Origin: a virus
DNA: 64,000 nt
Direction: 5' to 3' (one strand)
Virus record (IMG/VR): IMGVR_UViG_3300048839_000188
Coordinates: 1-64,000 of that record
The position numbers and the translations under genes were made by a program. The first letter of the stretch is position 1; each line of letters opens with the position of its first letter. Below the pieces are notes generated by a model. The model made no database searches. It worked only from the letters and a program-made list of their open reading frames with translations, and was not told the DNA's origin. This document shows positions 1 through 64,000 of the stretch, in pieces.

Positions 1-1256
1 GAATTGCAACTATGGTTTTCATGTTGTTGCTGGCAACATTCGCGGCCGTTAGTGCGCAGATTAGCGTGACGAACACATTCACATCAGGAACAACAATCAG
101 CAGCAGTCAGGTTAATCAGAATTTCAGCGACTTGGCCTCACAAGCACTCAATAGAACAGCCGGAACAATGACAGGAACATTGACATCGAGAAATATTGTT
201 CCCGATGGCAACAATACGCGGGATTTGGGAGGTTCTGGCACAAGATGGGCCAGTATTTACGGGGTTCTTGGAAATTTTTCAGGGGCTGTTATTGGAACTA
301 CTTTTACAGCCACCTCCACACAACCTGTCTTGGCCTTGTATGAAACAGGAGTCACTGCTGACAATGGAAGGTGGGATTTTCTGGCAGACGCTGAACAATT
401 GTCACTTAGGATTATCAATGATGCGTATACATCACAAGGTATTGCTCTACATGTGAACCGCACAGGAACGTCTTTGGAGAACATGACCTTTGGCAGTTCC
501 ACACCCGCTGCCAGCACAGGATATACGTTTACAGGTTCTTTCCCATACGCGGCTGGAGTCTATGTGAATACGACTTTGAGTGCTCCTAGCGCAGTTACTA
601 GTTTAGCTGGTTTCTGGACGGGCGGGACTATCGTAGAATATAGTTCTGGCAACCACTCTTTGTTGGCTGGCGCGAGATTTGATGCTCCCACTATCACAGA
701 AGGTTCTGCGACAGTGACAAATGCGGCTACTATGTATATTACTGCCGCCACAAGTGCAACTGTAAGTGGCGATAATTATGCACTTTTTGTGGACGCAGGG
801 AATACACGACTGGATGGCGATGTAGCCGTGGGAGGGCGAATCAATTCAGCGACTGCACAGCCTGGGTTTTTAGCCTATAACAGTGCCGATGACACTAGTG
901 TGTCTGGAACTGCGACAGTGGAATTCGACACAGAAGTTTATGACACAGCTTCGAATTTCAACACGACAACAGACACATTTACAGCGCCGATAACTGGATA
1001 TTATCTATTGTGCGCGTCATTACAATATTCTGACAATGACGCATCTTCGTGGGTTACAAGAATTGTTACCAGTAATCGTAGTTATACACTGACTGACACA
1101 GTTGCCAGTGCTGGTGGCAGTTCAGGGTGTGTGATCGCAGACATGGACTTCAGTGACACTGCGTTTGTGCAAGTTGTTGTGGGGGACATCACAGCACAGA
1201 TTGAAGGAGGCTCTTCGCCTTACCCGACATTTTTCAGTGGACGATTAATGCCTTAA
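1..1256 (+). CDS. Fibre-like protein with C1q-type C-terminal domain (5' partial)
   Basis: The frame is open to the left edge (in frame from base 3); the first ATG in the window is at base 12, so the true start is probably outside. The first visible residues are hydrophobic and end in AVSAQ, like the end of a Sec signal peptide. The middle is Ser/Thr/Gly-rich beta-type sequence typical of fibres. The last ~130 residues resemble a C1q/TNF-like jelly roll, with TFTAPITGYYLLCASL near residue 325. A trimeric receptor-binding or surface-adhesion role is inferred. A signal peptide on such a protein is unusual and is shared with the genes at 62279 and 63625. Confidence 0.6.
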   Translation, partial: IATMVFMLLLATFAAVSAQISVTNTFTSGTTISSSQVNQNFSDLASQALNRTAGTMTGTLTSRNIVPDGNNTRDLGGSGTRWASIYGVLGNFSGAVIGTTFTATSTQPVLALYETGVTADNGRWDFLADAEQLSLRIINDAYTSQGIALHVNRTGTSLENMTFGSSTPAASTGYTFTGSFPYAAGVYVNTTLSAPSAVTSLAGFWTGGTIVEYSSGNHSLLAGARFDAPTITEGSATVTNAATMYITAATSATVSGDNYALFVDAGNTRLDGDVAVGGRINSATAQPGFLAYNSADDTSVSGTATVEFDTEVYDTASNFNTTTDTFTAPITGYYLLCASLQYSDNDASSWVTRIVTSNRSYTLTDTVASAGGSSGCVIADMDFSDTAFVQVVVGDITAQIEGGSSPYPTFFSGRLMP

Positions 1257-1639
1257 CGACATGCTGACAAGGGAAGACCTTTGTGGAGAATGACATTTCC
1301 AGCAGTAGAATAAACAAGCCAGTCTGTGATGTTATCACCATCCATATCGCCTGTGATGGCTGTGTTCCAAGCATTTGCATCAATAGTGAATGATGTCCAA
1401 CCTTCCACGCACAATCCAGGACCGTTTAGAAGACCTCCAATACCGTGCTTCGACGGATGCCAACGGCCTGCTGTGATTAGTTGAAAAGATGGAATAAAAA
1501 GGACAATCTCACGTCCTGCGATGTCAGGTGCCATTTCAGCGGGAATCAAATAGTAGTCAAAACCATTCGTAACAGATGTAATGTTGAACCACTGTGGGCC
1601 AGAGAATGCGAGTTGAGCAATCAATAATAGTTTTAGCAT
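1253..1639 (-). CDS. Small secreted protein with calcium-loop (FG-GAP/dockerin-like) motif
   Basis: The start is set at ATG 1639 because AGGAGG lies 7-8 nt upstream; the longer frame to 1858 would run through the oppositely oriented gene at 1692. 128 residues begin with a signal-peptide-like segment (MLKLLLIAQLAFSG). GDMDGDNITDW near residue 105 has the D-x-D-G-D-x-x-x-D spacing of calcium-binding FG-GAP/VCBS or dockerin-type loops. It is the only leftward gene in this part of the rightward arm, has its own promoter, and is divergent from the next gene: a 'moron'-like layout. Function unknown; an exported or surface role is inferred. Confidence 0.6.
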   Translation of the reverse strand: MLKLLLIAQLAFSGPQWFNITSVTNGFDYYLIPAEMAPDIAGREIVLFIPSFQLITAGRWHPSKHGIGGLLNGPGLCVEGWTSFTIDANAWNTAITGDMDGDNITDWLVYSTAGNVILHKGLPLSACR

Positions 1640-1658
1640 AGTAATACCTCCTTCAGCA

Positions 1659-1667
1659 ATTATAACA
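1659..1667 (-). promoter_or_regulatory. Extended -10 promoter for the secreted protein gene
   Basis: Reading leftward the sequence is TGTTATAAT, a perfect TGn-extended -10 hexamer, about 20 nt before the start at 1639. No good -35 is seen. The predicted transcript would start close to the Shine-Dalgarno sequence. The same extended -10 style occurs at 2513, 12104, 14537 and 50433. Confidence 0.5.
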
Positions 1668-1691
1668 CACAAGGGGGAAGAAAGGGGCGAG

Positions 1692-2297
1692 ATGAGCGAC
1701 CAAGTATTTGAGCAATTGGAGAGAGAAGGATATTTCAATAAAGCCTCACAAGGAGATGAGAGGGGAGCGAGTTTGTTCGCCAGGGCACTTGCTAACAGGT
1801 TGAATCCCACATTGCAGAAGAATGGATGGGGGCGATTGAGAAAAACAGCAGGCGGCAAGAATGTCGATGGTTACAGTGAAGATGCGATTGTTCTGGGGAA
1901 TGATTCGATGAATTTTCGCAACGTGGTCGATGTAGTTCAGGGTGCAGGTGCATCGGGTGCAAGAATGAACAGAAATCTCACTGCATTTGTCAACCGTCGC
2001 GCAGAAGATGTGTGGGAAGAACCATTACCACTGACTCAGGATGAATTGCGCTATCTGGGAATCATTGAAGGTGGGGGAGAACAACCCAAGAATGAATGTG
2101 TAAAAGAGTGCAAGTTCCAAACCCAGACATGTAAGTGTGAATTTCGAAACTACGATGGCGAATTGGCAACAATTAGAGACGAACTTGCGCAAACTAAGGC
2201 ATTGTTGACAAATATCAGTGACAGACTCTCACAGGGCCTTGCGGGGCGCGGTAATGTGAGGTTCCTGGGCGCTGTTGACTTCATAGTGAAAGGATAA
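1692..2297 (+). CDS. Hypothetical protein with C-terminal coiled coil
   Basis: 201 residues, ATG preceded by GGGGAAGAAAGGGGC. No family recognised with certainty. The N-terminal ~115 residues contain LANRLNPTLQKNGWGRL and KNVDGYSEDAIV, which look like a compact globular domain; a Cys-rich linker follows (CVKECKFQTQTCKC, near 140), then a heptad-like segment (about 155-185). Position between fibre and lysis genes suggests a virion or host-surface protein. Function unknown. Confidence 0.55.
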   Translation: MSDQVFEQLEREGYFNKASQGDERGASLFARALANRLNPTLQKNGWGRLRKTAGGKNVDGYSEDAIVLGNDSMNFRNVVDVVQGAGASGARMNRNLTAFVNRRAEDVWEEPLPLTQDELRYLGIIEGGGEQPKNECVKECKFQTQTCKCEFRNYDGELATIRDELAQTKALLTNISDRLSQGLAGRGNVRFLGAVDFIVKG

Positions 2298-2303
2298 CCA
2301 AGG

Positions 2304-2501
2304 ATGAATAAGAAACAATGGGCTTATACGCTTTTGAATATTGGTGCCCTTGTAACTACAAATATGGCACTATTGGAGAATTGGGACCAACTTCTGGAGC
2401 CAGTCTTCGTAAGTGCTTTTGTGGGCGGTATTGTGACAATTTTTGGTGCTGCACTAGCTAGTCCTGACCCGCAGAAAAAAGCCAATAAGCCGTTGAAATA
2501 G
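2304..2501 (+). CDS. Small membrane protein, holin candidate
   Basis: 65 residues with two hydrophobic stretches (about 8-23 and 33-52) separated by a short polar turn and a charged Lys-rich tail, the layout of small class II-type holins. It starts 6 nt after the previous stop and precedes a coiled-coil membrane protein and an M15 peptidase, so it sits in a lysis cassette. Holin is inferred from size, topology and neighbours; no family motif is diagnostic. Confidence 0.5.
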   Translation: MNKKQWAYTLLNIGALVTTNMALLENWDQLLEPVFVSAFVGGIVTIFGAALASPDPQKKANKPLK

Positions 2502-2521
2502 AACGGTTTATGTGCTATTAT
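2493..2521 (+). promoter_or_regulatory. Sigma70-type promoter before the spanin/endolysin genes
   Basis: TTGAAA (2493-2498), a 17-nt spacer, and TATTAT (2516-2521) with a TGC extension directly before the -10. Start expected near 2528, about 38 nt before the ATG at 2566. It overlaps the end of the upstream gene. Confidence 0.6.
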
Positions 2522-2565
2522 ATATAAAGGTCATTGCTCGTTCTGAGTAGAAAGGTTCCCCCACC

Positions 2566-2805
2566 ATGCACAATAATTGGACAAAAACGCTCCTGGCTAT
2601 TGCCGGGGCTGTTATTATGATTCTAGTTACTTTGGGCCTCAATATGCAGGCTCAGAACATAGAAAGAGTTTTCAACCACGAACAGAGGATTACTACTTTG
2701 GAAGAGTCCGAAAGGAACACAAAGCAGAGGCTCCAGGAGATTCGAGACTCCATATTGAGGATGGAGGCGACACTGAACGCTGTCATGCGCGAGAGGCGAG
2801 AATAG
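2566..2805 (+). CDS. Small membrane-anchored coiled-coil protein, spanin-like
   Basis: 79 residues: short cytoplasmic N-terminus, one transmembrane segment (about 8-26, LLAIAGAVIMILVTLGL), then a charged heptad-rich segment to the end. This is the architecture of inner-membrane spanins (Rz type) and of some holin-associated proteins. Its stop overlaps the GTG of the M15 peptidase (TAGTG), so the two are translationally coupled. No outer-membrane partner gene is evident, so the spanin call is tentative. Confidence 0.5.
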   Translation: MHNNWTKTLLAIAGAVIMILVTLGLNMQAQNIERVFNHEQRITTLEESERNTKQRLQEIRDSILRMEATLNAVMRERRE

Positions 2806-3212
2806 TGGGCTTTGTTAGTCCTCATTTGTCGTGGGATGAATTGGGTTGTAAGGATGGCAGTCCGTATCCGCAGAAATGGGCAGACAGAGCCAAACAGTTA
2901 GCGACTGAGTTTGAGAAGCTGAGACTGTTGATGGGCGCGAAACCATTGACAGTGTTGAGTGCATACAGGACTCCTGAACACAACAAAAAAGTCGGAGGCG
3001 CAAGCAATAGTCAGCATTTGGAAGGTCGCGCATTGGACATTCGATGTCCCAAAGGATGGACTCCCGTTAAGATGGCTCTCTTGGTCAAGCAAATGATTAA
3101 GGATGGTTCGCAGATTAAAGGTCTGGGAATTTATCCTTGGGGTATTCACATCGACATCAGGCCAGCACAGAAACTTGTCGCATGGTCTTCAGCAGCAATA
3201 AAGGAATCATAA
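2805..3212 (+). CDS. Endolysin: M15A-type D-Ala-D-Ala peptidase
   Basis: 135 residues if translation starts at GTG 2805, which overlaps the previous stop (TAGTG) and follows GAGAGG. The longer frame to 2577 lies under the previous gene and is not used. Zinc-peptidase M15 landmarks are visible: SAYRTPEHNKKVGGA, then SQHLEGRALDI (His and Asp ligands) and GIHIDI (third ligand). Length fits single-domain M15A phage lysins that cut peptidoglycan stem-peptide bridges. Lysis role is supported by the two preceding membrane-protein genes. Confidence 0.85.
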   Translation: MGFVSPHLSWDELGCKDGSPYPQKWADRAKQLATEFEKLRLLMGAKPLTVLSAYRTPEHNKKVGGASNSQHLEGRALDIRCPKGWTPVKMALLVKQMIKDGSQIKGLGIYPWGIHIDIRPAQKLVAWSSAAIKES

Positions 3213-3213
3213 T

Positions 3214-4005
3214 ATGGAACGTGAACAAGATGGTGTGCAGGACAACAATGGTGCTCCTATGGGCACGGGGCAGACTAAGATGGGCCGACAACAGAAAGGC
3301 TTCAGAAACAAGGTCAGGGAGAAAACTGCTGATGTCGTGAATAGAAAACAACCAATGGGTGTGCCTCAGAGTATGGCTCCAATGGGCCAACAATCAATGC
3401 CCCAAAACGACTTAGCGTCCATTATTATGGGCGGTCAACAGCAGCAACCACAGCCACAGGATGCGCCCCAAGCTAGGGCATTCGGACAGGGACTAGGTGG
3501 CTACCAGGGCCAAGGTAATATGTTGGGCTTCAACACTGCATTGGATTATGACAATGAGAGTGCTAAGAACAGCATGAAGAATGTCTTTGGCCAGATTGCA
3601 TCACGATATAAAGCTGCGCCATCCTCATTGGCTGCTGTGATGAATGACCCTGATTTCAAACAGTTTTTTCCAAACGCACGCATTGTCGAAGGTGGCGCCG
3701 GGGACAAGATTGATTTTGGTGGGATGACCGACCCGCACTCTGGCGCGTCTGTGGGAGTTGTCGATGTAGGTGGCGCGTTTGACCCCATAAATGATTCAGG
3801 CGCAGGATGGACTTGGCAAGACTTGGCAAATGCCGAACAACAGTTCATGCCATTGAGTCCCGCGCAAGGGATTTATGACATCGCACAAAATCAATTCGGC
3901 ACAGAGGGTGGCCAACAAATGCAGGAGCAACTAGGGCAATTGGATGACAATGCTCTGATGGATTTATTGAGGGCCATCATGAGTGAAGGGCAGCAGTATG
4001 TATAA
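3214..4005 (+). CDS. Gln/Gly-rich hypothetical virion protein
   Basis: 263 residues, beginning 1 nt after the lysin stop. The first ~100 residues are low-complexity, rich in Gln, Met, Gly and Pro; the rest looks folded (for example FPNARIVEGGAGDKIDFGG and VDVGGAFDP). It opens a run of five co-directional, nearly contiguous genes with Gln-rich segments, a pattern seen for internal or ejected virion proteins. No family recognised. Confidence 0.55.
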   Translation: MEREQDGVQDNNGAPMGTGQTKMGRQQKGFRNKVREKTADVVNRKQPMGVPQSMAPMGQQSMPQNDLASIIMGGQQQQPQPQDAPQARAFGQGLGGYQGQGNMLGFNTALDYDNESAKNSMKNVFGQIASRYKAAPSSLAAVMNDPDFKQFFPNARIVEGGAGDKIDFGGMTDPHSGASVGVVDVGGAFDPINDSGAGWTWQDLANAEQQFMPLSPAQGIYDIAQNQFGTEGGQQMQEQLGQLDDNALMDLLRAIMSEGQQYV

Positions 4006-5071
4006 TCAGCAACAATCTAAGCAAGGTAATCAAGTATATGCGACTAATAACTTGGTGATGGCCAATGGTAGGCCGCAGGTCGCACAGCAAGGCGCTGCTC
4101 AACAACAACAACAGAGGCAGAGAAACAATGCGCAGAACAATGCGCAGGGCGATTCTTTGAATCAAACACAGATTGGTGGAGTTCCGCGGAATTACAATGT
4201 CAATCAGTGGCAGCAGCAGGCTCAACAAAGATACGGCAGACAGGCCACACAGGATGAATTGAACCAAGTGGCTCAAAGAGTTGGTTATCAAGGTGGTGAC
4301 ATCAGCCAACAGCAATGGGACCAGTCTTGGAGTGTGGCTGATGAGATGGCCAAAAAAATGGGCTGGCAACCTCCCCAACAGCAGAATTCCCAAAATCAGT
4401 GGGGCCAGAATCATTCAACAATTGACCCAGTCACAGGGAGGATGTTTGGGCCTCAATATCAGAATCCATTCCAACAACAACAGCAGCAATTGATGCAGCA
4501 GATTTTGGGTTCTGGAGGTTCGATGAATCAGCAAGTCCAGGATTCAATGTTCGAACAGCAGAAGGAACAAGCACTTGCGCTCCAGAAGCAATTGGGGATG
4601 GCAGGTTCACAAGGTGTGGCATCGAGGGGATTCGGGCCAAAAGGTGGAGCAGCGGCCGGAATGCAAGGACAATTGAACAATGCTCTGGCTCAACAATTGA
4701 TGGGTGGTAGGAGAGATATTGCCACACAAGCTGCACAAGTCAATAGGGCTGACCAGTTGGCAGCATTGGGCGCTTCACAGGGACTCGACCAGCAAGGTTA
4801 TCAGCAATTCATGGGTGACAGAAACTCACAGTTGCAGGAATGGCTTGCTCAGAGGGGCAATCAGTTGGACACCAGGAGACAAAGTGCGCAGGAAGAACAA
4901 TTCAGGAGAGATTTGGAACTGCGCTACCAACAATTCATGGAAGGCCAGAGACAGTTCAATGAGAATTTTGGCGAGAACCGCAGACAGTTCAATAACCAGT
5001 TGGGTTTCAATTATACGAATATGAACAATACGAATAACCAGAATTTTCTGCGTTATCTGATGGGAGCATAA
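3998..5071 (+). CDS. Gln-rich hypothetical virion protein
   Basis: Start chosen at ATG 3998 with AAGGG 7 nt upstream, overlapping the previous gene by 8 nt; GTG 3983 is an in-frame alternative. 357 residues, very rich in Gln and Asn, with tracts such as FQQQQQQLMQQ and a C-terminal helical region (RYQQFMEGQRQFNENFG). Composition and position suggest an internal or ejection protein. No catalytic motif seen. Confidence 0.55.
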   Translation: MYNQQQSKQGNQVYATNNLVMANGRPQVAQQGAAQQQQQRQRNNAQNNAQGDSLNQTQIGGVPRNYNVNQWQQQAQQRYGRQATQDELNQVAQRVGYQGGDISQQQWDQSWSVADEMAKKMGWQPPQQQNSQNQWGQNHSTIDPVTGRMFGPQYQNPFQQQQQQLMQQILGSGGSMNQQVQDSMFEQQKEQALALQKQLGMAGSQGVASRGFGPKGGAAAGMQGQLNNALAQQLMGGRRDIATQAAQVNRADQLAALGASQGLDQQGYQQFMGDRNSQLQEWLAQRGNQLDTRRQSAQEEQFRRDLELRYQQFMEGQRQFNENFGENRRQFNNQLGFNYTNMNNTNNQNFLRYLMGA

Positions 5072-5072
5072 G

Positions 5073-6773
5073 ATGAGCACACAGCCAACAAATAGCGGAT
5101 GGACGACTGGGGATAAAATTGGACTCGCATCTGGTGTGGGTTCCGCGATTCTAGGGGCAATTGGCTCATCGAAGTCCCAAAAAAGCAACGATAGAACGGC
5201 AGCCGCTCAACAAGTTATTGCGGCATTGAGAAATCGTCAAGCTGCGATGGCCGAGCAACAGGCATTGCAGCAAAGACAAGCTGAACAGTATGCGCAGATG
5301 AACCCACTTGGTGCTGAGCAACAATATATTCAGCGCCAAAAGACATTACAGGCATTGTTGCCGCTGATGGGCGCACAGCAAATCAGGGCAGGTGACTCAT
5401 CGGTAGCGGCCACACAGGGAGATACTGGTGGAATATTGCGCGCACTCGCAGCTAATAAAGGATTAGGTTCGACATTCTCCGATGAGGCCATCCAAAGGGC
5501 GATTCTAGACAGACGAAATGCCACAACAGTTGTCGACCCCACGATTCAGAGGATGCCGCTTGGGGATTATGGATTCCAGAGCAACAATTCCTATCAGAAA
5601 GAGAATGATGATTTACGAAATTTGATTCTGGGTCGCCAACAGGCTTCGAGAGATGCCATTCTGGGTGACGCCAATACTGAATTGGCTCGTGCTCAACAGA
5701 TGGAGCAACAAGCACAGGAAAGCGGTGGTGGTTTCTGGAAGACTCTTGGTAAAATTGGATTGATGGCTGGTGGTGGACTGGCGACTGCTATGAGTGGTGG
5801 CGCATTGAGTCCTGTTATGGCCTCGATTATCGCAGGAGGCGCTGGTGCTGGTGCGGGTGCCATTGATGGTGGATGGAAAGGCGCAGCATTGGGTGGGGGC
5901 ATTGGCGCTGCTGGTGCTGGATTAGCTGGCAGATTCGGGCCGCACTTAGGTGGTGGTGGAGAGAGACAGTTTGCCAATCAAATGACTGAGGCATCATTGC
6001 CAGCAGGAATGTTTGGTTCGAATCCACAACAACTGCAATCTTTGGGACGCGATCAATGGGCACAGAACATTCAAAACGGTGGGCCGCTGATGGGGCTTAA
6101 TGTGGATACTACTTTACCAAGTGCGCTTAGGATTAACAGAACACAACCGGCGGGGCCTCCACGAGGCTTGATGAGTGGTCTAGGTGGTTCAGCAAATGCC
6201 GTGGCTGGCGCTCAAGCTGGAAACATGCTGCCCACTACTCGTGAAGGAATGCAGAGAGCGGCGAATTCTGGCCAAGTTTTGAGTCCTCAACAATTGCAAC
6301 AGGCATTTGGGCCAGCATCAGGGGCATATACGGATTACTATCATCCAGACCCACAACAAGCTATTGGCGGTGCTCTATTGTCCGCACCGATGTTGCTACG
6401 TTTAAGAGGGGCATTAGCCAGTGCGCCAATTAGTGGGGAAGCAGTAGCGCCAGTTGCAGCCCCAGCAGCCACAGCACGCGCTTTACCACCCATGGCTGGA
6501 TATCGTCCTCCTGTTCTACCACGGCAAATGCCAAATCCTAGAATGGCATCGGAGAATGAGTTGGCTCAATTGATGCAAAAGATTGGGCAATTTCCGAATA
6601 CATCAACGGGTCAATCACAGGCACAAACGATAGCTCAACAAATTACACAATTGAGCCAAGGGGTGCCAGGGCGTGTGACGCAGCAAAATCCACAATTGAT
6701 GCAACAAATTTTGGGTGAACTTCGAAAACGTGCCACTAATCCTTCGTGGGGCGTTGGGATGGGAGTGAAGTAA
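5073..6773 (+). CDS. Hypothetical virion protein with long glycine-rich hydrophobic segment
   Basis: 566 residues. Features in order: short Gly-rich hydrophobic start (IGLASGVGSAILGAIGSS), Gln/Ala-rich helical part, then a long Gly/Ala hydrophobic block (about 220-290, with repeated GAGAGA-type motifs) that could insert in a membrane, then a Pro/Gln-rich tail. Such blocks are typical of phage ejection or injection proteins that form a conduit. That function is inferred. Confidence 0.5.
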   Translation: MSTQPTNSGWTTGDKIGLASGVGSAILGAIGSSKSQKSNDRTAAAQQVIAALRNRQAAMAEQQALQQRQAEQYAQMNPLGAEQQYIQRQKTLQALLPLMGAQQIRAGDSSVAATQGDTGGILRALAANKGLGSTFSDEAIQRAILDRRNATTVVDPTIQRMPLGDYGFQSNNSYQKENDDLRNLILGRQQASRDAILGDANTELARAQQMEQQAQESGGGFWKTLGKIGLMAGGGLATAMSGGALSPVMASIIAGGAGAGAGAIDGGWKGAALGGGIGAAGAGLAGRFGPHLGGGGERQFANQMTEASLPAGMFGSNPQQLQSLGRDQWAQNIQNGGPLMGLNVDTTLPSALRINRTQPAGPPRGLMSGLGGSANAVAGAQAGNMLPTTREGMQRAANSGQVLSPQQLQQAFGPASGAYTDYYHPDPQQAIGGALLSAPMLLRLRGALASAPISGEAVAPVAAPAATARALPPMAGYRPPVLPRQMPNPRMASENELAQLMQKIGQFPNTSTGQSQAQTIAQQITQLSQGVPGRVTQQNPQLMQQILGELRKRATNPSWGVGMGVK

Positions 6774-6774
6774 G

Positions 6775-7623
6775 ATGAGTTGGACAGATGTTATCTCAGC
6801 AGCACTGGGGGCAACTCAGCAAGGGATTGCCCAACAACAACAAGTTGACCAAAGAAGAAAGCAATTGGCTATCGATGCGTGGGAGCAACAGAGACGAGAT
6901 GATGCTTTGGAGCAAGAGATGTTGATGCGGACCATTAATCCTGGTGCGCCCATCGATCAGACTGTTGCGGATAAAGCTTTGAAGTATGGTTTGAAATCGA
7001 GAATGACTACGAACAAAGATGGCCAATTGGTGTGGGCTGACACTTTGGAAGACACTCTTCAGAGAAAAAGAATTGACCAAGCTGTGTTCATGACTCAAGA
7101 AGCTGAAAATAAAGCTACGATGAGTGCAGCAGAAATGAAGGCTCGGGATTGGATTACTCAAAATCAAGATACTTTCTTGCAACAGCCATTGGAAAAACGT
7201 GGTTTATTGTGGCGTTCGGCTGGATTACAGGGCAATGTGCCGCAATCCATGGAAGAAATAGTCGAGATTGCGAAAGCTAATGATTTACTACCTTATACCG
7301 CTGCGATGGCCCGAGTGCAAACAGTGGGGCAGAACAAAGCCTTGGACCCATTAGAACAAGCGCGTCTCAAACAATTGGAAATGGACCAATTGATTCCTCG
7401 ATTTGGTGGCAATCCTAAATATGGTGCTATCAGCATTCCTAAAGAAAACAGGGAAGCTTACCAAAAAGCACTACAACAATTATTTGCTAATCAACCACAG
7501 ACATCAGCATCGCAATTAGCGAGTCCAGCTAATAGTTCAGGCCCATCTATTGGCACCATCCGCGAATTACCAGATGGGAGAAGAGTCAAATGGGATGGGC
7601 AAGGTTGGGAGGTTATTCCATAA
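6775..7623 (+). CDS. Hypothetical virion protein with C-terminal GxRVKWDGQGW motif
   Basis: 282 residues, Gln-rich helical N-terminus. The C-terminus (PDGRRVKWDGQGWEVIP) is a short conserved-looking tail resembling tails on internal proteins of podovirus-like phages. It directly abuts the next gene. Function unknown. Confidence 0.5.
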   Translation: MSWTDVISAALGATQQGIAQQQQVDQRRKQLAIDAWEQQRRDDALEQEMLMRTINPGAPIDQTVADKALKYGLKSRMTTNKDGQLVWADTLEDTLQRKRIDQAVFMTQEAENKATMSAAEMKARDWITQNQDTFLQQPLEKRGLLWRSAGLQGNVPQSMEEIVEIAKANDLLPYTAAMARVQTVGQNKALDPLEQARLKQLEMDQLIPRFGGNPKYGAISIPKENREAYQKALQQLFANQPQTSASQLASPANSSGPSIGTIRELPDGRRVKWDGQGWEVIP

Positions 7624-10600
7624 ATGCCACAATATATATCGAATGACCCTAATTTCGGGCTCCCTAAGAAACAATATGCTTCTATGGACCCGAATTTTGG
7701 TTTAGAATCCGCCCCAGACGCAACTGTTAGTTCGACTGATGTAATGGAAGAGCCCCCACCACTGACAGGCAAGATGGGGAACTTTCTTAGCCGTGTGGGG
7801 CGCACATTGGGAGCCACAGGAGAAGGCACCGCTACATTTTTTGATCAGATTGGTAACAAAAACGCATCCTTTGGAGATGCTTTGCAAAGTGGTTTGAATG
7901 CTGCTCAAAAGAACATAGCAAACTTGGGTAGTTCTACTGACGAAGTTATGGACTTTGACAAGGTCTTAGAAAATGCTGACTTGACAATCGGTGGCCACAG
8001 ATTGAATGAGTATCCTACTGCTCGTGCGGTTGCTGGCTTTGCTGGCGACGTGGTTGTTGACCCACTCAATCTAGTAGGCGGTCTGCCAGTGAAAATGCTC
8101 AGCAAGGCAGGAGTGAAATTGCCTTCGTTGGTGGCAAAAGCTGCTGGTGGTTCCAGCGAATTAAGTGGCGCAGTCGGCAGAATGCTGAAAACGGCCGGGA
8201 CCAAATTAGAAGAAGCACCAATCGTCGGGGACGTGTTGGAGAAATTTGTCCAATTTTCCAAACTTGGTAACGAGATGAGCAAGATTGACCCATCCTTGTC
8301 GTATAGAGACATGCGCCGCCTTGCAGCATCACGTGATAGGCACGCCGGTGAAATCTCCGCTGATTGGGCTGAACAGCTAACAAAAGGCATCGACAGAGCG
8401 GGGAGAAGAGAGATTGCTTTGGCTTTAGACGAGGGTCGCCAATTGAGTGATCCCAAACTGCAAAAAGCTGCGCAGAGAATTCGCCAGATTCTTGATAATC
8501 AGGTAGCTGAAGATGTTGCAGCGGGCTCATTACAGGCTTCCAAAGTAGTGCCTAATTATGTGCCTCGGTATCCTACAAAATTCGATGACAGTAATCCCAA
8601 ACTGCGCACTGTTTTGGCTGGCAAGACTAAGATGGATTCTTTGAGGAAGGAAAAGGGTCTTCTTACTCCCAAGACTCTGGCTGAAGCCGAAAAACGCCAG
8701 GGCGCACTCACAGACATTGCTGAAATCACAGGCCGTCGTTTGGCTGAAGGTATGAGGGCCAATCGCAGTATTGAATTCATGAAACAGACTGTTGAACACT
8801 TTGGCGAAAAAGGTGTGGCCAAGCCCGGTTATCGCACGCTTTCATTTAAGCACTTAAAGGACTCATTCCACCCGGATGCGATTAAGGGTTTGGATAATGT
8901 TTATTTTCCCGAGAAAATCGCACAGGATTTGGAAAAAGTCGCATTGTTTTCATCGAAGGAGACTGAGTTTTCTAAATTGGCAAATTCAGTCAGCAAGATG
9001 TGGCGTGGTTATGCGCTGAGCAGTCCTGGACACCAGTTCACGAACTTTGTGGGCAACGTGGCAAATATGCATCTTGGCGGGATGAGCATGAAGGAGATTG
9101 CTGAAAAATACAGTCGCGCACGCGGATTGGCCAAAATTCTCAACAATGAGCCAATGACCGCGCTTGCTTTACCATATGGTAGAGATAAGGTCAGGGGCAC
9201 ATATGGTATTGGCAAATATACAAATTACGATATCGACAAGGCGATTAAGGAATATGAAATTGTTGGCACGGCAACACAGCTAGGTGAATTGAAAGCAGCT
9301 AGGAACGCGCAAGTATTATTCAGAGGTCAATATAATCCTTTGAATGCTGACAATGTGGTCTTGGAGACAACTCGCAAATGGGGCCAGAAAAACGTCGAAG
9401 AACCAGCCAGAATTGCTTTCTTCTTGCACAGATTGGAGAAGGGTGATTCGCTGGAAAAAGCAGCACTCAAGACAAAGGAGATATTGTTTGACTATGGTGA
9501 ACTGACTGAGACTGAGAAAAAACTGAAATTGGGTCTAGTGCCTTTCTACTGTGTGCCTGATGATGGACAAATCTTGACCAAAACTGGATGGAAGTATTAT
9601 TGGGAACTTACAACAGGTGCGGATGAAGTGTTAGTTTACGACCACGAGAAAGACCACTCTTATTGGGAAACACTGAACAAATATGCAACGTTTGACTACG
9701 AAGGTGAGTTATTAACATTAGAGGATTCCCGTAACGGTAAGTTCTCTTTCACCCCTAATCACGGTTGGCCAGTTGTTGATCATAATGGTAATCGCTCACT
9801 GGTCAAAGGGTATGAGTTGAGAACGAACCACAAAATTCCTTTGGTCAGTGCCTCGACTGAGTGGCCGGAAGAATCTACATTATCGCCTCTAGAGGCGGAA
9901 GTTCTAGGATGGGTGTTGACAGATGGATATGTTGATGCCACAAAAAGACGTGTCAACATCTACCAGTCGAAGCCGCATTTTGTTCAGCACCTGTTGAAGT
10001 TGCTGGAAAATGATGCGTCATATTATGTATCAGCACGTAATGAACAACAATGGGATATGTATACTTGGACACTACGAGGCGCTCTTAAGGACAAGATTTT
10101 GTCTTTGATTCCCAACAAACATAAGGATGCTTTCAACATTCTACCTCATTTGAATAAAGAAACTGCTCAAATTCTGTGGACAGCCATGTATAACGGAGAT
10201 GGCACAACGACGAAACGCTTGGATGGCCAAAAGCAATGTGAGTTCTTTGCTCAACATGAAGGGATTATTTTCGATTTTTTCCAGATACTCACACTTATGT
10301 TGGGTCGAGTTGCGCAAAGGAATAAACGTGGAGCATATATTAGGCAAACACGTTACTTCAAGGTTGCTGGCAAACAGGGCGTTGAATGGTATAAAGGTAA
10401 AATCTGGTGCCCAGAACTCAACGGAAAGTGCTGGTATCTGCGGAGAAATGGCAAAGTTATCTTGAGCCAGAATACATGGACTCGCAAAAATGTCCCACTT
10501 CAATTGAAGGCAATTGCCGAAAGCCCAGAGAGACTGGAGAAGCATAAGGACTTTCTGGAAATGTTTCAGAACATGGGAGATGGCCAAGATTTTGCACAGC

Positions 10601-11181
10601 CTGAGTATTTGACTGAATCTGGTTACGTGCCATTGCCGTTGAAGGGCGAAAAGGGTACTCCGACAATGGGGCGTATGGCTCTACCGGCCCATGACTTGGG
10701 GCTGATTCCCAATGCGTTGAATTGGGATGCACTGGAAAATACAGGTCGCAGACTCGCGGGTATGGCTGCTCCTTGGGCCAAGATTATTCCCGAACTAACA
10801 CTTAATCAAGAATTGCAATCTGGTGTTCCCATCTTCAGAAGCAGTGGGTTGAGCAACCCATCACCATTGGGTAACCTGATGAATGCCATCGGTGCTGGCT
10901 CATGGTTGGGTGTGCGCGATACTCCAGATGGCCCCAAACAACATGATGTGATGTCTTATTTGACGAGAATGGCACCAGGATTTTCGTGGATGGCCAATAC
11001 CATTCCCGGTGTCCGCGAAGATGACCCCATTACAGGGGACAGATTGAATGTGATGGCGCAGATTCTAGGTGGATTAGCTGGTTTGAACCCACGGCTAATT
11101 AATCTGCAACAGCAAGCAAGCGAGCAGGATTACAGGATGGAAGAATACGATAAACGTATTAGAAGGTCGTTGGAACCATAA
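7624..11181 (+). CDS. Large internal/virion protein interrupted by an intein
   Basis: 1185 residues as translated; removing residues 643-950 (intein) leaves 877. N-terminal part has two copies of DPNFGL and then an alpha-helical segment (GFAGDVVVDPLNLVGGLP near 145). The intein splits LVPFY | TWTRKNVPLQL, a motif that looks conserved and functional, so splicing is probably needed. Start ATG is directly after the previous stop; the stop overlaps the next ATG (TAATG). By position it belongs to the ejection/internal protein set; exact role unknown. No lytic transglycosylase motif seen. Confidence 0.65.
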   Translation: MPQYISNDPNFGLPKKQYASMDPNFGLESAPDATVSSTDVMEEPPPLTGKMGNFLSRVGRTLGATGEGTATFFDQIGNKNASFGDALQSGLNAAQKNIANLGSSTDEVMDFDKVLENADLTIGGHRLNEYPTARAVAGFAGDVVVDPLNLVGGLPVKMLSKAGVKLPSLVAKAAGGSSELSGAVGRMLKTAGTKLEEAPIVGDVLEKFVQFSKLGNEMSKIDPSLSYRDMRRLAASRDRHAGEISADWAEQLTKGIDRAGRREIALALDEGRQLSDPKLQKAAQRIRQILDNQVAEDVAAGSLQASKVVPNYVPRYPTKFDDSNPKLRTVLAGKTKMDSLRKEKGLLTPKTLAEAEKRQGALTDIAEITGRRLAEGMRANRSIEFMKQTVEHFGEKGVAKPGYRTLSFKHLKDSFHPDAIKGLDNVYFPEKIAQDLEKVALFSSKETEFSKLANSVSKMWRGYALSSPGHQFTNFVGNVANMHLGGMSMKEIAEKYSRARGLAKILNNEPMTALALPYGRDKVRGTYGIGKYTNYDIDKAIKEYEIVGTATQLGELKAARNAQVLFRGQYNPLNADNVVLETTRKWGQKNVEEPARIAFFLHRLEKGDSLEKAALKTKEILFDYGELTETEKKLKLGLVPFYCVPDDGQILTKTGWKYYWELTTGADEVLVYDHEKDHSYWETLNKYATFDYEGELLTLEDSRNGKFSFTPNHGWPVVDHNGNRSLVKGYELRTNHKIPLVSASTEWPEESTLSPLEAEVLGWVLTDGYVDATKRRVNIYQSKPHFVQHLLKLLENDASYYVSARNEQQWDMYTWTLRGALKDKILSLIPNKHKDAFNILPHLNKETAQILWTAMYNGDGTTTKRLDGQKQCEFFAQHEGIIFDFFQILTLMLGRVAQRNKRGAYIRQTRYFKVAGKQGVEWYKGKIWCPELNGKCWYLRRNGKVILSQNTWTRKNVPLQLKAIAESPERLEKHKDFLEMFQNMGDGQDFAQPEYLTESGYVPLPLKGEKGTPTMGRMALPAHDLGLIPNALNWDALENTGRRLAGMAAPWAKIIPELTLNQELQSGVPIFRSSGLSNPSPLGNLMNAIGAGSWLGVRDTPDGPKQHDVMSYLTRMAPGFSWMANTIPGVREDDPITGDRLNVMAQILGGLAGLNPRLINLQQQASEQDYRMEEYDKRIRRSLEP
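9550..10473 (+). mobile_element. Intein with LAGLIDADG endonuclease in a virion protein
   Basis: 308 residues (643-950 of the host protein). It begins CVPDDGQILTKTGWKYY (block A, Cys1), has block B-like FTPNHGWPV, two LAGLIDADG motifs (LGWVLTDGYV and LWTAMYNGDG) and ends VILSQN followed by Thr (+1 nucleophile). The penultimate residue is Gln rather than the usual His, which may slow C-terminal cleavage. Inteins in phage structural proteins are uncommon. Boundaries rest on the C...N|T pattern and the clean fusion of flanks. Confidence 0.85.
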
Positions 11182-12098
11182 TGCCCACGACCAATAAAAA
11201 ATCAAATCCTGCCGTCAACGTGGCTATGGATATCTATCGCAAAGCACAGGAGATGGCGAGAAAGATGCAACAACCCAAGGAGGGCGACTCCAGGTTGAAG
11301 GCTCAAATCATGGGCGGCATTGGAGGAATCGCAGAGCAGTTCATCCCCGCTAGTGAGGAAGACATGATGATGAATGCCATCATGGGCCAAGTGAATCCTA
11401 CTGCTGCGATGGTCAAGATGCCCGCGCACTTGGTTGAACAGTTTGCGAAAAATTTCCGCAATCGTGTCCCACAACAATTAGAAGACGAAGGGCAACAGAC
11501 ACTGGCGTATTATTTTGACCGGATGGCACAAGATAAACCAGAATGGATGGGGCAACTTGAAGATGTTGTGATTACGCCCAAAATAAATGCAGCGGGGCTT
11601 TACACTTCCACTGCCAGCATGAATCCGTTCAAAATGTTTCGTTCACATGAAGCCGCTGCAAATGCTGGCATGACTGCCAGAGCAAACAATAGAATCACCA
11701 TAAATCCACGTCGTGTGATGGAGAACACTTCGATTGATGAGTTTAGTGGTATTCCGGCTAACCAATTAGTGCGTCATGAGTCCAAACATTTGGACCAGGA
11801 CTTGCGCGGACTGATTATGAACAACCGAGATGTGCCTTATTATCTTGAACCAAATGAAGTCGAAGCTAGAATTTTCGAGCGAGAAAAAGAATTTGATCTG
11901 GAAAACATCCTCAATCAACTTCATTATGGGAAGAGATTGGAACAATATAGCAAAAAAACCCCCCTAGATCAAATTAGGGAAGGACTTATCAGGTCTTTGA
12001 CAGAATTAGAAAGAAGAAGACAAGGATTGACAAGTGAGCAGATGCCTTCTATCAGCCCCGATATCATGCGTAGATTATTAGCAGGTCTAGAGCCCTAA
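11181..12098 (+). CDS. HExxH metallopeptidase-like virion protein
   Basis: 305 residues; ATG overlaps the previous stop. Near residue 198 it has LVRHESKHLDQDL (HExxH) followed ~30 residues later by EPNEVEARIFE, a Glu-containing helix that could supply the third zinc ligand. This arrangement is typical of zincin-like domains in phage virion proteins. Prohead or host-protein processing is possible; substrate unknown. Confidence 0.6.
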   Translation: MPTTNKKSNPAVNVAMDIYRKAQEMARKMQQPKEGDSRLKAQIMGGIGGIAEQFIPASEEDMMMNAIMGQVNPTAAMVKMPAHLVEQFAKNFRNRVPQQLEDEGQQTLAYYFDRMAQDKPEWMGQLEDVVITPKINAAGLYTSTASMNPFKMFRSHEAAANAGMTARANNRITINPRRVMENTSIDEFSGIPANQLVRHESKHLDQDLRGLIMNNRDVPYYLEPNEVEARIFEREKEFDLENILNQLHYGKRLEQYSKKTPLDQIREGLIRSLTELERRRQGLTSEQMPSISPDIMRRLLAGLEP

Positions 12099-12103
12099 AA
12101 GTA

Positions 12104-12112
12104 TGCTATAAT
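12104..12112 (+). promoter_or_regulatory. Extended -10 promoter before phosphoesterase gene
   Basis: TGCTATAAT: TGn extension plus consensus -10 (12107-12112), 26 nt before the ATG at 12138. No clear -35. GAGGAGG follows at about 12118 as part of the leader. Confidence 0.5.
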
Positions 12113-12137
12113 TCTTAGAGGAGGATTTAATAAAAGA

Positions 12138-12908
12138 ATGACAAAATTCATAGCAGCTTTCGACATGCATGTTGGTTTTGAGAACAAGAACAAACATAAA
12201 GTCCCATTGCATGATGAGAAAGCTATCAATGCGATGCTCAAATTTGCATCCGACTTTAAACCAGACACATTTGTTTGCGGTGGGGACCATCTAGACTGTG
12301 GCCCCGTGAGTCATTGGTTACAGAATTCGAAAAAGTCCAGCGAAGGTTTGGATTTGGGCGAGGATATTGAACTCTATACCAAGATGGTCATGGACCCAAT
12401 CAACAAAGAATTGAAGCCCAAGAACAAAATCTGGATGGTCGGGAATCATGAGAATTGGATTAACGATGCGATTGAAAAAAACCCTGGATTGTCTTCTGTG
12501 CTGGATTTAAAAAAACTCCTACCTCTGAGCGGCTGGAAATTCATCCAGCAAGGCGGGCATCATAATATTGGCCAATACCTCTACTTCATCCACGGAGACA
12601 CACTTCCGAACCAACGAAATATCGCTGCCGCAGCCGTCGAAAGATACAATAAGTCTATTATCTTTGGCCACTTCCATACCTACCAAGCGGCGACGAAACA
12701 TTCTATGCTTACTGCCAAGGAAGTCAAAATCGGTGTGGCTGTGCCGGGATTGTGCAAAAAAAATCCGAACTATCTTGAAGGAAGACCAAATCAGTGGCTG
12801 ACGGGATTCTGTTATGGATATGTAGAGTCCAATGGACATTTCACATCCTATGTGCCGATTATCATTGATGGCAAATTCATGACAGAGGGTAAGAAATATA
12901 GCGGCTAA
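12138..12908 (+). CDS. Calcineurin-like metallophosphoesterase
   Basis: 256 residues. Metal-binding motifs in order: DMH (near 9), CGGDHLD (near 49), GNHENW (near 107), HGDT (near 156) and GHFHTY (near 180). This is the metallophosphoesterase superfamily, which includes nucleases, phosphodiesterases and protein phosphatases. Preceded by its own promoter. First of three such genes in the window; substrate not predictable. Confidence 0.8.
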   Translation: MTKFIAAFDMHVGFENKNKHKVPLHDEKAINAMLKFASDFKPDTFVCGGDHLDCGPVSHWLQNSKKSSEGLDLGEDIELYTKMVMDPINKELKPKNKIWMVGNHENWINDAIEKNPGLSSVLDLKKLLPLSGWKFIQQGGHHNIGQYLYFIHGDTLPNQRNIAAAAVERYNKSIIFGHFHTYQAATKHSMLTAKEVKIGVAVPGLCKKNPNYLEGRPNQWLTGFCYGYVESNGHFTSYVPIIIDGKFMTEGKKYSG

Positions 12909-12928
12909 CACTATCGAGGGAGTCAACT

Positions 12929-13507
12929 ATGCGCATTTTACTATTATTATGTCTATTGCTGGGTGGGTGCGCTACGACTATTGATATGAGCATGGTCGGA
13001 CAGATTGAGAAAGATGCTTATGAGGGGATGTATCCCAAAGAGAACGCATACAAGCCACCACAGACAAGTAATCTGCGCCAAGAATTGATGAGGTTAGAAG
13101 AAATCGCCCAATCAATGGGTATTGCTGTTTACAGGAATAATGATATCGAATCCAACAACGCATGGGGATTGTCGAGCCGGACTCTGAAAATCATCAAGCT
13201 ACCATCATTTGATGATGTTTCTGTCGATGGCCAATGGGAGATTCTCGCGCATGAGTTGGGGCACTTTTTTCACCCGCCTGAAATGTCAGTTGCGGCTAGG
13301 GAAGCATATTGTGAATTCATCGTAGCAGAGATGGCACAGCTGTTGGAACACCCTTATCCATATGCGGGTGCATATCTGATTCAATACAAAGAAGGCATCG
13401 CAGCAGCTAAGCTTTATAGTAGAGAGATCAAGGAGGCTGCATCCATACTATTGGGCAGGAAAAAGATACCACACTACATGTTAGTCAAGGATGATAGCGC
13501 ACAATGA
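12929..13507 (+). CDS. Lipoprotein with HExxH zinc-peptidase motif
   Basis: 192 residues beginning MRILLLLCLLLGGCATT: a lipobox (LLGGC) with acylation expected on Cys14. At about 109 lies LAHELGHFFH, then REAYCEFIVAEMA where Glu may be the third ligand, an ImmA/M78-like zincin pattern. The product should sit on a membrane facing the periplasm or cell surface. Superinfection exclusion or cell-wall modification is possible; neither is shown. Confidence 0.65.
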   Translation: MRILLLLCLLLGGCATTIDMSMVGQIEKDAYEGMYPKENAYKPPQTSNLRQELMRLEEIAQSMGIAVYRNNDIESNNAWGLSSRTLKIIKLPSFDDVSVDGQWEILAHELGHFFHPPEMSVAAREAYCEFIVAEMAQLLEHPYPYAGAYLIQYKEGIAAAKLYSREIKEAASILLGRKKIPHYMLVKDDSAQ

Positions 13508-13860
13508 ATGTGAAAACAGAAATCCCACTCAAAGGCTTGGAAATCTGGGCCTGTGAGTGGGAAGATGCGCATTACAATACTGATGAAACTTCGATTGAGG
13601 ATATGGTCCACAGAGCGTGGAATTACATCTCAGTAGGTATTCTGTTGAAGGATGATGATGTAGGATTCGCAGTGGCTACTGACATTGGCGAAGATGGTAA
13701 ATTCAGAGGCATCAATTTTGTCCCCGCTAAGATGGTTATCAGAAAGTGGCGCATAGGATTGTTGAAGCCCAAAGTGGTCAGGAAAACTCAATTACTGGGA
13801 CAGCACCCACTAGTGGTTGATACTGAAGATCAACCTGGGAACAATTCACAACAGTCTTAG
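13504..13860 (+). CDS. Hypothetical protein
   Basis: 118 residues; ATGA overlap with the lipoprotein stop implies coupled translation. No motif recognised. Its last 83 nt overlap, tail to tail, the end of the leftward phosphoesterase gene, marking where the two transcription arms converge. Confidence 0.5.
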   Translation: MNVKTEIPLKGLEIWACEWEDAHYNTDETSIEDMVHRAWNYISVGILLKDDDVGFAVATDIGEDGKFRGINFVPAKMVIRKWRIGLLKPKVVRKTQLLGQHPLVVDTEDQPGNNSQQS

Positions 13861-14425
13861 AATCATCTACTTTGTATGTGCCTTTAGCTTCATGAATATG
13901 GCCGCAGATGATATGTGAGCATTTTTTAAGGCCGCTGAAGCGTCCAATTAGGGATTGTGAACCTACATTTTGATGCCAGTAATAATACGTGAAGTCCCCA
14001 TATCCAAGTGGCGGTCCATGACTGACAATGATATCAACATCATCAGGAATAACAGCATAGAGTTGTGCTAATTTGTCCTCCGGTGCCATGAAAGCCCAAT
14101 CGCCAAATTGATTAGACCAGGGAGAGAACCACACTTTTTTATTCCCCACCCAGCACCACTCATCGACACACAGTAAAACATTATGCGGTAGGAATTCCTG
14201 CTGGATGATTTGTTTCTTCATTCGCTCACCTATGAAGTCATGATTACCCCAAGTCATGAAGGTGAGCTTTTTGTGTTTAGAAGCCCATTCTGAGAATGGA
14301 CCTTTGAGCCAATCACTGCAATTACGGTCAGGCCCCACATCACCGGCATGAATTACATAATCGCAATCTTCTGGAATCTCCGGCAGGAACAATCCGTGCG
14401 TGTCACTTATGCAAGCTATTTTCAT
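13778..14425 (-). CDS. Metallophosphoesterase (YfcE-like)
   Basis: 215 residues with SDTHG (7-11), HAGDVG (near 26), WGNHDF (near 60), SHGPPLG (near 134) and CGHIHEA (near 173). This resembles bacterial YfcE-type and phage phosphodiesterases. Last gene of the leftward arm, driven by the promoter at 14537 that lies inside the thyX remnant. The start follows GGAG by 10 nt. Confidence 0.8.
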   Translation of the reverse strand: MKIACISDTHGLFLPEIPEDCDYVIHAGDVGPDRNCSDWLKGPFSEWASKHKKLTFMTWGNHDFIGERMKKQIIQQEFLPHNVLLCVDEWCWVGNKKVWFSPWSNQFGDWAFMAPEDKLAQLYAVIPDDVDIIVSHGPPLGYGDFTYYYWHQNVGSQSLIGRFSGLKKCSHIICGHIHEAKGTYKVDDSKTVVNCSQVDLQYQPLVGAVPVIEFS

Positions 14426-14834
14426 TTTCGAACAACTCCATTGTGCGAGGGAAATTCACAGTCAACAATTTTTGGACAGCTTGTGCATATTGGCGTCTAT
14501 GGATCTATCATGTAACATTTAACCTCCTATGTGAGTATTATAACATAAGAAGTTAAATGTCATCAAACATTTAACGGTGCCATTCACGGAATACAAAAAT
14601 AGGCGCTTTGATTTCAAATGTCGCTCCAGCCATCTCGAATGGGCTCATATGTTTATGCGTATAAAGGTAACGCAGCAATTTAATGTCGCCCTCTGAGCCG
14701 TCTTCTTTGGTCCATCCCCGAAATGCTCCATCAGTTGACTGCCGGGCTGCCCTGATGATGTCTTCGTCAGAACCCCATGACTGAGTCAATCGAACAAAGC
14801 CATTATCGAGGACACTGATTGATTCTTGATTCAT
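14403..14834 (-). pseudogene. thyX: thyX remnant: flavin-dependent thymidylate synthase with internal deletion
   Basis: The intact 5' part (14834-14571, 87 residues) reads like the start of ThyX: VRLTQSWGSDEDIIRAARQS and SPFEMAGATFEIKAPIFV, ending FREWHR then a stop, exactly where the RHRxxSxNExSxRY flavin motif should continue. Downstream in another frame (14501-14403) is a ThyX-like tail, RRQYAQAVQKLLTVNFP. The central ~110-130 residues, with the active-site signature, are missing and replaced by ~70 nt holding a hairpin, promoter and AGGAGG. Likely a deletion derivative; the 87-residue N-terminal piece can still be translated (ATGA overlap with the upstream gene). Confidence 0.7.
14537..14575 (-). 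promoter_or_regulatory. Promoter with inverted-repeat operator
   Basis: Leftward: TTGATG, 18-nt spacer, TGTTATAAT (extended -10, 14537-14545). The -35 is the loop of a perfect 9-bp inverted repeat, GTTAAATGT/ACATTTAAC (14552-14575); a third copy of the 9-mer lies at 14515-14523, between the AGGAGG and the small downstream frame. A repressor bound to the repeat would cover the -35. Confidence 0.5.
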
Positions 14835-15196
14835 ACCAGATTATCCTCCACTCGAATATTGGACTCCACAAATCTGTCATCAGTGCCCTTCTTGCGCATA
14901 ATGAATGTCAACAAGGCTAAACAATGCCATGCTGCATGAGCTAGATGGCTCAATCCACTTTCTGAGTCATCATCTTCGCCAGCCCACCACGCATTCAGAT
15001 GTCTTTGGAGAGCATCATAGGATAAGCTCCACTTATACCCACGAGCATAATTATAACGCGCATATTTGGATGCACCGAAACCACCTACTTTGGCAACCTC
15101 CATCACGGACAAAGGGTCAATAGTCGATAGTTGTGCACTCTTTTGTTCTTTCTGCCCACCACTTTTGGGGTCTGTGATTCTGATTGCTGATTCCAC
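14831..15196 (-). CDS. dATP/dGTP diphosphohydrolase-like (DUF5664 family)
   Basis: 121 residues, GTG start behind AGGAGG. The core VAKVGGFGASKYARYNY, then WSLSYDALQRHLNAWWAGED and ESGLSHLAHAAWHCLALL, matches phage DUF5664 proteins, MazG-like nucleotide pyrophosphohydrolases (some annotated dATP/dGTP diphosphohydrolase). It lies directly upstream of the thyX remnant and downstream of a 5'-nucleotidase, so it belongs to a nucleotide-pool module. Confidence 0.65.
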   Translation of the reverse strand: MESAIRITDPKSGGQKEQKSAQLSTIDPLSVMEVAKVGGFGASKYARYNYARGYKWSLSYDALQRHLNAWWAGEDDDSESGLSHLAHAAWHCLALLTFIMRKKGTDDRFVESNIRVEDNLV

Positions 15197-15199
15197 TTC

Positions 15200-15796
15200 T
15201 TATCCTCCTAACGCATCATTTTCAACAAACTTATCACTCAACATATCTCGTGGGTCAGTGATGCGCTCTACTCGGGGATGTTGATAGTGGCGATTCCAAG
15301 GGCCATCCAGCAACCATTGATTACAATCCTCATTTGCTGCCGCAACCTCATCGTGATTCTCTGGTTTATCGTCAAGGAAGTCAGTGCACTTTTCAGCCTT
15401 GACCACGGGGGCCTTTTTGCCCGCAATAACCACATGTGGATTAGAGGCTCCGAGAATTAAGAGCGCATCCTCAGTAGCTCTCTGGCAATGTTTACCACAA
15501 CGCGATGTAATGAAAACCAGAGAAGCAGATTGTTGGGCTTGAAGTAGGAAATCCCTGGACCATTCAAATGCTGGCAGAAATCGCCAGAAATTATAACTCT
15601 GCGAGTTGCAAATCTCATCCCACGCTTGGCGGTATTGTTTTTTGCTGATATGTTTCAGCGGATAATGCCACTCATCAGGATAATGATGCGAGACAGGTGG
15701 AATGTTCACATTGAACGCTTTGTTGCAGAGTTCAATAAATCTGGAATTGAAATCGAACAACACCCCATCGCAATCAACTGCGATTCTTCTTGACAT
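15200..15796 (-). CDS. HAD-type 5'(3')-deoxyribonucleotidase
   Basis: 198 residues from ATG 15796, chosen because AAGGAG sits at good distance. HAD motifs: DCDGVLFDF (motif I, nucleophile and acid Asp), FITSRCG (motif II), a Lys (KAEK) and DFLDDKPEN (motif IV). This pattern is that of NT5C-like deoxynucleotidases, which adjust dNMP levels. Overlaps the next upstream gene by 23 nt. Confidence 0.75.
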   Translation of the reverse strand: MSRRIAVDCDGVLFDFNSRFIELCNKAFNVNIPPVSHHYPDEWHYPLKHISKKQYRQAWDEICNSQSYNFWRFLPAFEWSRDFLLQAQQSASLVFITSRCGKHCQRATEDALLILGASNPHVVIAGKKAPVVKAEKCTDFLDDKPENHDEVAAANEDCNQWLLDGPWNRHYQHPRVERITDPRDMLSDKFVENDALGG

Positions 15797-16196
15797 GTTT
15801 CTTTGACTCCTTTGGAAAAACATTCAACAATGTCAGGAACAACCAAGATGCCCAATAGCAGAATGCTTCTTCACTACTCTTGGAATATTCAACCCCACGA
15901 ATCTGCAAGGCATGGAATGAAGCATGGTGGATTTCGTGTGCCAAAGCGGCTAAAATGTCATTCTCAGTCCCACCTGAATTATTGGATACAAACAACATCA
16001 TATCTTTGTTGTTCATCAGTGGAATGAACATACAATCCATGCCTGATTCGAACCATTTTTCACACTCGTTCATGGGAATTGAAAATTCATTCTTAGCCCA
16101 GAAGGTGAATTGTCCTTTATCGCCATACCAGAACCAAATGTTCCAGTTATACATTGAATCTTCGATGCGGAATATCTCATTTGTCTTGATCATCAT
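15774..16196 (-). CDS. Small HExxH metallopeptidase-like protein
   Basis: 140 residues; GGAGG just before the double ATG. LAHEIHHASFHALQ (HExxH) is followed by SSEEAFCYWASWL, with Glu as candidate third ligand; this pair recurs in small phage zincin-like proteins. Cytoplasmic, no signal peptide. Substrate unknown. Confidence 0.6.
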   Translation of the reverse strand: MMIKTNEIFRIEDSMYNWNIWFWYGDKGQFTFWAKNEFSIPMNECEKWFESGMDCMFIPLMNNKDMMLFVSNNSGGTENDILAALAHEIHHASFHALQIRGVEYSKSSEEAFCYWASWLFLTLLNVFPKESKKHVKKNRS

Positions 16197-16362
16197 CCTC
16201 CTGGTCTGTTAATTCATCTAGTGTGTCTTGTCTGCCATCATTATAAGCTTCCTTATACATTTTTTCGTAACAATCCATCAAATCCAGCAGCACATCAGGG
16301 TCAGAGCCATTCTTCCTCAATTGCTCCAGGAGTTGTTCAAACTTTAAAATCATTCGTCCCAT
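16177..16362 (-). CDS. Hypothetical acidic small protein
   Basis: 61 residues from ATG 16362 (TTG 16374 and ATG 16353 are alternatives). Helical with an acidic tail (DELTDQEDDDQDK). Overlaps both neighbours, typical of this packed early region. Function unknown. Confidence 0.5.
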   Translation of the reverse strand: MGRMILKFEQLLEQLRKNGSDPDVLLDLMDCYEKMYKEAYNDGRQDTLDELTDQEDDDQDK

Positions 16363-16567
16363 TGTTTCTCTCAATCACCACGCATACAGAATCAGCGCGA
16401 AGACGAGGTAATTGACGGCGTGCGTCCTTGATTGCTCTCTGTGCTGCTGCGGGAAAATTACTACCTTCTACCACGCCACGAATGGATTGTGGGGCATCAT
16501 TTGTGTGTTCAAATGTGACCACATAATTCCATTTCTTAGGAATATTATTAGGATTCTTCTTAGGCAT
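16337..16567 (-). CDS. Hypothetical protein
   Basis: 76 residues, basic start (MPKKNPNNIPKKWNYVV) then a small alpha/beta pattern. No family recognised. Ends inside the start of the next gene. Confidence 0.5.
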   Translation of the reverse strand: MPKKNPNNIPKKWNYVVTFEHTNDAPQSIRGVVEGSNFPAAAQRAIKDARRQLPRLRADSVCVVIERNNGTNDFKV

Positions 16568-16569
16568 TT

Positions 16570-16764
16570 TTATTCAAACCTCACTCGACCATCCATGATG
16601 GCCTTGAAAATCGGATAATAAGTCCCAGAAGCCGTTGCGAGGTCATTGCTGACTCGTGTTCTGGGGAACCAATATGGATTGCCAAAAACATCTTGTGACT
16701 TCTCATAGATGTCAAATCCGTGTTCTTTTTCTACAATTACATAGTCTACTTTTTCGTTGTTCAT
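16570..16764 (-). CDS. Hypothetical protein
   Basis: 64 residues from ATG 16764, which overlaps the polymerase stop (TAATG); the longer frame to 16785 lies inside polA. Contains VIVEKEHGFDIYEK and an aromatic segment. Coupled to the polymerase gene; function unknown. Confidence 0.5.
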   Translation of the reverse strand: MNNEKVDYVIVEKEHGFDIYEKSQDVFGNPYWFPRTRVSNDLATASGTYYPIFKAIMDGRVRFE

Positions 16765-19700
16765 TATACTTCTACTTTCTGCCAAGTTTTCTGGCCTTGT
16801 GGATTGCCGTCTTCAAATACTATCTTCTTGGAATCTTGGTCAGCCCAATTGTAACCGAATTCAACCTCACAACCAATGCGGAGTCCATCTAGTTGCGGAA
16901 TAGGGCGCGTCAAAATCTTGATTAGAAATTCAGCAGCTTCTAATTTTCTAGATTCTGGAACTTCTAAACAGTAACTATCATGAGTGAAGCAATTAGCCGG
17001 CATCATTTGGCCCCATTCACTATTGCCAATTATCCTCAGCGAGTCACGACCAAATTTGGCCGCAATATGTTGAGGCATGAAGGCCAGTGCCTTCTTGGAA
17101 TCTTGGCCCATCTTCAATTTAGGTGAACCATCTTCATTATACATGAAATTCCCGTTTTTATCTTTCTTAAATGTGTGCACATCGTAGAAGTAATGTCTGT
17201 GGCCCCATGGACCGACCAAGTAGGATTCTTTCTTGGCCCTTGCTCGGGTGTCTTCTTGCCACTTTTTCAATGCTGGTAGAAGGTGGAAGATTTTATCTTG
17301 AATCAACTGAGCAGCTTCCTTGGTGGGGAACAGTTCTGGATTCTCCATGAACATCAAATAAGGGTCGCCTCCATACAGCAACAGGTAGACTGCTGTCTTG
17401 AACTGGCTGTAGAGTTTCTTATGGGCTGTTTTTGCCAGTTCGATGTTGGAATCTGTAAATGGTAGCCCTAGTTCTGCACAGACCAGGTAAGCGTGAATGG
17501 ATTTTTTAGCAATCGCAATAAAGTTATCATCTTGGATAAGCCAACCAGTAATGATTGCTTCGATTGATGTGGAATCTGCTTGAACAAATATGTGGCCATC
17601 ACGGGCGACAATTTGCCTTCTGGCTTTGACGGCCCATGGATTTGATTGTCTCTTGCCCACATTGGTTAGGTTCTCGTTCCTCGCAGCCAGACGCCATGTA
17701 GATGGACTGTTTAGATAAGTAGAATGAATGAGTCCATTGGAGTCCATTCTGTCGCAATATACATAAGTGCCCAGAACTTTCGACAGCTTGGCCTCCTTCA
17801 ATTTCAGATGATACAAAGGATGTTTGTCGCCGTATTTTGATGCCAGTTTTTCAATATGCTTGGCATTAGCAGAGTCTTTTTTGGTCTTCCTATCCTGGCC
17901 CATTGGGTGACCATGATAGCGGATATAATCCTTAATTTGGTCACTGCTGCCAATATTGAATGGCTCAATAATATCCCACTCGACAACATCCACGATTTTA
18001 CTGACCTTGGTCGCGTCAGCAGCCTTACAGGGATTACTCTTTTTACCACCCTTCAGGTGCTCGGTCCAATTGCCCACAATTTGGCCACAATGTGAACATG
18101 TGTTTTTCTCCTGCGGGACGATGATTTCCACAACTGGATGATCAGATTGCGGCTTGTCGCGTTTGTAATGTGTGCGCGGCCTGATTTCCAATGGCACCAT
18201 TGTTGATGCGCTCTCGATGATTTTGCGTTTCTCCTCCAACATTTCGGCTTTCAAAGCTCTGCTGTAATCAACATCGATAGCATTACCCCGTTCACCGGCG
18301 CGCACCAAAATGGGCATCAACTCCACTGAGTCTTCAACAAATGTTTCCCATTGATTGTTGTTTTCCAAGTCTTCTTTGATGCCGATTGCATTTTGTAGTG
18401 CCACATCTGCGTCTATGCATGAATAGAGTCCGGGGTTGCTATTGTTGAGATGCTTCCAAGGCATCTGACGAGTATAGACAGATGATACAAATTCCAATCC
18501 TCGTGGCAAGTCAGACTGTAACATGTGCCACCCATCCTGATAATCATACGCTACAGACTTGGTAATGTAACCTTCTTGCTTGAGTCGAGGAAGGTCGAAT
18601 AAGCAATTATGCGCGCCAAAACCCTCTAGCATATATGTATGTGTCGATGTGGCGAATCGGACAATTTTTTGCCGCCCCAAATCATTCACAGCCACGATCT
18701 GCACCCATTGGCCTTCTGGCTCCCGTAATTCCAAAGAGCCTAACATTTCAGGAGTCCACTTACTCAGCAGACGCATGGGACGAACCTGCCCCAAAAATCT
18801 AGCTGCCTGATTTCTACCATGGAGATTAGTCTTCACCAGCTTATGATTTTTGCTTGCGACATTATTAGTAGCTTTATACTGACTGGTTTTGTAACCTAAT
18901 TGAGTAAAAACAGAATTAGCATACTCGCAAGTGGGGCCGGCATTCTGATGGAATGATACTGTTCCTTGAGAGAGCGCACCCTCTCCATCCATGAAACCCT
19001 TCAGATAACCAGCTTCGTGAGATAAATTTGTTTCCCAAGGCAAAAAGTAACGCGGCACCTTCCAACCTACTTGTAGATTGTCAGTGGTCACCCATTTCAT
19101 ATTATGTGCATATTGTTTAGTTTGCTGAACAGGTATGAGCCATGGATGTTCTTTACTGACTTTAACTTTGGAGCCATCGGAAAATACCACTTCCCTGACA
19201 TCCTCATAAGTATGCTCCAACGCAGTGATGTAGGCAGTTTTATATTTCCGTCTCTTCCTGACCCCTGGAATATTTTCGTCAAAGCCAACTAAGGAATCTC
19301 CAATTACCAAGTCATCGGCCCTAACCCATCTCAAGTCACTAGTTAAGATGCGTTGCTCTGGCGTAGGACAGCCGTTCCACCACATTGAAGAGTGACACTC
19401 TTCAATGAGTCTGCGAATGCCTTTTAAATATTGTGGGCTCCACGCGACTGAGATAGCATGATGTGATTTGTAGGCAAACGATATCCTAAGCATCGCGCCG
19501 ATTTGTAATTCATCTTCCTCATAATCCTCTTCGCTTTCGACCTTCATCTTATACGCGGTTTCAATGTCAGTTGACAATGGCAAGAGTGAGTCGAGTGCTT
19601 CTTGGACCCACTTATCCCACAAACTCTGGGGTGGATCAACCACATACGATGGTGATGGTGGTTCTGTCCACTCACACAAGCCATGTTGTAAGTGACGAGT

Positions 19701-20087
19701 CCAGATACCCTGGAACCTAGTTGGCCGATGATATAATTGTGAGCGCGAACGGTCTGGTTCGTCATCATCTGACCACTGTGGTAACAACAAAGATGGCGAT
19801 TGGAGTGGCACAACCTGCATCAGTTGGCCATAGCGAGTGGATTTGACTCTTCTCCCGAACCACCTGAATAAATCATATCCACCAGTGATATCAGTAAGCG
19901 CTGATTCGCCCAATGTGAAAACAGCTTTAGTGCGGGGAGTCAGATGCTTGACAATATCTGATGTTGCTGAGAATCGCACTCTCTGAGGATCTAATCCACT
20001 TCTTTGGAACATCTTCATCCACATTGGGCGTAGATGCTCTTGTGGTGGACCTACGACTAAGAATCCATCATAGTCAAGATTCATCAT
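16764..20087 (-). CDS. Family A DNA polymerase with UDG-like N-terminus, interrupted by an intein
   Basis: 1107 residues, 852 after removal of the intein (240-494). Residues ~8-105 resemble the uracil-DNA-glycosylase fold (FLVVGPPQE; AVFTLGESALTDITGG; MQVVPLQSPSLLL) but lack clear catalytic residues. Exonuclease: DIET at 174-177 and NGCLFDLPRL after splicing. A Cys/His cluster (CSHCGQ...C) is an unusual insertion. Polymerase: FVQADSTSIEA (motif A), YSQFKTAVYLLLYGG (O-helix region) and FTHDSYCLEV (motif C, HDS where HDE is usual). Replicates the phage genome; follows a glycosyltransferase gene with 14-nt overlap. Confidence 0.85.
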   Translation of the reverse strand: MMNLDYDGFLVVGPPQEHLRPMWMKMFQRSGLDPQRVRFSATSDIVKHLTPRTKAVFTLGESALTDITGGYDLFRWFGRRVKSTRYGQLMQVVPLQSPSLLLPQWSDDDEPDRSRSQLYHRPTRFQGIWTRHLQHGLCEWTEPPSPSYVVDPPQSLWDKWVQEALDSLLPLSTDIETAYKMKVESEEDYEEDELQIGAMLRISFAYKSHHAISVAWSPQYLKGIRRLIEECHSSMWWNGCPTPEQRILTSDLRWVRADDLVIGDSLVGFDENIPGVRKRRKYKTAYITALEHTYEDVREVVFSDGSKVKVSKEHPWLIPVQQTKQYAHNMKWVTTDNLQVGWKVPRYFLPWETNLSHEAGYLKGFMDGEGALSQGTVSFHQNAGPTCEYANSVFTQLGYKTSQYKATNNVASKNHKLVKTNLHGRNQAARFLGQVRPMRLLSKWTPEMLGSLELREPEGQWVQIVAVNDLGRQKIVRFATSTHTYMLEGFGAHNCLFDLPRLKQEGYITKSVAYDYQDGWHMLQSDLPRGLEFVSSVYTRQMPWKHLNNSNPGLYSCIDADVALQNAIGIKEDLENNNQWETFVEDSVELMPILVRAGERGNAIDVDYSRALKAEMLEEKRKIIESASTMVPLEIRPRTHYKRDKPQSDHPVVEIIVPQEKNTCSHCGQIVGNWTEHLKGGKKSNPCKAADATKVSKIVDVVEWDIIEPFNIGSSDQIKDYIRYHGHPMGQDRKTKKDSANAKHIEKLASKYGDKHPLYHLKLKEAKLSKVLGTYVYCDRMDSNGLIHSTYLNSPSTWRLAARNENLTNVGKRQSNPWAVKARRQIVARDGHIFVQADSTSIEAIITGWLIQDDNFIAIAKKSIHAYLVCAELGLPFTDSNIELAKTAHKKLYSQFKTAVYLLLYGGDPYLMFMENPELFPTKEAAQLIQDKIFHLLPALKKWQEDTRARAKKESYLVGPWGHRHYFYDVHTFKKDKNGNFMYNEDGSPKLKMGQDSKKALAFMPQHIAAKFGRDSLRIIGNSEWGQMMPANCFTHDSYCLEVPESRKLEAAEFLIKILTRPIPQLDGLRIGCEVEFGYNWADQDSKKIVFEDGNPQGQKTWQKVEV
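18606..19370 (-). mobile_element. Intein with LAGLIDADG domain in DNA polymerase
   Basis: 255 residues, from Cys240 (CPTPEQRILTSDLRWV, block A) to Asn494 (GFGAHN), followed by Cys. Block B-like KVSKEHPWLIPV; one clear LAGLIDADG motif (YLKGFMDGEG). It sits in the exonuclease II motif of the polymerase: flanks rejoin to WWNG-CLFDLPRL. Classic class 1 intein chemistry (Cys1, HN, Cys+1). Confidence 0.9.
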
Positions 20088-20790
20088 CCTCCTTCGCTAT
20101 GACATATGGGAGTGCTAGCTTATAATTCTGGCCCAAGTCCATAACAACACACCATTTATCATTAGTATACTGAATAGAAACTGCTGCTGTCATAAAATGA
20201 TCTAATGGTGTCGCAGTATCTAGGTGGATTTTAAGCCCAGCTTTCTTCACTCTCTCGCAGAATGAAAAGTCCTCAGCCATCTGGTCAGCGTGGATATGGC
20301 CTACTGTGAACCATGGGTATGGCACAGTCTCCCACACTTTACGCCTGATGAGCATCCCTGATGTGCCAATGGCGCCCACTTCGATTAACTTTGGAGGGCC
20401 ACTTTCGGGGATATTGATAATCTCATATTTATCATCACCTAATGTGCGTGCTGTCGGGTCGAATGGATAGCCTCTGATGCAATAGAGAGGGCCAACTAAG
20501 TCAACATTATGCACTAACAATCTGTTAATGATATCCCCCTCGAACCAGTGGTCATCATCGATAAACCACAACCAGTCCGCATTCAATTTGATGGCGTTCT
20601 GAATAGCATCATTGCGAGCCTTGCACAGTTGATTGCCAACGTGCCACAAAATGCCAACATTAGGCATCTTTGCGCATACTTTGGAGAATGATGTCCAGAA
20701 TTTCGTATACCTGGATTGCTCCTGGGCAACGATGGCAATTAGACCTTTTTCCTCCTTCACAACAGGTTTAATAGATTTGAATTGTTTCAT
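20074..20790 (-). CDS. GT-A fold glycosyltransferase (GT2-like)
   Basis: 238 residues. LCKARNDAIQNAI, WLWFIDDDHWFEGD (DxD metal site near 83) and AEDFSFCERVKKAG (near 180) are typical of GT2-like enzymes. Acceptor could be DNA, a protein or host polysaccharide; lying directly ahead of the polymerase gene makes DNA-base modification worth considering, but no base-modifying partner enzyme is seen. Confidence 0.65.
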   Translation of the reverse strand: MKQFKSIKPVVKEEKGLIAIVAQEQSRYTKFWTSFSKVCAKMPNVGILWHVGNQLCKARNDAIQNAIKLNADWLWFIDDDHWFEGDIINRLLVHNVDLVGPLYCIRGYPFDPTARTLGDDKYEIINIPESGPPKLIEVGAIGTSGMLIRRKVWETVPYPWFTVGHIHADQMAEDFSFCERVKKAGLKIHLDTATPLDHFMTAAVSIQYTNDKWCVVMDLGQNYKLALPYVIAKEDDES

Positions 20791-20811
20791 TTTCTATATG
20801 CAACTTTCAAT

Positions 20812-20820
20812 GTTAAATGT
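20812..20820. promoter_or_regulatory. Isolated GTTAAATGT 9-mer
   Basis: A fourth copy of the 9-mer found as an inverted repeat at 14552-14575 lies in the short gap ahead of the glycosyltransferase gene. One copy can occur by chance; noted because of its intergenic position. Confidence 0.25.
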
Positions 20821-20839
20821 GGGTCGTATTGGTTAAAAT

Positions 20840-21334
20840 TCACAATGACCTCCTAAAATAAGTAATCAATTTTTCAGCTTCTTCTAGTGTCATATTATTT
20901 TTCAATATGTTAGCTCGTAATGATATTACTTGAATATTCTCAGGTGTATAACCTTTTGTTGAGTCAATTCTATCAATTGATGGCCTATTATCGGCACGAG
21001 TCTCAATTAAATCTCGTTGGAGTTTAATACCCAAAATAGGGCAAACATCAGGAATTTTAATATTCTTTAATGTGATAGTAAATTCACGGTTCTTTAATTT
21101 GGCTCGTGATTTAGCTGTGTGAAATAATCTATACTCTAATGACCAATTTGCATATTGCCGCTTACTTAAAGACTTACGACAATCTTTGCAGATTGAATTA
21201 ATGCCAAACAAAGATTTAGTATTATAATGAAATTCACTCCACGATTTAACTGCTAAACAAGAACGGCATGGGCGAGTTTTAGTACTTTCCCACACCTGCC
21301 GTTCTGCTTTATTCCATATTACTCCCAAACGCAC
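20840..21334 (-). CDS. HNH homing endonuclease
   Basis: About 164 residues if GTG 21334 is used; the start is uncertain because the frame overlaps the end of the reductase gene. N-terminal zinc ribbon (CRSCL...CKDCR), then CPILGIKL, RPSIDRIDSTKGYTPEN and VISLRANILKNNMT, the pattern of phage HNH nucleases. Inserted right after the reductase 3' end. Confidence 0.75.
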   Translation of the reverse strand: MRLGVIWNKAERQVWESTKTRPCRSCLAVKSWSEFHYNTKSLFGINSICKDCRKSLSKRQYANWSLEYRLFHTAKSRAKLKNREFTITLKNIKIPDVCPILGIKLQRDLIETRADNRPSIDRIDSTKGYTPENIQVISLRANILKNNMTLEEAEKLITYFRRSL

Positions 21335-23196
21335 ATTCCTCCTAAACAAGCAGCATCGCGGGATAAGGTGGTATCGTCAACCACTTCCACCATCTTACCC
21401 AAATCGATTGTGACATTCTCAATAGCTTTTTCTCGCGCAAGAAAATCCTCCTCACTGATTGACTCATAGGGTGCGTTTTCATATTTGTGGTCATCTTTTG
21501 GCAAGAATGATAATCCGCCGACAATTGGCCACCATACTGATAACCATGATAGCACACTCTCCCACTCGTCTGGTTTGACATAGATGGTTGATGATGGATT
21601 ATGATCGCACCACCACAGTTTCCATGCTCTCCAGTATTCTAATTGCTCTAATGCGCTCATGTCGTCTTTGCTCAATGGCGATGGGCTCTTGACAGGAATC
21701 TCCACAATCGCATTAGTGCCCTCGTAAACATGTGGGACTCCTTGGGCAATCAGTGTGTTTGCTAGTTCAGAACCAGAATCGAGCCGTAGTCGGCGCAGAT
21801 AATAAGGTGCCCATCGAGCGTGGATTCCACTAGAGCAATCCAATAGTTGTGAGCTATTACCAGAGGGTTTGTTACATGTGATCGCAGCGCTCTGATTGAT
21901 GCCCAGTTTGTGCGCATATTTTCTATTGGTCTCATGTGCGACCCGACTTAAGTCCTCTAAAATAGTGGGCAAGTCATTCAGATTACTACTACTAAGTAGT
22001 GGACAATCCTGCGTGCCTGTGATATCGACTCCTAATAGTCTCTCGCGCTCGCAGTTCTTTGACCACTCCGGTCGCAGATTGGGAAAATATGTCATGCATG
22101 ATTGAATGGTGCCCCACACTGTTGCTAGATGGACTTTTTCTTTCAGCGAACCAAAATCATCATCGGGCCTCGCCACTGCGATTGACAAATTGCAGAATTG
22201 ATGTGGCTCTAGGATGATTTCACCACATGGATTAGTCCCATATTCGACACCAAGAACTCTCATACCATCCTGATGGCGATTGAAGATTCCTGGTTCACCG
22301 TAGCCATCCTTTGCTAATGTGTCGATGATTGTATTCAAATCACTATGCGATGCAACCATGCTATTGTTAGCCTTAGCCAGTTCAGGATACTTCGAAAACC
22401 AATCTCCTGTTTTGCAATTTAGCATATCGCCATCTTCTGCTGAAAATAATGCAATCAGTGCTGCTCTGCGGACGCCGCCCACATCTACGATTGAACCTGC
22501 TAAGCAAGCAAGACGATGGATATCGATTGACCGCAGTGCCTCACCTTTGCGATCACTAATGATGTCCCATGTTCCATCCAATAGTTTGCGCAGAGGTTCA
22601 GGTCCAGATGCACGACCGCCCTTAGTGGCCAATGGAGAGCCGTATGGTCTAATCCTGCTATAATCAAACTTTGGCTTAACGGCATCTAATGACATATCAA
22701 TTGCACGATAGAAAGCATCAGCCCACCCTAATGATGAGTCTTCGATAATATAAGGAATGTGATCTTTATCATCAACTGTTCCACTGTGTGTGTAGTGCTT
22801 AGGCGAGCGCCACTCTATGACATGCTGCAATTCCACCGAGTAACCCACGCCTGTGCCGCACATCAGAATATACAATAGTTCTCGGAGTGCCTCTGGCCCA
22901 TCCAACGGTAGATATGAACAGTTGTAAAGATGCGTGTGGTCTCGTGCTGCTGCTGGTCCTGCCATCTGAACAGCACGCATCGAAGGCAATACCTGTTTGT
23001 CGAGCATAGCTTTGCGAAGCCTCTTCCACACTTGTTCATCTAGCTTTCTGTTTTGCTTATTCAACTCATCGGTGAAGAACTCAATGACTCTATCAGTGGT
23101 CTCTTCCCATGTCTCTCTTCTATTAGCATGCGGTAGATATCTCGCATATTTATCGTAACGAACTATCTCTTTAAGTAACTCATTTCCTGTCATCAT
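21319..23196 (-). CDS. Class II (B12-dependent) ribonucleotide reductase
   Basis: 625 residues. Landmarks: LYNCSYLPLDG (first redox Cys), GTGVGYSVE, YGTNPCGEIILEPHQFCNLS (active-site finger loop with the thiyl Cys), CNKPSGNSSQLLDCSSGIHARWAP, and a C-terminal redox pair CLGGMC. Architecture matches monomeric adenosylcobalamin-dependent reductases. Supplies dNTPs without oxygen or a second subunit. An HNH-type gene flanks each end. Confidence 0.9.
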   Translation of the reverse strand: MMTGNELLKEIVRYDKYARYLPHANRRETWEETTDRVIEFFTDELNKQNRKLDEQVWKRLRKAMLDKQVLPSMRAVQMAGPAAARDHTHLYNCSYLPLDGPEALRELLYILMCGTGVGYSVELQHVIEWRSPKHYTHSGTVDDKDHIPYIIEDSSLGWADAFYRAIDMSLDAVKPKFDYSRIRPYGSPLATKGGRASGPEPLRKLLDGTWDIISDRKGEALRSIDIHRLACLAGSIVDVGGVRRAALIALFSAEDGDMLNCKTGDWFSKYPELAKANNSMVASHSDLNTIIDTLAKDGYGEPGIFNRHQDGMRVLGVEYGTNPCGEIILEPHQFCNLSIAVARPDDDFGSLKEKVHLATVWGTIQSCMTYFPNLRPEWSKNCERERLLGVDITGTQDCPLLSSSNLNDLPTILEDLSRVAHETNRKYAHKLGINQSAAITCNKPSGNSSQLLDCSSGIHARWAPYYLRRLRLDSGSELANTLIAQGVPHVYEGTNAIVEIPVKSPSPLSKDDMSALEQLEYWRAWKLWWCDHNPSSTIYVKPDEWESVLSWLSVWWPIVGGLSFLPKDDHKYENAPYESISEEDFLAREKAIENVTIDLGKMVEVVDDTTLSRDAACLGGMCVWE

Positions 23197-23638
23197 TAAA
23201 ATTCTCCAAATACTTAATCGCTGATTCTAATAATCTTAGGCTGTCTTTAAAGTTACCAATGCCAGCGTTGCACCGGGTGCACAATAAGCCCCTTACTTTC
23301 TTAGTTTTGTGATCATGATCAATACAAAGATAATTACGATCTGGAGAACCATGACAAATCATACATTGATTATTACAATCTTGTTCTAGTTTAACATAAT
23401 CAACTTCACTTAATTTATATTTGTTTTTAACATGGCGTAAACGAGCTTTCTTAACACCATTTTGTAAATGCCATTTATTAGCTTGTTGGCGTATATGCTC
23501 CCGTTTATTATGATAACGAATATTAGATAATTCATTTCTACAAGGCTTACAATAGCTATAAACTTTATTTTGTCGTTTGTCTAAATATCTACCTCTCTTT
23601 ATTTTTCCGCATTTTTTGCAGTTGCCTGTCACTATCAC
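23180..23638 (-). CDS. Recombination endonuclease VII-like (HNH) endonuclease
   Basis: 152 residues: N-terminal CKKCGK...CKPCR ribbon, basic linker, then CMICHGS, LCIDHDHKTKKVRGLLCTRCN and a helical tail (FKDSLRLLESAIKYL), the endonuclease VII family signature. Overlaps the reductase start by 17 nt. Likely a free-standing homing endonuclease rather than a packaging nuclease, given its place beside the reductase. Confidence 0.8.
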   Translation of the reverse strand: MIVTGNCKKCGKIKRGRYLDKRQNKVYSYCKPCRNELSNIRYHNKREHIRQQANKWHLQNGVKKARLRHVKNKYKLSEVDYVKLEQDCNNQCMICHGSPDRNYLCIDHDHKTKKVRGLLCTRCNAGIGNFKDSLRLLESAIKYLENFNDDRK

Positions 23639-23807
23639 TCTCGCTTTCCTTCAAATAATCATCTATGTGCGCATTAAAGCACTCAGAACATGTTGTCCAG
23701 TGTGATATCCACTCGCAATCACTGATGACTTTACCACACTTGGCGCATGTTTGTTCGATGCCACCACATTTACATTCCCTGTCCCAATTAGAATAGCAAT
23801 ATTTCAT
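23589..23807 (-). CDS. Small zinc-ribbon protein
   Basis: 72 residues with four Cys pairs (CKCGG, CAKCG, C-x-W, CSEC) and an acidic/basic tail. RBS AAGGAC. First gene after the ncRNA terminator; the 3' end overlaps the endonuclease VII gene by 50 nt. Nucleic-acid or protein binding is likely; no specific function. Confidence 0.55.
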   Translation of the reverse strand: MKYCYSNWDRECKCGGIEQTCAKCGKVISDCEWISHWTTCSECFNAHIDDYLKESESDSDRQLQKMRKNKER

Positions 23808-23827
23808 ATCTTTGTCCTTAGAGACAC

Positions 23828-23856
23828 AAAAAGCACTCCCATCTAGGAAGTGCCTT
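23828..23856 (-). terminator. Rho-independent terminator of the ncRNA
   Basis: Leftward: GCACTTCC, loop TAGAT, GGGAGTGC (8 bp with one G-U) followed by five T. It ends 20 nt before the start codon at 23807. Confidence 0.75.
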
Positions 23857-23999
23857 TGTTGGAAATTCAGAACGATTCTTTATCAATTAACAGTTGATTG
23901 GTTTAAAATGCTGTCTCGTTCTGCTATCAAATTTACACACCAGCTTGGTTTACATAGCAATTGTAATTTAAATGCTGATTGGTGTGTCTTTTCAAATCA
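23828..23999 (-). ncRNA. Structured non-coding RNA, candidate Y-like RNA
   Basis: About 170 nt bounded by a consensus promoter and a rho-independent terminator, with no open frame of note. Stems: ACACACCA (23935-23942) with TGGTGTGT (23980-23987), an inner AGCA/TGCT pair, then CAGAACGA (23868-23875) with TCGTTCTG (23916-23923) enclosing a 5-bp hairpin with 7-nt loop, then the terminator. It lies two genes' breadth from the TROVE/DUF2828-vWA gene, as bacterial Y RNAs do with their Ro60 partners. I do not see the exact vertebrate Ro-binding sequence, so Y-RNA identity is inference. It could also act as a leader for the gene at 23807. Confidence 0.55.
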
Positions 24000-24006
24000 T
24001 AATACT

Positions 24007-24036
24007 ATTATACTTTCAAAGTCCTTAGCGTGTCAA
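24007..24036 (-). promoter_or_regulatory. Consensus promoter for the ncRNA
   Basis: Leftward TTGACA (24031-24036), 18-nt spacer, TATAAT (24007-24012): both hexamers perfect. It overlaps the 3' end of the LAGLIDADG gene, whose stop codon lies inside the -10. Confidence 0.75.
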
Positions 24037-24436
24037 GCTTTTTTAAATCTTGCAGCCAAAATTTATACTCTCGACGCTTGGCAAATTCTTCAGGTGTTAG
24101 TTTCCTATCGCGTATTGGTTTACCACTATTCATGTTAAGCCAGTTTTGAAACTCTATAGCTGCCTCTGCTTGTTTATGTTTTACTAGTAAATAAGGTAAA
24201 AGCAGCTGCAATAATTTCTGCGCGTTCTTTGACCCAAATTGTAAAGTAAAACATTTATTTGTCACTTCTGGAATAGAACTACTTATGCCATGCTGTGTTT
24301 TGAGATAGTCCTGTATTAAACCTAAAATAGTCCTAAACTTTTGAGTAATGGTCACATTTAAGCCATAACTTTTAACTCCATTTATGGCTATGCAACCTTC
24401 ACCATCTAGAAATCCAGCTATGTATTCTAAAGTCAT
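24008..24436 (-). CDS. LAGLIDADG homing endonuclease
   Basis: 142 residues with a single LAGLIDADG motif near the start (YIAGFLDGEGCIAI), so it probably acts as a dimer. ATGA overlap with the TROVE gene stop. C-terminus is Lys/Arg-rich. Free-standing, inserted directly behind the TROVE gene. Confidence 0.8.
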   Translation of the reverse strand: MTLEYIAGFLDGEGCIAINGVKSYGLNVTITQKFRTILGLIQDYLKTQHGISSSIPEVTNKCFTLQFGSKNAQKLLQLLLPYLLVKHKQAEAAIEFQNWLNMNSGKPIRDRKLTPEEFAKRREYKFWLQDLKKLDTLRTLKV

Positions 24437-32026: not shown

Positions 32027-32249
32027 GGCTTCCTCCAGTCCATGTGCGCCCGTTGACTATTTTACTGATCTGATTTACTGTTGCATTGAATTGGCGCATA
32101 ATATCTTTATTACGAACGCCGTCAGTATGAAGTTGTCGGACACAATTGACTGCCTCCTGTGTTAATTTGGCTCGTCCATGATTTTCACCCTTGGCATTCA
32201 ATTTTTGAAAATATTCTGTCAATAGCCTCCACTCTTCACCCCTACGCAC
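32010..32249 (-). CDS. Small HTH protein, homing-endonuclease-like DNA-binding module
   Basis: 79 residues or fewer (GTG 32249 or TTG 32222). GENHGRAKLTQEAVNCVRQL followed by NKDIMRQFNATVNQISKIV and NGRTW matches the helix-turn-helix tail commonly fused to HNH homing enzymes. No nuclease domain is present, so it is a stand-alone regulator or a remnant. Confidence 0.55.
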   Translation of the reverse strand: MRRGEEWRLLTEYFQKLNAKGENHGRAKLTQEAVNCVRQLHTDGVRNKDIMRQFNATVNQISKIVNGRTWTGGSHRENV

Positions 32250-32413
32250 TCAACACGGTCAACTGATGGCCACATCACATTGGTGTCAATTGACGACATT
32301 AATTCTCTCTGCGCATCCAACATATTCATAGCTTCATCCTCTGTTTCTGCCTCGATTTCAATAGTCTTCCTCAACGGTATGTAACCTTCGATTTCAATCA
32401 CATAAATGGGCAC
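32219..32413 (-). CDS. Hypothetical protein
   Basis: 64 residues from GTG 32413, placed directly after the previous stop with AAGGTGG upstream. Begins MPIYVIEIEGYIPLRK and includes an acidic helix (EAETEDEAMNML). Function unknown. Confidence 0.45.
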   Translation of the reverse strand: MPIYVIEIEGYIPLRKTIEIEAETEDEAMNMLDAQRELMSSIDTNVMWPSVDRVECVGVKSGGY

Positions 32414-32415
32414 CT

Positions 32416-32586
32416 TTATTCCACCTTCTCCACATTGAAACACCTGACACTGTAATCGCGTAGAATCTGATATTCCCTATATCCTTTCGAACTACACAAC
32501 TGTGTGCCAATTTGCTGCTCGACATAATGCGCACCGAAGGCTGCACCCATCAGCCATAATCCCGCCCCGATTAGAAACTTCATCAT
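32416..32586 (-). CDS. Small membrane or exported protein
   Basis: 56 residues from ATG 32586 behind AAGGAG. Hydrophobic N-terminus (MMKFLIGAGLWLMGAAFG) then a polar part with two Cys (CSSKGY, VRCFN) that could form a disulfide outside the membrane. Function unknown. Confidence 0.5.
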   Translation of the reverse strand: MMKFLIGAGLWLMGAAFGAHYVEQQIGTQLCSSKGYREYQILRDYSVRCFNVEKVE

Positions 32587-32615
32587 AACCAATGTCTCCT
32601 TACATAGTTGAATCC

Positions 32616-33005
32616 TTAAATAATCGATGAGGCCCACCCAAATGGAGTCGTGAACCACACATTACGACAATTGCTGATTGCCAACCACGAAGCGCACAAA
32701 TGACATGGGGCACTCATCCTCCACTCACCCTGGCGGTTCAATCTCACGTTCACAATCGACCATTCCCTAGTGACATCCATTATACCACGACCGCGCTTGA
32801 ACGCCAAGACTTCAGCATGTAGTTTGTTACGTTGTGGGTCATAACCCAACTCGACTGGGCCTGATCCAGTTCGATTCGTTGCCCACTCGACAATCTTCCC
32901 ATCCTGGACAATGAATGACCAATGCATGAAGTTCAACCACTCGGGGTGACTTTTATGCTGCTGCTGACAAATCTGCATTGCTTGCTGGAGGAGGCGTTTC
33001 TTCAA
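32616..33005 (-). CDS. Cytidine/deoxycytidylate deaminase-like protein
   Basis: Zinc deaminase motifs are clear: LHAEVLAF (HAE) and APCHLCASWL (PCxxC). Start is uncertain: TTG 33005 has CGGAG upstream and gives ~129 residues; the frame is open to 33065. Size fits CDA-fold enzymes. Could feed dUMP supply, though thyX is broken, or edit nucleic acid. Confidence 0.6.
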   Translation of the reverse strand: MKKRLLQQAMQICQQQHKSHPEWLNFMHWSFIVQDGKIVEWATNRTGSGPVELGYDPQRNKLHAEVLAFKRGRGIMDVTREWSIVNVRLNRQGEWRMSAPCHLCASWLAISNCRNVWFTTPFGWASSII

Positions 33006-33252
33006 TGAATACACTCCGATTGTCGCTGTTGAGGACCACACACCGCGAGCTATTATATGACCCATACTGTACAGTCGTAGTAAAAACTCTGCGTTCTGTG
33101 AATTTATTCTGAGTCCAATCCCATCGTTTCTTCAGCGTCTGACGGTGCTGGATGGGGATACAATCCACCAGTTGGCGGTTGAAGATAATCTTGCACGCCT
33201 CACCGACTGGAACATCCCACAGATTGACGATATGATACAGTTTCATACTCAC
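32953..33252 (-). CDS. Hypothetical protein
   Basis: 99 residues; start MSMKLYHIVNLWDVPVGEAC. No recognised motif. 3' end overlaps the deaminase gene. Confidence 0.5.
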   Translation of the reverse strand: MSMKLYHIVNLWDVPVGEACKIIFNRQLVDCIPIQHRQTLKKRWDWTQNKFTERRVFTTTVQYGSYNSSRCVVLNSDNRSVFIEETPPPASNADLSAAA

Positions 33253-33253
33253 C

Positions 33254-33550
33254 TTAGATGTCCCTCACTTTTTGAGCCAGATAAAAACCATTCCCCTTGA
33301 CAATTCTTTCTTGGGATGTGGAGAGATTATAAGGCACTTCTCTAACATCACTCACAGCCTTGTAATGCATCTTCTTAGCTGACCAATAGCCACTGGAGCC
33401 AAAATCCACACACCAACCCTCAGTTGGATTCAAATAAGCAACAATTCCAGTCATCGCCTTCGCTGCGCACAGTTCAAAGTCATCTTCATCTGTTGTAATA
33501 ACCACCACCCTTTTACCATCAATCTCCTTCAACTGTTTGGGGGTCAACAT
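33254..33550 (-). CDS. Hypothetical protein
   Basis: 98 residues, overlaps the end of the nucleotidyltransferase gene by 32 nt. Beta-rich (GKRVVVITTDEDDFEL; GWCVDFGSSGYWSAKKM). Function unknown. Confidence 0.5.
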   Translation of the reverse strand: MLTPKQLKEIDGKRVVVITTDEDDFELCAAKAMTGIVAYLNPTEGWCVDFGSSGYWSAKKMHYKAVSDVREVPYNLSTSQERIVKGNGFYLAQKVRDI

Positions 33551-34289
33551 CTGCGAAAATCCTCCTCAATGATTGTTTACTCCACTCATCCACGTAGGTA
33601 TCCGCTAGCCACTCACTGACAAACTCAGTATCCACTTCCTCAGGCATATTATCGAGTTTCAACAATCTCTCGATTTCCTTCTCATGATTCATCGCTAGCT
33701 GGAGAACCTCTTCTTTCTTCCATCTACCAGCACGAATTGCTCCACAAATAGCCCTGTGCTTTGTGGTCATCGGCAACATCAACTGCTGATTACGTGCCAA
33801 TTGTGTGCCCATCACAGCTAAGCGGATAATATGCATCGCATACTTTGTATCATATCCGAACTGTTCAATCAGCTTGGAACGTTTGATATCCATCTGCCCG
33901 CGTTTGCCTTCTAGCCTCTCGCGTTGGTCATGCAAATAGTGCATATAACTCCTCACCATTCTTTTGGTGACAAACTTTGATCGCATCTCGCATAATTGAT
34001 GCGACCATTCACAACTTTTAACCTGCGCTCTTGAAGGTGCCCACAGCAATTCATTCACAGTGGGATTACCCTTCACTAAAAGGCGCACAAACTTGCGCAA
34101 TGAATGAATAACAGTATTCGATTCCTTGTTAGTATGCGTATCGAATTCACTCAGCCCAACACAATGTGATGGCGGCTCAACAACTACTCCTGAATAGTCA
34201 TAATCACTGTCATCAGTGTGTAATCCATACAATCGTGAGCCTGTGAGAACAACGAATTGTGCGCCAGAAGCAATCTCCTTTGAAGTCAT
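33519..34289 (-). CDS. Predicted nucleotidyltransferase (Pol beta fold)
   Basis: 256 residues. LTGSRLYGLHTDDSDYDYSG (15-34) is the GSxxYG...DxD catalytic motif of minimal nucleotidyltransferases found in many phages. The rest is helical. Members may act on RNA, tRNA or nucleotides; here it lies among RNA-related genes. Confidence 0.75.
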   Translation of the reverse strand: MTSKEIASGAQFVVLTGSRLYGLHTDDSDYDYSGVVVEPPSHCVGLSEFDTHTNKESNTVIHSLRKFVRLLVKGNPTVNELLWAPSRAQVKSCEWSHQLCEMRSKFVTKRMVRSYMHYLHDQRERLEGKRGQMDIKRSKLIEQFGYDTKYAMHIIRLAVMGTQLARNQQLMLPMTTKHRAICGAIRAGRWKKEEVLQLAMNHEKEIERLLKLDNMPEEVDTEFVSEWLADTYVDEWSKQSLRRIFADVDPQTVEGD

Positions 34290-34298
34290 CTTTTTTTT

Positions 34299-35159
34299 CT
34301 ATGCCTTAATTTCAGAGATAAATCGCAACGCATTCTTATAACTAGCATCCAAATTCGTCAAACCATCTCCAGCATGATTCACTTGGAAAACTCCAATGGC
34401 AAATGTCTGTGGGTGATCCAGAATCGCTGGATACCACACACGATTAATATTGAATGGGGCCGCATATGTCTGAGCTAACTCCCACACTGAATGTGGTCCT
34501 GCGCCTTTTTCCCTGAACACTGGCAGAACAGGCATAATGGGCAAACTTGTAAATGCCCATGCTTGACGATAAACATCCTGCACAACAGAACGGCTCACGT
34601 AAAGTGGATGATGATAAATGTTCAAACCCCACCATTCTTGGCCATCAAACTGCGGTGGAGCTACACCGCCACTCTCGGCCACTCCAATACGCGGACATTC
34701 CCCACCAATTACTTCTGTCCACATCTTGCGGAGTTCATTGGCTCTCTTGGCCATCTCAGTAGCTAGCTGGAATCTGCTATTCCAACACTCATGGACGGTT
34801 TTATTCTTGAACATGGGCCAAAAAGGAGAATGTGGACTTCCAGCGTGCCCCAATCCAGGCAATCTGGACCAAAACTCATCATCGAACTGAATCAACTCAC
34901 ATTGCTCATGAATCTTGACTTCCTTGAGCCACTGAATCGCAATGCGCATATTGTCCCATGCGCCATCCTTATTGAACAGTCTATCCTCTGTGAGAAAAAT
35001 AAACAAAGAAAACTTTGTCCCAGGATTCGCACACCAATGTATGACTTCCGCTGCATAGTCTGGCCGGCCAATCAGGTCTACGCTGACCCAACGACCCTTG
35101 ATTCCAGCTTCCAGTGCCTCTTTCTGCGCATCCTCTACGAAGTGTCCATATAAAATCAT
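34299..35159 (-). CDS. Hypothetical protein, TIM-barrel-like
   Basis: 286 residues. Segments such as ELIQFDDEFWSRLPG, EWWGLNIYHHPLYV and LPIMPVLPVFREKG alternate beta-strands and acidic loops like glycosidase-type barrels, but no family signature is certain. No signal peptide. Function unknown. Confidence 0.4.
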   Translation of the reverse strand: MILYGHFVEDAQKEALEAGIKGRWVSVDLIGRPDYAAEVIHWCANPGTKFSLFIFLTEDRLFNKDGAWDNMRIAIQWLKEVKIHEQCELIQFDDEFWSRLPGLGHAGSPHSPFWPMFKNKTVHECWNSRFQLATEMAKRANELRKMWTEVIGGECPRIGVAESGGVAPPQFDGQEWWGLNIYHHPLYVSRSVVQDVYRQAWAFTSLPIMPVLPVFREKGAGPHSVWELAQTYAAPFNINRVWYPAILDHPQTFAIGVFQVNHAGDGLTNLDASYKNALRFISEIKA

Positions 35160-35165
35160 CTCTTA

Positions 35166-36239
35166 TTACTCCTCTTGCTTTTGTTGATGATGATCTTTCC
35201 TTGGCTCATAGCCGCTAAGATCATCAGGATTCACCCAACATGCTTGATAATGTTCGCATTTCTTCTCCCACCCATACTGGAGACAAGCATCTGGATTCTT
35301 CTCTACAGTGGATTCAAACAATTGATGGTATTCTTCTGAATCGTAGCCGTATTTATTACCGCACTCATCCAGCTTATAGATGAGCAAATCCCACTCGCGC
35401 TCAGCGACGATTGTGGATTCTTTGGTCGCCAGCAAAATGCGAGATGTGGGCAGCAACAATCCAGATGTCAAATACAATTCATCCAGGACATTCGTCGAGA
35501 TGGCCCAATTCATCCACCTTTTGTCATCCCACTCAACGATTGATACGAGTTCTTTTTTAGCCACATATGTGGGGCTGTAATCATCTGCATCCACGCCGCT
35601 ATTACCTATTTTGTAAGCTGCGACGAATGGACTTTTTTGTATCATCTTCTCGGAATTCCATTGACCTACGATGATAGCATCATAAATCATACCCTCCACT
35701 AACTCATTGCTTCTCTCTTTTAGCCCCTGTATATAGAGTTGAGTCTGGTCCGAATGTGAATGACGTTCGCGCCAATTTAAATCCATAGAGCCGATGAATT
35801 TGAAATCAAAAATCGCCAGCCCACCTGAGGATTTTGAACGTAACACCCTGTCTAATCTGAACGGTAGTTCAACATCTGGGGCCATCTTCCACACCCAAGA
35901 TTGTTCAGCACTCATCACATCGTATTCCTGGACAATCAGGGGCCATCTCTTGCGATACCAACCCAACATGGCGCGCTCACATAACTTCTGCTGCATAAAT
36001 CTGACTGATTCAGGAATACTCTTGAACAACTCACCAACTAATGTGCGCCACTTTTCTAGCTGCCCATTGGATGCGAGTTCCATCAATTTGTGACCCGCTG
36101 TCCCACGGATGGCATCCAATTTGCCAAGCGACTCTCTTGGCACCATCCCGGTTTTGTTCTGATGATAAGTGCGGAACCTCTTCATCGGACACGTCTTGCG
36201 CGCTACGATGGCGCTGCGACTTCTGTTTTGTCTGCTCAT
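35166..36239 (-). CDS. PD-(D/E)XK nuclease (Cas4/RecB-like)
   Basis: 357 residues. FRLDRVLRSK then LAIFDFKFIG (D...DxK core) and HSDQTQLYIQGL (QxxxY motif IV). One Cys near the N-terminus (KTCPMKRF) and three near the end (CLQYGWEKKCEHYQAC) match the 4Fe-4S cysteine arrangement of Cas4/AddB-type nucleases. Probable exonuclease for replication or recombination. Confidence 0.75.
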   Translation of the reverse strand: MSRQNRSRSAIVARKTCPMKRFRTYHQNKTGMVPRESLGKLDAIRGTAGHKLMELASNGQLEKWRTLVGELFKSIPESVRFMQQKLCERAMLGWYRKRWPLIVQEYDVMSAEQSWVWKMAPDVELPFRLDRVLRSKSSGGLAIFDFKFIGSMDLNWRERHSHSDQTQLYIQGLKERSNELVEGMIYDAIIVGQWNSEKMIQKSPFVAAYKIGNSGVDADDYSPTYVAKKELVSIVEWDDKRWMNWAISTNVLDELYLTSGLLLPTSRILLATKESTIVAEREWDLLIYKLDECGNKYGYDSEEYHQLFESTVEKNPDACLQYGWEKKCEHYQACWVNPDDLSGYEPRKDHHQQKQEE

Positions 36240-36316
36240 CTTTTGTTATTTAGCCATTCCTTGTAGAAAAAGAACCCCAGTAGAAATGCGATGATGAAAA
36301 ATGTGCCCCTACTCAA
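36236..36316 (-). CDS. Micro-gene encoding a 26-residue membrane peptide
   Basis: TTG start at 36316 overlaps the upstream stop (TTGA) with GGAG 8 nt ahead; its own stop overlaps the nuclease ATG (ATGA). Product MSRGTFFIIAFLLGFFFYKE... is one transmembrane helix with a basic end. The overlaps on both sides support a real gene. Confidence 0.55.
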   Translation of the reverse strand: MSRGTFFIIAFLLGFFFYKEWLNNKR

Positions 36317-36507
36317 TGTTGAATCTCCACATCATCACTGTTGATGACGAATCTGAAACCATTCCCCAAAGACATCGTGTAATATTTGTGCTTATAGTAT
36401 TCAGTCCACCTTCGACTCATTTCGTCTTCTTCCATCTCCAAAATGAGTCCAGCTTCTATTTTGTAGGGGAATTGTCCCAATTGGGCTTTCTTAATCCTTC
36501 CCTTCAT
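36313..36507 (-). CDS. Hypothetical protein
   Basis: 64 residues from ATG 36507 with GGGGTGAGG upstream; overlaps the previous gene by 17 nt. No motif recognised. Confidence 0.45.
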   Translation of the reverse strand: MKGRIKKAQLGQFPYKIEAGLILEMEEDEMSRRWTEYYKHKYYTMSLGNGFRFVINSDDVEIQH

Positions 36508-36685
36508 CCTCACCCCGCACGAAGACATGAATCTTGCGCACATTCTTTTTATTAGTAGCCACATAATTCATGGAACCGTCCAAATCCTGCCAATGAAGGC
36601 CGAATGCCACATCATTCTCCACAAGCGCAGAGATATTGTCGAACTGTTCTACAGTGCCATTTTGCATTACAAATTTGATAGTCAC
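36491..36685 (-). CDS. Hypothetical protein
   Basis: 64 residues, GTG start overlapping the previous stop (TAGTG). Begins MTIKFVMQNGTVEQF; small alpha/beta pattern. Function unknown. Confidence 0.45.
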   Translation of the reverse strand: MTIKFVMQNGTVEQFDNISALVENDVAFGLHWQDLDGSMNYVATNKKNVRKIHVFVRGEDEGKD

Positions 36686-36843
36686 TATTCCTCCACCTTA
36701 CGAATCACCTTATGAATTTTATAAAAGTCCATCATCTCTTCGCACTGATGATCGTAATCACATTCTGGACATATTTCGCATTTGCAATATTCGCACAGAA
36801 AAATCCTCTGCGAAGTAGGATGTTCATGACATTCTTTAGTCAC
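36685..36843 (-). CDS. Small Cys/His zinc-binding protein (B-box-like)
   Basis: 52 residues, GTG start overlapping the previous stop (GTGA) and stop overlapping the next start. CHEH, CEYCKC, CPECDYDHQC give a cross-brace-like ligand series. Likely protein or nucleic-acid binding. Confidence 0.5.
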   Translation of the reverse strand: MTKECHEHPTSQRIFLCEYCKCEICPECDYDHQCEEMMDFYKIHKVIRKVEE

Positions 36844-37103
36844 TGCTCACCCACTGGCTTCATACTGATGAAAATTTCAGACTGCTTGACAGGATCGCGC
36901 CACATGACTTTAAGTGGCACTTTCAGGATATACTGTCCCTGCACATTATAAAAACAATCATCATGTGTTCTAATCCACAAATCATTATTGCCACGAAGAA
37001 GCGTCATTGGACCTCTTGATGTAAACCATGTGCTATATGGAAAAGTGTCTACTAATTTCTGAATATCATTATCATTTGTTGGTTTAACAGTTATTTTTGT
37101 CAT
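36840..37103 (-). CDS. Hypothetical protein
   Basis: 87 residues. Begins MTKITVKPTNDNDIQKLV. No recognised motif; part of a chain of overlapping small genes. Confidence 0.5.
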   Translation of the reverse strand: MTKITVKPTNDNDIQKLVDTFPYSTWFTSRGPMTLLRGNNDLWIRTHDDCFYNVQGQYILKVPLKVMWRDPVKQSEIFISMKPVGEQ

Positions 37104-37110
37104 TTCGCTC

Positions 37111-37311
37111 CTAATCCTTGGGCTCCCAATATTTGCCCTTTGGCCCGCACTCAGGCTGATAATTTAGGTCCATCTTCACAGTCGAACAATATTTACCACC
37201 ACGGCCATTTACAGGATTCACAAACTCTGGATGACAACATTTAGCATATTCTATTGCCGATTCATCCGGTAAGAAAGGATGAGGTTCTATCCATTTACAA
37301 TCCTTGCACAA
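37111..37311 (-). CDS. Zinc-ribbon protein
   Basis: About 66 residues. LCKDCKWIEPHPF, AKCCHPE and KYCSTV...ECGPKGKYWEP resemble a short phage zinc protein family. Start uncertain (TTG 37311 just after the helicase stop; the frame remains open within the helicase gene). Confidence 0.45.
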   Translation of the reverse strand: MCKDCKWIEPHPFLPDESAIEYAKCCHPEFVNPVNGRGGKYCSTVKMDLNYQPECGPKGKYWEPKD

Positions 37312-37312
37312 C

Positions 37313-39313
37313 CTAATGTTTGGCGACCTTGGAGGCCCACTCGTCGATTCTCCTGATGGCCGTTGACTGGCTGACTCCATGTTTTGCAGCGAGGCGTTTT
37401 CCCAAATCGTTCTTGCTAATGCCGGGATGTTGGTCACTGATTGCCACAATATCCTTAGTCCACTCATCATCTTCTACTCCTTCTTGTTTATGGCCCACGA
37501 CCTTAATCAGATGCGTATGGGGGTCCTGTTCAATTTCCACGAACTCCTGCCCAATGGCACGGCCCTTATATGTGAGGCGTTTTTTTGTCAACCTCAAAAT
37601 AGTGTCCATCTTTCCCGCAATATACGAAGCACCACGGTTCTGGTCCATCATATCGTCATGGCCCTCGATTGCGGCTAGACCATCTTTTCTTTGGTGACTA
37701 ATGAGCACGATTGCTGTTGGGCTCCCCACTTCACCACGACATGCTTGAATGAGTCGCGCCACAACATTCCTCATGACACTGTTGTCGTTTTCATCACCCG
37801 AATGAACTTCTCTAAGAGTATCAATCACCACCAGAATAGGTTTGATCTTGTCCAGTTCATTCTTGAGCCACATCAATTCCGTATTATCAGGATTAACGAT
37901 GTTGAATGGGAACTGTGGAATATTCCACATGTCAGCCATCCAGAACATCTCTGCGGCATTCTTATTTTTGAGCCTCTGAAGCATGGCCTTCGCACGGGAC
38001 ATCCACTCTTCTCGTGGCGTGTCAATTTGCAAATATGCTATTGGGCCATACTTGCATATTTCGAATCCCTCCCATGTCGATTTGCCATCAAGCATCGATT
38101 CGATGATAGATAACATCATATAGGAATTATGTGTAAGAACATTATTTTGTCCAACTACAAACAGTCCATCCTCAGCATCCACACTCAAACACTTTGTTGT
38201 TTGCTGCTGAGGATGACATTGAATATTTGTAATCATCCTGTAACGTTCATTGATATTTAATTTGAATTTGTCAGCTTTTCGCTTCAAATTGAATATTTGT
38301 TCATGTGCTCTCACACAAACAGTGTAGACAGTCCCACAATCTTTCCCATATAAGGTAGCTTTTTTCTCCCTCATATGTGCCTTGAACCCTAATCCATTAG
38401 CTAACTCCAGAACTTGATGCGCAAGAACCTGATTAGTATTGTAGAACTCAGCACTCTCACCACCCAAAGCATATCCATCAGTATCCATCAATCCCCGCAA
38501 CAATTGCAATCTTTGCTGCTTGGAAGCAATCATGTATTCCAATGGAATATGCTTATTGTTCAATAATTGCATATCTTTCAACAGCATACGGAGTCCTTTG
38601 ACCCCATATGCGTATGGCGCTTTCCATTTCTTCACAGTCCATCCACTATTTGTCCATGCATCAACAATTTCTCGATCTGCTGATGTGATGGCTCCTGTTG
38701 AAGATGTGCCATCACCTAACCATACACCTAAAAGGTATGGGTCTAATGACAAATCCTGTTCAGGAAACTCCAATGATTCCACAAGTGAGACAGAATACTT
38801 TGGCCTCTCATATGGACCATCCTTTACAGTGATTCCTTTTTCCCACAATTCACTAGTTGACAACGTAACAGATGGCCCAATAGGTCTGTGTTGATTCACA
38901 GTCCATTCGTGCTCTTTATCACAATCCACATGTGTGCCATCATCGAATGTCACACGCATGATTGGTCTTTGTGTCCATGAGTATGTGCCTATGACTTCCA
39001 CTGGTTTTCCGTCAGAGCCAAAGACACAATCACCCACTTGAATATCTGCTATTGTTTTCCATCCATCTGGTGTGAACAATTCAGTATTCAATGCCAGTGC
39101 TTTGCCCAGCTTCGGTTTTGCGTATAAGTTGACCATCCCACCGACTGGGATTAATTTTTTGACAATCCACTTCTGCGGGTCAGCGGGCAGTGAACAGTAT
39201 TCCTCCAATGTCACAAAACGATAGGGATTATCATCACTTAGAGGCTGCGTTTGTGGTGGTGACTCAGTAGCATCAACGGCACCAACAATATCAGTGGCAT
39301 CAACTGTGGTCAT
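37313..39313 (-). CDS. RepA-like replicative helicase/ATPase interrupted by an intein in the P-loop
   Basis: 666 residues from ATG 39313 (TGATG overlap with the small upstream gene); 341 after intein removal. Intact Walker A is only made by splicing: AKPKLGK + SYMML. Walker B ILVVIDTLRE, then VLISHQRKD (sensor-like) and a C-terminal winged-helix/HTH (ISKNDLGKRLAAKHGVSQST). RecA-fold AAA_25/RepA type, likely the replicative or primase-linked helicase. Confidence 0.8.
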   Translation of the reverse strand: MTTVDATDIVGAVDATESPPQTQPLSDDNPYRFVTLEEYCSLPADPQKWIVKKLIPVGGMVNLYAKPKLGKALALNTELFTPDGWKTIADIQVGDCVFGSDGKPVEVIGTYSWTQRPIMRVTFDDGTHVDCDKEHEWTVNQHRPIGPSVTLSTSELWEKGITVKDGPYERPKYSVSLVESLEFPEQDLSLDPYLLGVWLGDGTSSTGAITSADREIVDAWTNSGWTVKKWKAPYAYGVKGLRMLLKDMQLLNNKHIPLEYMIASKQQRLQLLRGLMDTDGYALGGESAEFYNTNQVLAHQVLELANGLGFKAHMREKKATLYGKDCGTVYTVCVRAHEQIFNLKRKADKFKLNINERYRMITNIQCHPQQQTTKCLSVDAEDGLFVVGQNNVLTHNSYMMLSIIESMLDGKSTWEGFEICKYGPIAYLQIDTPREEWMSRAKAMLQRLKNKNAAEMFWMADMWNIPQFPFNIVNPDNTELMWLKNELDKIKPILVVIDTLREVHSGDENDNSVMRNVVARLIQACRGEVGSPTAIVLISHQRKDGLAAIEGHDDMMDQNRGASYIAGKMDTILRLTKKRLTYKGRAIGQEFVEIEQDPHTHLIKVVGHKQEGVEDDEWTKDIVAISDQHPGISKNDLGKRLAAKHGVSQSTAIRRIDEWASKVAKH
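38126..39100 (-). mobile_element. Class 3-type intein with two LAGLIDADG motifs
   Basis: 325 residues. First residue is Ala (ALALNTELFTPDGW), so class 1 chemistry is impossible. Trp in HEWTV, Cys in TKCLSVD and Thr in VLTHN give the WCT set of class 3 inteins, in which the block F Cys starts splicing. Endonuclease motifs LLGVWLGDGT and LLRGLMDTDG. Ends HN followed by Ser. Confidence 0.85.
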
Positions 39314-39432
39314 CAATATTCAACCACCACATCGATTAGACCATCAGGCCACTCAGTCGCATTGCCAGTGAAATACTGATACTTCGGCCCCTTCAAACTA
39401 ATACTTTTCACTTTACTATTCTGTGCGCTCAT
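39313..39432 (-). CDS. Small hypothetical protein upstream of helicase
   Basis: 39 residues (MSAQNSKVKSISLKGPKYQY...), AAAGGAG at good distance, stop overlapping the helicase ATG. Probably translated and coupled to the helicase. Function unknown. Confidence 0.55.
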   Translation of the reverse strand: MSAQNSKVKSISLKGPKYQYFTGNATEWPDGLIDVVVEY

Positions 39433-39456
39433 TTGTGCTCCTTTGTGGAATCAACC

Positions 39457-39465
39457 ATTATACCA
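39457..39465 (-). promoter_or_regulatory. Extended -10 promoter for the helicase operon
   Basis: TGGTATAAT reading leftward, 25 nt before the start at 39432. No clear -35; lies at the 3' end of the preceding gene. Confidence 0.4.
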
Positions 39466-39856
39466 CATCACGCGAAGGGAGATTTGTGACGATTAGAAAA
39501 TTTTTGAGCCCCTCTTTGGGGAACCCCTCTTTGGGTGGGAACTTTTTTCTATCGCAATATGATTTCTTATAAGGCCCATACATACAGGCCCCTAAGAATC
39601 TATCCCGGTCGAACCGAGGATTGGTTTTAGTGAATCTATCTGCCATAACTGAGGCAAACTGCACCATCAGTTCAATGGCGTCTATTTTCTGCTCAATAGT
39701 CAATGAGGGGCGATTGCGAAGAGCAATAATCTGGGTATGAAAATCCTCAGCAATCATCTCATAGTGTCTGCGCGAGAATGGTTTATTGAACACTTCAATG
39801 GGCCTTTCTATTGGTGGTGAAAATCTGCGTCCGTCGTTGTCAATGTCATCCTCCAC
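39458..39856 (-). CDS. Hypothetical protein
   Basis: 132 residues, GTG start; no good RBS before it. Helical middle (FSRRHYEMIAEDFHTQI). Contains a short direct repeat encoding PPKEGFPKEG. It is the first gene after the operator-like repeats at 39864-39967. Confidence 0.5.
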   Translation of the reverse strand: MEDDIDNDGRRFSPPIERPIEVFNKPFSRRHYEMIAEDFHTQIIALRNRPSLTIEQKIDAIELMVQFASVMADRFTKTNPRFDRDRFLGACMYGPYKKSYCDRKKFPPKEGFPKEGLKNFLIVTNLPSRDVV

Positions 39857-39863
39857 TGTTAAC

Positions 39864-39967
39864 TATGTCATCACATACATATTAAGTATGCCTGACATAG
39901 TGGTGATTGACATAGGTAAAAGTCAATGTTTGCAACAACTTAACTATGTCACACCGATTTTGACACA
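39864..39967. repeat. Operator-like inverted repeats TRTGTCA/TGACAYA
   Basis: TATGTCA 39864-39870 with TGACATA 39893-39899 (22-nt spacer), another TGACATA 39908-39914, then TATGTCA 39945-39951 with TGACACA 39961-39967 (9-nt spacer). All lie in the short gap between two genes. The same half-sites with the same 9- and 22-nt spacers recur at 49.95-50.31 kb. Confidence 0.6.
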
Positions 39968-40004
39968 GTTCATTGGATTTTGATTAGTCAAAATCACCCC
40001 ACCA

Positions 40005-40241
40005 TCAATCAGTCTCCCAAGTCACATCAAATCTTACATCCATAAAAAGACATTGAGAGCATGGAGTCCACGATTCTCTGAGTTCCATTGTCTGTGGGTC
40101 AAAACATGTCGCTGAACTCCCATCGTTGACGATGCCCACTACTCTTTCATCACTCCATAAAAATGAGAACCACTTTCCTGTGGGAATATCCTTACCCCGC
40201 ATGTCCGCAACTTCGTTTGAACTAATCTTCAATCTCGCCAT
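40005..40241 (-). CDS. Hypothetical protein
   Basis: 78 residues from ATG 40241 (AAAGGATGG upstream; frame continues to 40265). Begins MARLKISSNEVADMRG, with GKWFSFLWSDERVVGIV. No motif recognised. Confidence 0.5.
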   Translation of the reverse strand: MARLKISSNEVADMRGKDIPTGKWFSFLWSDERVVGIVNDGSSATCFDPQTMELRESWTPCSQCLFMDVRFDVTWETD

Positions 40242-40242
40242 A

Positions 40243-40716
40243 TCACACCATCCTTTCGTTGTCAATTGAATATCGCCGCTTCATAATCTGGGACTGCATT
40301 TTGGCAATTGTCTCAACAGGCACATTGTGGACATTCCTCAATGATAGCTGCGATGGGCTCCAATGGTTATTGTAATCCATCTCGATGCGGACAACTTCAT
40401 ATTTCCACAACTGAGCCATCTCCTCATAGGGTTCAATGCTCCAGTTAGTGCAAAATGTGTTGCTAACAATCACAACAGGTGTGTCTGCCGCTAGAGCGCT
40501 TTGAACTACCTGCTGGCACCACTCGTGACTCTTTTTCACATTCTCCGCACGCCACTCATACTCTCCTTCTTCGTTGATGTGGAAATCATCAGCTTCCACA
40601 TGACACACATGGTCGCCTTCTCGGTCGTGGCCATCTGCAATCAAGTTGGCCAGTGAAGTCTTACCTGTTCCGGGGATACCGCTGATGATGTAGAGTCTGC
40701 GCAGTTCATTATTCAT
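40243..40716 (-). CDS. Polynucleotide kinase-like P-loop kinase (AAA_33)
   Basis: 157 residues. Walker A ISGIPGTGKTSL, DDFHINEEGEYEW (lid/substrate Asp), and the C-terminal RNVHNVPVETIAKM that is typical of the T4 Pnk-kinase-like AAA_33 family. Likely phosphorylates 5'-OH ends of RNA or DNA, the partner activity of an RNA ligase; the ligase gene lies 2.4 kb upstream in the same arm. Confidence 0.7.
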   Translation of the reverse strand: MNNELRRLYIISGIPGTGKTSLANLIADGHDREGDHVCHVEADDFHINEEGEYEWRAENVKKSHEWCQQVVQSALAADTPVVIVSNTFCTNWSIEPYEEMAQLWKYEVVRIEMDYNNHWSPSQLSLRNVHNVPVETIAKMQSQIMKRRYSIDNERMV

Positions 40717-40718
40717 AG

Positions 40719-41159
40719 TCAATTGTCTCCTTTTGGAACAAACTCCTGGACATTCCCCAACTGTTGGGGATACTTGTTAATCGCCCCTGTGCTCAGGATG
40801 CGCATGTTGGGATCATCCGTGATATGTCTAATCGTATTGCACGTTGAACAGCCAACAAACAATGGCCCATCATAAAACTCAGGCCACGTCCATTCGAAAA
40901 AATTCCTCACACTCGGATGACATTTGCAGAATGAATTATCATCCCTAGATGGTCTGCGGTCCACATAGTTTGTTACATACTGCTGTGCTGCTGGTGGAAG
41001 GAAATCCAAATCACCCTCCTCATACCAGTGTGCTAGCTCACGATGGGATTCACGCTCCACATAAGCAATAATGCTTTCGATATTTTCCATCTCCTTTGTG
41101 GTATCGCCCCAGTCTTCGTGCTGGACGAAATCTAATGGGGTTGATTCTGCTGTTGTCAT
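40719..41159 (-). CDS. Hypothetical protein with CxC/CxxC
   Basis: 146 residues; GGGAGA upstream. Acidic N-terminus, then FCKCHPS and GCSTCNT, which could bind zinc. Function unknown. Confidence 0.5.
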   Translation of the reverse strand: MTTAESTPLDFVQHEDWGDTTKEMENIESIIAYVERESHRELAHWYEEGDLDFLPPAAQQYVTNYVDRRPSRDDNSFCKCHPSVRNFFEWTWPEFYDGPLFVGCSTCNTIRHITDDPNMRILSTGAINKYPQQLGNVQEFVPKGDN

Positions 41160-41165
41160 CTCTAG

Positions 41166-41378
41166 TCAATCTCCCTTCCTGCTGTTGTGTTCGTCTTCGC
41201 AATTGGACCACCTTGAGGGCCAATCGTCTTCACCTGTTTGAGCCCACCACTCGGATTCTTCATCATCTACAACACGTTGCTTGTGCTCATCCTCGCAATG
41301 TGGACAACGATACCAGTTCAAGTCAGTCCCATGGCCACATAGAAAGGGCCAATAGTAGCGTGAATCATCTGACCACAT
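41166..41378 (-). CDS. Small Cys/His/Trp-rich protein
   Basis: 70 residues. CGHG, CPHCEDEH and a repeated CEDEH near the end suggest a zinc site. Strongly acidic. Function unknown. Confidence 0.5.
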   Translation of the reverse strand: MWSDDSRYYWPFLCGHGTDLNWYRCPHCEDEHKQRVVDDEESEWWAQTGEDDWPSRWSNCEDEHNSRKGD

Positions 41379-41381
41379 CTC

Positions 41382-41708
41382 TCAAGCATCCTTGTTCTTC
41401 GTAGTGAGTTCCTTAATCTGCTGGTTGAGCTTGTAAATCGTCATCTGAGCCTCATTAAGCTTCATCTGGGATTCCTGATAGCTCTTGACCCATGTCTTCT
41501 GATCTGGCGCATCCGGCAACGAAATAGAATCTTCTGGGACAATTACTACTGTGATATCCCCATCAGTGGCAGGGACATACTTCTTCTCCTGACCCCATCC
41601 ATCCTCGCGCACGACAATCGCACCATCCAGCATCTTCAGAGCCTCATTGGCATACTTCGACTGGACCAGAATCCCACCATACATGTCAGTCTTGATATAA
41701 ACGCGCAT
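41382..41708 (-). CDS. Hypothetical protein with C-terminal coiled coil
   Basis: 108 residues. Beta-like N-terminal part (MRVYIKTDMYGGILVQSK) and a heptad-rich C-terminus (YQESQMKLNEAQMTIYKLNQ). Function unknown. Confidence 0.5.
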   Translation of the reverse strand: MRVYIKTDMYGGILVQSKYANEALKMLDGAIVVREDGWGQEKKYVPATDGDITVVIVPEDSISLPDAPDQKTWVKSYQESQMKLNEAQMTIYKLNQQIKELTTKNKDA

Positions 41709-41745
41709 TTTCAGTCTCCCTTATTTGACAATCTACGTTGTTGAC

Positions 41746-42768
41746 CTACACTGTCACTAGCTGATTGATTTCCTTATGTGGCTTCTTCAAAAGAGCCATG
41801 ACATAGTTCTTCGTCTGATTGTTGGCCCCAAACAACGCTGAATGGAGCGCAGATGCCTTTGCGGATTCCCTCTTCGCCTCCCTCACTCGATGGTGATCGA
41901 AGTATTCTGTGAAGCCGTTCAGAATCGCCCACCCGGTTGCCATACCACGACCAATGTCAGCAAACTGTCCCTGCCCCTTGCCGTGGAAGATTAGTTCCGC
42001 TACAGTGATTCTGCGTTCCTGGAGCTTCTTGCTCACATCACTGTCTGTAGATGGCAATGCGGCCTGGATGATATTACGAATCTGCGCAGTGTCATATTCC
42101 GTCGATGCCATCTGCTTGAATGTCTTACCCGATTCATGCATGGCAGTCATCATCTGCTCCAATGTGTCTTTTGCCACACGTAGCAGTTCCTTAGCTCCCT
42201 TCGTGTGGCGGATGCTCACATATGTCCTCTTGGAGGATGCCTCAGCCAATTCCATCGTGTTCGCGCACACAATACGCACAGCAGTTGCGAATGCAGTCAA
42301 CGCAGCACTCCGGTCATGTGCATTGCGGATGCACATGAAACCATCAACAGGGTCACCATTGATGTCGAGAGCAGCATTGGGCATTGACATGAGTGCCCAT
42401 ACCTGACGGCCATGCTTGATGGAGCCCATCACATTAATCCGACACCCTAGATCGATGAGATACTGCGCCAACTCGAATGTCTCGGACTGTTGGATTTCCT
42501 GATATCCATCACCCACCACTGAAAGTGGGAACTTCGAATCCGTCCTGATAATCCCCTTCCATTCATCGAATGGGATCACAGTGCCATCCTTCATCTGCCC
42601 ATACAGTTTGATACCTTCTACGAGAAAATCCGTCCTGCTGTGCTGCATGGCAAGCTGGACATTCTTCTGCTGTTCTGGGGTCATTGGTTGGCCCAATCGA
42701 TGCCACGCTGGTGAACCTGCAAAACTGAATGCTGCCATACCCGTTTCGAAATCGATTTGATGTGCCAT
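41746..42768 (-). CDS. DUF932 protein
   Basis: 340 residues from ATG 42768 with AAGGAG upstream. MAHQIDFETGMAAFSFAG...WHRLGQPM is the typical start of the DUF932 (phage/plasmid-like TIGR03299) family; FMCIRNAHDRSAALTAF, TAVRIVCANTM and SIRHTKGAKELL agree. Widespread in phages and plasmids, no proven function. Confidence 0.8.
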   Translation of the reverse strand: MAHQIDFETGMAAFSFAGSPAWHRLGQPMTPEQQKNVQLAMQHSRTDFLVEGIKLYGQMKDGTVIPFDEWKGIIRTDSKFPLSVVGDGYQEIQQSETFELAQYLIDLGCRINVMGSIKHGRQVWALMSMPNAALDINGDPVDGFMCIRNAHDRSAALTAFATAVRIVCANTMELAEASSKRTYVSIRHTKGAKELLRVAKDTLEQMMTAMHESGKTFKQMASTEYDTAQIRNIIQAALPSTDSDVSKKLQERRITVAELIFHGKGQGQFADIGRGMATGWAILNGFTEYFDHHRVREAKRESAKASALHSALFGANNQTKNYVMALLKKPHKEINQLVTV

Positions 42769-42772
42769 TTTC

Positions 42773-42922
42773 TTATACTCCTTCAGGACGGTTGATGAAA
42801 CGAACACTATTGCTGAACACAGAATACGTTGCTGGTTTAACATTCAATCGTGTCAATGCCTCATAGATAGCCTTCTCCAAGTGCTTCTCTGTAACTTCAA
42901 CGGTGATTGTCTGTGGGATCAT
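42773..42922 (-). CDS. Small hypothetical protein
   Basis: 49 residues (MIPQTITVEVTEKHLEKAIY...), AGGAG upstream; ends 4 nt before the DUF932 start, whose AAGGAG lies in its last codons. Function unknown. Confidence 0.5.
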   Translation of the reverse strand: MIPQTITVEVTEKHLEKAIYEALTRLNVKPATYSVFSNSVRFINRPEGV

Positions 42923-42931
42923 CTTATGCTC

Positions 42932-43117
42932 CTATGAACACGTCTTGATCTTACCATTAGGAGTGTATTCTACTGTGACTCCTGATGGAAACTGTAAATA
43001 CGAGACACCATCTACACACGAACGTGAATATCCTGTGAATTTGGCAACCTCCCTGTTAAGATTACCACAACCTACGCACAGAATACTGACTACTGCAACA
43101 AACAGAATCTTGTTCAT
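42932..43117 (-). CDS. Putative small lipoprotein
   Basis: 61 residues. MNKILFVAVVSILCVGCGNL is a signal peptide with a lipobox-like end (VGC); the mature part has two more Cys. Expected at the cell envelope; superinfection-exclusion lipoproteins have similar size, but no homology is claimed. Confidence 0.55.
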   Translation of the reverse strand: MNKILFVAVVSILCVGCGNLNREVAKFTGYSRSCVDGVSYLQFPSGVTVEYTPNGKIKTCS

Positions 43118-44442
43118 GAAAATTCCTCCATATCTGCTACTGAATCATCCAATTTGATGATGCCTTCGAGCACTTTGAATGCAAAACTCTTGTGCTTGAG
43201 CGCATACTGTTTGCCGTCTGGTGTCAGAACATGGACAATCACACCCTCCCGCAGATGGCTACTGTCTAAAGTCGATGGTCCCTCAACAATAACCTCCAAT
43301 CCCTTCTTCAGCAATTGGCGACAATTATCATTGTAGATGACAACAGGTCCGTCGTCTGCATATGAGGGTCCGTGATGCCATTGCCAAAATTCTTGCGTCA
43401 ACGACGGAACACATTCTATCTGGAGTTGGTGGCACCTTTTCCTAACCTGTGGGGGTGTTAATTCCACACATTGACCATCCTCGTTGAACTGTAGGATGCG
43501 GTAACAATAGAACTTGCATTGTCCTGGTGATTGGCCATAGCTGTATGTAATCTTTGCTCCATAACGTTTGCTGATGTCGCTCAGTTCTTTGGGCACATCC
43601 ACAGGGGGCATGATTGGTTGCTGTGGCGCGTGGAATCCGACGATTTCGCCATACAACACTTCGCCTTTTCGTGGTTCTACTCCCATAAGTGCTTTGAATC
43701 TGAATGCATCAGAGCCATAATATCCGGTTCCACTGGTGGCACCCAATATAACGTTGCGGGTCCCATGTTCCAAGGAGTATTGAATCCTCTGTGTGTGGCC
43801 CAATAGCCTGAGAAACCAATTCGTCGGCACAATCTGAGCCACGCAACCAAATCTGTGTGATGTGCCATGGAGTTTTTCTGTGATCCATACCAGTGAGCCA
43901 AGCGGGATATCGTCTGAGCCGTAACGGAATTGTTCTGTGTCATAGTGTTTGGGGAATCCCTTCAATTCGCCCTTCTTAACAGTGCGCTGATTCTGTTGGG
44001 CGACCATGAAAGTTTTGGTGGTGATATACTTATTGCAGATTGGAACCCCACCAGCCTCAGTGAACCTATCGCCCACACTCGACAGCAAAGGTGAATTTAC
44101 ATTGATGGCAAAACTTAATGCTGTGCGAGGAATCCAAAATCCCTCACTTTTTGCACCCCTGAATGTCTGTGCCCTCACTCGTCTGTTTGTGTCGAAGAAT
44201 CCAACCTTATCGGACTCCGCTAATCCCAACTGCTGTCTGGCACTCTTCGAATACAATCCATTAGCTACAGCGAACTCGTGACTCAGTTGGCCATCGCAAG
44301 GAAAATAGATGCCAACATCACCCTCCTTTTGGTCGAGTCCTACAATTACTTGGTCGCCCCAACAATCCGCGATTTGTAGTCTGTCAGCATTGGGATGCGG
44401 TCTAACGTTTCTCAACCCAGTCACAATCGCTGAGTAACTCAC
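43114..44442 (-). CDS. RNA ligase (DRB0094/Rnl5-like)
   Basis: 442 residues, GTG start. N-terminal OB-type domain (VRPHPNADRLQIADC, IYFPCDGQL). Nucleotidyl-lysine motif I is EKLHGTSHRFG (Lys190); later GEIVGFHAP (motif IIIa/IV region) and EGVIVHV...ALKHKSFAFK (motifs IV-V). This is the Deinococcus-type RNA ligase family. Likely reseals broken RNA such as cleaved tRNA, with the kinase at 40243. Confidence 0.8.
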   Translation of the reverse strand: MSYSAIVTGLRNVRPHPNADRLQIADCWGDQVIVGLDQKEGDVGIYFPCDGQLSHEFAVANGLYSKSARQQLGLAESDKVGFFDTNRRVRAQTFRGAKSEGFWIPRTALSFAINVNSPLLSSVGDRFTEAGGVPICNKYITTKTFMVAQQNQRTVKKGELKGFPKHYDTEQFRYGSDDIPLGSLVWITEKLHGTSHRFGCVAQIVPTNWFLRLLGHTQRIQYSLEHGTRNVILGATSGTGYYGSDAFRFKALMGVEPRKGEVLYGEIVGFHAPQQPIMPPVDVPKELSDISKRYGAKITYSYGQSPGQCKFYCYRILQFNEDGQCVELTPPQVRKRCHQLQIECVPSLTQEFWQWHHGPSYADDGPVVIYNDNCRQLLKKGLEVIVEGPSTLDSSHLREGVIVHVLTPDGKQYALKHKSFAFKVLEGIIKLDDSVADMEEFS

Positions 44443-44546
44443 CTTTTGTTCTCCTTCAATTGCTGCTTGGATTCTTTGGATTGTGTCTTCGTGATTCCAT
44501 CCCTGTAGATGATTTTCTTGCCGCCCTTTTTCAGAATCCTATCCAT
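44439..44546 (-). CDS. Small basic protein
   Basis: 35 residues (MDRILKKGGKKIIYRDGITK...), AGGAGG upstream, stop overlapping the RNA ligase GTG. Probably real because of RBS and overlap. Function unknown. Confidence 0.5.
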   Translation of the reverse strand: MDRILKKGGKKIIYRDGITKTQSKESKQQLKENKR

Positions 44547-44567
44547 TCCTTGGGTCCTCCTATGGGT

Positions 44568-45011
44568 TTAGAGAAATCTCTGTTTCTTACCCGTTATGCG
44601 CAGTGAGTAGCATTTACCACCCATCCCATCGTGGGAGCAACTAATGGCATCATTCGCATATTCAACTAACGAATCTGTTTTATGATGGATGCTACGCGCA
44701 GTATCTCCAACACACGCACAACGATTGACTCCACAGATGCGCAGTTTAGAGGGCCACTTCTTGGGCCACACTTTCTTACGCAGCGCACCGAATCCGTCAT
44801 CTGTGAACTTTTCGATCCACTTGACATTCTTATAGTTCTTCAAGCTGAGGTGGATTTCCCTGTAAGTGGGATCGCTATTGGTGTATTCAACCACAACAAT
44901 CTGCGCCTTGCGACGTTTGGCCAGACGGATTTGCTTGAGGACACCCTTTAGTGCTTTGGATGCTGCGCTGAACTCATACTGCATGTCGATGATGACTAAT
45001 GGTGTGGACAT
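44568..45011 (-). CDS. Isochorismatase-like cysteine hydrolase
   Basis: 147 residues. LVIIDMQYEF (catalytic Asp) and ICGVNRCACVGDTA (catalytic Cys region) are hallmarks of the isochorismatase/nicotinamidase superfamily; Lys lies in between. Shorter than usual (about 180). Amidase on a small molecule is likely; an NAD-related role is only a possibility. Confidence 0.65.
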   Translation of the reverse strand: MSTPLVIIDMQYEFSAASKALKGVLKQIRLAKRRKAQIVVVEYTNSDPTYREIHLSLKNYKNVKWIEKFTDDGFGALRKKVWPKKWPSKLRICGVNRCACVGDTARSIHHKTDSLVEYANDAISCSHDGMGGKCYSLRITGKKQRFL

Positions 45012-45382
45012 TAAATTTCCTCCTCATCATCGGGTGGGTCTTCCAACAAACTCACCATCTCATGAAAACCTTTAATACCCCAGCACGATGTTGACTCTGG
45101 TATACCAAACCACACTTGATTCAACACATTCATGATTACATCAACATGACCTGAATCAATGGCAGCGGACAATTTCTGTAATGGATCATCGTCCTGTGCT
45201 TTAATCTGCCGCCTAACTTGTTCGCAAGCAAATTCAGCATCCGGTGCAGTAATGTTCAATGCTAGTTCCTCATCCATCAAAGCCTGAGTTACTGGCCTCT
45301 GTATAGGATGATAATTATATGTGATGCCAAGTAGTATTTCTTTGCTGTCTCGGGCCTTTTGCAGCCATTCATCCTGTGTCAT
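45011..45382 (-). CDS. Hypothetical protein
   Basis: 123 residues from ATG 45382, overlapping the previous stop (ATGA); the frame is open to 45436. Helical, with a strongly acidic end (EDPPDDEEEI). Function unknown. Confidence 0.5.
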   Translation of the reverse strand: MTQDEWLQKARDSKEILLGITYNYHPIQRPVTQALMDEELALNITAPDAEFACEQVRRQIKAQDDDPLQKLSAAIDSGHVDVIMNVLNQVWFGIPESTSCWGIKGFHEMVSLLEDPPDDEEEI

Positions 45383-45993
45383 GCTATCAATCCCCCTTCT
45401 TGGATGTTGAACAATCGCGGTTGTGTCCCAGTCCACTTTATCAGGCTGTGGACATCAGTCACAGGCTTACCGGATTCGATGAGTTGTGCGCCCCAAATTG
45501 CAGCTTGGCACTCAGCAGGCTCGCATTGAAGTTCATCAGCCAAACGGCGAATATGGAGGGCGATAGTTGAATACGTCTGTATGGAAGAGGGATTGCTTTT
45601 CAGCCCCCATGCGCGTGCAATCCACCTATCGATTGTGATGCATTCCAATTGCTGGTGAAGATTGCAGTAGAAATTCTTCACCTTGAATCCCGCTGATGGG
45701 TCAATTTCACCGTGCTCTTTCCAGTGATTGAGAGCATTGGTCACTGTTTTCATGTATCCCACAAATGGCTGTTGGGATTTGTATTGTTCCAATGCTTTTG
45801 TGGCTAGAGAAGCATTCGCAGCAACTGTGGCATTTGGAGATGTGAGAGCAAAGAATGTCAACCACTCATCAGCATCCTTGTCGAATCTCTTGATGGCCGC
45901 ATTCCGAGTGTGCGAATACCACTTGCGATGTTCCCACCCCTTGAGTGCTAACTGTCGCAGCTTATCCTGTTTGTCATGCTTGATTAGTGTCAT
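45379..45993 (-). CDS. DUF7178-like phage protein
   Basis: 204 residues from ATG 45993 (GGAGGAG upstream). FALTSPNATVAANASLATKAL, GFKVKNFYCNL and ITIDRWIARAWG, then ECQAAIWG, recall a phage family annotated DUF7178 with a DNA-glycosylase-like helical look. Function unproven; family call from memory. Confidence 0.5.
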   Translation of the reverse strand: MTLIKHDKQDKLRQLALKGWEHRKWYSHTRNAAIKRFDKDADEWLTFFALTSPNATVAANASLATKALEQYKSQQPFVGYMKTVTNALNHWKEHGEIDPSAGFKVKNFYCNLHQQLECITIDRWIARAWGLKSNPSSIQTYSTIALHIRRLADELQCEPAECQAAIWGAQLIESGKPVTDVHSLIKWTGTQPRLFNIQEGGLIA

Positions 45994-46184
45994 GCTTTTT
46001 GTTACTCCTCCTCCATATATCGCCATTGGGTTTACGAATCTCCAAGACATTCTGCGACATAAACCACGAGCCGCCACCATAAGGCATCTTCTCGCCATCA
46101 ACCCGCGTCAAAGTCCGTGCCTTCAACTTCGCATAAACGATTATCGTCTAACAAAACCCAATCGCCTACTTCAATCGGTATCAT
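45974..46184 (-). pseudogene. Small gene apparently split by a frameshift
   Basis: Frame 1 (46184-46098, RBS GGAGG, ATGA overlap) gives MIPIEVGDWVLLDDNRLCEV; frame 2 continues KARTLTRVDGEKMPYGGG...WFMSQNVLEIR to 45974. Joined near 46125 they read as one ~65-residue protein. No slippery heptamer is obvious, so mutation or sequence error is likelier than programmed shift. Confidence 0.4.
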
Positions 46185-46561
46185 TTGTCATTCCTCCACT
46201 GAGAGCGCTCGATTGTCTGGAGCGCTCTCCATGCTGAACCACAGTGCGTTGCGTAGTGAAATGGAATCCGATCATTATGTAGAGCATCAACCAAATGCAA
46301 CTTCATAGTCTCAGCATCCGGCATCTCTTCTTGTGGTGTAAAGAAAGCTCCTATCTGATTCCTATTAGGATGGATGAAACCAAACGCAGCAGTCCTAATT
46401 GGTGCAGTCAGTCTCATCTTCAAATCATGCTTATCGGGGACATTATTGTGGTCACACCCACGAAGCCCCGTCAGGATGTTCCACAAATGACGGGAATCTG
46501 CAGTGTCAGCGCGCAGAACATCCTCGATTGCGCCCAGAATCTCATTTATTCTTGTGCTCAT
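46181..46561 (-). CDS. Hypothetical protein
   Basis: 126 residues; helical N-terminus (MSTRINEILGAIEDVL). No recognised motif. Confidence 0.5.
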   Translation of the reverse strand: MSTRINEILGAIEDVLRADTADSRHLWNILTGLRGCDHNNVPDKHDLKMRLTAPIRTAAFGFIHPNRNQIGAFFTPQEEMPDAETMKLHLVDALHNDRIPFHYATHCGSAWRALQTIERSQWRNDK

Positions 46562-46580
46562 CTTTTAATCTCCTATGAGG

Positions 46581-46685
46581 TTATCGACGATTCTGTTGAG
46601 TCATCCTCTGCCACAATGCTTCTGCGATGACCTTATCTGAGAAACCCTGCTCTCGCCATTGCGCAATTAGTTGCTCAATTGTCAT
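46581..46685 (-). CDS. Small HTH-like peptide
   Basis: 34 residues (MTIEQLIAQWREQGFSDKVIAEAL...) with start overlapping the previous stop (TAATG). Two short helices resemble an HTH half. Probably translated by coupling. Confidence 0.4.
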   Translation of the reverse strand: MTIEQLIAQWREQGFSDKVIAEALWQRMTQQNRR

Positions 46686-46816
46686 TAGCGCCACCATTGC
46701 TCTCTCCTGTCCATCTTCCACTCTCTTTTCACACTCAATGGTTTCTGGTTGATCTCATTGAGTATGCGTATATCCTGATGCGTGATCCTGCCAATGAGGA
46801 GGAGTATGAATGACAT
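46685..46816 (-). CDS. Small hypothetical protein
   Basis: 43 residues; ATG overlaps the previous stop (TGATG) and its stop overlaps the next ATG. N-terminus hydrophobic (MSFILLLIG), rest basic. Real by overlap pattern only. Confidence 0.4.
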   Translation of the reverse strand: MSFILLLIGRITHQDIRILNEINQKPLSVKREWKMDRREQWWR

Positions 46817-47067
46817 CATGCTTTCGTAATCTTGGGTTCGCAGATGATTTCTGCGATTGTGAAAAGTGGACGGCCTGTGCCGAATTCACCAGACCTCAAT
46901 GCATACATGGCGAGAGTTTCCAGATCCATATATCGGGTCTCACTCAATATCAAAAAGCGAGGCTCATTTTCGAATGTGCCAACAATTGTTCCTGCTGGCA
47001 GATCTTTATTGTCCCAATACATTTTCTGCGGTGGCTGCGGCTTGGGTTGTCTGACTGTGATTTTCAT
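46816..47067 (-). CDS. Hypothetical protein
   Basis: 83 residues, AAGGAG upstream. Pro-rich start, then a compact domain (AGTIVGTFENEPRFLILS). Function unknown. Confidence 0.5.
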   Translation of the reverse strand: MKITVRQPKPQPPQKMYWDNKDLPAGTIVGTFENEPRFLILSETRYMDLETLAMYALRSGEFGTGRPLFTIAEIICEPKITKA

Positions 47068-47070
47068 TTC

Positions 47071-47166
47071 TTAATTCTCCTTCTTGAACGTGATAACAAA
47101 CTCCGTGTTGCCATCAATCAGTGCTTCGACCAAATCCTTGGCGTCCTTTGTTGTCTTGAGGTTCAC
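47071..47166 (-). CDS. Small hypothetical protein
   Basis: 31 residues (MNLKTTKDAKDLVEALIDGN...), GTG start overlapping the previous stop (GTGA); ends 4 nt before the next gene, supplying its RBS. Function unknown. Confidence 0.4.
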   Translation of the reverse strand: MNLKTTKDAKDLVEALIDGNTEFVITFKKEN

Positions 47167-47291
47167 GAACGATCACTAATGGCAGTCATCAGCCAATCAG
47201 AACGCACGAATGGCAAACGTGCATCCCAATAACAGATACGCCAATTACGTGCTCTTGCCGTGTTGTGGAGTGTGAGCCAATCCACAATCAT
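47163..47291 (-). CDS. Small hypothetical protein
   Basis: 42 residues, Trp/Arg-rich (LTLHNTARARNWRICYWDA). ATGA overlap with the previous stop. Function unknown. Confidence 0.4.
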   Translation of the reverse strand: MIVDWLTLHNTARARNWRICYWDARLPFVRSDWLMTAISDRS

Positions 47292-47518
47292 GGCAGTTCG
47301 TTGCGACTCTTCACACATCCGACAACCTTGCCGTCAGCGTCGATGATCGAATAGCCCTTGAAGACTCCATTGCCCTGGACAATGGGCCTCGCAGTCATGC
47401 CCGTGGAGATGTGCTTGTAAATCGCATATCCCCTTGGCAGTGTCAGACGGTGGAAAATCCAACCGTCTGTTTTGTGGTCGACGTGGATGTTCTGGAATGC
47501 GTATGCGAGTGTCTTCAT
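47288..47518 (-). CDS. Hypothetical protein
   Basis: 76 residues, GGAGGGAG upstream. Beta-rich (GYAIYKHISTGMTARPIV; GYSIIDADGKVVG). First gene after a terminator, so probably the start of a new unit. Function unknown. Confidence 0.5.
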   Translation of the reverse strand: MKTLAYAFQNIHVDHKTDGWIFHRLTLPRGYAIYKHISTGMTARPIVQGNGVFKGYSIIDADGKVVGCVKSRNELP

Positions 47519-47581
47519 GATGGGCTCCCTCCAATTAACTGCGTCTGTGGGCGTGTGGTGGCAGGATTGTGGCTACAGAGC

Positions 47582-47607
47582 AAAAAAGGGGAATGCGTCT
47601 CCCTTTT
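47582..47607 (-). terminator. Rho-independent terminator
   Basis: Leftward AAAAGGG, 10-nt loop, CCCTTTT continuing to six T. Follows the stop at 47609; the opposite strand also has a T4 tail, so it may work both ways. Confidence 0.55.
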
Positions 47608-47608
47608 A

Positions 47609-47872
47609 TCATTCTGTGCTTGCTAGGTGTGTGTAGTAGTATCTTTCGAATGCCTTGTCGCCTATTTCGATGCGCGACTCTGACGTTGAACGATACTTGA
47701 ATGATGTTCTGCGATTGCGGGCAGAGTTCTTGTAGTCCTGAGATTGTGTCACCGCGAGAGATGGACCCTCGCAATTGTTATCTCGTGTTGGCACCACTGG
47801 AGGGCCGAGTGGTTTCTTGTTGGCTTCCGCGATGATCGCATCGCACCATGCGCGGAATTCGTCGTTTTTCAC
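47609..47872 (-). CDS. Hypothetical protein
   Basis: 87 residues, basic and polar (SARNRRTSFKYRS). ATGA-type overlap with the upstream gene. Function unknown. Confidence 0.5.
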   Translation of the reverse strand: MKNDEFRAWCDAIIAEANKKPLGPPVVPTRDNNCEGPSLAVTQSQDYKNSARNRRTSFKYRSTSESRIEIGDKAFERYYYTHLASTE

Positions 47873-48066
47873 AAGAACTCCACCTTGTTAGCGCACAATT
47901 GCCAGCACTCGTAACCACGGTAGATGAAACGCCCTCCCTTGTGGGGCTGCGTGATCAAGCGCAGACACCCATATGAGGGTGAGTAGTGGACGTGCATCGG
48001 GCCTTCGACAGTCACATAGTTTGTGATCCCATCGAGAGTGATACGGATTTCGCGTTGCTTTTTCAT
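47869..48066 (-). CDS. Hypothetical protein
   Basis: 65 residues from ATG 48066, overlapping the previous stop (ATGA). Beta-rich (REIRITLDGITNYVTVEG). Function unknown. Confidence 0.5.
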   Translation of the reverse strand: MKKQREIRITLDGITNYVTVEGPMHVHYSPSYGCLRLITQPHKGGRFIYRGYECWQLCANKVEFL

Positions 48067-48302
48067 CGTTGCCACACCTCCACAATGCCGATCCAGTCCT
48101 TCTGTGCGAATCGAAACGCGCAGGTCTGCATCTGACGTCTGCCGTTACTGGCTACTGCGATCATAGCCAGTGCTTGCGTGTGTGAGTCTGTCGCGCCTTG
48201 GAGATAACGATTTCTCCCCATATGCGCAGACTGTCTCTTCCACGAAGCACGCATCTTGTCTTCGATGCGTGGAAGTCCGAAGTTGATTCCGTAAGCGTTC
48301 AT
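48063..48302 (-). CDS. Hypothetical protein
   Basis: 79 residues, basic. The leader carries CCACGTAG followed by ATAACTATC at about 48316-48332, an element also found ahead of the terminase genes. RBS GAAGAGG. Function unknown. Confidence 0.5.
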   Translation of the reverse strand: MNAYGINFGLPRIEDKMRASWKRQSAHMGRNRYLQGATDSHTQALAMIAVASNGRRQMQTCAFRFAQKDWIGIVEVWQR

Positions 48303-48373
48303 CGTCTACCTCTTCAGATAGTTATCTACGTGGTGTGTGGCGTGGGGCAGGATTTTGGCTAGAGCAGAAAGGC

Positions 48374-48410
48374 AAAAAAAAAATGGATGGGAACCGAAGT
48401 TCCCATCCAT
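48374..48410 (-). terminator. Strong rho-independent terminator
   Basis: Perfect 12-bp stem (ATGGATGGGAAC/GTTCCCATCCAT) with TTCG tetraloop, followed by nine T reading leftward. Ends the unit that includes the genes at 48435-49371. Confidence 0.85.
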
Positions 48411-48434
48411 CACCGGAGCCGAAGCCGAGATGTG

Positions 48435-48890
48435 CTACTTGGGGCCCTTGACGCCCCAAGCCTTGCGGGCCTCGGCCGCGGCCTTGGCCGCACGCGCCTT
48501 TGCCTGAAGTGCGCTCACCTTCGCCATGGCCGTGGCGCGCTTCTGCCGTGCGGCCAGTGTCTCCGCTCCGAGTTCAGCGGCGCGTTCCGGAGTCGCGAAG
48601 CCACGAACGCCAAACGAGTGCAGGATGGGCGGGTTGGCCGCGTGGCCGTGTTCGATACCCTGCAAGATGTCGTCAAACGTGAGCTTGATGCCAGCGGCCG
48701 CAGCTTCCGCCATGACCAGCGCGAGCAGTGCTCCCGGCTGAGCGTCACCCGTGTCCTTGTCCAGCCGGATGAAGTAACGGCCGAAGCACTGACCCGCGAC
48801 AGGCTTTCCGGTCTTGTTGTCGGTCACGCGAAGCTCCGAAGCGTAGTGTGCGAGACGGCGAGCAATCGTGTTCAGTCGGTTCGTATCCAT
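48435..48890 (-). CDS. Ala/Lys-rich C-terminal tail protein, GC-rich gene
   Basis: 151 residues from ATG 48890. N-terminal ~100 residues look globular (FGRYFIRLDKDTGDAQPGA); the tail is Ala/Lys/Arg-rich (KVSALQAKARAAKAAAEARK), like histone-H1-type or DNA-binding tails. GC content and codon use are clearly higher than in neighbours, suggesting recent acquisition. Bounded by a strong terminator. Confidence 0.55.
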   Translation of the reverse strand: MDTNRLNTIARRLAHYASELRVTDNKTGKPVAGQCFGRYFIRLDKDTGDAQPGALLALVMAEAAAAGIKLTFDDILQGIEHGHAANPPILHSFGVRGFATPERAAELGAETLAARQKRATAMAKVSALQAKARAAKAAAEARKAWGVKGPK

Positions 48891-48894
48891 TGTC

Positions 48895-49371
48895 CTATGC
48901 CTTTCGTTTGTTGACCCTGATAGCCGCCTGTTGTGCGTTGTGGTCCTCGACCAGCGGCCGGATGTCGAGAAACCTGTCAACAGTCTTGGCGCGCTTGGCC
49001 TTGACTGTCGAAAGCTGTGTCAGTTCGTCATCAATGCGAGTCTCCCGCGTGATAACGCCTTGGATGCGTATCTGTCTGTCGTCCATGCTGACCCGTGCGG
49101 TCTGCAATTTGATGTCTGCCGCGCTGGATGACGGTCCGTTGATGTCACGTCCAGCCGCGCTGTGATGCGCCACGTCTGCCCATTGACTAACGGAGCCGCC
49201 TATGCGACCAATCTGCTTGATGCCGCGACTGATTGCTTGGCGTGGTGACGAAGCCCAAACTCCCGCGCTGTGGCCGTCCTGTGTGACGACGTATCGCCAC
49301 TGTTCACCCTGCGTTGGATGAATGCGGGACTGGCGAGTCTTGACTAACTTAACGGTGTTAACCATTTTCAT
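48895..49371 (-). CDS. Hypothetical protein, first gene of the leftward arm
   Basis: 158 residues, basic N-terminus, GC-rich like the next gene. No motif recognised. Nearest gene to the control region on this side; expected to be expressed early. Confidence 0.5.
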   Translation of the reverse strand: MKMVNTVKLVKTRQSRIHPTQGEQWRYVVTQDGHSAGVWASSPRQAISRGIKQIGRIGGSVSQWADVAHHSAAGRDINGPSSSAADIKLQTARVSMDDRQIRIQGVITRETRIDDELTQLSTVKAKRAKTVDRFLDIRPLVEDHNAQQAAIRVNKRKA

Positions 49372-49871
49372 TCTCTATCGAAGGTGCCTCCGGCCGGTGT
49401 CCATGTTAGTGGCCTAGTCAATATACCCCAAGTGGGTGTGAATAGTATCCGCCCGACCCATACAATAAACTCATAGGTTGCGCCAACTACCATAATCGAC
49501 GATGCTTAGTCAAATATAAAATGCTTATGCTATCCATAACCCAAGTGGGATGATCAATGCGCATACAATCACCTCCACTCATGCGATATCGACATATGCG
49601 GATATGTGGATGTCTCTAACCTATTGACTCGTAAGGACTTATCATCCATGACCATTGTGCATGATATCCATCTCCGTATGACATCCTTCTCCCCCCACCC
49701 CTCCCCGGCTACTGCGAAGCACCTGAGAGAAAATTTCCAGACCCCCTAGCTTGAGGGCTATATCAATATTTGTCAACACACAACGCACACCATATACCAC
49801 AACATTTAGTGATAGTAGTTAATGCAAAATAAGCAACTAGTGGAGGTGAACGGTGGGGGATAAATGTTGGT

Positions 49872-49896
49872 GGGGCGGCCAAAGAACGGCCGCCCC
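49872..49896. other. GC-rich perfect hairpin
   Basis: GGGGCGGCC, loop AAAGAAC, GGCCGCCCC: 9 perfect GC pairs. No T run on either strand, so not a standard intrinsic terminator. Confidence 0.55.
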
Positions 49897-49953
49897 AATC
49901 AATCCATTATTTACTATCGACGATAATAACCCCCATCATCAAGCTGTGGTGGG

Positions 49954-50309
49954 TATGTCAGGCCAAACTGTGTCAACTCACAGTAGTATAGCTGACACAA
50001 CAATGGAGGTTGCCAATTAAGCACTTTATTTTCAACACTTTATCTGTGTCATCCTAGCTTGACACACCTCAATGACTAATAACTAATTCCAGTAAGTGAC
50101 GACAGGGGGAGGGCTTTCTAAGCCTCCCCTGTGTCACGTCTGTTATATAAGGGTGCCCTGACATACCCCCATAGAGGGCAGTTAAGTGCCCTAGAATCAA
50201 CACTTTAGTTGTGTCACAACCATCTTGACATAGTGGGGCACTTTTTTGTGTCCATTTCCCATAAGTAGTTGATTCCATTGAACTTAAAGGTGTGTCACGA
50301 TGTGTGTCA
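49954..50309. repeat. Cluster of TRTGTCA/TGACAYA operator-like repeats
   Basis: Sites: TATGTCA 49954; TGTGTCA 49969 with TGACACA 49993 (17 nt between); TGTGTCA 50045 with TGACACA 50060 (8); TGTGTCA 50130 with TGACATA 50159 (22); TGTGTCA 50210 with TGACATA 50226 (9, containing palindrome GTTGTGTCACAAC); direct TGTGTCA at 50291 and 50303. Likely binding sites for a phage or host regulator, or for a replication initiator. Confidence 0.65.
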
Positions 50310-50413
50310 CTCTCAAATATTGTAGGAATCGCAGAAAAAATGACCAATATTTGCACATCACGGAATCTCTCACGTAGTCTTCAAAATAGCTTTTTAGTAG
50401 CTCCATTAATGTG

Positions 50414-50441
50414 TTGACATTTTATAAGGAAATGTTATACT
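50414..50441 (+). promoter_or_regulatory. Strong promoter for the packaging/structural operon
   Basis: TTGACA (50414-50419), 16-nt spacer, TGTTATACT: extended -10 with TATACT at 50436-50441. It lies 105 nt after the last operator-like repeat and starts a ~210-nt leader. Confidence 0.7.
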
Positions 50442-50506
50442 ATTTATACAAACACAACATCAGCGACAATAATTATTGATTATTGCTGATTGTCATGGAT
50501 CTAAAA

Positions 50507-50563
50507 GGGCCACCGTGCGGCGCGTCTTCCTCCTTGGCGTTTTCAGTCGCACGGAGTCGGCCC
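50507..50563 (+). promoter_or_regulatory. GC-rich stem-loop in the terminase leader
   Basis: GGGCC (50507) pairs with GGCCC (50559) and CCGTGCG (50513) with CGCACGG (50548), enclosing a ~28-nt loop. No T run follows. Possible RNA regulatory element or stability structure. Confidence 0.4.
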
Positions 50564-50581
50564 CTTCAACAACGAAGATTC

Positions 50582-50620
50582 CCACATCCACTATCCACAT
50601 CAACTATCCACGTAGCTTTC
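50582..50620 (+). repeat. 13-nt tandem repeats ending in CCACGTAG (leader of first terminase gene)
   Basis: Three units of 13 nt: CCACATCCACTAT, CCACATCAACTAT, CCACGTAGCTTTC. The last unit plus TTAAA matches the end of the repeats before the large terminase gene at 16 of 18 positions. Confidence 0.6.
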
Positions 50621-50631
50621 TTAAAAGGAGG

Positions 50632-50649
50632 ATGCACATTTTAGTGTGC
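50632..50649 (+). promoter_or_regulatory. Hairpin between Shine-Dalgarno and GTG start
   Basis: TGCACA-TTTTAG-TGTGCA directly follows AAGGAGG (50624-50630). The predicted GTG at 50660 is about 30 nt from the SD in sequence but only ~10-12 nt if the hairpin folds. Confidence 0.4.
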
Positions 50650-50659
50650 ACAACCAACA

Positions 50660-51280
50660 GTGCCAATTCATGACCCAGAAATTCGTGCTCTGAGAGCCAA
50701 ACAGATGTTGCAGATGAAAGTTGCTGCGAACATGACAAACAAGGAAATTGCACAAGAGATGAATGTGCATCCTGAGACTGTCAAGAGAACATTGAGTTGG
50801 GCCAAAAAAGCCAAAATCACAGTCGAGTATGAAGATGCTGTTTTGGTGGATGTTGTGCCGATGGCCATCAAGGCATTGAAGAGTGCCCTGGAGGATGGTG
50901 ATGGCGAATTGGCGATGAAGGTGTTGGACAAGACAATCTGGGCTCAACAACAACAACAAAAGCAGACTGGAAAAACAGAAAATGCGCATCCTGATAGTTT
51001 GCATGATTTAGCAGCATACATCAATCAACTGCGTGAAAATGCTGGCGAGGAGGATGAGACGATTGATGGACACATCACAGCAGAACGCAACACAGAACGA
51101 AGTATTGATAGGGGAGAAATCGTTGGGCTCATTGAAGGTGGAAGCAGCACAAACGACAGAGGGTATGAGTCGCCAGCAGAGGAGGGCATTCTACAGGCAA
51201 GTTTTGATGGTGGAGATGAATCCACAATTGGACAGAAAAGCGCGTCGTCAAGCGACAAGGAAGATGGCCAAAGTAGTTGA
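50660..51280 (+). CDS. Small terminase subunit-like HTH protein
   Basis: 206 residues, GTG start after an in-frame stop at 50642. N-terminal HTH: MTNKEIAQEMNVHPETVKRTLSWAKK (about 25-50), then a helical middle with a Gln tract. The C-terminal ~80 residues are low-complexity and overlap another frame. First gene before TerL, so TerS (packaging-site recognition) is the natural guess; no TerS family signature is certain. Confidence 0.55.
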   Translation: MPIHDPEIRALRAKQMLQMKVAANMTNKEIAQEMNVHPETVKRTLSWAKKAKITVEYEDAVLVDVVPMAIKALKSALEDGDGELAMKVLDKTIWAQQQQQKQTGKTENAHPDSLHDLAAYINQLRENAGEEDETIDGHITAERNTERSIDRGEIVGLIEGGSSTNDRGYESPAEEGILQASFDGGDESTIGQKSASSSDKEDGQSS

Positions 51281-51311
51281 TGACGATTTGCGCATGTATA
51301 GGGGGAATTGA
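51165..51311 (+). CDS. Small basic protein overlapping the small terminase 3' end
   Basis: 48 residues from ATG 51165 (open in frame from 51033). MSRQQRRAFYRQVLMVEMN...RKARRQATRKM looks more protein-like than the overlapping tail of the terminase frame. Its stop overlaps a TTG just before the next gene. Weak RBS (GAGGGT). Confidence 0.4.
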   Translation: MSRQQRRAFYRQVLMVEMNPQLDRKARRQATRKMAKVVDDDLRMYRGN

Positions 51312-51313
51312 AA

Positions 51314-51529
51314 ATGTGGAGTCCATATCAGGATTTATTGGACGCTTTCAACGAGAGTCGATGGCAACCATCAACGCAGACATCTGAGAAGGGTGGCGAG
51401 TGGACTGTGGTGATGGAGGATTCCAACAACCATAGGATTGAGGCCAAGGATGAGTTGTTATCCGCTGCGCACACTAAGGTAGTTGAGAAAGTGCGAGAGG
51501 CCATCAACAAGGGCGAGTTTAGGCCCTAA
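51314..51529 (+). CDS. Hypothetical protein
   Basis: 71 residues, AGGGGG upstream. MWSPYQDLLDAFNESRW, then KVVEKVREAINKGEF helix. Lies between the terminase genes. Function unknown. Confidence 0.5.
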   Translation: MWSPYQDLLDAFNESRWQPSTQTSEKGGEWTVVMEDSNNHRIEAKDELLSAAHTKVVEKVREAINKGEFRP

Positions 51530-51532
51530 CCC

Positions 51533-51571
51533 CCACGTCGATAACTCACGTCGATAACCCACGTAGTTTTC
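51533..51571 (+). repeat. 13-nt tandem repeats ending in CCACGTAG (leader of large terminase gene)
   Basis: Three 13-nt units: CCACGTCGATAAC, TCACGTCGATAAC, CCACGTAGTTTTC, followed by CTAAA and the ATG at 51578. No Shine-Dalgarno sequence lies between the repeats and the ATG. Confidence 0.6.
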
Positions 51572-51577
51572 CTAAAT

Positions 51578-53224
51578 ATGAATGATATTTTCAAAAAGCG
51601 CACACCACTATCAGTAGTTGTGGGCGATGACAAATTAATGGGCAAACTGTGGAAACAATTGAGTGTTCCACAGCAGACGATTATTAAGGCATTGTATGGG
51701 CTCCCGTTGAACAGTGTGGATGAACAAAAAGCATGGGCTGTCCTCAACGATAATTGCAAGATTGATTCATTGGGATTTGTGGAAGAATGGTGGGCTTATC
51801 CATATGAGCCCAAGGAATACCAGGAACTAGTAGCACTCATTGGCCGTAGGAGTGGCAAGAGTTACATTACCTGTTTCATTGCGCTTTATGAGATCATCTT
51901 CGGTGGCCATGCGGCTCATGTGAAAGATGGACAGGAATTTGTCATCCCCTACATTGCACAGGATTTGTCGACTGCTCGTGTCAATATGCGCACGATTGCA
52001 CTTCTAGCAAAAGAAGTGCCATTTCTCGCAGCTACTCTAGTGGATGAGAAGCCGAATTTTTTGAAATTCGCCAACAATCTCACGGTGCAGATTGAGCCGC
52101 CACGGATTAAAACAGGCCGTGGTTGGGCAATGCCGATTATCATCATGGACGAGGTTGGATTCTGGGCCACATCAGACGAAGCTGCTGACCCTGATTATGA
52201 AGTCCAACGCGCAGTGTCACCGAGCACATTTCAGTTCCCGCACAGAAAGATGCTCATTATCAGTTCACCATATACAGAAGTGGGATTATTGTGGGAATAT
52301 TATAAAGCTGGAACTGATGGGCGCAAACTGGCAAAGGATGACCTATCGAAGCCACAATACAAAGACTCATTAGTGCTGAGATCTTCGACGGCTGCGATGG
52401 AAAACCCGACTATGAAGGGTTTCATGAGAAGCCAGATGGAGAAAGAACAAGCTAGGGACCCTGAAGGTTTTGTTCGGGAATATCTGGCAAGGTTTGTTAA
52501 AACAGTATCATCATTCATCTTGGGTAGTGATGTTGATAAGTGCACCCAAAAAGAGCACAAGGAACTAAGTCCGCAAGAAGTGCTCAGTGAGGGTTGGATT
52601 CCATCATTTGTCGCAACAATGGACCCTGCTTTCAAACAAGATGAATTCGCGTTCACAATCATGCACAATGATCATAAAGGCCAGATTGTTCAAGATGTGC
52701 TGAAAACGTGGACTCCGAATAAGAAGTTGGGCTTGGAAATCAATCCCGAAACTGTTATGGCTGAGATTGCCAGAGAGTGTAAAAGGTGGGATATTTCAAT
52801 CATTTACAGCGACCAATATCAGTTGGAGGCACTCCAACAAATTGCTCTCAGACATGGACTTGTGGTTATCAAATATGACTTCACAGCACGCTCAAAGGCG
52901 AGAATGTATGGGTCACTGAACACACTGTTGCGCACAGGGACGATCAAGTTGTTGAATCATCACAAAATCTATCAACAATTGACTCGATTGACGATGAAGA
53001 GGAGCGCGCAGAATACGATTCAAATCAGCGCACCAGAGGGTGAACATGATGATGTGGCGACTGTGGTAGCGATGGCCGCGGATTTGGCAATCCAGTTCAG
53101 ACCTTCACAGCAGAAGGAGTTGAAAAAGGAACCCACATTGTGGGAACAAGGTTTAGCGCAGATTGAGGCGAAGAAAATCGGTGCTAGGAGTGATTTTGAA
53201 GACCATTATGTGGCTTGGGTCTAA
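51578..53224 (+). CDS. terL: Terminase large subunit
   Basis: 548 residues. Walker A ALIGRRSGKSY (near 87), Walker B IIIMDEVGFW (near 188), coupling-motif region MLIISSPY, then the RNase H-like nuclease: ATMDPAFKQDEFAF, IIYSDQYQLEAL and GEHDDVATVVAMA with the metal-binding Asp residues. Packages DNA into proheads using ATP. Start has no clear SD; the leader repeats may matter. Confidence 0.9.
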   Translation: MNDIFKKRTPLSVVVGDDKLMGKLWKQLSVPQQTIIKALYGLPLNSVDEQKAWAVLNDNCKIDSLGFVEEWWAYPYEPKEYQELVALIGRRSGKSYITCFIALYEIIFGGHAAHVKDGQEFVIPYIAQDLSTARVNMRTIALLAKEVPFLAATLVDEKPNFLKFANNLTVQIEPPRIKTGRGWAMPIIIMDEVGFWATSDEAADPDYEVQRAVSPSTFQFPHRKMLIISSPYTEVGLLWEYYKAGTDGRKLAKDDLSKPQYKDSLVLRSSTAAMENPTMKGFMRSQMEKEQARDPEGFVREYLARFVKTVSSFILGSDVDKCTQKEHKELSPQEVLSEGWIPSFVATMDPAFKQDEFAFTIMHNDHKGQIVQDVLKTWTPNKKLGLEINPETVMAEIARECKRWDISIIYSDQYQLEALQQIALRHGLVVIKYDFTARSKARMYGSLNTLLRTGTIKLLNHHKIYQQLTRLTMKRSAQNTIQISAPEGEHDDVATVVAMAADLAIQFRPSQQKELKKEPTLWEQGLAQIEAKKIGARSDFEDHYVAWV

Positions 53225-53227
53225 CTA

Positions 53228-53253
53228 ACGCAGCCCCTCCACGCAGCCCCCAC
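53228..53253 (+). repeat. 13-nt tandem duplication in leader
   Basis: ACGCAGCCCCTCC followed by ACGCAGCCCCCAC, just before AAAGGAG. Same period as the two terminase leaders, and CCACGCAG resembles CCACGTAG. Confidence 0.5.
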
Positions 53254-53268
53254 AAAGGAGACTATTGA

Positions 53269-53586
53269 GTGCGAACTAAGAAGATGAGCGTCACCGAGCA
53301 GAACCAGCTATTAATCGATACTCTGGTGAAGCAACAAAATGCCTCGATGAAATTGATGGAGAAATTATTGGAACATGTGACTATTACAGCAAGCGCACAG
53401 AGGGAATGGTTGCAATTGTTCAAACCCCAACAACAATCTACTCCGGGTGCAGCGTCTTTTGATGCGCGTGAGGAATTGGAACATCCATTGGCAAAAAAAG
53501 CCGATGAGTGGACTGAATTGGATGCGCACAAGATGCTCAATGAATTGGGATTGATGAGCACAGCAGATGAAGATGGGATTATGTGA
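53269..53586 (+). CDS. Hypothetical protein between terminase and portal
   Basis: 105 residues, GTG start behind AAAGGAG; stop overlaps the portal ATG (TGATG). Helical (NASMKLMEKLLEHVTITAS). Function unknown. Confidence 0.55.
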   Translation: MRTKKMSVTEQNQLLIDTLVKQQNASMKLMEKLLEHVTITASAQREWLQLFKPQQQSTPGAASFDAREELEHPLAKKADEWTELDAHKMLNELGLMSTADEDGIM

Positions 53587-55877
53587 TGGCGATTGACACC
53601 CAACAAGCAGGACAGGAATTGTTATATTTGGCGCCGGATGCCCAGATTGGGAATGATCCTACCCAAACTATGGATCCTGCTGTGATCGAAGCCAACCAAT
53701 TATTGGCCCAACAACAAGCTGAGGCAGAAGCTGCTGAGCGCAAATTAGTAGCTGAGATTATGAACCAATATGATTATGCGCGCCAACAGAGGAGGCCGTA
53801 TGAGATTAATTGGTATATCAATGCATCTGCTTTGAGGGGATTTCCTGATGTCAGGTTCAATGTGGACACTGATAGGTTGGAGGTAAAATCAGAACCCAAG
53901 CACAGACAGCGCAAAAGAATCAATTATATTAAAACTAAATATATTGCGCGTGTGGCGAAATATACGAAGAGCCCGCCTAATCCCACTGTCCAGCCAGCGA
54001 CATCAGATAGGGAGGATATCTTCAACGCAAGAGCATCTCAGAAAGCACTCGAATATATCACTCGTCGCGGCCACATCAGGCAGCGTTATATGCAGGTCAA
54101 TCAGTGGACTCCACTGACTGGTAAGGCATTCTGGGCAATCAGGTGGGACGATAAGGCGATTGGCCATGCTCCCTCATTGGATGCTGTGAATGGCCAGAAA
54201 CTGTTGGCAATGGGCGAAATCAAGGTGGATTTTGTCTCCGCTTTTGAACTATTGCCTGCTGATCCTGGGATTGAACTCTTGGGTGATCAGCCTTTTATAT
54301 TGAGAGCCAAATTGGTCAAGGTGAGCGATTTGGAGGCGAGATTCCCAGAATTTGCTGGCGAAATCAGCGGTGAGTCCAAGGATAATGAGTTGTTCTTCTA
54401 TCAACGCCAGATTGCAGACTTGGGGACGAGGATGTTGGGCCCTGGTGCACGAGCAGGGACAGAAGATGATGGCGACTCGAAACCATATGTGCTCAGAATT
54501 GAAAGATTCATGAAACCATGTGAGGAATATCCTCATGGACACTATGCAGTTGTGGCATCACAGAAACTGCTCAAACAACAACCAATGTTGCCGGGATCAT
54601 TCATCGCATGTAGTCCGGAGAATCCTTATCCGTTTGTAGAATTCGTAGATGACGCCGCACCAGGACAGTTTTGGCCGGATGCATTTGTTGAACGCTTAGT
54701 GCCATTACAAAGTGAATATAATGAATATCGCTCGAAGTTGGCTGAGAACTTGACGATGCACTTTTTCCCCAAACTTGTTGTCTATAAGCAATTGGGATTG
54801 GGACCAAATCAGTATACCACTGAGGCAGGTGAGAAACTGGAAATCAATGCCATCCCCGGTTTGCAGGGGAATCCGTTGCAATTCTTACAACCACAATCTG
54901 TTGTGGGGGATGCTTGGAACATCATCCAGCATTTGAAGAAAGAATTCGATGATGTTTCATTGATTTATCCATCAACGACAGGTGGTGCGGGGACAGCTAC
55001 TAGTGGCTATCAGACATCCTTATTGCAGGAAGCGGCCGACCAAGTGCATGGGCCAGCGATTCAGCGTAACGCAATGGCTCTTGAAGAAGCTTACATGAAA
55101 ATTCGGCATTTGATGAAGCAATTCTATGACATTCCGAGGATGATCTCGATTACGGGTAAGAATAATATCCCAGAAGTCTATCAATTCAGCGCTGATTCAA
55201 TCGATGAGAATGCCGATGTGAAGATTGAGCCAGATACGATGATGCCTCCACTGAGGAGTGCTAGGTTGGATATGATTCGTCAATGGGCCGGTGATGGATT
55301 GATGGGCGACATTAGAGACCCACAGGTTCTCAAGAGAATTAACGACATAAGCAGGATGGGCGGGTATACGGAATTCGATACCGATCAAGTCCAGAGAGAC
55401 CGAGAACAGGCTCAGCATGAGAATATCATGATGATTCAGTTCCAGCCATTGCCGAAGCCTCAACCGTGGGAGAACCATGTTGAACATTGGGAATCTCATA
55501 CGGATTTATTCAAGTCCCCCGAAACAAGTGCGTGGACTGAGGAACAATGGCAGCAGAATGTATGGCACGCTATTGTGCATTTGAATTATATCAATCCCCA
55601 ACAGGCCATGATGATGGCTTCTGAGTTTAACATGCAGCAACCTTTGGCGCAATTGCAATGGCTCCACAGCCAGCAGGTGAATGCTGGTATGGCTCAGATG
55701 GCTATGGCACAAGGTGGCCCACAACCCGGTGGGATGGGACCACAGAATCCAAATCCGCCCGGTCCACAAATGAATGGTGGTGGAGTCAGCCAACAAGGGC
55801 CGGAACAGGAAATGCAAGGTGGACCAGAAATGGGTCCACAGAATGGCATGCAACCTCAACAGGACATGCCGCAGTAA
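53586..55877 (+). CDS. Portal protein
   Basis: 763 residues. ARQQRRPYEINWYINASALRG, KRINYIKTKYIARVAKYTKSPPNPTV and FVERLVPLQSEYNEYRSKLAEN are typical of large podovirus-type portals. The C-terminus is Gln/Gly/Pro-rich. Forms the 12-subunit DNA entry channel; sits directly between TerL and scaffold as usual. Confidence 0.85.
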   Translation: MAIDTQQAGQELLYLAPDAQIGNDPTQTMDPAVIEANQLLAQQQAEAEAAERKLVAEIMNQYDYARQQRRPYEINWYINASALRGFPDVRFNVDTDRLEVKSEPKHRQRKRINYIKTKYIARVAKYTKSPPNPTVQPATSDREDIFNARASQKALEYITRRGHIRQRYMQVNQWTPLTGKAFWAIRWDDKAIGHAPSLDAVNGQKLLAMGEIKVDFVSAFELLPADPGIELLGDQPFILRAKLVKVSDLEARFPEFAGEISGESKDNELFFYQRQIADLGTRMLGPGARAGTEDDGDSKPYVLRIERFMKPCEEYPHGHYAVVASQKLLKQQPMLPGSFIACSPENPYPFVEFVDDAAPGQFWPDAFVERLVPLQSEYNEYRSKLAENLTMHFFPKLVVYKQLGLGPNQYTTEAGEKLEINAIPGLQGNPLQFLQPQSVVGDAWNIIQHLKKEFDDVSLIYPSTTGGAGTATSGYQTSLLQEAADQVHGPAIQRNAMALEEAYMKIRHLMKQFYDIPRMISITGKNNIPEVYQFSADSIDENADVKIEPDTMMPPLRSARLDMIRQWAGDGLMGDIRDPQVLKRINDISRMGGYTEFDTDQVQRDREQAQHENIMMIQFQPLPKPQPWENHVEHWESHTDLFKSPETSAWTEEQWQQNVWHAIVHLNYINPQQAMMMASEFNMQQPLAQLQWLHSQQVNAGMAQMAMAQGGPQPGGMGPQNPNPPGPQMNGGGVSQQGPEQEMQGGPEMGPQNGMQPQQDMPQ

Positions 55878-56027
55878 ACACTTTGATTTGCAGTGATCGG
55901 TAAATCCATAGTATCCCCACAACGCAAGGGGCTATGTTTAATTTCACATTTCTAGGAGACACACACACAACAGCAGATAATGAGAGTTGTGTGGTCCAAC
56001 CAAAAAATGGTTCGAAAGGAGCGTTGA

Positions 56028-57038
56028 ATGAGCAAGGAATTAGATTATCAAGCAGGTCCGGATTTCGCAGCATTGGCCGCAAAAGCACAGCATTTTGAAG
56101 ATGCAGCGATAACCAATGACAAAGTAGATTTGGAGAAATCAGAAGAAACAACACTGACTCAGGAACAATCGGATTTGTCATCCAATGAGCAGCAAGTTGA
56201 ATCTCAGGGAAAGGTGCTTGAATTAACTGACGACGCACTGGTAAGGGTCAAGATTGATGGTGAGATTCAAGAAGTTCCGTATAAGGAATTCAAGGATTCA
56301 CTTCAACGCGAGGCCGCGTGGCACAAGAAGAATCAGGAATTTGCAAAAGGTCGCAAGGAGACTGAGGAGTTGTTCATTCGGCAGTATGCTGAATTGGAAT
56401 CCGCAGCCCGACAGTTGAAGGCTTATGAGCAGGGATTGGCGCAGAAATATGGCCAACTCCAGACTCAACATCAGCAAGCGACTACCGTTCAGCAAAAGGA
56501 ACAGATTCGAGATGAGATTGCGACACTTAGCGAAGTGCGTCAAGAAGCTGAAAGGCTTGGTCAGACGATTGAACAGAAGATCGCTGCTCGTGACCAGCAG
56601 ATTAATAGACAGATTGTGGAAGCAGCAAAACAGGTCAAACAGGAATTCGAACAACAGAAGGAGATGAATCGTTTCACACAGATGCTCAATAAGAATGTCT
56701 TGGAGAACGATCAATATCAAGTTCTGAAGGAAGTGATTCCGAATTTTGAACAAAACCTGAGATGGGCTGTGGTCCAGTTGGGGCCTCAGTCATTGGAAGA
56801 AGGTGCTGAGTATGCTGTCACAATTGCTAATGATTGGGCTTCGAAGTTCAAATCTAAAATCGCAGCGACACAACAGAGGGCCGATGACAAAAAGGCAAAG
56901 GCTCTATTGGAACCAAGTGATGGGTCCCCAATTCCGCCAAAGAATGCGCAGAAACAACAGAAACAATCATTCATTGGCAAAGATGGAAAGTGGGATCACA
57001 AGGCTTTGAGAGAAGCTGCATCACGTTTATTGGATTAG
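56028..57038 (+). CDS. Scaffolding protein
   Basis: 336 residues, GAAAGGAG upstream. Acidic N-terminus, VKIDGEIQEVPYKEFKDSLQ, then a long coiled coil (about 110-235) rich in Gln/Glu, and a short C-terminal motif (DGKWDHKALREAASRLL). Position before the capsid gene and composition identify it as scaffold. The 150-nt gap upstream has a 7-bp hairpin ACACAAC/GTTGTGT (55965-55992). Confidence 0.8.
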   Translation: MSKELDYQAGPDFAALAAKAQHFEDAAITNDKVDLEKSEETTLTQEQSDLSSNEQQVESQGKVLELTDDALVRVKIDGEIQEVPYKEFKDSLQREAAWHKKNQEFAKGRKETEELFIRQYAELESAARQLKAYEQGLAQKYGQLQTQHQQATTVQQKEQIRDEIATLSEVRQEAERLGQTIEQKIAARDQQINRQIVEAAKQVKQEFEQQKEMNRFTQMLNKNVLENDQYQVLKEVIPNFEQNLRWAVVQLGPQSLEEGAEYAVTIANDWASKFKSKIAATQQRADDKKAKALLEPSDGSPIPPKNAQKQQKQSFIGKDGKWDHKALREAASRLLD

Positions 57039-57057
57039 ATGAAAGGAATTAAAAACT

Positions 57058-64000: not shown

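What the first reader, a model, noticed from the sequence alone, without database searches (positions are those of the whole stretch)
23828..24036. Undescribed ncRNA gene with consensus promoter and terminator
Independent of any link to Ro60, this is one of the few sites in the window with both promoter hexamers perfect, and it drives no ORF. Stems ACACACCA/TGGTGTGT and CAGAACGA/TCGTTCTG are perfect 8-bp pairs. It overlaps the stop codon of the homing endonuclease gene.
Basis: seen in the sequence. Interest (0 to 1): 0.7.

Follow-up and report, generated by a model that had tools for sequence, protein, structure and literature searches.

The report
Phage RNA partner of Ro60-like protein
A virus of bacteria carries a small RNA gene next to its own version of the human autoantigen Ro60, and the RNA has a hairpin signature that recurs beside such genes in very different viruses, so it is probably the RNA partner of that protein, a simplified Y RNA.

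Summary
The only perfect sigma-70 promoter in 64 kb (0.05 expected) lies 150 nt before a strong terminator, defining an RNA of about 172 nt (24000 to ~23827) with two perfect 8-bp stems. The upstream gene (24433-25890) is a phage Ro60 homologue: DUF2828/DUF7788, phrog_850, AlphaFold model matching Ro autoantigen at Z 20 over 403 residues. In 89 other phage loci with this gene I found an unlisted hairpin family on the gene's strand: a 7-9 bp stem, 2-3 nt, CAGCAA, a 25-45 nt A-rich loop, the return arm. It replicated in 65 independent loci. A covariance model built without window sequence, run over the whole window on both strands, put the window's second stem-loop first (E 0.007; second-round model 0.0003); its first stem-loop has the same geometry but scores weakly. 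In mycobacteriophage Nicholas and about 25 other loci the same stem encloses a YrlA-like T-arm, which makes it the likely Ro-binding stem of phage Y RNAs. Best reading: a tRNA-module-less Y-like RNA that binds the phage's own Ro60. RNA expression and protein binding are not shown. Phage Ro60-Y RNA pairs have been proposed before; this hairpin class is not in Rfam.

The parts
24007..24036 (-). sigma-70-type promoter TTGACA-N18-TATAAT, inside the last codons of the homing endonuclease gene
   Evidence: the only perfect one in the window
23826..24000 (-). predicted noncoding RNA, about 172-175 nt; predicted first base A24000, 3' end in the U run
   Evidence: promoter and terminator spacing; fold
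23935..23987 (-). stem-loop 1: ACACACCA-AU-CAGCA(UUUAAA)...UGGUGUGU; CAGCA at 23977-23973
   Evidence: same geometry as the family (gap 2, arm 8, distance 35) but only 10.1 bits with model R2
23866..23925 (-). stem-loop 2: CAGAACGA-GA-CAGCA(UUUUAAA)...UCGUUCUG; CAGCA at 23913-23909; member of the CAGCAA hairpin family
   Evidence: R1, 21.6 bits, E 0.0069; R2, 28.7 bits, E 0.00026; top hit in the whole window both times
23825..23856 (-). intrinsic terminator AAGGCACTTCC-TAGAT-GGGAGTGCTTT with TTTTT run
24433..25890 (-). Ro60-like protein, 485 aa (DUF2828 + DUF7788, phrog_850 RNA-binding protein); HEAT-like ring plus vWA domain with DxSGSM
24008..24436 (-). LAGLIDADG homing endonuclease gene lying between the Ro60-like gene and the RNA
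   Evidence: start codon overlaps the Ro60-like stop (ATGA)
23589..23807 (-). 72-aa Cys-rich ORF downstream of the terminator; function unknown
23180..23638 (-). endonuclease VII-like HNH gene
21319..23196 (-). class II (B12-dependent) ribonucleotide reductase

Best explanation
The site is a gene for a small phage RNA, about 172 nt, read by host-type RNA polymerase from its own promoter and ended by an intrinsic terminator. It is the RNA partner of the Ro60-like protein encoded just upstream. Its stem-loop 2, and probably stem-loop 1, is the Ro-binding element: a stem of 7-9 bp whose 5' arm is followed after 2-3 nt by CAGCA(A/U). By analogy with cellular Y RNAs, the RNA would bind the outer face of the Ro ring, control access of other RNAs to its cavity, or tether other factors, so that the phage controls RNA turnover or small-RNA quality during infection. 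Shown by computation: the transcription signals, the stems, the Ro60 fold of the neighbour, membership of stem-loop 2 in a hairpin family tied to such genes, and in other phages the same stem around a YrlA-like module. Inferred: transcription, binding to Ro, and the biological effect.
For: The only perfect promoter and the only promoter-terminator pair in 64 kb are here. The upstream protein has the Ro60 fold: Z 20.4, 403 residues aligned to Ro autoantigen 1yvp; D. radiodurans Rsr 2nvo Z 13.3; Thermus phage Ro60 9l5y Z 15.0. Ro-like genes lie beside long noncoding gaps: median 362 nt downstream against 52 nt for other neighbours. ACAGCAAA occurs there at 0.402/kb on the gene strand, 0 on the other strand and 0.015-0.029/kb elsewhere. 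With the 3' arm restricted to 25-50 nt, a strong stem is found at 49% of motif sites against 2.7% of random positions; in 65 independent loci 31% against 2.6%, with 129 motif sites forward and 16 reverse. Model R1 (44 hairpins, none from the window) hits the window first at 23925-23866; R2 (119 hairpins) gives E 0.00026. R1 finds 74 hits in 80 unseen loci, 72 on the gene strand. In whole records and genomes the strong hits lie at the Ro-like locus, with one exception in G276. In mycobacteriophage Nicholas the CAGCAA stem (arms 4556-4563 / 4676-4683) encloses an Rfam YrlA match (37.9 bits, E 8.7e-5), and 26 loci have such stems around GGTTCGANNCC.
Against: No transcript or binding data exist for this phage. 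No close relative was found, so covariation of these two exact stems is untested. The window motif is CAGCAU, not CAGCAA, and stem-loop 1 scores only 10.1 bits. The YrlA tRNA-like module is absent here. A homing endonuclease gene separates the protein gene from the RNA, and the promoter overlaps its coding end. The covariation counts are inflated because hairpins were picked for having a stem and A5 was aligned to the model; searches are the independent tests. The [AGT]CAGCA[AT][AT] pattern with a strong stem also occurs twice elsewhere in the window. Calibration of R1 and R2 is rough. The protein is not recognised by the Pfam TROVE model.
Confidence: 0.72

Rival explanations
1. A free-standing regulatory small RNA that pairs with phage or host mRNAs and has nothing to do with the Ro-like protein.
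For: Own promoter and terminator; phage sRNAs are common; no direct binding data.
Against: Stem-loop 2 matches a hairpin family that is tied, strand by strand, to Ro-like genes.
Confidence: 0.13
2. A 5' leader with an attenuator: the promoter serves the downstream operon (72-aa ORF, endonuclease VII-like gene, class II ribonucleotide reductase) and the stem-loops control read-through of the terminator.
For: The terminator ends about 20 nt before the 72-aa ORF; the genes are co-oriented.
Against: No riboswitch or leader family matches; the stable fold keeps the terminator hairpin paired; the hairpin family sits beside Ro-like genes, not reductase genes. Read-through from the same promoter could still occur and is compatible with the main reading.
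Confidence: 0.1
3. A remnant or regulatory tail of the LAGLIDADG mobile element rather than part of a Ro system.
For: The promoter lies in the last codons of the endonuclease gene; LAGLIDADG genes often travel with introns.
Against: No group I or II intron match; the Ro-like ORF is complete; the hairpin occurs in many phages beside Ro-like genes without this endonuclease.
Confidence: 0.03
4. Chance: promoter-like and hairpin sequences with no transcript.
For: Single genome; no expression data; one perfect promoter appears in 5 of 100 shuffles.
Against: Promoter 0.05 expected, promoter-terminator pair 0.17, two stems 0.0012, model hit E 0.007 and 0.0003, all at one site.
Confidence: 0.02

Closest known systems
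YrlA (Rfam RF02553), bacterial Y RNA with a tRNA-like module
   Same: Lies by a Ro60-family gene on the same strand; a stem is expected to hold the Ro site. In mycobacteriophage Nicholas (L009) the CAGCAA stem encloses a YrlA match.
   Different: The window RNA has no T-arm or D-arm module and no YrlA match. A mycobacterial TROVE locus with YrlA (L185) has no CAGCAA hairpin, nor do three TROVE-carrying genomes searched whole.
Putative Y RNAs of Listeria phage CKA15 (PMC12282133)
   Same: Very abundant noncoding transcripts within 2 kb of an Rsr-like gene (CKA15_055) on the same strand; the authors propose a Ro-Y RNA pair. Phage A511, another Listeria phage (L013), has two strong CAGCAA hairpins (50.3 and 47.8 bits) directly before its Ro-like gene.
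   Different: The CKA15 RNAs lacked obvious intrinsic terminators; the most abundant ones may correspond instead to a ROOL RNA that A511 carries nearby (L013:1507-2058, 87.5 bits; inference). No hairpin signature was reported in what I read of that paper.
Ro60 / Rsr proteins (TROVE, PF05731; structures 1yvp, 2nvo, 9l5y)
   Same: Whole-length Ro60 fold: ring plus vWA domain.
   Different: Sequence is in the DUF2828/DUF7788 lineage, 11-20% identical to the solved structures; no PF05731 match.

Membership tests
CAGCAA hairpin family beside phage Ro-like genes (defined here, models R1 and R2) | covariance-model match, blind to window sequence | tested here: met
   stem-loop 2: E 0.0069 and 0.00026
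CAGCAA hairpin family beside phage Ro-like genes (defined here, models R1 and R2) | exact CAGCAA after the 5' arm | tested here: inconclusive
   both stem-loops have CAGCA with the right spacing but U in the sixth place
CAGCAA hairpin family beside phage Ro-like genes (defined here, models R1 and R2) | same strand as, and close to, a DUF2828 Ro-like gene | tested here: met
   about 430 nt downstream of the gene's stop, same strand, one endonuclease gene between
CAGCAA hairpin family beside phage Ro-like genes (defined here, models R1 and R2) | covariance-model match of stem-loop 1 | tested here: inconclusive
   10.1 bits, E 8.7 in 64 kb
Bacterial Y RNA / YrlA (RF02553) | tRNA-like module (T-arm, D-arm) | tested here: not met
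   no YrlA or tRNA match at the locus
Bacterial Y RNA / YrlA (RF02553) | encoded beside a Ro60-family gene | tested here: met
Bacterial Y RNA / YrlA (RF02553) | binds the Ro60 protein | not testable with these tools
   needs a binding or co-purification experiment
Ro60 / TROVE (protein upstream) | PF05731 sequence match | tested here: not met
Ro60 / TROVE (protein upstream) | Ro60 fold: ring plus vWA | tested here: met
   model pLDDT 85; Z 20.4 over 403 residues
Leader or riboswitch of the reductase operon | match to a known leader or riboswitch family | tested here: not met
   a novel leader is not excluded
Group I/II intron or intron remnant | intron core match | tested here: not met

The most novel reading that the evidence does not exclude
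Phage-type Ro60 proteins (DUF2828/DUF7788) have their own widespread class of Y-like RNAs: arrays of small hairpins with a stem-NN-CAGCAA signature, mostly without the tRNA-like module. They occur in phages, bacterial contigs and archaeal MAGs, and CAGCAA is the protein's recognition site. The window RNA is a divergent two-hairpin member with its own strong promoter and terminator.
Probability: 0.65. Interest if true: 0.82.

Novelty: new variant of a known kind. Interest (0 to 1): 0.7.

Why it matters
Hundreds of sequenced phages carry a Ro60-like gene with no assigned partner or role: 681 of 50,697 phage records matched by tblastn. A simple, searchable RNA signature next to that gene makes the system testable: one can predict the partner RNA in each phage, mutate CAGCAA and ask what Ro60 does in infection. 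Ro60 is a major human autoantigen whose ancient function is still debated, so a minimal phage Ro-RNA pair without the tRNA-like module could separate binding from effector function.

Tried and rejected
Close relatives: blastn of the locus against 50,697 phage records, the search for related loci with the Ro-like protein, the reductase and the terminase in viral contigs, and a 33-base pattern from the RNA gave none that carries this RNA; phages with 51% identical terminase are fragments in which the Ro-like gene was not found. Direct sequence homology of the RNA to other loci: none. Single-sequence AlphaFold of the Ro-like protein failed (pLDDT 42) and was replaced by a 44-sequence alignment. 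Type III toxin-antitoxin layout (promoter, RNA repeats, terminator, toxin) was considered; the downstream 72-aa Cys-rich ORF has no family match and the RNA has no tandem repeat units, so it was not pursued. The weak Ref64 match (E 0.66) is only the terminator hairpin. sigma-70-like promoters before hairpin arrays in other phages: only a mild excess (>=11/12 in 7% against 0.7% at random). Several YrlA matches that overlap adjacent tRNAs (L086:3056-3168, L088:396-500) may be tandem tRNAs read as a permuted one and are not used as evidence. Key Y RNA papers (PMC4201824, PMC10870794, PMC6047535) are not held, so whether they already describe CAGCAA is unknown to me.

Full report
WHAT IS THERE. 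The finding lies on the minus strand of a 69,989-base virus record. In minus-strand order: a 485-aa Ro60-like gene (25890-24433), a LAGLIDADG homing endonuclease gene (24436-24008), the candidate RNA, a 72-aa Cys-rich ORF (23807-23589), an endonuclease VII-like gene (23638-23180) and a class II ribonucleotide reductase (23196-21319). The promoter TTGACA-N18-TATAAT (24036-24007) is the only perfect one in 64 kb, with 0.05 expected, and its hexamers are written in the last codons of the endonuclease gene. The terminator (23856-23830, 11 pairs, five T) starts 150 nt after the promoter. No other promoter-terminator pair of this quality exists in the window; shuffles give 0.17. The implied RNA starts at A24000 and is about 172 nt. 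Its two perfect 8-bp stems are strongly predicted, and a pair of such stems appears in 0.12% of shuffles.

THE NEIGHBOUR IS A RO60. The 485-aa protein matches DUF7788 and DUF2828 and phrog_850, 'RNA-binding protein'. With 44 relatives AlphaFold gives pLDDT 85. Foldseek and VIA-align place it with Ro autoantigen over the whole length (Z 20.4, 403 residues, rmsd 4.0), then Thermus phage Ro60 (Z 15.0) and D. radiodurans Rsr (Z 13.3). The Pfam TROVE model does not detect it, so it is a distant branch of the same fold.

RELATIVES. The Ro-like gene is found in 681 phage records. None is close to the window, and the RNA itself has no sequence match. I therefore compared the surroundings of 92 Ro-like genes (12 annotated phages, 80 viral contigs). 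The noncoding gap after the gene has a median of 362 nt, against 52 nt for other co-oriented pairs (crude gene calls). Aligning the gaps showed stem 5' arms followed at once by UUACAGCAAA, GCAGCAAA or similar. ACAGCAAA is 0.402/kb in these gaps on the gene strand, zero on the opposite strand, 0.015/kb in other noncoding DNA and 0.029/kb in coding DNA. The motif follows the 5' arm of a 7-9 bp stem by about 2-3 nt and the 3' arm begins about 31-45 nt later. With that distance restricted to 25-50 nt, strong stems occur at 49% of motif sites and 2.7% of random positions. In 65 further loci from bacterial and archaeal genome contigs, not used before, the figures are 31% and 2.6%, and the motif is forward 129 times, reverse 16.

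BLIND TEST. I had noticed that both window stems are followed by 2 nt and CAGCAUUU(U)AAA. A covariance model R1 was built from 44 hairpins of other phages only. Run over the whole window, both strands, no filters, its best hit is 23925-23866 on the minus strand (21.6 bits, E 0.0069; next 15.3 bits, E 0.39). The second-round model R2 (119 hairpins, still none from the window) gives 28.7 bits and E 0.00026, with the next at E 2.2. Stem-loop 1 reaches 10.1 bits. R1 finds 74 hits in the 80 new loci, 72 on the gene strand and mostly within 450 nt before the gene, including Woesearchaeota and Methanobrevibacter contigs. In whole phage records and in genomes of 1.7 to 6.1 Mb the strong hits are at the Ro-like locus; one genome (G276) has an extra cluster of three with no Ro-like gene found in the 16-kb stretch I took around it.

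LINK TO Y RNA. In mycobacteriophage Nicholas one CAGCAA stem (L009 4556-4563 / 4676-4683) encloses a YrlA match, 37.9 bits, E 8.7e-5, below the curated cut-off of 69. Twenty-six loci have CAGCAA stems around GGTTCGANNCC, the T-arm signature. So the stem appears to be the part of a phage Y RNA that meets the Ro protein, with or without a tRNA-like module inside it (inference). Cellular TROVE loci look different: L185 has YrlA but no CAGCAA hairpin, and three TROVE-carrying actinobacterial genomes have no R2 hit.

LITERATURE. A transcriptome of Listeria phage CKA15 reports very abundant noncoding RNAs within 2 kb of an Rsr-like gene, proposes Y RNAs, and finds the Rsr-like protein in purified particles (PMC12282133). 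Cluster C and AF mycobacteriophages encode a Ro60-like protein (PMC12363180). The idea of phage Ro-Y RNA pairs is therefore not new. I found no description of a CAGCAA hairpin class in the library, and no Rfam family covers the hairpins in the loci searched, but the main Y RNA papers are not held.

MECHANISM. Shown: transcription signals, stems, the Ro60 fold, family membership of stem-loop 2. Inferred: host polymerase makes the RNA, it folds into two CAGCA stem-loops plus terminator, and the Ro-like ring binds it at the stem and CAGCA element. From established work on Ro60 and Y RNAs (my own knowledge and PMC12282133), such an RNA would gate the ring or tether a nuclease. Many Ro-like genes lie in tRNA arrays, which fits a role with small structured RNAs. 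Two binding sites in one RNA could join two Ro rings.

LIMITS. Covariation counts lean on hairpins chosen for their stems. E-values are rough. The window copies deviate (CAGCAU). Only experiment can show expression and binding.

Noticed in passing
L005:4866-4975 and L014:2737-2851: tRNA-like genes of 110-115 nt with an extra stem-loop inserted in the anticodon arm, next to phage Ro-like genes; L067, L081 and L088 hold others of 112-120 nt. Could be tRNA mimics.
   Followed up: partly
L013:1507-2058 (Listeria phage A511): A ROOL RNA match (87.5 bits, cut-off 99.1) just upstream of the CAGCAA hairpins and the Ro-like gene; may be the source of the most abundant transcripts of the Listeria phage CKA15.
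   Followed up: no
L041:5253-5790, L050, L053, L056, L066, L070: A conserved complex noncoding RNA of several hundred nt after the Ro-like gene, with GGUGU/ACACC and GAAUGG/CCAUUC pairings; no Rfam family in the members searched (L041, L050, L053, L056).
   Followed up: partly
L215 (G276:C1:1056621-1058990): A cluster of three CAGCAA hairpins with no Ro-like gene found by tblastn in the 16-kb stretch taken.
   Followed up: partly
L024:6658-7131: A phage tmRNA gene close to a Ro-like gene.
   Followed up: no
window 24008-24436, 57165-57782, 58905-59438, 23180-23638, 59652-60248 and intein-like inserts in ORFs 7624-11181, 16764-20087, 37313-39316: The genome is rich in homing endonuclease genes and probable inteins.
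   Followed up: no
window 30342-31475: A second vWA-domain protein (377 aa) on the same strand, near tRNA-Leu (31750-31826).
   Followed up: no
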